Source: an uncultured Bacteroidota bacterium
GTDB taxonomy: Bacteria; Bacteroidota; Bacteroidia; Flavobacteriales_D; Parvicellaceae
DNA: 41,610 bases
Direction: 5' to 3'
NCBI GenBank assembly: GCA_902536695.1
Contig: CACAYQ010000008.1
Span: forward strand, 1 to 41,610
Below, piece after piece: positions 1-41,610 of the stretch. The first letter of the stretch is position 1, and each line of letters opens with the position of its first letter. The position numbers and the translations under genes are program-made. The notes under the pieces are model-generated. The model did not search any database. It worked only from the letters and a program-made list of their open reading frames with translations, and had not been told where the DNA came from.

Positions 1-1
1 T

Positions 2-886
2 GAAGGACTAACTACAGGGAGACCTGTAAATCTAAATGGGCTTCAAGTTGGAATTATTACCAACGTATCTTTTGTTTCTGAGATTAATAAAAGTGTAATA
101 GTTTCTTTTGAGTTAAATAATCCAAATCTTACCTCAATTTCTTTAGGTTCAATTATGCAGTTAAATTCAGATCTATTGTCTGGTCCTTATCTAGATATTG
201 TGTGGAATGACACAACAGCTTACTATAACGATCAAGACACTGTTTTATCTACCGTTTCCATGGCCTTAGAAGATCAGATTAACGAAAGGTTACTTCCTTT
301 GGAAAAGAAAACGAATGAATTGATCAGTACAGCTGATTCAGCGATTAAAACTATTGAAGCAATTTTCAGTCGAAACACAGATAATTTAGATGAATCTTTT
401 GATGGAATTAAAAATGCTATAAGAAATTTTGAACGTGTTTCAATAAGAGTCGATACACTCATTAAAAATGAGCGAATTAGAATCAGTACAATTCTTAGCA
501 ATGTGGCTTCAATAACTACCAGTCTAAAAGAAAGTAATGAAGAAATTACTTCTATTTTAAAAAATGTGTCTGAAATTACAGATACATTAACTAATGCCGA
601 TTTAGTAGGAACCATTGAAAACGCAAAATCATCTTTAGAGGAAGTAAATGCCATTTTATATGATGTTCAACATGGTGATGGAACATTGACTCACCTTATT
701 AAAGATTCTACCCTTTATCATCAAGTAGATGATATGTTAATAGAAGCAACACGTTTAATAGAAAATATTAAAACATACCCAAAAAAATATGTTCATTTCA
801 GTATATTTGGTAAAAAAGACAGGCGTATTCTTGATGCTAAAGACGAAAAAGTGCTTAAAAAATTTCTTCGTGATTCATTAAATTGA
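2..886 (+). CDS. MlaD/MCE-family lipid-transport protein, 5' end missing
   Basis: The reading frame is open from the first full codon, so the start lies upstream of the window; 294 residues are visible. The first ~75 residues look like the end of an MCE/MlaD domain: a short G-x-x-V-G-x-I segment (LNGLQVGIITNV), then alternating hydrophobic strands and a closing LLSGPYLDI-like motif. The rest is a long helical, heptad-like stretch rich in Ser/Thr, Ile and Glu, followed by a basic C-terminus (FGKKDRR). In the family, an N-terminal membrane anchor holds a substrate-binding MCE domain in the periplasm and takes part in lipid trafficking between the membranes; here the anchor would be in the missing part. 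The next gene starts 5 bp downstream. An internal ATG at 155 would cut through the MCE domain and is not the true start. Confidence 0.8.
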   Translation, partial: EGLTTGRPVNLNGLQVGIITNVSFVSEINKSVIVSFELNNPNLTSISLGSIMQLNSDLLSGPYLDIVWNDTTAYYNDQDTVLSTVSMALEDQINERLLPLEKKTNELISTADSAIKTIEAIFSRNTDNLDESFDGIKNAIRNFERVSIRVDTLIKNERIRISTILSNVASITTSLKESNEEITSILKNVSEITDTLTNADLVGTIENAKSSLEEVNAILYDVQHGDGTLTHLIKDSTLYHQVDDMLIEATRLIENIKTYPKKYVHFSIFGKKDRRILDAKDEKVLKKFLRDSLN

Positions 887-891
887 TTTGA

Positions 892-2220
892 ATGATTAGT
901 CAAGTGTTTTTTATACTGTTACTTATCATTGGTTTTGGCTTATTTGCTTGGAATATTCAATTCATACGTCAAAACATTAATCTTGGAAAAGATCTTGACA
1001 GATCTGATCAAAAATCCAAAAGATTAAAAACAATGTTGTTAGTTGCTTTTGGTCAACAAAAAATGTTTCAGCGAATTCTTCCTGCCATTTTTCATTTGTT
1101 CATTTATCTTGCCTTTTTACTCACTTCCACTGAACTAATTGAAATTATTGTAGATGGTGTTTTTGGCATACATCGATTTTTTCACCCATATTTGGGTTCG
1201 CTATATACTTTAATTATAAGCACCATAGAGCTTTTGTCAGTTTTAGCTTTTGTGGCTACATTGGTTTTTCTAGCTAGAAGAAATCTATTGAAAGTACCTA
1301 GATTTCAAATGTCGGAAATGTCAGGATGGCCAAAGCTGGATGGGAATATCATTCTGTATTTGGAAATTGTATTATTGATTTGTGTCTTTACCATGAATGG
1401 GGCAGACGAAGCCCTTTATCTCCAAGGTGAATCTCACCTACCTGGAGTGGGTACCTTTGGGTTTTTGGTATCCTCTTTTACAGGGCCATTATTTTTTAAC
1501 TCTTTTGATGTGGAGACGCTTCATGTTTTGGAAAGAATTGGTTGGTGGGGACATATCTTGGTTGTTTTTGCCTTTCTAAATTATTTACCCATATCAAAAC
1601 ATTTCCACATTATTATGGCCTTCCCAAATACATATTACAGTAATCTAAATAATAAGGGTGGGTTAACCAATCTCTCAGCTGTAAAAGAAGAAGTGACCAA
1701 AATGTTTGATCCAAATTTTGACCCTTATGCTGCACCTTCTGATGGCGAGGCAGGAATGCCAGAAAGATTTGGGGCCAAAGATGTAGAAGACTTAACATGG
1801 AAAAATTTAATGGATTCCTACTCATGTACGGAATGTGGAAGGTGTACATCCGCTTGTCCAGCGAACCAAACTGGCAAAAAATTAAGCCCAAGAAAAATTA
1901 TGATGGATACAAGAGATCGTCTAGACGAATTGGGTAGGGCAAAAAGAAAAAATGGTAAAGATTATCATGATGGAAAATCTTTATTAGGCGATTATGTTAG
2001 TGAAGAAGAAATCTGGGCATGTACTTCCTGTAATGCTTGTGTTCAGGAATGTCCTGTTAATATAGATCCATTATCTATCATTATTGACTTGAGAAGATAT
2101 GCTGTTATGGAGGAGTCAAAAGTTCCTTCGGAATTGGCTGGCATGCTAACTAATATTGAAAATAACGGTGCACCATGGCAATTTGCACAAGCAGATCGTT
2201 TTAAATGGGCAGAAGAATAA
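892..2220 (+). CDS. Membrane-bound (Fe-S)-binding oxidoreductase subunit (HdrC/NarI-like fusion)
   Basis: This 442-residue protein has about five hydrophobic membrane segments in its first ~240 residues, with histidines typical of a NarI-like cytochrome b part. A soluble domain follows with two [4Fe-4S] motifs: C312-x2-C315-x2-C318-x3-C322 and C377-x2-C380-x2-C383-x3-C387, each followed by Pro. This layout matches HdrC-type electron-transfer subunits joined to a quinone-reactive membrane domain. The CCG-domain partner begins 4 bp downstream, so the two probably form one complex that moves electrons between a soluble donor (possibly electron-transfer flavoprotein) and menaquinone. The family call is strong. 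The donor is inferred, because no Etf or acyl-CoA dehydrogenase gene is in view. Confidence 0.88.
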   Translation: MISQVFFILLLIIGFGLFAWNIQFIRQNINLGKDLDRSDQKSKRLKTMLLVAFGQQKMFQRILPAIFHLFIYLAFLLTSTELIEIIVDGVFGIHRFFHPYLGSLYTLIISTIELLSVLAFVATLVFLARRNLLKVPRFQMSEMSGWPKLDGNIILYLEIVLLICVFTMNGADEALYLQGESHLPGVGTFGFLVSSFTGPLFFNSFDVETLHVLERIGWWGHILVVFAFLNYLPISKHFHIIMAFPNTYYSNLNNKGGLTNLSAVKEEVTKMFDPNFDPYAAPSDGEAGMPERFGAKDVEDLTWKNLMDSYSCTECGRCTSACPANQTGKKLSPRKIMMDTRDRLDELGRAKRKNGKDYHDGKSLLGDYVSEEEIWACTSCNACVQECPVNIDPLSIIIDLRRYAVMEESKVPSELAGMLTNIENNGAPWQFAQADRFKWAEE

Positions 2221-2224
2221 AATT

Positions 2225-3016
2225 ATGTCAACATTAAAAGTACCAACTGTAGCTGAAATGGTAGCTAGAAATGAACAACCTGATATTTTATTTTGGGTTG
2301 GTTGCTCTGGAAGTTTTGATGATAGAGCTAAAAAAATTACCAAGGCCATTGTCAAAATTTTGAATTATTGTAATGTAAAGTTTGCTGTACTTGGTGCAGA
2401 AGAGTCCTGTACGGGTGATCCAGCAAAGAGGGCTGGTAATGAATTTTCATTTATGATGCAGGCTATTCAAAATATAGAATTATTAAATGGATATCAAATT
2501 AAAAAAATTGTCACCGGTTGTCCACATTGCTTTAACACACTTAAAAATGAATATCCAGAACTTGGTGGAGATTTTGAAGTGATACATCACACACAGCTTA
2601 TAAATCAATTGATTAGAGAAGGTAAACTGCTACTTAAAGAGGGAGGCTCATTTAATGGAAAGAAAATCACATTTCATGACCCATGTTATTTGGGAAGAGC
2701 CAATGGTGTATATGAAATACCAAGAAATGTACTAAAAAAACTGGATGCAGAACTTCAAGAAATGAAAAGATCAAAAGCAAAAGGTCTTTGTTGTGGAGCA
2801 GGCGGAGCACAAATGTTTAAAGAAGCAGAAAGCGGTGATAAAGAAGTTAACATTGAAAGAACGGAAGATGCTTTAGAAGTTAAACCTGATGTCATTGCTA
2901 CAGGTTGTCCATTTTGTAATACCATGATGACAGATGGGGTGAAATATTTTGAAAAAGAAAATGAAATAGAAGTAAAGGATATTGCAGAATTAATTGCGAA
3001 TGCTGCTGATCTATGA
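2225..3016 (+). CDS. CCG-domain (HdrB-like) Fe-S oxidoreductase subunit
   Basis: This is a 263-residue protein with two cysteine-rich CCG (DUF224-type) modules. The first carries C27, C62 and C99-x2-C102; the second carries C154, the adjacent pair C189-C190 in LCCGAGGA, and C228-x2-C231. In heterodisulfide reductase HdrB/HdrD such modules bind the noncubane Fe-S centre, and related proteins serve lactate utilisation and ETF:quinone oxidoreduction. I chose the ATG at 2225, just after the stop of the membrane Fe-S gene; an in-frame start at 2156 would overlap that gene by 65 bp and add a non-conserved extension. The gene overlaps the next one by 4 bp (ATGA), which suggests translational coupling. 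Confidence 0.88.
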   Translation: MSTLKVPTVAEMVARNEQPDILFWVGCSGSFDDRAKKITKAIVKILNYCNVKFAVLGAEESCTGDPAKRAGNEFSFMMQAIQNIELLNGYQIKKIVTGCPHCFNTLKNEYPELGGDFEVIHHTQLINQLIREGKLLLKEGGSFNGKKITFHDPCYLGRANGVYEIPRNVLKKLDAELQEMKRSKAKGLCCGAGGAQMFKEAESGDKEVNIERTEDALEVKPDVIATGCPFCNTMMTDGVKYFEKENEIEVKDIAELIANAADL

Positions 3017-3468
3017 TTTTTAATCACTTCTCTTCTGATTCTAGAGTCTGGTTATTTATTGCGAACCAGAAACTTAGCCCATCTCAGTGCGAACTACTTC
3101 ATTCTCAATTTTCTAATTTTTGTGAAACATGGAAATCCCATGGTACACCTCTTCATGGTGAAATAAAATGTATTCATGATCAACTTATTGTATTTGGCGT
3201 CAATCAACAGAATCTATGCGGCAGATCAGTGGATGCATTGGTTCGATTTGTAAGAGAGACGGAAGGTTCTTTGGGTTTAGATTTGTTAAATAGAAATAGA
3301 ATGGGATACTTAAAAAACGATGTATTCAATCCCTTTCTCTTTCGCGAAATTAAAAATCTTAAAATAAATGGTTCTATTAGTTCAACTGCAATGATTACAA
3401 ATAATTTTATTGAGAAGAATGGCGAGGATTTATTTATTCCTTTAGATCAATCTCCATTTAGAGATTGA
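3013..3468 (+). CDS. Conserved Bacteroidota protein of unknown function
   Basis: This 151-residue soluble protein has no signal peptide. It opens with a short segment leading to S-R-V-W-L-F-x-A-N, followed by a helical stretch and then a C-G-R-S-V-D-A-x-V-R-F-V motif. This pattern resembles a small family common in Bacteroidota that databases often label 'ABC transporter ATPase', although it has no Walker A, Walker B or ABC signature; that label should not be carried over. The start overlaps the stop of the CCG-domain gene (ATGA), so it is likely cotranscribed with the Fe-S pair and might serve its assembly or function, which is inference. Its 3' end overlaps the convergent OstA-like gene by 22 bp. 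Confidence 0.8.
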   Translation: MIFNHFSSDSRVWLFIANQKLSPSQCELLHSQFSNFCETWKSHGTPLHGEIKCIHDQLIVFGVNQQNLCGRSVDALVRFVRETEGSLGLDLLNRNRMGYLKNDVFNPFLFREIKNLKINGSISSTAMITNNFIEKNGEDLFIPLDQSPFRD

Positions 3469-4946
3469 ATCTTAAGTTGATACGACTTCTTTTCGTGTAA
3501 CACGAATCCGTCAAGAAATAAGGATTCACTCACTTGATCTATAGGAATGGTGATGCCCTTCGGATTACTTAAAAATGAAATTTGTTTTATTCTATTTTCA
3601 TCAACGTATATATTCATCCTTTCGCAGTTCACCTTGTTAAATTCCTTTATACTTTTTTTAATTTCATCATCTGAAAAGTAAATGACCTCTCCACTTTCTT
3701 TGATATGGAGTAAATTTAATTTGTTTTGTTTAAAATATCCACTTAGTTCCTGTCCTTTTATCTGATCATAATGAATGCTATCTTTTTTTGTGATTATCAT
3801 ACCATTATTCTCTATGTCCATACTGTAAACCACCCCTTTGAAGGTTTTAAATACAATTTCTTCCCCTGTTATTTGGTTACTATCAATCCAAATAATGGGA
3901 TTTACAATACATTTCATTAATGAGTCATATTCATTGATATAAATGGAATCACAATCACCTTCAATTTGAGTGCCTTTTATTACTACATTTTTGAAACAAA
4001 ACGTTTTTTTAGAAGTGCTATCATGTACATGAATAAATTGGTCAGCATAAACATGTATAGTATCTATTGAGTCGTACTGGGTCATTATAGCATGCTCCCA
4101 AATTCTTGCAGAATCCTTATTTTCATTATGGTATCCATATTGACCAATAATTACAGTTTGGCTACTATCATCAATAATTTTAACTTCTCCTTTTGCAAAT
4201 GCTTCTCCTTTTTGTTCTTGGTAGAAAATACTATCGGAATAGAATTGATAATTTTTGGAATCAATAACTATATTTCCTTTGAGAGATGAAGTTTGATTAT
4301 TGTTGTCAAACCACCCTTTACTACATGAAATAGTAGAGTTTCTAGATTTAATTTTTGTGTCACCAATGATATTAGTCTTTTCAGTTTCGGTGTGATAAAC
4401 GAGCGTATCTGAAAAAATTTGGTAGTCAATATGCTCTAACCTTACATTTTTTTTAAAAAATAAAATCTTATTTATAGAATTAAATCTACCTACTTTACTA
4501 TTTATGGTGTAATTTTTACCATGATGTTTAATTATACCTCCATCATCATAATAGGCATAATTATTATTTTGATCATAGATCAGTGAGTTTGCATTCAAAA
4601 GAATTTGATTGGTAATTAATTTTACATTTCCATATAAAAATGCTTTTTCTTCATTTCCAAAATAATGCAAGCTATCTCCGTAAAGCTTCATACTATCATT
4701 CTCTACAATTTTAATATTTGAATAGGCTATAAATGAGTTATTTCCTCTATCATAGGTAGCACTATCACAATACATAACTGAGTTATTATGTTTAAAAACT
4801 ACTTGATTCCACAGTATGAGTATACTCTTGTCTTTTTTGGTGATCCCTTTACTTTGTTTTGAACTAAAGTTGATCTTTTTAGTTTTAGACTGGGAATAAG
4901 ATGAAATAAAAATACAAAAACATAATATGATGCTTAAAACTCTCAT
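3447..4946 (-). CDS. OstA-like (LptA/LptD N-terminal-type) outer-membrane biogenesis protein
   Basis: This 499-residue protein has a clear N-terminal signal peptide (hydrophobic VLSIILCFCIFISS, then a polar region). Its body consists of repeated short beta-strand units of the form 'YCDSATYDRG', 'LYGDSLHYFG' and 'FSDTLVYHT', typical of the OstA/LptA beta-jellyroll fold that forms a lipopolysaccharide-binding groove across the periplasm. It is much longer than E. coli LptA (~185 aa), as expected for Bacteroidota OstA-like proteins, which carry many more repeats. It lies 38 bp downstream of purA on the same strand and ends inside the 3' end of the convergent gene. The likely role is LPS or other lipid transport to the outer membrane; the exact substrate is not shown by sequence. 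Confidence 0.85.
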   Translation of the reverse strand: MRVLSIILCFCIFISSYSQSKTKKINFSSKQSKGITKKDKSILILWNQVVFKHNNSVMYCDSATYDRGNNSFIAYSNIKIVENDSMKLYGDSLHYFGNEEKAFLYGNVKLITNQILLNANSLIYDQNNNYAYYDDGGIIKHHGKNYTINSKVGRFNSINKILFFKKNVRLEHIDYQIFSDTLVYHTETEKTNIIGDTKIKSRNSTISCSKGWFDNNNQTSSLKGNIVIDSKNYQFYSDSIFYQEQKGEAFAKGEVKIIDDSSQTVIIGQYGYHNENKDSARIWEHAIMTQYDSIDTIHVYADQFIHVHDSTSKKTFCFKNVVIKGTQIEGDCDSIYINEYDSLMKCIVNPIIWIDSNQITGEEIVFKTFKGVVYSMDIENNGMIITKKDSIHYDQIKGQELSGYFKQNKLNLLHIKESGEVIYFSDDEIKKSIKEFNKVNCERMNIYVDENRIKQISFLSNPKGITIPIDQVSESLFLDGFVLHEKKSYQLKIQSLNGD

Positions 4947-4984
4947 ACCTTTTGAAACGGATCTTATTTTAAATAATTATACGA

Positions 4985-6241
4985 CTACCTCACAATAGTC
5001 TCCGATCGATTTGGTCCCACGGAAATAATTTTGATCGGTACCTCTAGTTCTTCTTCCAAAAATTGGATATAATTTAATAATGCTAATGGAAGATTGTCTT
5101 TGTCCTTAAGTTTGGTAATATCTGTATTCCAACCTTGAAAATTTCTATATACAGGTTTAGTATTCTCAGATATTTCAAACGGAAAATAGTTGAATTTTTC
5201 TTCTCCTATTTGGTAGTGTGTACAAACCTGAATTTCATCAAAACTATCTAAGACATCGGCTTTCATCATACATAATTCCGTAACACCATTGATCATGATG
5301 GAGTATTTCAAAGCAGGTAAATCTAGCCATCCACATCTTCTTTCTCTTCCTGTTGTTGCACCATATTCATGACCAATATCCCTCATTTTTGTTCCCACTT
5401 CATCATTAAGTTCAGTTGGAAAAGGACCACTACCCACTCTAGTGCAATAGGCTTTAAATATTCCTATTATTCTTTCTAATTTGTTAGGAGCTACTCCCAT
5501 ACCTGTGCATGTTCCCGCAGAGATGGTATTGCTTGATGTTACGAAAGGGTAGGTGCCAAAATCAATGTCCAAAAGAGTTCCTTGAGCTCCTTCTGCAAGT
5601 ACTTTTTTCCCTTCTTTGATGGCATTATTAAGATAATGTTCACTATCTATATGCTGGAATCTTTTAAGAAATTCTATACTTGATAAAAAGTCAACTTCTA
5701 AGTTATTATAATCGTTATCAATTTCATCGAGAAGCTGAAAGTGCTTTTCTCTGAGCCTTTCAAATCTAGTCTTAAAGTTTTGACTTGAAATATCTCCAAT
5801 CCGAAGACCGTTTCTGCCTGTTTTATCCATATACGTAGGGCCTATACCTTTAAGTGTTGAGCCTATCTTACGTTTTCCTTTTGCTTTTTCTGATGCCCTG
5901 TCCAACAATTTGTGAGTAGGTAAAATTAAATGTGCTTTTTTAGAAATGAATAATTTTTGAACTACGTCTACATTTAGCTTTTCTAATTCTTCAATTTCCT
6001 TTTTTAAAATTATTGGATCTATTACTACACCATTGCCTATGATATTAACTACATTATTTCTAAAAATTCCAGAAGGAATGGTGTGCAGTACATGTTTAAT
6101 TCCTTCAAATTCTAAGGTATGGCCTGCATTTGGTCCACCCTGAAATCTTGCAATGATGTCGTAGTCAGGTGTCAATACATCTACGATTTTACCTTTACCC
6201 TCATCACCCCATTGAAGGCCTAATAGTACGTCAGCTCCCAT
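4985..6241 (-). CDS. purA: Adenylosuccinate synthetase
   Basis: This 418-residue protein joins IMP and aspartate with GTP to make adenylosuccinate, the first committed step to AMP. The start carries the family P-loop region GLQWGDEGKGK, followed by the FQGGPNAGHT segment. Further hallmarks are the G-P-x-Y-x-D-K region near residue 135, EGAQGTLLD with its Asp, the switch TGRERRCGWLD, and a C-terminal SVGPNRSETI. Length matches the family (~420-430). The start ATG lies inside the last codons of the upstream STAS gene (11-bp overlap), so the two are probably translated from one message. Order with fur and relA/spoT upstream is seen in other Bacteroidota. Confidence 0.97.
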   Translation of the reverse strand: MGADVLLGLQWGDEGKGKIVDVLTPDYDIIARFQGGPNAGHTLEFEGIKHVLHTIPSGIFRNNVVNIIGNGVVIDPIILKKEIEELEKLNVDVVQKLFISKKAHLILPTHKLLDRASEKAKGKRKIGSTLKGIGPTYMDKTGRNGLRIGDISSQNFKTRFERLREKHFQLLDEIDNDYNNLEVDFLSSIEFLKRFQHIDSEHYLNNAIKEGKKVLAEGAQGTLLDIDFGTYPFVTSSNTISAGTCTGMGVAPNKLERIIGIFKAYCTRVGSGPFPTELNDEVGTKMRDIGHEYGATTGRERRCGWLDLPALKYSIMINGVTELCMMKADVLDSFDEIQVCTHYQIGEEKFNYFPFEISENTKPVYRNFQGWNTDITKLKDKDNLPLALLNYIQFLEEELEVPIKIISVGPNRSETIVR

Positions 6242-6590
6242 AACTCATCTTCTTTTTAAAATCACTAAGATTTTTAGTTTCTTGTTTTATTGTAAAAATG
6301 GTATTTAATTTTGTGGTAATTAATAAAGCATCTATGCTGCTGTTAATATTACATAGATAAGTATCACCTCCATGGTTTCTTGTAGTTGAAAGAATCTTTA
6401 ATAGCTGATTAAATCCAGAACTATTTATGTAATTTAAATGTTGCATATTTATGACAGCTGTATTGCAGTTCTGATTAATAAGCGATACCGTTTTTTCCAT
6501 AAATTCCTTTGCATCATCCTCCATGATCAGTTTCCCAATTAAATCTACCCATACGTAGGGCCCTTCTTGTTCAACAGAAGATTTAAACAT
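6231..6590 (-). CDS. STAS-domain protein (anti-sigma factor antagonist type)
   Basis: This 119-residue protein consists of a single STAS domain. The conserved region N-S-S-G-F-N-Q-L-L at about residue 55 contains the serine that is phosphorylated in SpoIIAA/RsbV-type antagonists, preceded by the hydrophobic strand NTAVINM. Such proteins normally switch partners with a serine kinase/anti-sigma factor; no kinase or phosphatase partner is in this window. It overlaps purA by 11 bp and touches the Fur-family gene at one base, so it is embedded in the relA-fur-purA transcript. The domain call is firm; a regulatory role is inferred from the family. Confidence 0.82.
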   Translation of the reverse strand: MFKSSVEQEGPYVWVDLIGKLIMEDDAKEFMEKTVSLINQNCNTAVINMQHLNYINSSGFNQLLKILSTTRNHGGDTYLCNINSSIDALLITTKLNTIFTIKQETKNLSDFKKKMSYGS

Positions 6591-7039
6591 TATTCCTTCT
6601 TTTTACCATAAAAATAGAGTTTATGATCATTGATCTCTACATTATAAATTTCTTCAATAGTCTTTCTAATATTTTGGATTCTTGGGTCACAGAACTCAAT
6701 TACTTCTCCATCGTTAAGGATAAGATGATCATGTTGTTTGAATTCAAATGACTTTTCAAAATTAGAGCTATTTTGACCAAACTGATGTTTTTTAATCAAC
6801 TCGCAGTCCAATAAAAGATCTATTGTATTATAAAGTGTAGCTCTGCTAACTCTATAGTTTTTTTCTTTCATTTTAATATACAATTCTTCAATATCGAAAT
6901 GTCCTTTTATAGCGTAGATTTCTGCAAGAATGGCGAATCTCTCAGGTGTTTTTCTGTGCCCTTTTTCATTTAAGTAGCCTAAAAAGACTTCTCTCACTCT
7001 TTCTTGTATGTCTGAAACGTTTTCCAAAATATTTGACAA
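6590..7039 (-). CDS. Fur-family transcriptional regulator without the CxxC structural zinc motif
   Basis: This 149-residue protein has the winged-helix layout of Fur proteins: residues ~25-85 include [22 protein letters not shown] and the recognition-helix segment [12 protein letters not shown]. The C-terminal dimerisation half keeps the metal-site residues HDH (near residue 110), the Glu in VIEF, and NDH near the C-terminus. Where most Fur/PerR/Zur proteins have Cys-x-x-Cys-Gly just after HDH, this one reads LILNDGE, so the structural zinc cysteines are absent; the only nearby Cys is in EFCDP. I checked this on the DNA (around 6690-6740). It lies between relA/spoT and the STAS-purA pair. Which metal or signal it senses cannot be told. 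Confidence 0.9.
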
Positions 7040-7059
7040 AAATAGAATTTAATTGGTTA

Positions 7060-9246
7060 TTACTCCATTCTTACTACTTTTTCAATTCCCTCAATATTTC
7101 TTAGTTTTCTAATAAGGTTTTCAAGGTGGTTTTTATCATAAACATAAAGCATTATGTTGCCTTCAAAAACCCCATCTTTAGAATCAAAGTTTAATGATTT
7201 CATATTTACTTTTTCCAGATCGGATATGATAGTAGTAAGTTCCTTGACCAGTCCTACGTTGTCTATTCCAATAAATTTTAGTCCTGTAATAAATGCATCT
7301 CTTTTGTAATCCTTCCAGTTTGCAGCTAAAATTCTGTATGCATAGTTTGCTCTTAATTGCCTTGCATTTGGGCAATTATTCCTATGAATTTTAATTCCAT
7401 CATTTATGGTGATAAAACCAAATACCTGATCACCTGGTAAAGGATTGCAACACGGGGCTAATTTGTAATCTAGATTTGGATCTGCACCTTCACCTATTAT
7501 TATTTCGTTCTCATTTCCTCTCACACGTTGAACTAATGACTCGAAAGTGTTCTTTATACTTTTCGTTATGGAAGAGCTGATGTATAGTTGCCCTGATTTA
7601 TGATTAATCTCTTTAATTTTGCTTAAGTCAACTGTTCCTTGAGCAATTTGAAAGAAAAATTCTGTGTGTTCTTTAAAATGGTAATGTTTTAAAATAATTT
7701 TAAGATTATTTTCTGAAAAATTAAGTTTTAAAGCGTTTAGTTTACGTTCTAGAATTTCCTTGCCATTAATAGCTAATTTCTTTTTTTCTTCTTTTAGAGT
7801 TTGCTTGATTTTTGATTTGGCTTTTGAAGTAATGACAAAGTCTAACCAAGCTTCTTTAGGTATTTGTTTCTTAGAAGTTAAAATTTCTATTTGATCTCCA
7901 CTCTTAAGTACGTAACTTAAAGGAACTAATTTACTATTTACTTTAGCTCCTATACAACTGATGCCAACGTCTGTATGCACAGAGAAGGCAAAGTCTAATG
8001 CAGTTGCATTTTTAGGCAAGGTGAAAAGATCGCCTTTTGGTGTAAAGACATATATTTCGTCACTATATAAATTTGTTTTAAAATCATCAAGAAAATCTGA
8101 AGTGTTGGAATCCTTGTTTTCCATGATTTCTCTAATTTCGGAAATCCACTTATCAAACCCTGTATTTTTATCGGTTCCTTCTTTATATCTCCAATGTGCT
8201 GCTAGTCCTTTTTCAGCAATATCATCCATCCTTCTACTTCTTATCTGTACTTCTACCCATTTTCCAGTAGGACTCATTACGGTAGTATGAAGTGATTCAT
8301 AGCCATTTTGCTTTGGATAAGAAATCCAATCTCTTAATCTCTCAGGATTAGGAATGTAAAAATCGGTAACAACGCTATATACTTTCCAACAGTCAGCTTT
8401 CTCTTCAGGAGAGTCAAGAATAATTCTAATTGCAAAAACATCAAAAACTTCTTCAAAATCAACACCTTTATCTTTCATTTTTCGATGTATGGAAGGTATT
8501 GATTTTGTTCTCGCTTTTAGTTTATATCGAAATCCTTGTTTATCTAGCTCTTTTTTAATGGGATGACTGAATTTTTGTATGTAACGATCTCTTACTGCTT
8601 TGGTCTTCTCTAATTTATTTTTAATTAGGTTATACTCTTTTGGATAAGTGAATTTGAAGGACAAATCTTCCATTTCGGTCTTTATAGAATAAAGTCCTAA
8701 TCTGTGCGCTAAAGGGGCATATAAATATGCAGTTTCCGAAGCAATCTTGAGTTTTTTGATTTCCTTCATAGAATCCAATGTTCTCATATTATGAAGTCGA
8801 TCTGCTAATTTGATAAGAATTACTCTGACGTCATCTGGAATAGTTAAGAACATTTTTTTAAAGTTTTCAGCCTGTGTGGAACTTGTAAAATCAAATTCTC
8901 CTGAAATTTTAGTTAAGCCGTCAATAATATTTCTCACTTTATTACCGAAATTGCTTTCTATGTCATTTAAGGTTATATTGGTGTCTTCCACTGTATCATG
9001 CAATAGTGCACAAACGATAGAGGTTGGCCCTAAACCTATTTCATCGGCACAAATTCTTGCCACAGCCAATGGGTGAAAAATGTAGGGTTCTCCAGATTTA
9101 CGTCTCATGGACTGATGGGCCTTTGAAGCTACATTAAATGCCTTTCTTATAAATTTGGTTTCTTCTTTTGAACGATTGGACTTAATAGATCTTAAAACAC
9201 CTCTGTAGGCGTTAAGAATCATTTTATTTTCCAATTCAATGTCCAT
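7060..9246 (-). CDS. Bifunctional (p)ppGpp synthetase/hydrolase, RelA/SpoT family
   Basis: This full-length 728-residue long RSH enzyme makes and degrades the stringent alarmone (p)ppGpp. The N-terminal hydrolase domain is intact, with HPLAVARI, the HD motif in ALLHDTVEDT, and LADRLHNMRTL. The synthetase domain carries FDVFAIRIIL, YPKQNGYESLHT and VQIRSRRMDDIAEKGLAAHW. The TGS domain starts at about residue 400 (IYVFTPKGDLFTLP) and continues with the usual ALDFAFSVHTDVG. A Cys-containing conserved region (LAPCCNPLPGDQVFGF) precedes the C-terminal ACT domain. Both catalytic domains look complete, so it is probably bifunctional. It sits 3 bp from the fumarylacetoacetase gene upstream and 20 bp from the Fur-family gene downstream. 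Confidence 0.96.
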   Translation of the reverse strand: MDIELENKMILNAYRGVLRSIKSNRSKEETKFIRKAFNVASKAHQSMRRKSGEPYIFHPLAVARICADEIGLGPTSIVCALLHDTVEDTNITLNDIESNFGNKVRNIIDGLTKISGEFDFTSSTQAENFKKMFLTIPDDVRVILIKLADRLHNMRTLDSMKEIKKLKIASETAYLYAPLAHRLGLYSIKTEMEDLSFKFTYPKEYNLIKNKLEKTKAVRDRYIQKFSHPIKKELDKQGFRYKLKARTKSIPSIHRKMKDKGVDFEEVFDVFAIRIILDSPEEKADCWKVYSVVTDFYIPNPERLRDWISYPKQNGYESLHTTVMSPTGKWVEVQIRSRRMDDIAEKGLAAHWRYKEGTDKNTGFDKWISEIREIMENKDSNTSDFLDDFKTNLYSDEIYVFTPKGDLFTLPKNATALDFAFSVHTDVGISCIGAKVNSKLVPLSYVLKSGDQIEILTSKKQIPKEAWLDFVITSKAKSKIKQTLKEEKKKLAINGKEILERKLNALKLNFSENNLKIILKHYHFKEHTEFFFQIAQGTVDLSKIKEINHKSGQLYISSSITKSIKNTFESLVQRVRGNENEIIIGEGADPNLDYKLAPCCNPLPGDQVFGFITINDGIKIHRNNCPNARQLRANYAYRILAANWKDYKRDAFITGLKFIGIDNVGLVKELTTIISDLEKVNMKSLNFDSKDGVFEGNIMLYVYDKNHLENLIRKLRNIEGIEKVVRME

Positions 9247-9249
9247 ATG

Positions 9250-10521
9250 TTATTTTGCAGGGAGTACTAAGGTGCTTACTTCACCAAACCCAATCTTTAT
9301 ATCTTTGTTTTGAGCTGTGCCTCTCATTATCACAGTATCTCCATCATTGATGAATTTCCGAGTTGATCCATCTGGCATGGTAATAGGTTGGGTTCCTTTC
9401 CAACTTATTTCAAGCATGGACCCATAGGCTTCTTTTTGATCACCAGATATGGTTCCAGAAGCAAGTAGATCTCCACATCTAATATCACACCCGTTAATGG
9501 TGTGATGAGCCAGCTGTTGGTTCATATTCCAGTACATGTTTTTGAAATTACTCTTTGAAACTATTTTTTCTTCTCCATTTGGTATTTTAATGGCTACTTC
9601 TAAGTCAATATCGTAATGTTTATCACCTTTATATTCTAAATAAGGAAGCACATCTGGGTATTGTTTAGGTCCTGGGATCTTATAAGGTTGTAAAGCGTCC
9701 AGGGTTACGATCCACGGTGACATAGAACTGGCAAAGTTTTTAGCTAAAAAGGGTCCTAGGGGAACATACTCCCACTTTTGAATATCTCTTGCAGACCAGT
9801 CATTAAATAGACACATGCCAAAGATGTAGTCATCCGCCTCAGCAGTAGTTATGCTATCTCCTAACGGTTTCCCATCAAATGTAAAAAACCCCATTTCTAG
9901 TTCGAAATCTAATAGCTTACACGGACCAAAAACAGGATTTGGTTGATCATCAGGTTTTTGTTGACCTTTAGGTCTGTGAATAGGGACTCCAGACGCAATA
10001 ACAGAAGATGATCTTCCGTGGTAGCCAACAGGGATGTGCTTCCAGTTTGGTAATAGAGCATTGTCTGGATCCCTAAACATACAGCCTACGTTGTAAGCGT
10101 GTTGTTCACTGGAGTAAAAATCAGTGTAATCACCTATTTCAATGGGTAAATGAAGATTAGCAATTGATTGGTTATCTAGTACTAAATCGTAATGATTTTT
10201 ATTAGACTGCAATTCATCATTTTTTTGATCTAATAGAAACGAAACTTGATCTCTGAGTGCTCTTACGGCAAACTTTCCGTGTTGCATCATTGCATTTAAA
10301 TAGCTATTATTAAAATCTTCAGCACTAAATGGTAATTCATTTAAATAACCAAGTTCTTTTAGGGAAGCTAAGTCTATAATGTTTTCACCAATGGCAACTC
10401 CAACCCTTTTGTTTTTTTTCTCTGTAGAGAAAATTCCAAATGGCAGGTTTTGAATCGGGAAATCGGAGTTGTTTGGTACTTCCACCCATGATTTTAATTT
10501 TGGATCGTTTGCATTAATCAT
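9250..10521 (-). CDS. fahA: Fumarylacetoacetase
   Basis: This enzyme of about 423 residues performs the last step of tyrosine/homogentisate breakdown, splitting fumarylacetoacetate into fumarate and acetoacetate. Family marks include IGDYTDFYSSEQHAYNVG with the metal and catalytic Asp/His region, VGYHGRSSSVI, LDFELEMGFF with metal-binding Glu residues, and NDWSARDIQ. I prefer the ATG at 10521, which gives a start MINANDPKLKSW and leaves 2 bp after the glyA stop. An ATG three codons upstream (10530) would overlap glyA by 7 bp and is also possible. No other tyrosine-catabolic gene is in the window, so pathway partners must lie elsewhere. Confidence 0.95.
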   Translation of the reverse strand: MINANDPKLKSWVEVPNNSDFPIQNLPFGIFSTEKKNKRVGVAIGENIIDLASLKELGYLNELPFSAEDFNNSYLNAMMQHGKFAVRALRDQVSFLLDQKNDELQSNKNHYDLVLDNQSIANLHLPIEIGDYTDFYSSEQHAYNVGCMFRDPDNALLPNWKHIPVGYHGRSSSVIASGVPIHRPKGQQKPDDQPNPVFGPCKLLDFELEMGFFTFDGKPLGDSITTAEADDYIFGMCLFNDWSARDIQKWEYVPLGPFLAKNFASSMSPWIVTLDALQPYKIPGPKQYPDVLPYLEYKGDKHYDIDLEVAIKIPNGEEKIVSKSNFKNMYWNMNQQLAHHTINGCDIRCGDLLASGTISGDQKEAYGSMLEISWKGTQPITMPDGSTRKFINDGDTVIMRGTAQNKDIKIGFGEVSTLVLPAK

Positions 10522-10523
10522 AT

Positions 10524-11798
10524 TTACCATTGGAAGAGTGGTTTAGGAGCCATTAAATTATTTACTTCTTGTTTTACTCTTGATAAAGCTGTTTCGTTAC
10601 TTGCTTTTGTGAGAGCTTGATCAATTAATTCGGTAATTAATTCAACATCGTTATTACTTACACCTCTAGTTGTAATTGCTGCCGTACCTATTCTAATACC
10701 ACTTGTTACAAAAGGCGATTTATCATCAAAAGGCACCATATTTTTATTAACGGTGATATCTGCTAAACCTAGTGCAAATTCTGCGTCTTTACCTGTGATA
10801 TTTTTATTTCGTAAATCAATTAATATACAATGATTATCTGTTCCATTAGAAATAATTTTGTATCCCTTCTGTAGCAAGATATTTGCCATGTGTGATGCAT
10901 TTTTGACCACGTTTTCAGTGTAGTCTTTGTATTCTTTTTTTGAGGCTTCTTCAAATGCAACAGCTTTTGCGGCAATAATATGCTCTAAAGGCCCACCTTG
11001 GGTTCCTGGGAATACAGCACCATCTATCATAGAAGATAATTTTTTTGTTTTTCCGGATTTGAGTTTTATACACCATGGATTTTCGATGTCATCCCCCATC
11101 ATAATAATACCTCCTCTTGGGCCTCTAAGTGTTTTGTGGGTAGTGGAAGTTACAATATGGCAATGTGGAAGAGGGTCATTGAGTAATCCAGAAGCAATAA
11201 GCCCAGATGGATGAGAAATATCAGCTAAGAGAATAGCACCTAATTCATCTGCTATTGATCGTAAAGATTTGTAATCCCAATCTCTAGAATACGCAGAGGC
11301 CCCACATATGATCATTTTTGGTCTTACGCTATTAGCTTGATCCTTAACCTTGTTGTAATCAATAACCCCTGTGTCTTCTTCAACACCATAAAAGTGAGCA
11401 TCATACAGCTTCCCAGAAAAATTCACAGGTGATCCGTGTGTAAGATGTCCACCATGAGATAAATCAAAACCCAGAATTGCATCACCTGGTTTTAAGCAAG
11501 CTAAAAAAACAGCAGCATTTGCCTGTGACCCAGAATGAGGTTGGACATTGGCCCAAGAAGCACCAAATAATTTTTTTAACCTTTCTATGGCTAAATTTTC
11601 AACCTTATCAACGACCTCACATCCACCATAATATCTTTTTAATGGCAATCCTTCGGCATATTTATTAGTCAGTATTGAGCCGCTGGCGCTCATTACTCCT
11701 TCACTTGCATAATTTTCAGACGCAATTAATTCAATTCCTCTGGTTTGTCTTGATCTTTCTTCATGGATAAGATCTAATATTTCCTCGTCTTTAAACAT
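10524..11798 (-). CDS. glyA: Serine hydroxymethyltransferase
   Basis: This 424-residue PLP enzyme interconverts serine and glycine and supplies one-carbon units to tetrahydrofolate. The family signatures are all present: [36 protein letters not shown], the Asp-containing [11 protein letters not shown], and [13 protein letters not shown] with the PLP lysine near residue 222. The length is usual for the family. It follows the exosortase-associated membrane gene by 29 bp on the same strand and is immediately followed by fumarylacetoacetase. There is a TAAATTTG motif on the minus strand at 11816-11823, but no matching upstream element, so a private promoter is uncertain. Confidence 0.97.
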
Positions 11799-11827
11799 AG
11801 ATTTAAGCTTTAAAACAAATTTAATAT

Positions 11828-12325
11828 TTAGGTTTTATTTTTGATTCTGTTGTTGGCATAAAAAGCCAATATAAACGTAATTGGGTATAAAATTGATTGA
11901 ACAAAATGACTTAGCTCAATAGCCACAGCATAAATATGTGGGTCTTTATTTAAAGAATCATATAAAATGTAAAATAGTATTGATGAAATCATAATAATAA
12001 GTCCACCCACGATGAATGTTTTCTTAAACTCATTATACATTTCTTTTTGCCACAATATTTTGGTGAAAAAAAGCCCAATTGCAAAGAAAATAAATGAAAA
12101 TAGTAAAGCTAAAACCCACTTTAAATTAGCGATAGTAGAAGAACTAAGTGAATTAATGAATAATAGCACGGTTGAATCCGTGTAATTAGTGGCATCTAAG
12201 TCCAACGACTTGTAATGTAAAAATTGCATTTGAAGATTAAAATTCACAAAAATATAATCCCTTATAAATTCAAAAAAAATACCAAAAATGATTAGGAGGA
12301 ATAAAATTGTTTTATTTTTCGTCAA
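11828..12325 (-). CDS. Exosortase-associated integral membrane protein
   Basis: This 165-residue protein has about four membrane helices (near residues 8-25, 65-90, 103-123 and 138-158). No enzymatic motif is visible. Its start overlaps the stop of the exosortase gene by 4 bp, and Bacteroidota exosortases (XrtF/XrtX-type) are regularly paired with a small membrane protein of this size and topology that has no known function. That pairing, rather than any motif, supports the name. It is followed by glyA after 29 bp. It may be a cofactor or chaperone of the sorting enzyme, which is inference. Confidence 0.65.
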
Positions 12326-12855
12326 GAGTTTGTGAATTTTTTAATAAAAAATAACCAGAGCAATAACATAGCTGAATAGATAATTATTTGAAATGTAATG
12401 TTATGATTGAAGTCTAATATTTTTGGATTTACAGCAGCTATATATGTTAATGAGGCCACTCTCATTACATTTAATAAGTGAAGAATGAATATACCAATAG
12501 GGATAAAAATAAGTTTGAAGAACAATCTGCTCTTTAAACAAAAAGTAAAAATTCCAAAAACACCAAATATTTTAATACCATTACAAGGCTCTCCAATCCA
12601 AACTCCATGTTGAAACTCATAATCTAAAATTTTTGATACCACCATATCTCCTTGAATTTCTATGCTTGTTTTGAAACCAAATAATTCCAGTAAAATATTA
12701 GCTTGACTAGCAAGGGTGATAGAAAATGATTCTATAAAGTCATTTTCTTGAAATAAAGGAATTTCATAAATTAGATGGTAAAAGACGAACCAACCAGTTA
12801 TTAAAGGAATAAATATAGCAAGGAAATTTGCTGATGGGTTTAATTTTTTAATCAA
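12322..12855 (-). CDS. Exosortase/archaeosortase-family transpeptidase
   Basis: This is a 177-residue polytopic membrane protein with about five hydrophobic segments. It carries the three catalytic residues of the exosortase family in the right order: Cys91 in GEPCNG, Arg132 in LLNVMRVAS, and His151 in DFNHNITFQ. Exosortases recognise a short C-terminal sorting signal, cut it at the membrane and probably transfer the protein to another molecule. The size fits the short Bacteroidota types (XrtF/XrtX-like) rather than the longer EpsH type. It overlaps its upstream neighbour, a 63-residue PID-CTERM-like protein, by 4 bp, and its downstream membrane partner by 4 bp. Exosortases often lie next to exopolysaccharide loci, as here. 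The exact subtype is uncertain. Confidence 0.85.
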   Translation of the reverse strand: MIKKLNPSANFLAIFIPLITGWFVFYHLIYEIPLFQENDFIESFSITLASQANILLELFGFKTSIEIQGDMVVSKILDYEFQHGVWIGEPCNGIKIFGVFGIFTFCLKSRLFFKLIFIPIGIFILHLLNVMRVASLTYIAAVNPKILDFNHNITFQIIIYSAMLLLWLFFIKKFTNS

Positions 12856-13043
12856 TGAGTTGATTTATTGTAAAATTTATAGCCTAAATAGGCTGCTAGA
12901 AGGGTAAAAACACCAATACCTCCGTCTATGGGTATACATGGTGGTGGCCAACAAAAAGGAGGACTTGGACCTCCGGGTGGTCCTTGCGAGAATAGAGATA
13001 CACAAGGAAGTAATATTAATGTAACTAACAGAAGTCTTTTCAT
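12852..13043 (-). CDS. PID-CTERM-like mini-protein, predicted exosortase substrate
   Basis: This 63-residue protein has a tripartite layout. It starts with a signal peptide (KRLLLVTLILLPCVSLFSQ), continues with a very short Pro/Gly/Cys-rich segment (GPPGGPSPPFCWPPPC), and ends in a sorting-signal-like region: the PID motif in IPIDGG, a hydrophobic helix (VFTLLAAYLGYKF) and a short polar, basic end. After signal cleavage and sorting only about 20 residues would remain. The PID-CTERM pattern is known from small Bacteroidota proteins. The gene overlaps the exosortase gene by 4 bp, which makes a substrate-enzyme pair likely. An overlapping ORF in another frame (12877-13080) lacks these features and is a shadow. 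Confidence 0.75.
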   Translation of the reverse strand: MKRLLLVTLILLPCVSLFSQGPPGGPSPPFCWPPPCIPIDGGIGVFTLLAAYLGYKFYNKSTH

Positions 13044-13132
13044 TAAGCACCAAAAATATGTTTTTATTTATTTTAAACATTATGTTTATGTTAAAATTAG
13101 ATATTTGTAATTCAAAAATTGAATAACTACTG
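13044..13132. promoter_or_regulatory. Divergent intergenic region between the exosortase operon and the polysaccharide locus
   Basis: This 89-bp, very AT-rich gap separates the minus-strand exosortase/glyA run from the plus-strand wzc-led locus. It is the only non-coding space available upstream of both, so promoters for both directions probably lie here or in the flanking coding sequence. Near-matches to the Bacteroidota -7 element (TAnnTTTG) are TATGTTTA at 13081-13088 on the plus strand and TATTTTTG on the minus strand (13051-13058). Neither has a convincing -33 TTG at the usual distance, so exact sites are not assigned. Confidence 0.4.
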
Positions 13133-15520
13133 ATGAATAATCAAAAATCAAATAATATTATTTCATCCAATGATTTGATTTGGCTATTAAATGCTATTCT
13201 AAAAAATTGGTATTTATTTTTGATAATAGTACCTATTTTTGCTGTAGTTGGTTTTATTTATAATCATAAACAGGTACAACAATTTAATACAAAAATTGAA
13301 ATATTACTTAAAAGTAATGATGTGTATGATTACCAAGAAAACTTATACAATAATTTAGGTTTTTACAATTATTATGGAGATATATCAAACCAGCGCAGAA
13401 TTTTGGGTTCTTATGATATGATGCAAAAGGTGCTAACACGCCTAGACCTTTCTTGTTCTTATTTTATTGTTGGAAGACTAAATACTAAAGAATTCTTCAA
13501 TGAACTTCCTTTCAAGGTTGATGCAAAAGTTTTTAATCCTTATCTCTACGAGTTGCCTATTGATTTTAAAATTCTAGATAATAAACGTTATGAGCTTTCA
13601 TATACTCTTAATGAAAAAAACATAAAACAAATTCATTATTTTGATTCTCTTGAAACCACTACTGCATATTCGATAAATACAAAACTAAATGCAGTTTTAG
13701 ATACTGAAAGAGTTAAAAATCTTTCTGAAATCAACTATCGAATCGTAATGCACGATGATAGTTATTGGGTAAATAGAATTATTTCCAATTTATCTATTGA
13801 AAATATTGAATTTACCTCCTTGATAGTAATTGATCTTTTAGATGAAATACCTGAAAGATCACAAATGGTGCTTGATACATTGGCAAGTCAATATATACAG
13901 TATACGCTCGAAAATCAATTTCGAATTAATCAAAATACAATGACCTACATCAACTATCAAATTGAAGATGTTGTTGATATCATTGACTCTATTCAGTTTG
14001 AATTGCAAAATATGAGAGATAAAAAAGGAATTTTAGATGTGGATAAAGAGTCAGAAAAATATTTCCAGTCACTAATGCAACATGAGGCATCAAAGCGAAA
14101 AATTAAATTAAAAATAAAATCATTAGAAAATCTTAAATTATACCTTTCTAAGGTAAATGACGAAAATATTCTACCTCCTTCTCTGTATGTGATGAGTAAT
14201 GATCAATACTTGTCTAATTCTATAAATGATTTTTATGAAAATCAATTAAAAAAAATGGAAATGACGCACGGTTTTAAAAAAGGGCATCAAGAATTAGAAA
14301 AAATAAATGAGAAGATCATTAACCAAAGAAAAGACCTTTTAGTTTACATTCAAAATACCATATCAGCACTAGATTCCGAAATATTAATTGAAGAAAATGA
14401 GATTAATTATTACGAATCTTTAGTGAAAAAAATGCCTCTTTCCGAAAGAGACTTGGCATCCATTCAAAGAAAATTACAGGTAAATGAAAAACTTTATGAA
14501 TTTTTATTGGAAAAAAGAGCTAACACTTTCATTGCAAAGTCTGGTATTGTTCCGCAGACCAAGGTCATTGAAAAGGCAAGAACAGTTGGAATAGTGGGGG
14601 GTAAAGACAATATGATGGTTTTTATTTTTATTTCTACTGGCTTTTTGATCTCTATACTTATTTCGGTTCTGATAAGGATATTTTTTGAAAAAATTTCTCA
14701 ACTAAAAGAATTAAGTGATTTAACCAATATACCCATATTAGGTGGGTTGCCATTTTTAAAAAACTTTCAGTCTATTTTAGATATTAAGATAAAATCTAAA
14801 GATAACTTTGTAGAATCACTAAGATCAATTAGAACCTCTATGAATTTCTTGATGAATAATAATTCTATTGATAAAAATGAATTTAAATCTTTTTTAATCA
14901 CCTCAATTCATCCTGGAGAGGGAAAAACATTTACCACCTTAAATTTAGCCAGGATATTTGCTAGTTCTGGTAAAAAGGTATTAGTAGTTGACTTCGATAT
15001 GCACAAACCGAAAGTACATAAAGAGTTGGGCTTGGACAATTCTGTTGGAAACTCTACAAACTTATCTGCTAAAACAAACATTGATAAATCAACAATTGAA
15101 TTGGAAAAAGACTTATTTGTAATTCCAAGCGGACCAGTTCCTCCTAATCCATCTGAGTTGGTGCTGTCAAAGAAAGTTAAAGAGTTATTTAATTATGCAG
15201 AAAAAAAATTCGACTACATTTTTATTGATACACCTCCAATAGGCTACATTACTGATGCATTGGTATTATCTTCGATTGTTGATCATTCCATATTTGTTAT
15301 GAATACTAAATTCGCAAACAAGAAAGGCCTAACGTTTTTGAATGATATTATTGATAGATCCAACATTAATAGTAATGCTATAATATTAAACGGTGTTAAA
15401 AAAAATAGATTTAAATATTATTACGGAAGATACGGATACGGATACGGATACGGATACGGATACGGATATGGATACGGAAAAGGATATGCTTATGGTAAAG
15501 ATTATGACTATGTACAATAA
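13133..15520 (+). CDS. Wzc-type polysaccharide co-polymerase and tyrosine autokinase with (Tyr-Gly)n tail
   Basis: This 795-residue inner-membrane protein controls chain length and export of surface polysaccharide. It has an N-terminal Wzz domain after a membrane helix at about residues 22-42, long coiled periplasmic helices, and a second helix near 490-512. The cytoplasmic BY-kinase domain carries Walker A (HPGEGKT, about 592-598), Walker A' (VLVVDFDMHKP) and Walker B (FIDTPP). The C-terminus ends in a tyrosine cluster with 15 Tyr in the last ~35 residues, mostly as eight consecutive Tyr-Gly pairs, the expected autophosphorylation site of this kinase class. It is the first gene of the plus-strand polysaccharide locus and overlaps the next gene. 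No cognate phosphatase or OPX/Wza exporter is in view. Confidence 0.93.
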   Translation: MNNQKSNNIISSNDLIWLLNAILKNWYLFLIIVPIFAVVGFIYNHKQVQQFNTKIEILLKSNDVYDYQENLYNNLGFYNYYGDISNQRRILGSYDMMQKVLTRLDLSCSYFIVGRLNTKEFFNELPFKVDAKVFNPYLYELPIDFKILDNKRYELSYTLNEKNIKQIHYFDSLETTTAYSINTKLNAVLDTERVKNLSEINYRIVMHDDSYWVNRIISNLSIENIEFTSLIVIDLLDEIPERSQMVLDTLASQYIQYTLENQFRINQNTMTYINYQIEDVVDIIDSIQFELQNMRDKKGILDVDKESEKYFQSLMQHEASKRKIKLKIKSLENLKLYLSKVNDENILPPSLYVMSNDQYLSNSINDFYENQLKKMEMTHGFKKGHQELEKINEKIINQRKDLLVYIQNTISALDSEILIEENEINYYESLVKKMPLSERDLASIQRKLQVNEKLYEFLLEKRANTFIAKSGIVPQTKVIEKARTVGIVGGKDNMMVFIFISTGFLISILISVLIRIFFEKISQLKELSDLTNIPILGGLPFLKNFQSILDIKIKSKDNFVESLRSIRTSMNFLMNNNSIDKNEFKSFLITSIHPGEGKTFTTLNLARIFASSGKKVLVVDFDMHKPKVHKELGLDNSVGNSTNLSAKTNIDKSTIELEKDLFVIPSGPVPPNPSELVLSKKVKELFNYAEKKFDYIFIDTPPIGYITDALVLSSIVDHSIFVMNTKFANKKGLTFLNDIIDRSNINSNAIILNGVKKNRFKYYYGRYGYGYGYGYGYGYGYGKGYAYGKDYDYVQ
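15431..15478 (+). repeat. Hexanucleotide tandem repeat (TACGGA)8 coding for Tyr-Gly
   Basis: There are eight hexamers in a row: six perfect TACGGA units, one TATGGA, then one more TACGGA. They lie in frame at the 3' end of the wzc gene and encode eight Tyr-Gly pairs. Because the unit is six bases, gain or loss of copies keeps the frame and only changes the number of tyrosines. A nearby degenerate unit (TACGGAAGA at 15422) suggests the array was once longer or is eroding at the edge. Confidence 0.95.
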
Positions 15521-18500
15521 TATCAGAAAGTATATTTTTAAAAAACTTATTGCAGTTTTTTTAAATGGATTTCTTTTTGCTTCTGCATTTTCTCAAAATG
15601 ATGGTCCAGCAGGAGTTTCAAATAGTTCATCACTACAAGTTTGGCTTGATGCAGCCAATATAACGCTAAATGATACGGATCCAATACCTCAATGGGGTGA
15701 CTCCTCTGGAAATAATAACCATTTTACTCAACCCAGTGCATCATTTCAACCCGAACTTAGAACGAGTTCAATTATAAATGGTTCACCTGGAGTACGATTT
15801 GTTAACGATTTTATGTATTCTCCTTCAATATCTAATCTTGAAACTAATAATTTATCTTGGGTAATTGTTTATAAAACAACATATCAATATTTTCAAGTTT
15901 TGATGAGATCTAGTTATGATTTCGGGGCTTCAGATGAAGCTGGGTCAAATACATTTTGGGGTTCGTATACAAACACATCTTCAATTAATTTAACTTCTTC
16001 AATTCGTAATTCAGATAATACATTCCAATCCATAAATACCAATGTAGGTACAAATACTAATATTTCCACTACCATTGTCAAAAACGCTACAAGTTTCAGT
16101 TTATATAATAATGGATCTCTAATATCAAGTATTGCTGGTAATAATGCAACACCTAGCAACCACAAATGGGTTACACTAGGGTCTAATTCAAATACTATTG
16201 CAAATAGTTACTATCCTTTCATTGGATACATCTCAGAAGTTCAAATTTATAATGAATCACTAAATGATGCTAAGCGTATTATTCTTGATAATTATTTAAG
16301 CGCCAAATACAATGTTTCTATTGGGCTGACAGATAAGTTTTCTTACGATTTAACTCATGGAAATGAACTTGCCGGAATTGGTAGGGAAGATGCAAGTAAT
16401 GAACATTTAGATGCAAAGGGTGAAAGTATTTACAGAATTGTGGCAACAAGTTTAGATAATGGAGATTACTTATTGTGGGGCCATGATGGTGCTCCTCTTA
16501 CTCCCACATCTACAGGTGTACCTACTTCATTTAATGCACTTGGAAGAATTCTCCAAAGAGTGTGGAGATTTGAAGAGACTGGCGAGACAGGAGACCTAAC
16601 TTTTCAAATTGATGTAACTGAATATGGATTTGGGTCTTTAGACTATTATAAGTTATTAATTGATGATGATGGTGATTTTACATCTGGCGCAACTGTAATA
16701 GATGGTACAAATACCACCGGTAATGAAATTGAATTTACTGTTCCTTCATCTAGTCTTAGTAACGGAAATTTTGTTACGATTGGACATATGACAACTGAAA
16801 TAATATCCGTTAGCTCAACTGCTTGGGATAATAATTCAACTTGGAATTGCTCATGTGTTCCCACGTCAGCAAATGATGTAACAGTTGATCATGCAGTAAC
16901 TCTATCAACTCCTTCAGTAGCTAAATCTTTAACGATTTCAAGCGCAGGTTCACTTGCCCTATCAAATGTGATTGATGTTGATTCTAACATAACTAATCAA
17001 GGGACAATAACATCTTCAGGTTCAAGAATTTTTATAGGAGGAAGCTGGGATAACTCAAGTGGTTCTTACACTTACTCCGCTGGTGACTCAGTTACATTTG
17101 ATGGTTCTACTCCTTCCACAATTACTGGTGACACGGATTGGAGTATTTTAACGTTGGATAATATTTCAGGAGTAAGTGTGTCTTCGGGTACTCAAAATAT
17201 CTTTCAAAGATTAAATATTAAATCCGGGACTCTAACAACAAATAACAATATTGTACTTGTTTCAAATGCGTCAGGTACAGCTATGTTAGATAATATTGAA
17301 AGTGGGTCAATATCTGGTTCGATGACTGTTCAAAGATATTTAAATTTAGGACCACAAGGGTGGAGAGATATTACCTCACCAGTTCAAGGTTCAACGATTT
17401 TAGATTGGCAAAACAGTGGAATAATTTTCTCAGGATTCAATGGTTCCACATTCCCGTCTTTTGGGGCGGTTAATGCTTATACTTACGACGAGACACAGGT
17501 AGGGTCGATCAATCTAGGCTGGACAGCAGTGAATGACGTTACTAATCCTACTGGTCCAACTAGTGCACATCGAGTTTTTATGGATTCCAATGTGACTTAC
17601 ACGCTTTCAGTCACAGGTGTACCTTACTCTGGAAATACTGTTTTAAATCTAGATTTAACAGGTGTTTCTAATAATGATAATGGATGGAATTTTGTGGGAA
17701 ATCCTTACCCTTGTACAGTCAATTGGAGTAAAATTTCTAAAAATAATGTTGAAAATAAGTATTGGGTTTGGAACGCGACTGTAGGTAATTATGGTACTTG
17801 GAATGGTGCAACAGGAACACATGATGTAAGTGATTTAATTCCTAGCTCACAGGGTTTTTGGGTTCATGCAACATCTTCTGCCCCATCATTAACATTTAAC
17901 GAAGACGATAAGTCATCAACAGATAAAGCATTTATCAAAAGCGGTGCGATAAATTCTAACCTGAGAATTAGATTAACAAATGATATGAATTTATTTGCTG
18001 ATGAGGTTGTGCTTGCATTTGATAGTAATTCAAGTATTCAATACGACGTTGGGTTAGATGTAATAAAAAAATTTACTGAAAATTTAGACTACGCCCCATC
18101 TTTATTTTTTATGACGGATGATAGTGTAAACCTATCTATATCCTATCTAAATGAAGATTTTAATAATGAAATATATATTAGTGCAGTTCCAGGAATCTTA
18201 GCTCAAGGCAATTACAGTTTAAATTTTGATATTTCTGAAACTTTTTATGAATCTGGTTGTCTTTTTTTAACGGATTTGTATAACGATAGCCTTATTGATT
18301 TAAGATTAAATAATAATTATAATTTTAATTCTGCTGATACAACTTTAGAAAATAGATTTAGATTAGAGTTCATTAAAAATTTTCAAGCTTCCTCAACACC
18401 ACCTAGCTGTTATCAATCTGATGATGGAAGTGTAACGCTAAGTGGTGATTCTCTTGCTGGTAAAATTTTTAGTTTGTCAGATTTCAATGGAAACATATTG

Positions 18501-19160
18501 TCATCAAAAACTGCCATCACAAATCAATTAACTTTTGATAGTCTTTACAGTGGAAATTATATTGTTTCTTCCAATTTTAGTTCAAATTGTAGCATTGATA
18601 CTGACTCCATAATTATCGCAGAATCTCACATATTAATTCCTGGTTTCAATATTTCTTCAGATTCTGTTATTATTGGTAATAGCCCAATAACGCTAGGATT
18701 TAATAATAGTTCTGTAGGTGCTAATTCGTTTGTATGGGATTTTGGAAATGGGCATAGCTCTGCAGATGAAAACCCAACTTCTACATACTTCAGTACTGGA
18801 AATTATGAAATCAAACTGACTGCTATTGACACCAATTATAATCATTGTATTTATGAAGAAAACAAAACACTAATTATTTCTGATTCCGTAGTCGTTTCAA
18901 TAGAAGAATCAGATTTTTTAACTGATGTTCAAGTATCTTTTGAAGTAAATAATTTAATTATAAAAACTGATTATGACGATGACTTAACTTTTACTTTATA
19001 TAACCTTTTAGGGCAGACAATTTTCAGAGAAAGGTTTAATGGTAAAAGAAATGTTTATTTAATAAATACTGGAGGTTATTTTATGAGAAATCAAATTTAT
19101 ATTTTTAATATTTCCAATGATACAAATGAGTCAAAATCTATAAAAATTATTAAATATTGA
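15504..19160 (+). CDS. Large secreted multidomain protein with T9SS C-terminal sorting domain
   Basis: The protein has about 1,218 residues. A signal peptide (KKLIAVFLNGFLFASAFSQ) precedes a LamG/concanavalin-like region (to about 272). A domain with AGIGREDASNEHLDAKG (about 275-425) follows, of a type common in T9SS proteins. Next come a beta-rich Ser/Thr region (about 430-595), a stretch with GWNFVGNPYPCTVNW (about 610-800), a PKD-like domain with FVWDFGNGHSS (about 1040-1125), and a C-terminal domain with LTFTLYNLLGQTIF that fits type IX secretion sorting. The frame is open from 15393, but ATGs at 15486, 15492, 15504 and 15510 are nearer the signal peptide; I chose 15504. Either way it overlaps wzc. 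It is probably exported to the cell surface; its role there is unknown. Confidence 0.82.
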   Translation: MTMYNNIRKYIFKKLIAVFLNGFLFASAFSQNDGPAGVSNSSSLQVWLDAANITLNDTDPIPQWGDSSGNNNHFTQPSASFQPELRTSSIINGSPGVRFVNDFMYSPSISNLETNNLSWVIVYKTTYQYFQVLMRSSYDFGASDEAGSNTFWGSYTNTSSINLTSSIRNSDNTFQSINTNVGTNTNISTTIVKNATSFSLYNNGSLISSIAGNNATPSNHKWVTLGSNSNTIANSYYPFIGYISEVQIYNESLNDAKRIILDNYLSAKYNVSIGLTDKFSYDLTHGNELAGIGREDASNEHLDAKGESIYRIVATSLDNGDYLLWGHDGAPLTPTSTGVPTSFNALGRILQRVWRFEETGETGDLTFQIDVTEYGFGSLDYYKLLIDDDGDFTSGATVIDGTNTTGNEIEFTVPSSSLSNGNFVTIGHMTTEIISVSSTAWDNNSTWNCSCVPTSANDVTVDHAVTLSTPSVAKSLTISSAGSLALSNVIDVDSNITNQGTITSSGSRIFIGGSWDNSSGSYTYSAGDSVTFDGSTPSTITGDTDWSILTLDNISGVSVSSGTQNIFQRLNIKSGTLTTNNNIVLVSNASGTAMLDNIESGSISGSMTVQRYLNLGPQGWRDITSPVQGSTILDWQNSGIIFSGFNGSTFPSFGAVNAYTYDETQVGSINLGWTAVNDVTNPTGPTSAHRVFMDSNVTYTLSVTGVPYSGNTVLNLDLTGVSNNDNGWNFVGNPYPCTVNWSKISKNNVENKYWVWNATVGNYGTWNGATGTHDVSDLIPSSQGFWVHATSSAPSLTFNEDDKSSTDKAFIKSGAINSNLRIRLTNDMNLFADEVVLAFDSNSSIQYDVGLDVIKKFTENLDYAPSLFFMTDDSVNLSISYLNEDFNNEIYISAVPGILAQGNYSLNFDISETFYESGCLFLTDLYNDSLIDLRLNNNYNFNSADTTLENRFRLEFIKNFQASSTPPSCYQSDDGSVTLSGDSLAGKIFSLSDFNGNILSSKTAITNQLTFDSLYSGNYIVSSNFSSNCSIDTDSIIIAESHILIPGFNISSDSVIIGNSPITLGFNNSSVGANSFVWDFGNGHSSADENPTSTYFSTGNYEIKLTAIDTNYNHCIYEENKTLIISDSVVVSIEESDFLTDVQVSFEVNNLIIKTDYDDDLTFTLYNLLGQTIFRERFNGKRNVYLINTGGYFMRNQIYIFNISNDTNESKSIKIIKY

Positions 19161-19201
19161 CTACTATTTAATTCATAGTTTTATTTAAATAGCTTTAATT
19201 T

Positions 19202-20194
19202 ATGGCAAAAGATAAAATTTTTGTAACTGGTTCAGATGGTTTTATTGGTAGTCATCTTGTTGAAGAATTAATAATTCAAGGCTTTAGGGTAAAAACTTTA
19301 TGTCAATATAATTCATTTAATTCATGGGGGTGGTTAGATTCTTTTTCTGAAGATCAATTAAATAAAATAGAAATTGTCAGTGGAGATATTCGTGACTTTA
19401 ATGGAATAAAGAGTTTAATGCAAGGTTGCGATTCAGTTATGCATTTAGCTGCTTTAATAGCAATACCTTATTCATACAGCTCACCTGAGAGTTACATTGA
19501 TACCAATGTTAAAGGAACTTTAAATGTGGTTCAAGCTGCAAGAGATTTAAATTTGAAAAGAGTTCTTATTACATCCACATCTGAAGTATATGGAACAGCT
19601 CAATATGTTCCAATTGATGAAAAGCATCCTAAGCAACCACAGTCTCCTTATTCAGCATCTAAAATAGGAGCAGATAGCATTGCCGAATCTTTTTATAATT
19701 CTTTTGATTTGCCAGTAACAATTGTAAGACCTTTTAATACTTATGGGCCAAGACAATCAGCAAGGGCTATAATTCCTACTATTATTACTCAATTATTAAA
19801 CGGTGCTAAAAAAATCAAATTAGGAGATTTAACTCCAACAAGAGATTTGCTTTTTGTAAAAGATACGGTCAGAGGTTTTATAGATATTTATAATTGCAAT
19901 GAATTAATAGGTCATGAATGTAATATTGCAACAAATTCTGAAGTATCTATGCAAAAAATTGCAGATACTCTCATTAAATTAATAAATAAAGATGCTGAAG
20001 TTACTTCCGATTTAGATAGAATTCGCCCTGAAAAATCCGAAGTTTTCAGGTTAATTGGTGATAATGCTAAAATTTTAAATTACACTAAATGGAGGGTTGA
20101 GCATAGCTTGGAAGAAGGCCTTAAAAAAACTGTTGATTGGTTTTCAGATTCAACTAATTTAAAACATTACAAATTTAGTATTTACAATGTATAA
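19202..20194 (+). CDS. legB: LegB-type NAD-dependent nucleotide-sugar 4,6-dehydratase
   Basis: This 330-residue extended short-chain dehydrogenase has the NAD-binding TGSDGFIGSH at the N-terminus, the catalytic Ser/Thr in TSTSEVYG, the YSASK Tyr-Lys pair, and a conserved RPFNTYGPRQSARAIIP. This set is typical of LegB, which turns UDP- or GDP-GlcNAc into the 4-keto-6-deoxy sugar that starts legionaminic-acid-type synthesis. The next gene, a LegC-type aminotransferase, overlaps its stop by 8 bp and acts on its product. A gap of 41 bp separates it from the T9SS-type gene. Whether it uses a UDP- or GDP-sugar is not visible; the PtmE-like gene downstream hints at GDP. Confidence 0.9.
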   Translation: MAKDKIFVTGSDGFIGSHLVEELIIQGFRVKTLCQYNSFNSWGWLDSFSEDQLNKIEIVSGDIRDFNGIKSLMQGCDSVMHLAALIAIPYSYSSPESYIDTNVKGTLNVVQAARDLNLKRVLITSTSEVYGTAQYVPIDEKHPKQPQSPYSASKIGADSIAESFYNSFDLPVTIVRPFNTYGPRQSARAIIPTIITQLLNGAKKIKLGDLTPTRDLLFVKDTVRGFIDIYNCNELIGHECNIATNSEVSMQKIADTLIKLINKDAEVTSDLDRIRPEKSEVFRLIGDNAKILNYTKWRVEHSLEEGLKKTVDWFSDSTNLKHYKFSIYNV

Positions 20195-21329
20195 TGAGCT
20201 TTCTAAATTTATAAGAAAACATTTTAATCAAGAACAAGGTTTAATACCTATTCACCGTCCATTGTTTAATGGAAATGAAAAAAAATACATAATAGATGCT
20301 ATAGATTCAACTTATGTTTCTTCTGTAGGTTCATATGTTAATCAATTAGAGGAAAAAATTTGTACATACACGGACTCTAAATATGCTGTTGCGGTTGTTA
20401 ACGGGACAAATGCTCTTCATCTTTCTTTAATAGTTGCAGGTGTCAGGGAAGGAGATGAGGTGATTACTCAACCTTTAACTTTTGTTGCTACTGCAAATGC
20501 TATTTCTTATTGTAGAGCAATTCCCCACTTTGTAGATGTGGATAAAGATACATTAGGTTTATCACCAACTATATTGAAAGACTACTTAAAAGAAACTGCT
20601 CAAATTAAGGATGGTTTTTGTTACAATAAAAAAACTGGAAACAGAATCTCAGCTTGTGTTCCGATGCATACTTTTGGCTTGGCATTATATATTGATGAAG
20701 TAGTTGAAATATGTAATGAATACAACATTAAAGTTATTGAAGATGCAGCTGAATCTTTAGGTACACTTTATAAAAACAAGCATACAGGCACTTTTGGGTT
20801 AATGGGGGTTTTTAGTTTTAATGGTAATAAAATAATTACATCTGGAGGAGGAGGGGTTATAGTTACAAATGATAAAAACTTAGCTCAGCAAGCAAAGCAC
20901 TTGAGTACTCAGGCAAAAATTGATCACAAATGGGAATATTCGCACGACTTGCTTGGATATAATTACAGAATGCCAAATATTAATGCTGCATTATTATGTG
21001 CACAGATGGAAAATCTGGAGGTTTTCATTGAAAATAAACGAAATCTTTCAGATTTATATTTTGATTTTTTTTCTGATTTTGATAATGTGATTTTAGTTAG
21101 AGAAATAAAGGAGTCAAGATCAAATTATTGGTTGAATAGCTTATTATTGGAAGATTTGGATGAAAGAAATAATTATTTAAAATATTTAAACGATCAAAAT
21201 ATTATGTCTCGACCAGTATGGAGTCTAATTAATAATTTAGATATGTACAAACAATGTCCTAAAAGTGATTTAAGTAATTCGATGTGGTTAGAGAAAAGGC
21301 TTATAAATATTCCAAGTAGCGTATGTTAA
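20187..21329 (+). CDS. legC: LegC-type PLP-dependent nucleotide-sugar aminotransferase
   Basis: This is a 380-residue DegT/DnrJ/EryC1-family aminotransferase. Visible marks are the N-terminal PIHRPLFNGNEKKYI, NGTNALHLSL for PLP phosphate binding, IEDAAESLG with the Asp that contacts the PLP ring nitrogen, and FNGNKIITSGGGG with the PLP lysine. It should install the amino group at C4 of the LegB product. The gene order legB-legC with an 8-bp overlap, then a NeuD-type acetyltransferase at a 7-bp overlap, supports that step. The length is usual for LegC. Confidence 0.9.
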   Translation: MYNELSKFIRKHFNQEQGLIPIHRPLFNGNEKKYIIDAIDSTYVSSVGSYVNQLEEKICTYTDSKYAVAVVNGTNALHLSLIVAGVREGDEVITQPLTFVATANAISYCRAIPHFVDVDKDTLGLSPTILKDYLKETAQIKDGFCYNKKTGNRISACVPMHTFGLALYIDEVVEICNEYNIKVIEDAAESLGTLYKNKHTGTFGLMGVFSFNGNKIITSGGGGVIVTNDKNLAQQAKHLSTQAKIDHKWEYSHDLLGYNYRMPNINAALLCAQMENLEVFIENKRNLSDLYFDFFSDFDNVILVREIKESRSNYWLNSLLLEDLDERNNYLKYLNDQNIMSRPVWSLINNLDMYKQCPKSDLSNSMWLEKRLINIPSSVC

Positions 21330-21964
21330 ATAAAAGAGATAAGATTTGTATTGTTGGAACAGGAGGTTTTGCAAGAGAAGTATTTCAAATTATTAAAGAA
21401 AATTTAAAAAAGCTAAACATCAACCCATTTGAAGTTTGTTTTTTTTTAGTTAGAGATGATGAATTTACTAACAAGGAAGTGTATGGCGTGAAGACACTTC
21501 CTGAATCAGAATTTAATGAAGATATACATGAGTTAGTTCTTGCAGTTGGCGATCCAGTTTTGAAAAAAGCACTTTACGAAAAATTTGCTAGATCTGTTGT
21601 TTATCCAAATATTATTAGTCAGCATGCTTTACTTTCTGATTATGTTTCATTAGGTTTTGGTGTTATTATTTGTCAAGGTGTAGTAATTACATGTGATATT
21701 GAAATAGGAAATCATGCTCATATAAATTTAAATTCAACTATAGGTCATGATTGTAATATTGGTGATTTTTTCACTTGTTCTCCTGGTGTAAATATAAGTG
21801 GAAATTGTACCATTTCAGATCAAGTTTACATAGGTAGTTCAGCAGTTATTAAGCAAAATATAAAAATATGTAATAACACTATCATAGGCATGGGAAGTGT
21901 TGTTGTTAAAGACATCAATCATAGTGGGACATATGTTGGAAATCCATTAAGAAAATTAAAGTGA
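21323..21964 (+). CDS. NeuD-type sugar O-/N-acetyltransferase (left-handed beta helix)
   Basis: The protein has 213 residues. An N-terminal nucleotide-binding-like PglD_N segment (CIVGTGGFAREVFQII) is followed by hexapeptide repeats forming a left-handed beta helix, with the catalytic His in STIGHDCNIGDF. In nonulosonic-acid pathways members either N-acetylate the 4-amino sugar (LegH/PglD role) or O-acetylate the final sugar (NeuD role). Its place right after legC favours N-acetylation, which is an inference from context. It overlaps legC by 7 bp and the following GT2 gene by 4 bp. Confidence 0.85.
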   Translation: MLNKRDKICIVGTGGFAREVFQIIKENLKKLNINPFEVCFFLVRDDEFTNKEVYGVKTLPESEFNEDIHELVLAVGDPVLKKALYEKFARSVVYPNIISQHALLSDYVSLGFGVIICQGVVITCDIEIGNHAHINLNSTIGHDCNIGDFFTCSPGVNISGNCTISDQVYIGSSAVIKQNIKICNNTIIGMGSVVVKDINHSGTYVGNPLRKLK

Positions 21965-22854
21965 AAAAGGTATGTTTTGTAAGTGTTGTTCATCAAAATA
22001 ATGAGGATTTTTTAGTTGATTTTTTTAATTCTTTAAGGGCACAGTCTTTTAAATATTTTGAAGTAATTTTATTTAATGATGGCTGTGATAATAATAACCT
22101 AATTAAACTTAGTAAAGGTTTAAATATTACAATTTTTGATGTAAAAGGATCCCCTAATGAGATTAGAAATGAAATGATTTTATTTCTAATAGAATCTGAT
22201 TTTGAATATTGTGTTTTTGGAGATGCTGATGATTTTTTTGAAAAAAACAGGATAGAAGAAAATATTAATTTTTTAAGTAATTACGACATTGTAGTAAATG
22301 ATGTTCATTTAGTAAATAGCGAAGGAGAGTTAATAAAGAAGAATTATTTTTCAAATAGGTTGTATAATCGATCAATAATTGACTTTGATTTTATTCTTGA
22401 CAAAAATATTTTTGGATTAGGTAATACAGCTATAAGAACTAATGTTTTGTGTGAAAGTTTATTGGTTTCATCATCCATAGTAGCTGTTGATTGGTATGTT
22501 TTTTCAAAAATTCTATATGTAACTAAACCCAGAGCCATTTTTATTAATACTAGTTCCATTTTTTACAGACAATATTATGGGAATATGATAGGACTTAGTA
22601 AATTGAGTTTAGAAAAAGTCAGATTTGTAGTCAATGTCAAAATAGAACATTATAAATATTTGTCTCCTTTAGATAACGTTTTTAAAAACAAACTAAATAA
22701 GTATTCAAGATTAAATTCTTTTTTAGAAAACAATGAAAATGCGCGAGTTTATCTTGATAAAACAAAAAACACAGATAAAAAATGTTTTTTTTGGTGGGAA
22801 GAAGCTATTTTAATAGAAGAATTCAACTATGAAAGTACAAATAACTTCAAATAA
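21961..22854 (+). CDS. Family 2 (GT-A) glycosyltransferase
   Basis: This 297-residue protein starts with GTG inside the stop region of the acetyltransferase gene (4-bp overlap). The N-terminal fold KKVCFVSVVHQNNEDFL and the later VILFNDGCDNN fit a GT2 nucleotide-sugar-binding domain, and FGDADDFFEKN supplies the D-x-D metal motif. The C-terminal part is poorly conserved. It sits inside the nonulosonate genes, between the acetyltransferase and the NeuB-type synthase, and its 3' end overlaps the synthase by 26 bp. Donor and acceptor cannot be predicted. The product is probably a cytoplasmic enzyme acting at the inner membrane on the lipid-linked repeat unit. Confidence 0.8.
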   Translation: MKKVCFVSVVHQNNEDFLVDFFNSLRAQSFKYFEVILFNDGCDNNNLIKLSKGLNITIFDVKGSPNEIRNEMILFLIESDFEYCVFGDADDFFEKNRIEENINFLSNYDIVVNDVHLVNSEGELIKKNYFSNRLYNRSIIDFDFILDKNIFGLGNTAIRTNVLCESLLVSSSIVAVDWYVFSKILYVTKPRAIFINTSSIFYRQYYGNMIGLSKLSLEKVRFVVNVKIEHYKYLSPLDNVFKNKLNKYSRLNSFLENNENARVYLDKTKNTDKKCFFWWEEAILIEEFNYESTNNFK

Positions 22855-23884
22855 AGAAATTTTCAACTTTTGCTCTCCTTATATTATTGCTGAAATTGGG
22901 GCTAATCATAATGGCGATATGGATTTAGCTAAGTCTATGATTGATGCTGCATATGATTCAGGTTGTAATGCTGTTAAATTCCAATCATGGACACCTGAAT
23001 CACTAATTTGCGAACAAGAATATAATAATAATCAAGTTTATAATGATTCCCCTAAAAAACATTTTGGATCATTAAGAGAAATGGTTAATAAATATTATTT
23101 AAGAGATGATCAGCACTTTGAATTAAAAATATATTGTGATTCAATTGGGATTGATTTTTTGTCAACTCCGTTTTCAAATGAAGAGGCAGATTTGTTACAT
23201 AAAGTTGGCATTCCTTTTTATAAAGTTGCTTCAATGGATATTAACAATTATAGGCTATTAAAATATTTAGCAAAATTTCAAAAACCTATTGTTTTATCCA
23301 CAGGTATGTCTACAATTTCTGAAATTGATAAAGCCATTAAAATTATTGAATCTGAAAATAATTACAATATTGTTTTATTGCATTGCATTTCAATATATCC
23401 TCCTAAATATGAAGATATTCATTTAAATAACATTAACATGTTATATGAGACATTTGGATATCCAGTAGGTTTTTCAGATCATAGTATTGGCTTTTCTATA
23501 CCTCTAGCGGCTATTGCAAAAGGGGCTTGTATAATTGAAAAGCACTTCACAATTGATAAAAACCTACCAGGATGGGATCATGAAATTTCTGCTGATCCAA
23601 ATGAAATGAAAATAATTTGTCGTGAAGGAAGAAATATATCATCCTCCTTAGGTGGGAAAATAAGAATTGTATCTAAGGAAGAAGAATTAAAAAAAATAAA
23701 ATTTAGAAGAAGTGCTGTAGCCTCAAGAGATTTAAAAAAAGGAGAAATAATTCATGAAAATGATGTTTTATTTAAGAGACCAGGGAGTGGGATTGGTCCA
23801 GAATTAGAAGGATTACTTATAGGAAGAAAATTAAGCGAAGATCTTAAAAAAGACGAATTATTTTCTTTAGATAATCTTGAATAG
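22829..23884 (+). CDS. neuB: Nonulosonic-acid (legionaminic/sialic-type) synthase, NeuB family with SAF domain
   Basis: This 351-residue enzyme condenses a 6-carbon amino sugar with phosphoenolpyruvate to give a nonulosonic acid. The NeuB barrel keeps all key marks: Glu22 in AEIGANHNGD, Lys50 in VKFQ, STPF at 112-115, STGMS, and the metal histidines His218 in SDHS and His239 in EKHFT. The C-terminal SAF/antifreeze-like domain (FRRSAVASRDLKKGE onward, from about 292) supplies the Arg that contacts the substrate. In this context it probably acts as LegI on a 2,4-diacetamido sugar. It starts within the GT2 gene (26-bp overlap) and is followed closely by the cytidylyltransferase gene. Confidence 0.92.
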   Translation: MKVQITSNKEIFNFCSPYIIAEIGANHNGDMDLAKSMIDAAYDSGCNAVKFQSWTPESLICEQEYNNNQVYNDSPKKHFGSLREMVNKYYLRDDQHFELKIYCDSIGIDFLSTPFSNEEADLLHKVGIPFYKVASMDINNYRLLKYLAKFQKPIVLSTGMSTISEIDKAIKIIESENNYNIVLLHCISIYPPKYEDIHLNNINMLYETFGYPVGFSDHSIGFSIPLAAIAKGACIIEKHFTIDKNLPGWDHEISADPNEMKIICREGRNISSSLGGKIRIVSKEEELKKIKFRRSAVASRDLKKGEIIHENDVLFKRPGSGIGPELEGLLIGRKLSEDLKKDELFSLDNLE

Positions 23885-23885
23885 A

Positions 23886-24689
23886 ATGTCGAAAGTAGTT
23901 GCATGTGTTATAGCAAGAACAGTTTCTAAGCGATTACCAAAAAAGGTTTTAAAAAAAGTGTGTAACGAATATACTATGATTGATTTCATAATTCAAAGAC
24001 TGAAGAATTGTAAGAAAATTGATGAAATAGTCTTATGTACTTCGTATGATAGTTCTGATGATGAATTAGAATTATCAGCACTTAAAAATGATGTTTCTAT
24101 TTACAGAGGTTCAAAATCAAAAATTATTGAAAGAATGATTAAAGTGGGTAAGAATAATAACGCTGATTACTTAATTAGAGTAACTGGTGATAATGTATTT
24201 ACTTCTTATGAGTATATAGATGCTCAATTAGATATTATCGAGAATAATCATTTGGATTATGTAAGGTTGCATAATGTTCCTATAGGCACTTCTGCTGAAA
24301 TTATTAGCTATGAAGCCTTATTAGATTGTTATAAAAATATGGATCCATCAATTAGTGAATATTTGATGTTATATATGTTTAATCCAGAAAGATACAAATG
24401 TGGTCTTGTTATTCCATTTGCTAAGGATTATTCTAATTATACATTAACAGTTGATACTAAGGATGATTATAATAGAACTCTAGAGATTTTAGATAAATTT
24501 ATTGATCAAGATAAAGTTAATATCGAATTAAAAGAAATTATAAATATTTCTAAAAAAAATAAAATAAGTGATTTAATTTATGATTTAAAAGGTGAGGTTA
24601 AATATCCATATGGTAAAGTGATTTCATTTAAAGAATACAAATTAGATATGAAAAACAGAATTGATAATTCTTTAAAATTTCACCTTTAA
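23886..24689 (+). CDS. SpsF/NeuA-like cytidylyltransferase
   Basis: This is a 267-residue nucleotidyltransferase. The N-terminal VVACVIARTVSKRLPKKVL corresponds to the CTP-binding R-x-x-S-x-R-x-P-x-K motif of the SpsF/NeuA superfamily, and RVTGDNVF carries the catalytic Asp after the first beta sheet. By position between two NeuB-like genes it is the best candidate to activate the nonulosonic acid as its CMP-sugar. It resembles SpsF-type proteins more than classical NeuA. I chose the ATG at 23886, one base after the neuB stop; a TTG at 23877 in frame is less likely. It ends one base before the second NeuB-like gene. Confidence 0.8.
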   Translation: MSKVVACVIARTVSKRLPKKVLKKVCNEYTMIDFIIQRLKNCKKIDEIVLCTSYDSSDDELELSALKNDVSIYRGSKSKIIERMIKVGKNNNADYLIRVTGDNVFTSYEYIDAQLDIIENNHLDYVRLHNVPIGTSAEIISYEALLDCYKNMDPSISEYLMLYMFNPERYKCGLVIPFAKDYSNYTLTVDTKDDYNRTLEILDKFIDQDKVNIELKEIINISKKNKISDLIYDLKGEVKYPYGKVISFKEYKLDMKNRIDNSLKFHL

Positions 24690-24690
24690 G

Positions 24691-25680
24691 ATGTCTTATT
24701 ATTTTTATACTGAAACAGCATTTCATCATGAAGGGGATTGTAGTTATTTAAAAAAACTAATTGATCTTTCCTTCGAAGTTGGCTCTAACGGAATTAAGTT
24801 CCAAGTTCTTTTTGAATTAAATTCATTAATTTCAAGTACTCATGCTAATTATTCTGATCTTAGAAGGCTAATAATTCCTCCTTCGGAATGGAGGTCTGTT
24901 TTTGATTTATCAATTGAAAAAGGTCTAGATATTATCGCTATGCCATTGGATTGTTCTGTTTTTGATTTTTTTTTAGACTATAAAAAACATATTAAATATT
25001 TAGAGTTACATTCTGTAAGTTTTAATGATTATAGCTTAAAAAAAAGGATAAAAGAATCTAAAATTCCATTAATTCTTGCATCAGGAGGAAGAACTTTAAA
25101 AGAAATTGATTCATTAATATCTTTTTTTGGAAATCAAGTAGAGGTTTTGATGCATGGGTTTCAGTCTTTTCCTAGTAAAATAGAAAATATTCGTTTAGAT
25201 AAAATTTCTTTTTTAGCTTCAAAGTACCCAGACTTGAAAATTGGTTTTGCTGATCATTCATCATTTGATGATGATTTTTCTATCACTTCTAATGAGTATG
25301 CTTATCTTTTGGGTGCTAGAGTTTTTGAAAAACATATTACTTTAAACGAGGGTGTTAAAAGAATTGATTATGAATCTTCATTAGGATCTGATAAATTGAA
25401 ATTGATAATTGATAAATTGAATTTCTTAGATACCCAAATTTTTAAAAACAAAAATGACTTTTCTATCTTAAATGATTATGAGTTAAAATATAGAAGAAGG
25501 CAGAAGATAGCAGTCGCTTCAAAGAAAATTAAAAAAGGCGAATTTTTTAGTCAAGATAATGTAGCATTTAAAATGTCTGATACTCAATCGGATTTAAATG
25601 ATTTTTCCTTACTGATTAATAAAAAATCTACAGTTGATTTATATTACGATGATGTTATTTTAGAAAAAAATGTTACATGA
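24691..25680 (+). CDS. Second, divergent NeuB-like synthase with SAF domain
   Basis: This 329-residue NeuB-family paralogue keeps Glu8, Lys36 (IKFQ) and both metal histidines (His189 in ADHSS and His215 in EKHIT), plus a C-terminal SAF-like domain (RRRQKIAVASKKIKKGE). Several active-site neighbourhoods are changed compared with the NeuB gene 0.8 kb upstream: GANHNGD becomes TAFHHEGD, STPF becomes AMPL, the KVASMD region becomes ELHSVS, and LHCISIYP becomes LMHGFQSF. It therefore may use a different substrate, make a different product, or have lost synthase activity. It overlaps the following nucleotidyltransferase gene by 4 bp. Confidence 0.8.
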   Translation: MSYYFYTETAFHHEGDCSYLKKLIDLSFEVGSNGIKFQVLFELNSLISSTHANYSDLRRLIIPPSEWRSVFDLSIEKGLDIIAMPLDCSVFDFFLDYKKHIKYLELHSVSFNDYSLKKRIKESKIPLILASGGRTLKEIDSLISFFGNQVEVLMHGFQSFPSKIENIRLDKISFLASKYPDLKIGFADHSSFDDDFSITSNEYAYLLGARVFEKHITLNEGVKRIDYESSLGSDKLKLIIDKLNFLDTQIFKNKNDFSILNDYELKYRRRQKIAVASKKIKKGEFFSQDNVAFKMSDTQSDLNDFSLLINKKSTVDLYYDDVILEKNVT

Positions 25681-26699
25681 AAGATAGTAGTAAAATAGTA
25701 TTTCATGATAAATTAACTTTTCCTGACATCGTTAAATACCTAAAATTAGCTAAAGATGGATTTTTAGCATTAGTCGACTCCAATAACAAGTTAATTGGAG
25801 TTGTTACCGATAGTGATTTAAGAAGAGCAATATTAAATCAAACTACAACAATAAAGGAATTAATTAATTTTAAACCCTTTTTCCTTCATCATGATCTTTC
25901 TAATCAGGAAATATTTGATTTTTCTCTTCAAAATAGAATTAAACACATTCCCTTAGTTGATAACAATCATATCCTTAAGGATATTTTTATCCAAAAAAAT
26001 AACCAATTAAAAATTAGGGAAAATAAAGTAGTAGTGATGGTTGGTGGTCTTGGTAAGAGATTAGGTCATTTGACAAAAAAAACACCAAAACCTATGTTGA
26101 AAATTATGGGCAAACCAATTTTAGAATATATTATTGAGTCATTTACAGAAGAGGGCTTTTATAAATTTATTTTTTGTGTAAACTATAAACATGAAATTAT
26201 AAAAAATTATTTTAAGCAAGGAAAAAGATTCGGAGCAGAAATTAGCTATGTTTTTGAAAAAAATAAATTGGGTACAGCAGGTGCAATTAGTTTGATTAAT
26301 GATAAAGATACTAAAGATCCCTTTTTCGTTGTTAATGGAGATATTCTTAGTTTGGTAAATTACAATGATATTCTAAGTTCTTATATTTTATCTGATGCTG
26401 ATGCTTTAATGTGTGTCAAACAAAACAATTATACTAACCCTTATGCTGTAGTTAATTTTGATGACGATAATAATTTAATTTCCCTTGAAGAAAAACCCGT
26501 AACTACCTTTTATTTTAATTCAGGAATATATATAATAAATAATTCCATAAAAAGTCTTTTATCTAAGAATAAGCCTTTTGACATGCCTGATTTGTTTACA
26601 AAGGCAAAATTGAACAATAAGATTGTCAAAGTTCATCACATTAAGGATAATTGGTTTGATGTTGGAACCAAAGAAGATTTTAAAAAGTTTGAAAATTAA
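25677..26699 (+). CDS. PtmE-like nucleotidyltransferase with N-terminal CBS domains
   Basis: The protein has 340 residues. Two CBS motifs occupy about residues 1-115 (LALVDSNNKLIGVVTDSDLRR, read as a typical CBS strand-helix-strand unit). A sugar-phosphate nucleotidyltransferase domain follows, with VGGLGKRLGHLTKKTPKPML and FVVNGDIL. CBS-linked transferases of this kind (PtmE in Campylobacter) make the GDP-hexosamine that feeds legionaminic-acid synthesis. Its presence beside legB/legC argues for a GDP-based route, which is inference from that precedent. The CBS pair may bind adenine nucleotides and tune activity. It starts in an ATGA overlap with the second NeuB-like gene, and the flippase gene follows after 15 bp. 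Confidence 0.85.
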   Translation: MKDSSKIVFHDKLTFPDIVKYLKLAKDGFLALVDSNNKLIGVVTDSDLRRAILNQTTTIKELINFKPFFLHHDLSNQEIFDFSLQNRIKHIPLVDNNHILKDIFIQKNNQLKIRENKVVVMVGGLGKRLGHLTKKTPKPMLKIMGKPILEYIIESFTEEGFYKFIFCVNYKHEIIKNYFKQGKRFGAEISYVFEKNKLGTAGAISLINDKDTKDPFFVVNGDILSLVNYNDILSSYILSDADALMCVKQNNYTNPYAVVNFDDDNNLISLEEKPVTTFYFNSGIYIINNSIKSLLSKNKPFDMPDLFTKAKLNNKIVKVHHIKDNWFDVGTKEDFKKFEN

Positions 26700-26714
26700 T
26701 GTTGAATCATACAG

Positions 26715-28133
26715 ATGCTTAAAAAGATATTTTCACACACTCTGATTTATGGTTTAGCTCCTCATGTCTCTAAAATTGCTACAATTTTCATTTTTCCTGT
26801 TTTAACAGCAAATCTTACAGAAACTGATTATGGCATTTCCGGCGTTATATTAAGTTATATGGGTTTGTTGATTTTATTTGAAACACTTGGTTTGAGACTT
26901 GTTTTGGTAAATACATTTTATCATCACACCAATCATTTTTTAAAAAGGTGGCAATTCATTTATGGTATTTTAAGTTATTGGATGGTGTTTTTTACAATTA
27001 TAAATGGTTTGTTGTTATATTTTATAATTCCTGACGAAGCATCCTCAAATTTCACTATAATTTTATTTTTAATTTCTATTCCTAAGTTATTATTTGGGTC
27101 TGATCAGTTGATATTTTCAACTTATCATCAATTACATCAAAATCCATTGCAAATTGGCATAAGATCTGCAATTTTTGGTTTCCTAGGAGTATTTATTACT
27201 TACTATACAATTGTAGTCCTTAAGATGGGCTACATGGGTTGGTTTTGGGCAACATTTATAACAAATATTTTTAGTGGGATTTCTTATTGGATTCATCTTA
27301 AATTCAAATTAAAAATAGTTCCAATTTATGTTTTTAAAACTAAACTTATTCGTAAATATTTAAAGGTATCGCTTCCTACTATTCCTCACAATTATTCAGT
27401 TTTTTTATTAGATGCATCAGACCGATTAGTCATGGATCAATTAAAAGTAAATACTGAAGAAATTGGTGAATATAACTTTGCATATTCTTTCGCTAATTAT
27501 TTTTCTATGATTTCTATGGCATTGGGAATTGCCGTAGGTCCTATTCTAAAACAGAAAATAAAAGAAAAAAAAGAAATAGAATTTCGTACTATAATGTTTA
27601 CTCTTCAATTATTTTTTTATAATATAACTTTTATATTTTGTATTTGGTGCAAAGAAATATTTTCTTTCTTAATAAATAATGATAAGCTTGCATCATTATA
27701 CCCTTTAGCTATAATCCTTGTTATGTCTTACAACTACAGACCTCAATATTTGGCGGTGAGTATCCGCTTATTTTACAAAGAAAAAACATCTAAAGTTTGG
27801 AGAGTTTCTTTAGTTGCTGGTTTAATAAATTTGCTTTTAAATTTATTATTAATACCAATTTTTGGTTTTCAAATAGCGGCTGTAACAACTTTTGTTTCTC
27901 TTTTATATATGGGTTATTATGGTTTTATTTTTTCAGATTACAAAAAGATAAAATCTGATTTGAAATATTATCCATTTTTTTGGTTATTAGCCCAAATAAC
28001 TTTAACTATCCTGGCTTACTTTTTATGTGATAGTAATATTTACTTAAAATTAATTTTATGCATTTTAATTGTTCTTTCTTTTATTTTTTATGTTTTAAAA
28101 AATAAAATATTATTAATAGATAGTTCCAAGTGA
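26715..28133 (+). CDS. Wzx-type polysaccharide flippase
   Basis: This is a 472-residue integral membrane protein with roughly 12-14 hydrophobic helices and no signal peptide. The N-terminal pattern (FSHTLIYGLAPHVSKIATIFIFPVL, then DYG) fits the polysaccharide biosynthesis/MATE-like flippase family, whose members move the lipid-linked repeat unit across the inner membrane. It is preceded by the nonulosonate genes and followed by glycosyltransferases, and a Wzy-type polymerase lies downstream, which completes a Wzx/Wzy layout. Like other members it is strongly diverged, so the substrate cannot be read from sequence. Confidence 0.88.
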   Translation: MLKKIFSHTLIYGLAPHVSKIATIFIFPVLTANLTETDYGISGVILSYMGLLILFETLGLRLVLVNTFYHHTNHFLKRWQFIYGILSYWMVFFTIINGLLLYFIIPDEASSNFTIILFLISIPKLLFGSDQLIFSTYHQLHQNPLQIGIRSAIFGFLGVFITYYTIVVLKMGYMGWFWATFITNIFSGISYWIHLKFKLKIVPIYVFKTKLIRKYLKVSLPTIPHNYSVFLLDASDRLVMDQLKVNTEEIGEYNFAYSFANYFSMISMALGIAVGPILKQKIKEKKEIEFRTIMFTLQLFFYNITFIFCIWCKEIFSFLINNDKLASLYPLAIILVMSYNYRPQYLAVSIRLFYKEKTSKVWRVSLVAGLINLLLNLLLIPIFGFQIAAVTTFVSLLYMGYYGFIFSDYKKIKSDLKYYPFFWLLAQITLTILAYFLCDSNIYLKLILCILIVLSFIFYVLKNKILLIDSSK

Positions 28134-29584
28134 TTAATAATAGAAATGATGTTTACGAGTTCATTATAAATATTGAAAGGACTTTTGATGTTAATAGTTG
28201 GGTAATATATGATATTAGGGTTTGGCCTATAATTCGTATAAAACTTTTTATGGCAATTATTTCAAAATTAGAAAATTTTGATAGTCATTCTTTATTGCCG
28301 AAAATGAATGATGAAAAATTAATTTTAATTTTTTTAAAATCAATATTTTATATACCCAGATTGTTGTTGTTTTTCACGAGTTTAAAAGCTAGAAAATTTT
28401 TATTTTTTGGTTATGAGAATCACAGAATTATTTTTAAGGACACTAACTACAATAGATTTTTTGATACAATAATTAATTCTGTCAATATAAAGAATGAATC
28501 ATATACTTTTGATTTTGGAAGTCTAAAATATGATAACGTATGCAATAGTGAGATTTTTAATAAACTTGACAAGTATCTTCATACTTTTTTTCAACTTTAC
28601 AAATTTAAACTTAAGATTTCTCCCGTTCCTAAAAGGATAAATTTAGATGGTTATGCTGGTTTTATTAGGTATTTAAAATCAAACAGTTTCACCTCTGAAA
28701 TCACATGCTTAATTGAAGAGGATGTTCTTAAAATCACAATTAAAGATCTCTTAATTAATTCAAAGTTTTTTGAGAAAATTCTATTAAAGACCCAACCTTA
28801 CAAAGTCTTTATGCTTAATTATTACTCCGAGAAATTTTTCGCGCTAAATCATGCATGTTATAATATTGGAATTGATTCCATTGATATGCAACATGGTCCC
28901 CAGACAGGAACACATTTGGCTTATGTTAATTGGTCTCAAGCTCCCAATCAAGGGTATGAATTATTACCTAAATTTTTTTGGTCTTGGGATTTTTTTAGTT
29001 TTAACTCAACCAATAATTGGACTATTAATAATTCTCACCATAAATCCATTCAATTTGGAAATCCATGGGTTGATTATTTCAAAGATAATATGAGCGATTC
29101 TAAAAAATTTAAGAAAGAAAATTATATTTTGTATTCATTGCAACCATTGTCTTTAGAAATATTATTTCCAAAAAATTTATTAACTCTAATCTCAAAATCA
29201 AAATATAAGTGGTATTTAAGATTGCATCCAAATCAGAACAAGGAAAAACAGAAGATTTTAAGCTTATTTAAGAACAAAGGTTTAGAACACAAAATTGTTA
29301 TTGATAAAGCAACGTATGACCCACTTCCTATTATTTTATATAATTCCCTAATACATATTTCTAATTACAGCGGATGTGTTTTAGAAGCATCTTTATTAAA
29401 TAAATTTTCTATTGTTTTACATGATATTGGTAGAAATAATTTTAAGGATTTAATAAATTTAAAAAGGGCATCCTACATTAATCAAAATGAACTTACACTA
29501 GATATAATAAATGATTATATTAAATACTCTAATACCAAAAATTTTAATTCTAAAGGAAATACATTTTACGATTACTTTCGTTAA
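28130..29584 (+). CDS. Putative GT-B-like surface-carbohydrate transferase
   Basis: This is a 484-residue soluble protein, starting with GTG in a 4-bp overlap with the flippase gene. I do not recognise a firm family. The C-terminal half has features of GT-B transferases of the KpsS/sialyltransferase/CDP-glycerol-transferase kind: MQHGPQTGTHLAY at the domain junction, WYLRLHPNQNKEK, and a late ISNYSGCVLEASLLNKFSIVL motif that would bind the nucleotide sugar. The N-terminal half is not recognisable. With nonulosonate genes just upstream it is a candidate for the enzyme that transfers the CMP-activated sugar, but this is only inference. Confidence 0.6.
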   Translation: MINNRNDVYEFIINIERTFDVNSWVIYDIRVWPIIRIKLFMAIISKLENFDSHSLLPKMNDEKLILIFLKSIFYIPRLLLFFTSLKARKFLFFGYENHRIIFKDTNYNRFFDTIINSVNIKNESYTFDFGSLKYDNVCNSEIFNKLDKYLHTFFQLYKFKLKISPVPKRINLDGYAGFIRYLKSNSFTSEITCLIEEDVLKITIKDLLINSKFFEKILLKTQPYKVFMLNYYSEKFFALNHACYNIGIDSIDMQHGPQTGTHLAYVNWSQAPNQGYELLPKFFWSWDFFSFNSTNNWTINNSHHKSIQFGNPWVDYFKDNMSDSKKFKKENYILYSLQPLSLEILFPKNLLTLISKSKYKWYLRLHPNQNKEKQKILSLFKNKGLEHKIVIDKATYDPLPIILYNSLIHISNYSGCVLEASLLNKFSIVLHDIGRNNFKDLINLKRASYINQNELTLDIINDYIKYSNTKNFNSKGNTFYDYFR

Positions 29585-29593
29585 AAAAACAAA

Positions 29594-30796
29594 ATGAAAT
29601 ATAGAGGTGTATATGTGAATTTAAGCTCAGCAAATCCGGGTGTAGTAAAAAAAACCATAAATATCTCAAAAGCACTTAACTCATTTGAATTTTTATCATT
29701 TTCCCTTGTAGAACCAGGATTTAAATTAAATCATGAAGTGATTGAAGATCATGGTTTAAAAAAAGTAAAATTATCAATTTATTCATCTTTCAAGATTCAA
29801 TATCTTCTTCAAAAATCAATGCTAAAATATTTTTCTATTGGTTTTGTTAAATCATGGATGTTTGAAAAGATGTTTTTTAAATCATTATTAAAATACCAAT
29901 TAATAAATAATATAGATGTTATAATAATACGATATCCTTTTGCGAGTCTTCCTCTTTATAATTTCCTTAAAATTTCTAACTCAAAGGTTTTTCTTGAATT
30001 TAATACGTTTGAATTGGAAGAGTTTAAAGCTCAGAGTAGATTTTTTTATTTTAAGTCAAAGTATTTTTTGGAGCTTATTTTAAGAAAAAATATATTGAAA
30101 GCCGCTGAAGGTTTTTTTGGAGTTACTAATGAGATAATTGAATATCAAAATAGATTTTTAGATATTTTTAAAAAACCAACTTTTTTATTATCAAACGGTG
30201 TTCAATATGACTACAAAGTTTCTAATAACTTAAGAAAAACAGATTCTATAAATTTTGTGATTCTTGTTGGTGAAGATCAACCATGGCAGGGAATTGATAG
30301 ATTGATTTTTAGTCTTAAAAGGTTTCCATTAAAGGAAAAATCTAGGTTTTATATTATTGGAAAACTTTCGCAAAGTTCTAATAATCTTGTAAGAAATGCT
30401 AAAATTAAAAATGTTTCATTTGACATATTAGGTGTTTTAAGTTTTCCTCAAATAAAGGAGGTATTAAAAGAAATCCATATTGGAATTTCTTCACTATGTT
30501 TATATAAAAAATCTATGAATGAAGCGAGTCCATTAAAGGTCAGAGATTTTGCATTAAATGGTCTACCAATTCTTCTTGCTTATTTGGATACTGATTTCTG
30601 TTCAAATGAAAAACTTAAAAAGTTTACTTTTCAAGTTGAAAACAATGATTCTCCAATCAATTTTAATTCAGTTGTTTCATGGTATAAAAATTTTAATAAA
30701 AATAGTTTATTTGAGTTTCAAAAAAATTCTTTAGAAATTCTATCTTACAAAAATAAATTAGAACCTTTCATAGATTATCTAAAAAAAGATCCATGA
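29594..30796 (+). CDS. GT-B (GT4-like) glycosyltransferase
   Basis: This is a 400-residue protein without membrane segments. Its C-terminal half matches the GT4 layout: NFVILVGEDQPWQGIDRLI as the donor-domain start, DILGVLSFPQIKEVLKE, and SPLKVRDFALNGLPILL in place of the usual E-x7-E loop. That loop is weak, so activity is less certain than for its neighbours. It lies 9 bp downstream of the previous gene and overlaps the next glycosyltransferase by 4 bp, within an uninterrupted run of transferases. Donor sugar and linkage are unknown. Confidence 0.72.
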   Translation: MKYRGVYVNLSSANPGVVKKTINISKALNSFEFLSFSLVEPGFKLNHEVIEDHGLKKVKLSIYSSFKIQYLLQKSMLKYFSIGFVKSWMFEKMFFKSLLKYQLINNIDVIIIRYPFASLPLYNFLKISNSKVFLEFNTFELEEFKAQSRFFYFKSKYFLELILRKNILKAAEGFFGVTNEIIEYQNRFLDIFKKPTFLLSNGVQYDYKVSNNLRKTDSINFVILVGEDQPWQGIDRLIFSLKRFPLKEKSRFYIIGKLSQSSNNLVRNAKIKNVSFDILGVLSFPQIKEVLKEIHIGISSLCLYKKSMNEASPLKVRDFALNGLPILLAYLDTDFCSNEKLKKFTFQVENNDSPINFNSVVSWYKNFNKNSLFEFQKNSLEILSYKNKLEPFIDYLKKDP

Positions 30797-31941
30797 AGGT
30801 TTTGATGTATTCACATAGTTTTGGTTTGCCAACAACAACTTTTATTTACAGTGAGATAAAATACCTACATCAAAATGGACATGAAATACATTATCTATGC
30901 AATCATTATTTTGAAAATGATTTTGAAAACTTTTGTATTGTTCATCACGTCCCACTTGTTGAATCTTTAATTTGGAAAAAGTTTAAATGGATTTTTTGGA
31001 AAAAAGATATTAAGCTCATTGAAAAAAATAAGTTTTTTAAAAGAAAACTCGCAGAATTATTAAATAAAATACAACCTGACATTATTCATTGTCACTTCAT
31101 CTACGAAGGTATAAGATTATACCAAAATCTACCAATTAACTTCTCCTCTCCTTTAATTTTCCACGTTCATGGATATGGTGGCTCTCAAATGCTCAAAAAG
31201 AAATCTTATATTTCTGAAATTGATAAAATTCTTAAATATCCTCACTGTTGGACTATTATTGTTTCAGATTCAATAAAGAAAAGATTTAAAAGTTTTGGTT
31301 TTGAACTATCTAGAAGTATTAGGATAAATTGTGGAATAAATTTAAACTTATTTTCATTAGATGATAATGTTATCAAAAATGAATATTTTACTTTTTTGCA
31401 AGTTTCGTCTCTTGTGGAAAAGAAAGGTCATGTATATTCCTTACAAGCATTTGCAAATTTCCTTTCAAGAGTTAATAACCCAAAAAGATATAAGTACATT
31501 TTCACGGGATATAATTCCAATTTCAAGCATATTAAAAATTTAGTTTCAGATTTATCTATAGAAAAAAATGTTGAAATTTTAGGTTATGTAACACCTGATA
31601 AAGTAAAAAAAATGAATCAAGAAGCTGATGTTTTTTTACATCACAGTATAACTACTAAAAATGGAGATGAGGAAGGAATACCAACATCAATAATGGAAGC
31701 GATGGCTATGAAACTACCTATTCTTTCAACTTTCCATGCAGGAATACCTGAATTGGTTCAAGATGGTGTAAATGGTTTATTGTGTCCAGAAAAAGATGTT
31801 GACAATTTATCAAATCAGATGCTTGAAATAATTTATTGGAAAAAATTGAAAAAAAATAGAGTTAAAATTAAAGAGCAATTCAATTATCAAATTCATAACG
31901 AATTATTATTAGATTTTTACAAAAAAATTCTTAATTCTTAA
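30793..31941 (+). CDS. GT4-family glycosyltransferase
   Basis: This is a 382-residue GT-B enzyme. The N-terminal acceptor domain has KVLMYSHSFGLPTTTF and DIIHCHFIYEG. The donor domain has FLQVSSLVEKKGHVYSLQAF and the E-x7-E loop inside EEGIPTSIMEAMAMKLPILS, followed by GIPELVQDGVNGLL. These are strong GT4 marks, of the kind seen in colanic-acid-type transferases (WcaL/AmsK). It starts in an ATGA overlap with the upstream transferase and is followed after 2 bp by another. It probably adds one sugar to the undecaprenyl-linked repeat unit in the cytoplasm. Confidence 0.88.
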   Translation: MKVLMYSHSFGLPTTTFIYSEIKYLHQNGHEIHYLCNHYFENDFENFCIVHHVPLVESLIWKKFKWIFWKKDIKLIEKNKFFKRKLAELLNKIQPDIIHCHFIYEGIRLYQNLPINFSSPLIFHVHGYGGSQMLKKKSYISEIDKILKYPHCWTIIVSDSIKKRFKSFGFELSRSIRINCGINLNLFSLDDNVIKNEYFTFLQVSSLVEKKGHVYSLQAFANFLSRVNNPKRYKYIFTGYNSNFKHIKNLVSDLSIEKNVEILGYVTPDKVKKMNQEADVFLHHSITTKNGDEEGIPTSIMEAMAMKLPILSTFHAGIPELVQDGVNGLLCPEKDVDNLSNQMLEIIYWKKLKKNRVKIKEQFNYQIHNELLLDFYKKILNS

Positions 31942-31943
31942 TT

Positions 31944-33056
31944 ATGGTTTATTTAACATTTAATGATCCTGTTTCTGGTGTTTACAAAAGCCAGGTAATA
32001 GATGTCTTACATTCATTAAATAAAAAAAATAAATCTTATATGACATTAATCTCCTTTTTTTCACTAAGAAATTATTTTTCCGAAAGAAGAAAGTTGAAAA
32101 GGCTTTATCCAAAAAGTATTTCTTTGCCAATGTTTCCCAAATTGAAAAATTGGAGACTTAATGCTTTTATTTTAAAATTATTTATGAAGGAGGAGATCAT
32201 AATTTGTAGAGGTGTTTTTGCAACAAATATCGCATTGATGATATCCCACACAAAATCAAGAGTAATTTACGATGGTAGAGGAGCTGTAGCTGAAGAATAT
32301 AACGAATTTAATGTCGGTGGAGATTTTTGTCCAAATGAGATTAAACAGTTAGAAAAGAAAGCTGTTTTAAATACTTTTTTTCGAATTTCTGTTTCTACTA
32401 AATTAGTTGAATATTGGTTTAACAAATTTGGTTATAATTTAAAGGAACATGTAGTTATTCCCTGTACTTTATCTGATTATGAAGAAAGGAATCATTCTAA
32501 AATTTTAAGAAAAGATTTGAATTTTGATGATGACGATATAGTTATTGTTTTTTCTGGGGGAACAGGACTTTGGCAATCTTATAATCTTTTGATTCTATTT
32601 TTGGAGAAATTTTTATCAACAAACCAAAAAGTTAAAATCTTGTTTCTATGCAAAAAAAATCAAGAAATAAATTCTTTTATTAGAAAATATAAATCTAGAG
32701 TTTTTATTAAATGGGTAAATTTTACAGATGTTTTTACTTATTTAAGTTTAGCTGATTATGGTATTGTTGTAAGAGACGAATCTATAACTAATTTTGTTTC
32801 ATCACCTGTTAAAATTGCAGAATATCTTTCCTGTGGTTTGAAGATTTTAATTTCAAAAAAAATTGGAGATTTCTCTGATTTTATTGTTGACAACGATTTA
32901 GGTCATATATTGGATGAAAAAACTATCCCTCTTATTTCTAAAGTTTCTGATGACGAAAAAAAACAAATCAAAAATATTTCAGATCAGTATTTTCATAAAA
33001 AATCAAATTATATTCAAAAAAAATTTGAAATTTTAATTCATGCTCTAAATTCTTAG
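31944..33056 (+). CDS. GT-B (GT4-like) glycosyltransferase
   Basis: This is a 370-residue protein. The donor domain is recognisable from IVIVFSGGTGLWQSYNLLI, KILFLCKKNQEIN and SSPVKIAEYLSCGLKILIS, where a Glu sits in the position of the GT4 nucleotide-contacting loop. The N-terminal half includes VIYDGRGAVAEEY and is less conserved. No signal peptide or membrane helix is obvious. The next transferase starts after a 40-bp gap, slightly longer than the other spacings in this run. Sugar specificity is unknown. Confidence 0.75.
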   Translation: MVYLTFNDPVSGVYKSQVIDVLHSLNKKNKSYMTLISFFSLRNYFSERRKLKRLYPKSISLPMFPKLKNWRLNAFILKLFMKEEIIICRGVFATNIALMISHTKSRVIYDGRGAVAEEYNEFNVGGDFCPNEIKQLEKKAVLNTFFRISVSTKLVEYWFNKFGYNLKEHVVIPCTLSDYEERNHSKILRKDLNFDDDDIVIVFSGGTGLWQSYNLLILFLEKFLSTNQKVKILFLCKKNQEINSFIRKYKSRVFIKWVNFTDVFTYLSLADYGIVVRDESITNFVSSPVKIAEYLSCGLKILISKKIGDFSDFIVDNDLGHILDEKTIPLISKVSDDEKKQIKNISDQYFHKKSNYIQKKFEILIHALNS

Positions 33057-33096
33057 TTTTGAGCTTTGCATCTTACTTACAATTTATTTTTATTAA

Positions 33097-34245
33097 ATGA
33101 AAATTGCATTTTTAAGTGACGGTATTTACCCATTTGTTGTAGGTGGAATGCAAAAGCATTCATTTTGTTTAGCTAAGGAATTAGTTATTTTGGGTAATGA
33201 AGTTGATTTATTTCATTCAATTAATTTTGGCAAAAACATCCCAAGTTCTAATTTTGTTAATAATTTATTTTTTAAAGGAAAATATGAATTCAAAAATATT
33301 TATTGTATCAACTTTCCTAAGTCATTTTATTTCCCTGGTCATTATCTATATAACTCATACAAGTACTCTTCCTGGATTTTAAATATTTTAGAAAAACAAT
33401 CAGAAAAATATGATGTTATTTATTCGCAAGGATTTACAGCTTGGAAACTTTTATTAAATAACAATAAAATTAAGTCTAAAATATTTGTTAATTTTCATGG
33501 TTTTGAAATGTATCAATACGCTCCAAATCTCAAGACTAAAGTAGAGCAGTTATTATACAGGCCCATAGTTAAAAGCATATGTGAAAAATCTGATTTTGTT
33601 TTTTCATTTGGAGGTAAAATTTCTCATATTATTAAATCCATTGGAATTAACAGTTCTAAAATTATAAACTGTTTCAACGGTATTTCTCCTTTTTGGATAA
33701 TTAAAAAGAATAATTTTTTAACAAATGAACCATTAAGATTTTTGTTTATTGGCAGAAACGAAAAAAGAAAAGGTTACAAAGAATTATGTAATGCCTTGTC
33801 AGAAGTAAATGGTACTAGTCTTGAATTTCATTTTGTTGGTGAAATACCAGTAAATCAAAGATTATCTATTTATAATCATTCCTTAATTTATCATGGCTTA
33901 ATTAAGGAAGATTCCAAGAAGATTAAAATTTTTGATCAATGTGATGTTTTGATATGTCCTAGTTTTTCAGAAGGTATGCCCACTGTAATTCTAGAAGCTA
34001 TGTCAAGAGGGATGGTTATTGTAGCCAGTAACGTTGGAGCTGTAGATGCTATGGTTTCTGAAAAAAATGGTATTTTAATGAATGGGAATTCCAAATCTGA
34101 AATCGTAAAAGCCATTTATAAAATACTAGCAAAAAATAAACATGAAATTAAGTTGTTAAAAAATTGTTCAATTGAATTAGTCAAATCAAATTTTACATGG
34201 AAAAAGATAGGAGAAGATTTAAATAAAAAATTATTAAAAATGTAA
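33097..34245 (+). CDS. GT4-family glycosyltransferase
   Basis: This is a 382-residue GT-B enzyme. The start KIAFLSDGIYPFVVGGMQKH has the glycine-rich loop of GT4 proteins. The donor domain carries RFLFIGRNEKRKGYKELCNAL and the E-x7-E loop in SFSEGMPTVILEAMSRGMVIV, then GAVDAMVSEKNGIL. The family assignment is strong; the sugar is unknown. It is the last gene before a stretch of about 560 bp without an intact gene. That gap breaks the otherwise dense packing and may hold a decayed transferase. Confidence 0.88.
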   Translation: MKIAFLSDGIYPFVVGGMQKHSFCLAKELVILGNEVDLFHSINFGKNIPSSNFVNNLFFKGKYEFKNIYCINFPKSFYFPGHYLYNSYKYSSWILNILEKQSEKYDVIYSQGFTAWKLLLNNNKIKSKIFVNFHGFEMYQYAPNLKTKVEQLLYRPIVKSICEKSDFVFSFGGKISHIIKSIGINSSKIINCFNGISPFWIIKKNNFLTNEPLRFLFIGRNEKRKGYKELCNALSEVNGTSLEFHFVGEIPVNQRLSIYNHSLIYHGLIKEDSKKIKIFDQCDVLICPSFSEGMPTVILEAMSRGMVIVASNVGAVDAMVSEKNGILMNGNSKSEIVKAIYKILAKNKHEIKLLKNCSIELVKSNFTWKKIGEDLNKKLLKM

Positions 34246-34808
34246 ATTTTTGTTTGAGAATATGAAATATAGTCTACATTTTACAATTAATATTTTTTGG
34301 GGTGGTTTCAATATGGGTTTTCACTGCTTTTTTTCTTCTACTTTATCACAAATATTATTTAAAATAATTTTTAAATGAAATACTTAACTTAACCAAAAGC
34401 ACACAAAATTGAGGAGTATTTAAAAAAAAATAATCTCTATAGAAGAAATTTGAGACCTTGATTTCTAGAAAGATTAATAATCTTGATTTATTTTTATTTA
34501 ATGAAAATGCAGCTAAAAAGTTTGATAAATAATTAAGATTAACTAAAAGGAAAATATTTGTAATGGTATAAACTTATCATTATTCATATTTAAGTAGTTT
34601 TCAAAATATAGAAATGGATGACAATTATTTAGATAAAATTGATAAGAGTAAAAACTTATTAGCAATTGATTTAAGAGACTAATTAATATATAAAAATTTA
34701 TTTTTTAACTCTATTTATTTAAATTATAATTGGGCTATTTCTTTTCTAAAATTTTGAAAAAGAAAATAGATTCTTATTTAAAAATTTAAAAGTTATAGAT
34801 CTAATTTT
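34246..34808 (+). pseudogene. Gene-free stretch, possible remnant of a glycosyltransferase
   Basis: These 563 bp have no intact ORF of note; the longest from an ATG is 38 codons at 34262. One plus-strand frame (codons starting at positions divisible by 3) gives protein-like segments between about ten stops: INNLDLFLFNENAAKKFDK near 34473-34529, then LRLTKRKIFV, and YHYSYLSSFQNIEMDDNYL followed by DKIDKSKNLLAIDLRD near 34574-34680. Their order resembles the middle of a GT-B transferase, and the frame runs into the start of the polymerase gene. The number of stops is close to what such AT-rich sequence gives by chance, so the remnant is a hypothesis. No RNA gene or hairpin terminator was recognised here. 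Confidence 0.3.
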
Positions 34809-36077
34809 TTGAAAAATTTAAAAATCAATATTAATGATGAAGCTTCTTCATTTGTAAGGATAATTTTATTTATCTCTTTGTTTTCTTCATCATTTATTTT
34901 CTTTAAATATCCCTTTGAGTTTTATTTTCATTATCTATTAATTATCGCATTAACTCCAATTTTTTTATTTAGAGTTGGAATACCTAAATTTTTATTATAC
35001 GGTGCTTTTGCTGTTTTAATTGTTGGTCTTATAAATATTTCATTTTTAAACAATTCGGTATTTAATTTCTCAAAGATTTTTTTAGGTCTTTTGGCTTCCA
35101 TATACTTTTATTACAGCCTACTTTTTCTAAAAAATTTCAATGTCAAGCTTTTTTTTAAGATTTATTGTAAACTATGTTTTCTAGTTTCTTTTATTGGAAT
35201 GATCCAAGTAGTTTCATTTCTAATAAATTTCAAATATGGTTTTGATTATACATGGATATTTAATAAATGGGGAGTAATTGAAGGGGGTATTGTCGGTATT
35301 AGAGTAAATTCAATTTTGGCAGAGCCATCACAGTTGGGAATTGTATTATCCCCAGCATTGTTTGTTTCTGTAAGAAATTTGATTAAAAGAAAAGCACTTT
35401 ATTTCAAAAAATGGGAATCATTACTCATTGTCATCATAGTCATATTAACAACCTCAACTATTGCATATTTTGGGCTTCTACTTTCTATATTAATAAATAC
35501 AAAGTCATTTAAGTTAAGGTATATCTTAGTAGGATTGGTAATCTCTGTATTTGGGTTTTTTGTTGCTTACAGAAATGTTAATGAGTTTAAATTAAGAGTT
35601 GATGCAGCAAAAGGACTTTGGATAGAGGAAAATTTTGATATTGTAAATACTAATAATTCAAGTTTTGTTCTTTATAATAATCTTCATATAGCTAAACAAA
35701 ATTTATTAAGTCACCCTCTTTTTGGAACTGGCTTAGGGTCGCATGAATTTGCATTTAAAAAATTTAGTTTAACCAAAAAGCTTTTAAATTATAGATTTGA
35801 GTTTAATGTTAAAGATGGAAACTCTTTGTTTATTAGATTGTGTTCAGAAACAGGGCTAATAGGTGTTATTTTAGTAATATTTTTTTGTATTAAAAATCTA
35901 ATAATTTTAAAAGAACAAAGTGAAAATTTTGAAATTAAATATATTATAAGCAATGCTATATTTATATTAATTATTTTAACTCTTTTGAGACAAGGAAATT
36001 ATATGTTAAACGGGTTGCCCCTGATGTTTTTAATGTACTACTACAATAATCATCAAAATCAAAATCAATTTTATTAA
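34809..36077 (+). CDS. Wzy-type O-antigen/polysaccharide polymerase
   Basis: This 422-residue membrane protein has about ten hydrophobic helices. A large loop near residues 265-340 contains HPLFGTGLGSHEF and DGNSLFIRLCSETGLIG, the pattern of the O-antigen ligase/polymerase (Wzy_C) family. It should join lipid-linked repeat units in the periplasm, working with the Wzx flippase and Wzc in this locus. The start is a TTG at 34809, because no ATG lies near the first helix; an ATG-initiated form would lose part of the N-terminus. It follows the gene-free stretch and precedes a GT4 gene by 11 bp. Confidence 0.83.
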   Translation: MKNLKININDEASSFVRIILFISLFSSSFIFFKYPFEFYFHYLLIIALTPIFLFRVGIPKFLLYGAFAVLIVGLINISFLNNSVFNFSKIFLGLLASIYFYYSLLFLKNFNVKLFFKIYCKLCFLVSFIGMIQVVSFLINFKYGFDYTWIFNKWGVIEGGIVGIRVNSILAEPSQLGIVLSPALFVSVRNLIKRKALYFKKWESLLIVIIVILTTSTIAYFGLLLSILINTKSFKLRYILVGLVISVFGFFVAYRNVNEFKLRVDAAKGLWIEENFDIVNTNNSSFVLYNNLHIAKQNLLSHPLFGTGLGSHEFAFKKFSLTKKLLNYRFEFNVKDGNSLFIRLCSETGLIGVILVIFFCIKNLIILKEQSENFEIKYIISNAIFILIILTLLRQGNYMLNGLPLMFLMYYYNNHQNQNQFY

Positions 36078-36088
36078 AAAGTGATCTA

Positions 36089-37138
36089 TTGAAAAGAATC
36101 CTTATACTTTATAGTGAAATTTCAGTTTATACTCAAGAATGTCTAAATGACTACTTAAGTTTTTACCCAAACGTAAAAGTTTCATTGATTAAATGGCCTG
36201 TAAATTTAGAGGCCCCATTTAATTTAAAATGGCACAGGAATGTTTCTGTTTTAAATAAGTCTGATGTAAACCTGCTTTCTTTTTTAACAAATTATAATCC
36301 TAATTTGATTCTATGCTCAGGTTGGATTGATAAGGAATATATTAGCTTATTATCTAAGGTTAAAAAATCTTGTAAAAAGATTATGCTTTTAGATAATTAT
36401 TGGAAAAATAATGTAAGGCAAAATCTGGGTTTAATTTACAATAGAGTAATGATAAAAAGACATTTTGATTGTTGCTGGATTCCATCTGAATTTCACAAAA
36501 AATATGCATTGAAATTAGGGTTTAAAAAAAATGAAATTAAACTAGGTCTTTATGCCAGAAACTTAAATAAATATGAGTTAGCCTATAAGCAGTCTATAAA
36601 GTTGAAATCAAAAAAATTTCCAAAGAATTTTATTTACGTTGGTAGATATTTAGAATTAAAGGGTATATATGATCTGTTAGAAGCATTTAATGAGTTTTCT
36701 TTAGAAAATAATGATTGGAATCTACATTGTATTGGAGTTAAAGATTTAGGAAAAATTCCAATTAAAAACCCTTTAATTCATCACCATGGATTTAAATCTA
36801 CTGAAGAAATTTTACAGTTAATTCCTAAAATGGGTGTTTTTATTATGCCATCTCATTACGACCATTGGTGCATGGCAGTAAACGAATTTGCATCTGCTGG
36901 TTTTCCTTTATTGCTTTCTAAAAATGTGGGTTCAGCATCAACTTTTTTAAAAGAAGGTAAAAATGGTTTTTCTTTTTCACCAAAAAGCAAAAATAATATA
37001 ATCAGAGCCCTTAATGATATTTCTATGCTAAATGATAAAGAATTAACTAAATTTGCTCACGAAAGTTTTAGGATTTCAAAAGTATTTGATACAAAAACAT
37101 GGTCTAAAACTTTGCATGAATTTTTAAATAATGAATAA
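36089..37138 (+). CDS. GT4-family glycosyltransferase
   Basis: This is a 349-residue GT-B enzyme that begins with TTG. The donor domain shows FIYVGRYLELKGIYDLLEAF, a His-rich link HHHGFKSTEEIL, and MPSHYDHWCMAVNEFASAGFPLL, where one Glu of the usual E-x7-E pair is replaced (the motif reads W-C-M-A-V-N-E). The rest, GSASTFLKEGKNGF, is typical. The variant pattern is seen in some GT4 members, so it is probably still active. It overlaps the next gene by 8 bp. Its sugar is unknown. Confidence 0.82.
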   Translation: MKRILILYSEISVYTQECLNDYLSFYPNVKVSLIKWPVNLEAPFNLKWHRNVSVLNKSDVNLLSFLTNYNPNLILCSGWIDKEYISLLSKVKKSCKKIMLLDNYWKNNVRQNLGLIYNRVMIKRHFDCCWIPSEFHKKYALKLGFKKNEIKLGLYARNLNKYELAYKQSIKLKSKKFPKNFIYVGRYLELKGIYDLLEAFNEFSLENNDWNLHCIGVKDLGKIPIKNPLIHHHGFKSTEEILQLIPKMGVFIMPSHYDHWCMAVNEFASAGFPLLLSKNVGSASTFLKEGKNGFSFSPKSKNNIIRALNDISMLNDKELTKFAHESFRISKVFDTKTWSKTLHEFLNNE

Positions 37139-38066
37139 AATTTTAGTTACTGGAGGTGCAGGAAATGTGGGTGGAGCTCTTGCAAGAAAGTTGGTAGAAA
37201 ACAGAAACTATGAAGTTATCATTGCCGATGATTTATCTACGGGCTCAAAATCTAAACTACCTTCTAACACATACAAAAATTGGAAATTTGTTCATTGTGA
37301 TGTGAATAGCTACAAAGAGATTTCTGAGCTAATGCTTGTTAACCATTTTGATTTTGTGTTTCATTACGCTGCAGTAGTTGGAGTGAAAAGAACTCAAGAG
37401 AATCCCATAGCTGTATTAAATGATATTGATGGAATAAGAAATGTATTACAATTATCTAAAAATAGTTCTGTAAAGAGAGTATTTTTTTCTTCTTCATCTG
37501 AGGTGTATGGAGAGCCTGTAGAATTACCTCAGCATGAGCAAACCACACCCTTAAATTCAAGAGTGCCTTACGCAGTAGTTAAAAATGTGGGAGAATCATT
37601 TTTTAGGTCCTATGAAAAAGTATTCGGTCTTCCATATACGATTTTTCGATTTTTTAATACATATGGTCCAAATCAAAGTATGGATTTTGTGATCAGTAAA
37701 TTTTTAGATGCAGCACTAAGAGGTGATGATATCACCATTTATGGTGACGGAAGCCAGACGAGAACATTTTGCTATGTAGATGATAATGTAAATGCTTGCA
37801 TGAAAATATTCGAAGAAAATCACGCCCTGAATGATGTGATCAATATAGGGGGTGCAAAAGAATATAAGATAATAGATGTAGCAAAAACCATCATTAATAT
37901 TTCTGGTTCTTCTTCAAAAATCATTCATTTACCTCCTCTCTCTGAAGGAGATATGACAAGAAGAATGCCTGATAATACAAAAATGCTTAAAATTCTAAAC
38001 AAAGAACTCATATCATTAGAAGACGGCATAAAAAGAATGATTGATCATCCAGATTTTAAAATGTAA
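37131..38066 (+). CDS. NAD-dependent nucleotide-sugar epimerase/decarboxylase (extended SDR)
   Basis: This 311-residue extended SDR carries TGGAGNVGGALA for NAD, SSSSEVYGEP with the catalytic Ser, YAVVK with the Tyr-Lys pair, FFNTYGPNQSMDFVISKF, and YGDGSQTRTFCYVDD. The last two and a late RRMPDNTKM resemble UDP-glucuronate decarboxylases as much as GalE-type epimerases, so the reaction is left open. It overlaps the upstream transferase gene by 8 bp and the asnB gene through TAATG. From here to the window end the base composition looks less AT-rich than in the preceding 18 kb. Confidence 0.83.
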   Translation: MNKILVTGGAGNVGGALARKLVENRNYEVIIADDLSTGSKSKLPSNTYKNWKFVHCDVNSYKEISELMLVNHFDFVFHYAAVVGVKRTQENPIAVLNDIDGIRNVLQLSKNSSVKRVFFSSSSEVYGEPVELPQHEQTTPLNSRVPYAVVKNVGESFFRSYEKVFGLPYTIFRFFNTYGPNQSMDFVISKFLDAALRGDDITIYGDGSQTRTFCYVDDNVNACMKIFEENHALNDVINIGGAKEYKIIDVAKTIINISGSSSKIIHLPPLSEGDMTRRMPDNTKMLKILNKELISLEDGIKRMIDHPDFKM

Positions 38067-39949
38067 TGTGTGGTATTAGTGGAATTTTTGATTGGAATTC
38101 ATTAAAAAATGCAGAACATATAGCTTCAATTATGAAGGATGCTCAAGAACATCGAGGTCCTGATTTTAACTCCACTTATAAAGACGAAAATATATTGATA
38201 AGCCATAATAGGCTTTCCATTATTGATTTGGATCGTCACTCCAATCAACCTATGCATAGTAACTTAGGTGATGTGGTTATTTCATATAATGGAGAACTCT
38301 ATAATTATCTAAACTTAAAGAGTGAATTAGAAGCTACCTATCCGTTTAAGACTCAATCTGATACAGAAGTTATCATCGCTTCGTATTTAAAATGGGGGAT
38401 AAGGATGTTAGATCGATTTGAAGGTATGTTTGCATTTGCATTGTGGGATAAAACTGAAAAACAACTTTTTCTTGCAAGAGATAGAATGGGAGTTAAGCCA
38501 TTATATTTTATGGAATATGGTAGAAGTATTTTGTTTTCTTCTTCTTGTAATACTATAATAAAAGCGGTTTCTGAAAAACCATTTAATTTAAATAAGAATA
38601 GCATTCAAGAGTATTTAAATTTCGGGACGGTTTACTCTCCATCGACCATAATAGATAAAGTGAAATCTGTTGAGAAGAGTCATTACATACATATTTCTAA
38701 CGAATCATTTGAACAATTTAAATATTGGGAGCCTACAATGCAGATTGAAGTTGATAAATTAAAGTATGATGATATAACGAAAAAAGTAAATCAACTTCTA
38801 CTTCAATCTATAGAAAAAAGGTTAATTGCAGATGTTCCTGTTGGGGTATTTTTAAGTGGTGGAATAGATTCAAGTACTTTAGTGGCAGCAGCGTCTAAAG
38901 TTGCTGAAAATAAAATCAATACTTTTTCAATTACATTTGATGACAAAATATACGATGAAGGCATATATGCTCGCCAGATAGCTGATCTTTATGCGACCAA
39001 TCACAAGGAAATTAAAGTAGATCCTAATTTTCTTCTACATAACATGGACAAATACATCAAACAGATGGATCATCCAACCGCTGATGGGCTAAATAGCTAT
39101 GTTATTTCAAAAGCAGTATCCGATGAAAATATAAAAGTTGCCATTTCTGGAGCTGGATCAGATGAACTATTTTTAGGTTATTCTTTTTATAAATTGGCAG
39201 CTCAGTTTGAAGAAAATCAATGGGTTCAGTCTTTTCCACCTTTTTTAAAGAAAATAGCAGGATACCTTGTTAAACAAATATATACTGATCATAAGGGCGA
39301 AAAGATGGCCTCTATTTTAAATCAAAAGTTTTTAAAGTTAGATTATTATTATCCGTTTTTTAGAAAAATGTATTCGGATAAAGAATTAACCCTTTTGTGT
39401 CCCAGCTTACATTTTAATTCATCTCATTATGCATTTGATTGGTATCAAGAAAATATTGGTCAAAAATCCATTTGGCCTCACTATTCAAAATTGTCTTTAC
39501 TAGAAATGGAATGCTATTTGCAACATGTGTTATTAAGAGACGCAGATCAAATGGGAATGGCAAATTCCTTAGAAATTAGAGTGCCATTTTTAGATTACCA
39601 ACTAATTGAATTTGTACTTTCAGTTCCCGATAGATACAAAATTGGAACTCATCAAAAGCAATTATTACTTGATTCAGTATCTGGGTGGATTCCTGATGAA
39701 ATCATGGGTAGAAAGAAAATGGGGTTTGTTCTTCCAATAGAAAAATGGATGAAAAATGAACTCAGTACATTTTGTGAAAATGCGTTAAAGGAGCTGGAGA
39801 AATTTCATGTATTTGACTTAAAATATGTGTTAAAGATGTGGAACCAATTTTTGGCTGGTGATAGTCGAATTCAATGGGTTAAAATATGGTCCTTAGTCAT
39901 CTTAGGCAGTTGGTCTTCTGTACACAAAATAAACCAATTCAATGCTTAA
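38066..39949 (+). CDS. asnB: AsnB-type glutamine-dependent amidotransferase (asparagine synthase family)
   Basis: This 627-residue protein starts MCGISGIFDW, so Cys2 is free to act as the glutaminase nucleophile after Met removal. The N-terminal Ntn domain has EHRGPD, NGELYNY and SDTEVI. The synthetase half has the PP-loop FLSGGIDSS at about residues 261-269 and later SGAGSDELFLGY. All key residues for asparagine synthesis are present. Inside polysaccharide loci, relatives (WbpS/AsnB-like) often amidate uronic acids or sugar acids, so its substrate may be a nucleotide sugar instead of aspartate; that is inference from context. It overlaps its neighbours on both sides (TAATG, and 8 bp). Confidence 0.9.
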   Translation: MCGISGIFDWNSLKNAEHIASIMKDAQEHRGPDFNSTYKDENILISHNRLSIIDLDRHSNQPMHSNLGDVVISYNGELYNYLNLKSELEATYPFKTQSDTEVIIASYLKWGIRMLDRFEGMFAFALWDKTEKQLFLARDRMGVKPLYFMEYGRSILFSSSCNTIIKAVSEKPFNLNKNSIQEYLNFGTVYSPSTIIDKVKSVEKSHYIHISNESFEQFKYWEPTMQIEVDKLKYDDITKKVNQLLLQSIEKRLIADVPVGVFLSGGIDSSTLVAAASKVAENKINTFSITFDDKIYDEGIYARQIADLYATNHKEIKVDPNFLLHNMDKYIKQMDHPTADGLNSYVISKAVSDENIKVAISGAGSDELFLGYSFYKLAAQFEENQWVQSFPPFLKKIAGYLVKQIYTDHKGEKMASILNQKFLKLDYYYPFFRKMYSDKELTLLCPSLHFNSSHYAFDWYQENIGQKSIWPHYSKLSLLEMECYLQHVLLRDADQMGMANSLEIRVPFLDYQLIEFVLSVPDRYKIGTHQKQLLLDSVSGWIPDEIMGRKKMGFVLPIEKWMKNELSTFCENALKELEKFHVFDLKYVLKMWNQFLAGDSRIQWVKIWSLVILGSWSSVHKINQFNA

Positions 39950-41057
39950 AATAGTAGTATTTATTGATTGGTATAAACCCGCATATAAAGCTGGTGGACC
40001 CATAAGTTCTATTTATAATTTAATAGAACTATTAGGTGATGAAATGGAATTTTACGTAGTTACGTCTGATCGAGATTTAAATGAGCAATCAGCGTTGGAA
40101 GGATTGAAGTATAATCAGTGGGTTGACCAAGGTAAAGCTAAAGTTAGATACCTCAGGGAAAATCAAGAAAAAAGAAGGGTTTTAAAAGAAATTGTGGGAC
40201 AATTATCCCCTGATTGTATCTATCTTAATGGTATATTTTCATATTTCTATTCGGTTCTGCCTCTTTTCCTTTTTAAGAATTACCATATAATAATTTCTCC
40301 TAGAGGAATGTTAATTAATGAGGCATTGAAAATAAAATCATTTAAAAAAAGATGTTTTTTACTTTTTATGAAATGGGTAAAAGGATATCAAAATGTGATT
40401 TGGCAATTTTCTAATGAGGAGGAATACCTAGAAGCTCAAAAATCAGTTTTTATAAAGAATTACTATACTATACCTAACTTGACTAAGCGTATTTCGGTCA
40501 AATCTATACTAGAAAAATCTTCCTTTGAATTAATTTCTGTTTGCCGAGTAAACGAGATAAAGAACATTCACTTTTTTCTTATTGTACTTAAAGAAGTTGA
40601 TTTTGAGTGTAATTATACTATTATTGGGTCTATTGAGGATGAGGTGTATTACAATGAATTAAAAAGTTTAATCAAAGAATTACCCCCTCATGTCTCCGTC
40701 CAATTTGTTGGTCCAAAACCCTATCACGAAATTGAAAAACAACTCGCACATTCATCTCTTTTCATATCTACTTCTAGAAATGAAAATTATGGACATAGTA
40801 TAATTGAAGCTTTAGGTAACGGAATACCTGTTTTGGTTTCTAAGGCTTGCCCTTGGATTCAATTGGAATCATATCATGCTGGATATAGATTGCCATTTGA
40901 AAAATCCATTTTTTTAGAAAAACTTAAGGATTTTAATGAAAAGAGTAGGGAAGAAAAAAATCAATTTAAGAAAGGAGCTAGAGCATATTATCAAAAATTT
41001 GCTAATCCTATCCATTATAAAAATAGTTATATTGAACTTTTTGAAGATACAGCTTGA
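39942..41057 (+). CDS. GT4-family glycosyltransferase
   Basis: This is a 371-residue GT-B enzyme. The start LKIVVFIDWYKPAYKAGGPI has the glycine-rich acceptor loop typical of Bacteroidota GT4 proteins. The middle has IIISPRGMLINEALKIKS. The donor domain has FELISVCRVNEIKNIHFFL, QFVGPKPYHEIEKQL and the E-x7-E-like loop in STSRNENYGHSIIEALGNGIPVL. It starts within the last codons of asnB and ends in a 4-bp overlap with the acetyltransferase gene. This pair, GT4 then WcaF, is a common unit in Bacteroidota exopolysaccharide loci. Confidence 0.88.
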   Translation: MLKIVVFIDWYKPAYKAGGPISSIYNLIELLGDEMEFYVVTSDRDLNEQSALEGLKYNQWVDQGKAKVRYLRENQEKRRVLKEIVGQLSPDCIYLNGIFSYFYSVLPLFLFKNYHIIISPRGMLINEALKIKSFKKRCFLLFMKWVKGYQNVIWQFSNEEEYLEAQKSVFIKNYYTIPNLTKRISVKSILEKSSFELISVCRVNEIKNIHFFLIVLKEVDFECNYTIIGSIEDEVYYNELKSLIKELPPHVSVQFVGPKPYHEIEKQLAHSSLFISTSRNENYGHSIIEALGNGIPVLVSKACPWIQLESYHAGYRLPFEKSIFLEKLKDFNEKSREEKNQFKKGARAYYQKFANPIHYKNSYIELFEDTA

Positions 41058-41605
41058 AGTTGAAAACAGATTTAAATACATATAACAATAACAGCTATTC
41101 ATCAGGGAATTTTATAGCTAGATTCATTTGGTATTTTGTTAATGCCATTTTCTTTAAATCCAGCTTTTTTCCATTGTACAGCTTAAAGAGAGCCCTTTTG
41201 AAGTTATTTGGTGCTGATATTGGTGTAAATGTAATTATCAAACCTAACGTAAATATTAAATATCCTTGGAAACTTAAATTGGGTGATTATGTATGGATTG
41301 GTGAAGGGGTGTGGATTGATAATTTAGATTTTGTTTCCATAGGAAGTCACTGTTGCGTCTCTCAAGGAGTGCTACTTCTATGTGGAAATCATGATTACTC
41401 AAAATCATCTTTTGATCTAATGGTAAAACCTATAGTATTAGAAGAAGGAGTTTGGATTGGTGCAAAATCCGTAGTATGCCCAGGTGTGATAATTGGCAGC
41501 CATGGGGTTTTAAGTGCAGGATCTGTTCTGTCTAATGATATTAAACCATATGAGATTTACAATGGAAACCCAGCTGAAAAGATTAAAACAAGAACAATCA
41601 AGTGA
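41054..41605 (+). CDS. wcaF: WcaF-type hexapeptide acetyltransferase
   Basis: This is a 183-residue left-handed beta-helix acyltransferase. It has NFIARFIWYFVNAIFFKSS at the N-terminus, then NVIIKPNVNIKYPWKLKLGD, GNHDYSKSSFDL with the catalytic His, and EGVWIGAKSVVCPGV. This series matches WcaF of colanic-acid-type loci, which O-acetylates a sugar of the repeat unit from acetyl-CoA. The start is TTG in a 4-bp overlap with the preceding transferase gene; no ATG lies near the conserved N-terminus. The gene ends 5 bp before the window end, and the locus probably continues. Confidence 0.9.
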   Translation: MKLKTDLNTYNNNSYSSGNFIARFIWYFVNAIFFKSSFFPLYSLKRALLKLFGADIGVNVIIKPNVNIKYPWKLKLGDYVWIGEGVWIDNLDFVSIGSHCCVSQGVLLLCGNHDYSKSSFDLMVKPIVLEEGVWIGAKSVVCPGVIIGSHGVLSAGSVLSNDIKPYEIYNGNPAEKIKTRTIK

Positions 41606-41610
41606 AAATT

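What the first reader, a model, noticed from the sequence alone, without database searches (positions are those of the whole stretch)
11828..13043. Compact exosortase cassette with a 63-residue PID-CTERM-like partner
Three overlapping or closely spaced genes encode a mini-protein with signal peptide, Pro/Cys-rich linker and PID plus helix, an exosortase with Cys91/Arg132/His151, and a small membrane partner. After both processing steps the substrate would be only about 20 residues long (Gly/Pro-rich, two cysteines). That is too small for a usual surface protein, and suggests a peptide tag, a polysaccharide anchor or a signalling peptide. The biology of such dedicated mini-substrates is poorly known.
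Basis: partly seen in the sequence, partly recalled or inferred. Interest (0 to 1): 0.65.

Follow-up and report, generated by a model that had tools for sequence, protein, structure and literature searches.

The report
Exosortase cassette with one mini-substrate
A marine Flavobacteriales bacterium carries a three-gene cassette in which a membrane enzyme is predicted to trim one tiny dedicated secreted peptide of about 20 residues; the same cassette sits beside a sugar-polymer export gene in many Bacteroidota, is known only as computer-built family models, and has no experimentally known function.

Summary
Three minus-strand genes (11828-13043), joined by 4-nt TTGA overlaps, encode a 63-aa signal-peptide/PID-helix microprotein, a 177-aa exosortase (C91, R132, H151 invariant in 44 homologues) and a 165-aa membrane partner. 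All three score best to NCBIfam's XrtX/PID-CTERM set (exosortase 112.7 bits, cut-off 170; partner 21.3, cut-off 75; microprotein 9.3, cut-off 26), so the window copy is a divergent member below every curated cut-off; some relatives pass.

The microprotein is real and dedicated. It precedes the exosortase in 78 of 80 loci from a public genome scan (two cut at contig ends). It occurs in 37 of 44 XrtX+ genomes and 0 of 34 XrtX- genomes, usually once. dN/dS is 0.04-0.24. Mature length to the PID Asp is 18-30 residues in 66 of 71 that have Gln at the predicted new N-terminus, almost always with two cysteines. A Wzc-type polysaccharide kinase lies divergently next door in 68 of 101 loci.

Best reading (inferred): XrtX cleaves at PID and delivers a short, end-blocked, Cys-bridged peptide to a surface or exported-polysaccharide acceptor. 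No held paper mentions PID-CTERM. Known kind, unusually clean one-substrate system; biology untested.

The parts
12852..13043 (-). 63-aa PID-CTERM-type microprotein (signal peptide, Pro/Gly/Cys stretch, PID motif, helix, Lys-containing tail)
   Evidence: ORF; profile-supported family of 47 aligned homologues; dN/dS 0.04-0.24 in close pairs, 0.18 against the nearest relative
12987..13043 (-). Predicted signal peptide, residues 1-19, with Gln20 as the new N-terminus (Bacteroidetes Q-rule)
   Evidence: Gln at the predicted cleavage site in 71 of 73 minis; Q-rule paper PMC5837995; cleavage itself not shown
12924..12986 (-). Predicted mature peptide, residues 20-40: QGPPGGPSPPFCWPPPCIPID, two cysteines in CWPPPC
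   Evidence: Invariant P34, C36, P38, D40 (and G42 just after); C31 and Q20 nearly invariant; C(x)nC before PID in 95 of 103 distinct minis
12855..12923 (-). Predicted removed tail, residues 41-63: GG, hydrophobic helix, basic end
   Evidence: Tail after the PID Asp is 22-31 residues in all 73 minis; K56 nearly invariant
12322..12855 (-). Exosortase, 177 aa, XrtX-like; C91 (12583-12585), R132 (12460-12462), H151 (12403-12405)
   Evidence: NCBIfam XrtX 112.7 bits, generic exosortase signature TIGR04178 41.4 bits, above its cut-off 23; catalytic residues invariant in 44 homologues; AlphaFold2 mean pLDDT 94.7
11828..12325 (-). XrtX-associated membrane protein, 165 aa, all-helical
   Evidence: NCBIfam NF046082 21.3 bits, E=1.7e-4, below cut-off 75; homologue directly after the exosortase in nearly all loci; AlphaFold2 mean pLDDT 95.8
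13044..13132 (.). 89-bp divergent intergenic region between the microprotein and wzc
   Evidence: Sequence; same divergent arrangement in 68 of 101 loci
13133..15520 (+). Wzc-type polysaccharide tyrosine autokinase with a C-terminal (Tyr-Gly)n tail; linked neighbour, not part of the cassette proper
   Evidence: NCBIfam TIGR01007 156.7 bits, above cut-off 108; conserved divergent neighbour; co-occurrence 97/10/8/84 genomes

Best explanation
This is a dedicated exosortase system of the XrtX/PID-CTERM kind whose only usual substrate is the neighbouring microprotein. Shown computationally: gene triad, invariant Cys/Arg/His, conserved PID-helix-basic tail, a constant 18-30-residue mature region with two cysteines, one substrate per genome as a rule, genetic linkage to a Wzc-type polysaccharide export kinase. 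Inferred: (1) Sec and signal peptidase I release the N-terminus at Gln20, which cyclises to pyroglutamate by the Bacteroidetes Q-rule; (2) the C-terminal helix holds the protein in the inner membrane with PID at the periplasmic face; (3) C91 of the exosortase attacks near PID-GG and passes the peptide to an acceptor, with the third protein as a membrane accessory; (4) the acceptor is a component of the polysaccharide (or its lipid carrier) handled by the neighbouring Wzc pathway, so that a short, protease-resistant, end-blocked, disulfide-bridged peptide ends up on the cell surface or on the exported glycan, probably for adhesion or retention of the polymer. Steps 1-3 I hold as likely (about 0.75); the polysaccharide acceptor in step 4 as plausible (about 0.4).
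For: All three proteins score best to XrtX-set NCBIfam models, and relatives in the same synteny pass the cut-offs of XrtX and PID_CTERM (182.9 and 41.5 bits). Catalytic residues invariant. Mini immediately upstream of xrt in 78 of 80 loci of a public-genome scan; minis in 37 of 44 XrtX+ and 0 of 34 XrtX- genomes, one copy in 34 of 37. Mature length, Gln and Cys statistics. Purifying selection. Divergent wzc and co-occurrence of this Wzc subfamily with XrtX. Precedents: exosortases sit in polysaccharide loci (PMC1569441); the related XrtF and its partner protein are needed for biofilm and surface colonisation in Flavobacterium johnsoniae (PMC10936215); cyanoexosortase B is needed for adhesion to polysaccharide (PMC12188702).
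Against: No translated or processed product has been seen. The window proteins fall below every XrtX-set curated cut-off. One clade keeps XrtX and its partner but has neither an adjacent mini nor an adjacent wzc, and no substrate was found there. Seven f3 genomes have the Wzc subfamily without XrtX, so Wzc does not need the peptide. Wzc linkage is less constant outside the order. In Methylobacillus, loss of EpsH did not stop exopolysaccharide production (PMC1569441). Co-occurrence statistics are not corrected for shared ancestry.
Confidence: 0.62

Rival explanations
1. Signalling peptide: the exosortase cuts the microprotein and the 20-30-residue cysteine-bridged peptide is released as a pheromone that tunes polysaccharide production.
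For: Very short conserved product, single copy, adjacent to its processing enzyme and to a regulatory kinase; a blocked N-terminus and a small disulfide loop would suit an extracellular peptide.
Against: The core CWPPPC-IPID is nearly unchanged across many families of the class, whereas pheromones that confer specificity usually diversify between relatives; no conserved receptor or sensor gene appeared among the neighbour families that recur around the cassette; exosortases are associated with surface and polysaccharide functions in the papers read.
Confidence: 0.12
2. Regulatory or structural membrane microprotein: the mini is a small partner subunit that stays in the membrane and stabilises or regulates the exosortase or Wzc, and is not cleaved at PID.
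For: Strict adjacency and translational coupling to the exosortase; nearly invariant D40, G42 and K56 could be contact residues.
Against: The tripartite tail (motif, helix, basic end) is the hallmark of sortase-type substrates (PMC3237569); longer Cys-rich proteins with the same PIDGG tail stand in the same position in five loci, as expected of cargo rather than of a subunit.
Confidence: 0.13
3. It is really an XrtF-type system (the Flavobacterium johnsoniae kind) rather than XrtX.
For: The exosortase scores 68.7 bits to XrtF; relative L056 passes the XrtF cut-off (99 against 90) but not XrtX (149.7 against 170).
Against: XrtX is the better score for window and relatives; in the tree the clear XrtF sequences form a separate group (support 0.996 for the group with its low-scoring members) and have no adjacent mini. 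Deep branches are weakly supported.
Confidence: 0.08
4. Not a gene: the 63-aa ORF is a chance reading frame.
For: Short ORF, no significant curated profile hit of its own.
Against: Conserved sequence and position in dozens of genomes, dN/dS well below 1.
Confidence: 0.01

Closest known systems
XrtX / PID-CTERM / XrtX-associated membrane protein (NCBIfam NF046081, NF046080, NF046082)
   Same: Same gene order, best-scoring models for all three proteins, PIDGG-helix-basic tail, invariant Cys/Arg/His.
   Different: Window proteins score below the curated cut-offs (112.7/170, 9.3/26, 21.3/75). The window mini lacks the GGKKAYD-like end of the tail typical of the family. NCBIfam models only the 25-residue tail, while here the whole mature peptide is conserved.
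XrtF and exosortase F system-associated protein of Flavobacterium johnsoniae (TIGR04128, TIGR04127; PMC10936215)
   Same: Bacteroidota exosortase followed by a small membrane partner; both genes needed for biofilm and surface colonisation there.
   Different: Separate group in the tree, no adjacent PID microprotein in the four sequences well above the XrtF cut-off, targets stated to be unknown.
XrtA/EpsH with PEP-CTERM (TIGR02602, TIGR02595; PMC1569441)
   Same: Cys/Arg/His membrane enzyme, C-terminal motif-helix-basic signal, linkage to polysaccharide chain-length genes.
   Different: Many unrelated larger PEP-CTERM cargo proteins per genome (median eight) against one microprotein here; larger enzyme; different motif.
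Dedicated one-target sorting systems (rhombosortase/GlyGly-CTERM and sortase examples, PMC3237569)
   Same: When a genome has one target, enzyme and target genes tend to be adjacent.
   Different: Unrelated rhomboid or sortase enzymes and ordinary-sized targets.

Membership tests
Exosortase/archaeosortase superfamily | Hit to the signature model TIGR04178 above its cut-off | tested here: met
   41.4 bits against 23
Exosortase/archaeosortase superfamily | Invariant Cys, Arg and His in a multi-helix membrane protein | tested here: met
   C91, R132, H151 invariant in 44 sequences; confident helical model
Exosortase/archaeosortase superfamily | Cleaves and/or transfers its substrate | not testable with these tools
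   Needs biochemistry
XrtX (NF046081) | Score above the curated cut-off of 170 bits | tested here: not met
   112.7 bits, best of all exosortase models; relative L067 reaches 182.9
XrtX (NF046081) | Gene neighbour bearing a PID-CTERM tail | tested here: met
   Adjacent and overlapping mini in the window; 78 of 80 related loci
XrtX (NF046081) | Followed by the XrtX-associated membrane protein (NF046082, cut-off 75) | tested here: inconclusive
   21.3 bits, E=1.7e-4, only family with a significant hit; 20 of 28 homologues hit at E<=0.001
XrtX (NF046081) | Groups with XrtX and apart from XrtF and XrtY in a tree | tested here: inconclusive
   XrtF and XrtY sequences fall in groups separate from the window lineage, but deep branches have weak support
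PID-CTERM (NF046080) | Score above the curated cut-off of 26 bits | tested here: not met
   9.3 bits, E=1; 43 of 47 aligned homologues hit the model at E<=1, two passing relatives at 41.5 and 35.7 bits
PID-CTERM (NF046080) | P-I/V-D-G-G, hydrophobic helix, basic C-terminus after an N-terminal signal peptide | tested here: met
   Sequence and alignment A1
XrtF (TIGR04128) | Score above the cut-off of 90 bits | tested here: not met
   68.7 bits
PEP-CTERM/XrtA | Pro-Glu-Pro motif and several targets per genome | tested here: not met
   Motif is Pro-Ile-Asp; one mini in G000

The most novel reading that the evidence does not exclude
The exosortase makes a peptide-capped or peptide-anchored polysaccharide: a ribosomally made, pyroglutamate-blocked, disulfide-bridged peptide of 18-30 residues, nearly unchanged across Bacteroidota, is transferred through its PID end onto the glycan or lipid carrier of the neighbouring Wzc pathway, so that the peptide itself, not a protein cargo, is the product of the system.
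Probability: 0.3. Interest if true: 0.8.

Novelty: new member of a known kind. Interest (0 to 1): 0.48.

Why it matters
What exosortases do to their substrates in Gram-negative bacteria, and what acceptor they use, is still unsettled in the papers read. A system with one substrate per genome whose predicted product is about 20-30 residues is a very convenient case for finding the cleavage site and the attached group by mass spectrometry. Carriers that are named strains exist (Crocinitomix algicola, C. catalasitica, Pontibacter harenae). The constant mature sequence, not only the tail, suggests that the peptide itself is the functional product, and links the system to polysaccharide export.

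Tried and rejected
Chance ORF: rejected by conservation and dN/dS. Wzc as a universal partner: rejected, since f3 genomes have the Wzc without XrtX and one XrtX clade has no adjacent Wzc. Wzc plus mini always travelling together: mostly true, with exceptions (G044, G100, G184). Substrate of the clade without an adjacent mini (f9 genera g37, g45, g46, g33): pattern and profile searches in fetched loci and whole genomes found none. Solved-structure relatives by sequence or fold: none for the exosortase or the partner. Literature: no held paper contains 'PID-CTERM'; hits for 'XrtX' were unrelated words; Haft 2012 is not held, so points from it are not used. Pfam gave only a sub-threshold EpsH hit and a doubtful Otopetrin hit for the partner, which I do not use.

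Full report
WHAT IS THERE. The window (marine Flavobacteriales assembly, 1.7 Mb, 62% complete) holds three overlapping minus-strand genes at 11828-13043. The first gene, 12852-13043, encodes MKRLLLVTLILLPCVSLFSQGPPGGPSPPFCWPPPCIPIDGGIGVFTLLAAYLGYKFYNKSTH. The second, 12322-12855, encodes a 177-aa exosortase; the third, 11828-12325, a 165-aa membrane protein. Both junctions are TTGA overlaps in which the TTG start of the next gene overlaps the TGA stop of the previous one. The gene facing away on the plus strand, 13133-15520, is a Wzc-type polysaccharide tyrosine autokinase, separated by 89 bp, followed by a cluster with a LegB-type dehydratase, an aminotransferase, a NeuB-family synthase and a glycosyltransferase. 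'Marine Flavobacteriales' rests on the titles of the nearest records, not on a name for the window itself.

FAMILY ASSIGNMENT. NCBIfam gives, as best hits, exosortase X for the enzyme (112.7 bits, cut-off 170), XrtX-associated membrane protein for the partner (21.3, cut-off 75) and PID_CTERM for the mini (9.3 bits, E=1, cut-off 26). Every one is below its cut-off; only the generic exosortase signature passes (41.4, cut-off 23). Relatives in the same gene order do pass: L067 scores 182.9 to XrtX and 41.5 to PID_CTERM; L056 scores 35.7 to PID_CTERM but 149.7 to XrtX and 99 to XrtF (cut-off 90). So the boundary between the XrtX and XrtF models runs close to this family's lineage. All 44 aligned exosortases hit XrtX, best E 6.6e-59; 43 of 47 minis hit PID_CTERM at E<=1, best 4.4e-12; 20 of 28 partners hit NF046082 at E<=0.001. 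In a FastTree tree of 83 sequences the XrtF and XrtY reference sequences fall in groups separate from the window lineage, but deep branches are weak.

IS THE MINI REAL, AND DOES IT BELONG TO THE EXOSORTASE? Exosortase homologues were found in 105 of 199 genomes of the order. A single-sequence search with the mini in 100 relatives found it in 42, at places next to the exosortase. A regular-expression search next to 101 exosortase loci found a mini in 73; at least one more locus (L121) holds one that the first pattern missed. In a separate scan of GTDB contigs with the exosortase alignment, 78 of 80 loci have a mini directly upstream of the exosortase, and the other two begin at a contig end (some of these genomes are the same as, and the scan's seed pattern favours the FNH motif). 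A profile from the minis, searched in 78 genomes, hit 37 of 44 XrtX-positive and none of 34 XrtX-negative genomes; copy number was one in 34 and two in three (the window mini is part of that profile, so its own hit there is by construction, and the first look scored at most 75 candidates per genome). NG86 dN/dS between close pairs was 0.04-0.24 for the mini, similar to the exosortase, and 0.18 between the window and its nearest relative, where dS is already 1.3. The mini is therefore a translated-type gene under strong constraint; translation itself was not observed.

ANATOMY OF THE PREDICTED PRODUCT. Across 73 minis, 71 have a Gln preceded by A/G/S/C/P after a hydrophobic stretch, the Bacteroidetes Q-rule signature (PMC5837995). 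From that Gln to the PID Asp there are 18-30 residues in 66 of 71; five are longer (44-80) and Cys-rich. Exactly two Cys occur in 66 of 71. The tail after the Asp is 22-31 residues in all 73. In alignment A1 the invariant positions in window numbering are P34, C36, P38, D40, G42, with Q20, P23, C31, G41 and K56 nearly invariant. In 103 distinct minis, including a class-wide sample, 95 have C(x)nC just before PID and 65 have C[WFI]xPxC. Exceptions exist: Pontibacter harenae (L233) has a Gly-rich, Cys-free version. In ordinary sorting systems the cargo varies and only the tail is shared (as described for PEP-CTERM, PMC1569441); here the cargo is as conserved as the tail, so the peptide itself is probably the product. 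That last step is inference. Presence of the glutaminyl cyclase in this genome was not tested.

NEIGHBOURHOOD. Clustering of neighbours in 41 larger loci (most about 20 kb) shows, apart from the triad, one outstanding family: Wzc, in 37 of 41 loci and always on the opposite strand. Over 101 loci it lies divergently within 4 kb in 68; most exceptions with a mini are contig ends or have a large T9SS-type protein in between, with G044, G100 and G184 as true exceptions. In the contig scan 62 of 80 loci show the divergent Wzc inside the fetched flank (counted from its listing). A high-scoring Wzc subfamily (E<=1e-98 with the window Wzc) is present in 97 of 105 XrtX-positive and 10 of 94 XrtX-negative genomes (table 97/10/8/84, Fisher p about 1e-34, not corrected for ancestry). 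Seven of the ten are one family (f3) that has this Wzc with no XrtX. One clade (f9 genera g37, g45, g46, g33) has XrtX and partner beside other genes, mostly no adjacent Wzc and no detectable mini; its substrate is unknown. Across the class XrtX matches 58 of 149 sampled genomes at E<=1e-30, mostly with an adjacent mini.

STRUCTURE. AlphaFold2 gives confident models for the exosortase (mean pLDDT 94.7, pTM 0.88) and the partner (95.8, 0.86). Neither has a significant match in the PDB by sequence or by fold, so no solved relative is available. Distances between C91, R132 and H151 could not be read from the tool.

MECHANISM. Shown: the genes, their conservation, the linkage. Inferred from established knowledge of the Sec/SPI pathway, the Q-rule and the exosortase model (PMC1569441): signal peptidase I exposes Gln20, which becomes pyroglutamate; the C-terminal helix leaves PID at the membrane surface; C91 cleaves near PID-GG and hands the peptide to an acceptor. 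The acceptor is my weakest step. The Wzc linkage, the XrtF phenotype in F. johnsoniae (biofilm and colonisation loss on deleting xrtF or its partner gene; PMC10936215) and the adhesion defect of a cyanoexosortase mutant (PMC12188702) point to the surface polysaccharide. Against this, EpsH was dispensable for exopolysaccharide production in Methylobacillus (PMC1569441), so the peptide may tether or decorate the polymer and not be needed to make it.

VERDICT. The cassette is a divergent member of a computationally defined, experimentally untouched set (XrtX/PID-CTERM); no held open-access paper mentions PID-CTERM (subscription papers are mostly not held). That makes it an attractive test case for exosortase chemistry. 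Interest 0.48: not a new kind of system, but a clean handle on an open question.

Noticed in passing
15393-15520: The linked Wzc ends in a (Tyr-Gly)n tail encoded in part by hexanucleotide repeats; nearly all complete Wzc of this subfamily, also those without XrtX (f3, L182-L184), share it, with differing repeat number. Repeat slippage would change the number of tyrosines in frame.
   Followed up: partly
15393-19160: The listed 1255-aa ORF overlaps wzc by reading the same repeat in another frame (TDTDTD...); its true start is probably after 15520. It has PKD domains and a weak T9SS C-terminal signal below cut-off.
   Followed up: partly
19202-23884: Nonulosonic-acid-type genes: LegB-type 4,6-dehydratase (above cut-off), DegT aminotransferase, PglD-like acyltransferase, NeuB-family synthase, in the polysaccharide cluster next to the cassette.
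   Followed up: no
L082, L083, L125-L129, L131, L135-L139, L141, L143-L145: XrtX and partner without a detected PID microprotein or adjacent Wzc; in the two loci inspected closely (L082, L083) the upstream gene resembles adenosylhomocysteinase. Substrate unknown.
   Followed up: partly
L134, L142, L147, L149, L151: Longer Cys-rich PIDGG substrates (about 44-80 mature residues by the Q heuristic, up to 12 Cys) in place of the mini, possibly a related product with more disulfides.
   Followed up: partly
L174, L175 (G100), and G118 and G168: Genomes with two PID microproteins; in G100 both lie far from the exosortase.
   Followed up: partly
L060, L085, L086, L091, L189, L190, L192: A large secreted protein (about 800-1190 aa, several with T9SS-like ends) lies directly upstream of the mini or the exosortase on the same strand, between the cassette and wzc where wzc is near.
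   Followed up: no
L228 and L230: One assembly (UBA4466 isolate FRAM18_bin218) carries two XrtX cassettes; the wzc beside the first is split into three frames.
   Followed up: no
L249, L257, L270: Metagenome bins titled Chryseobacterium gleum carry this cassette in the same form as unnamed Flavobacteriales; the species label looks doubtful.
   Followed up: no
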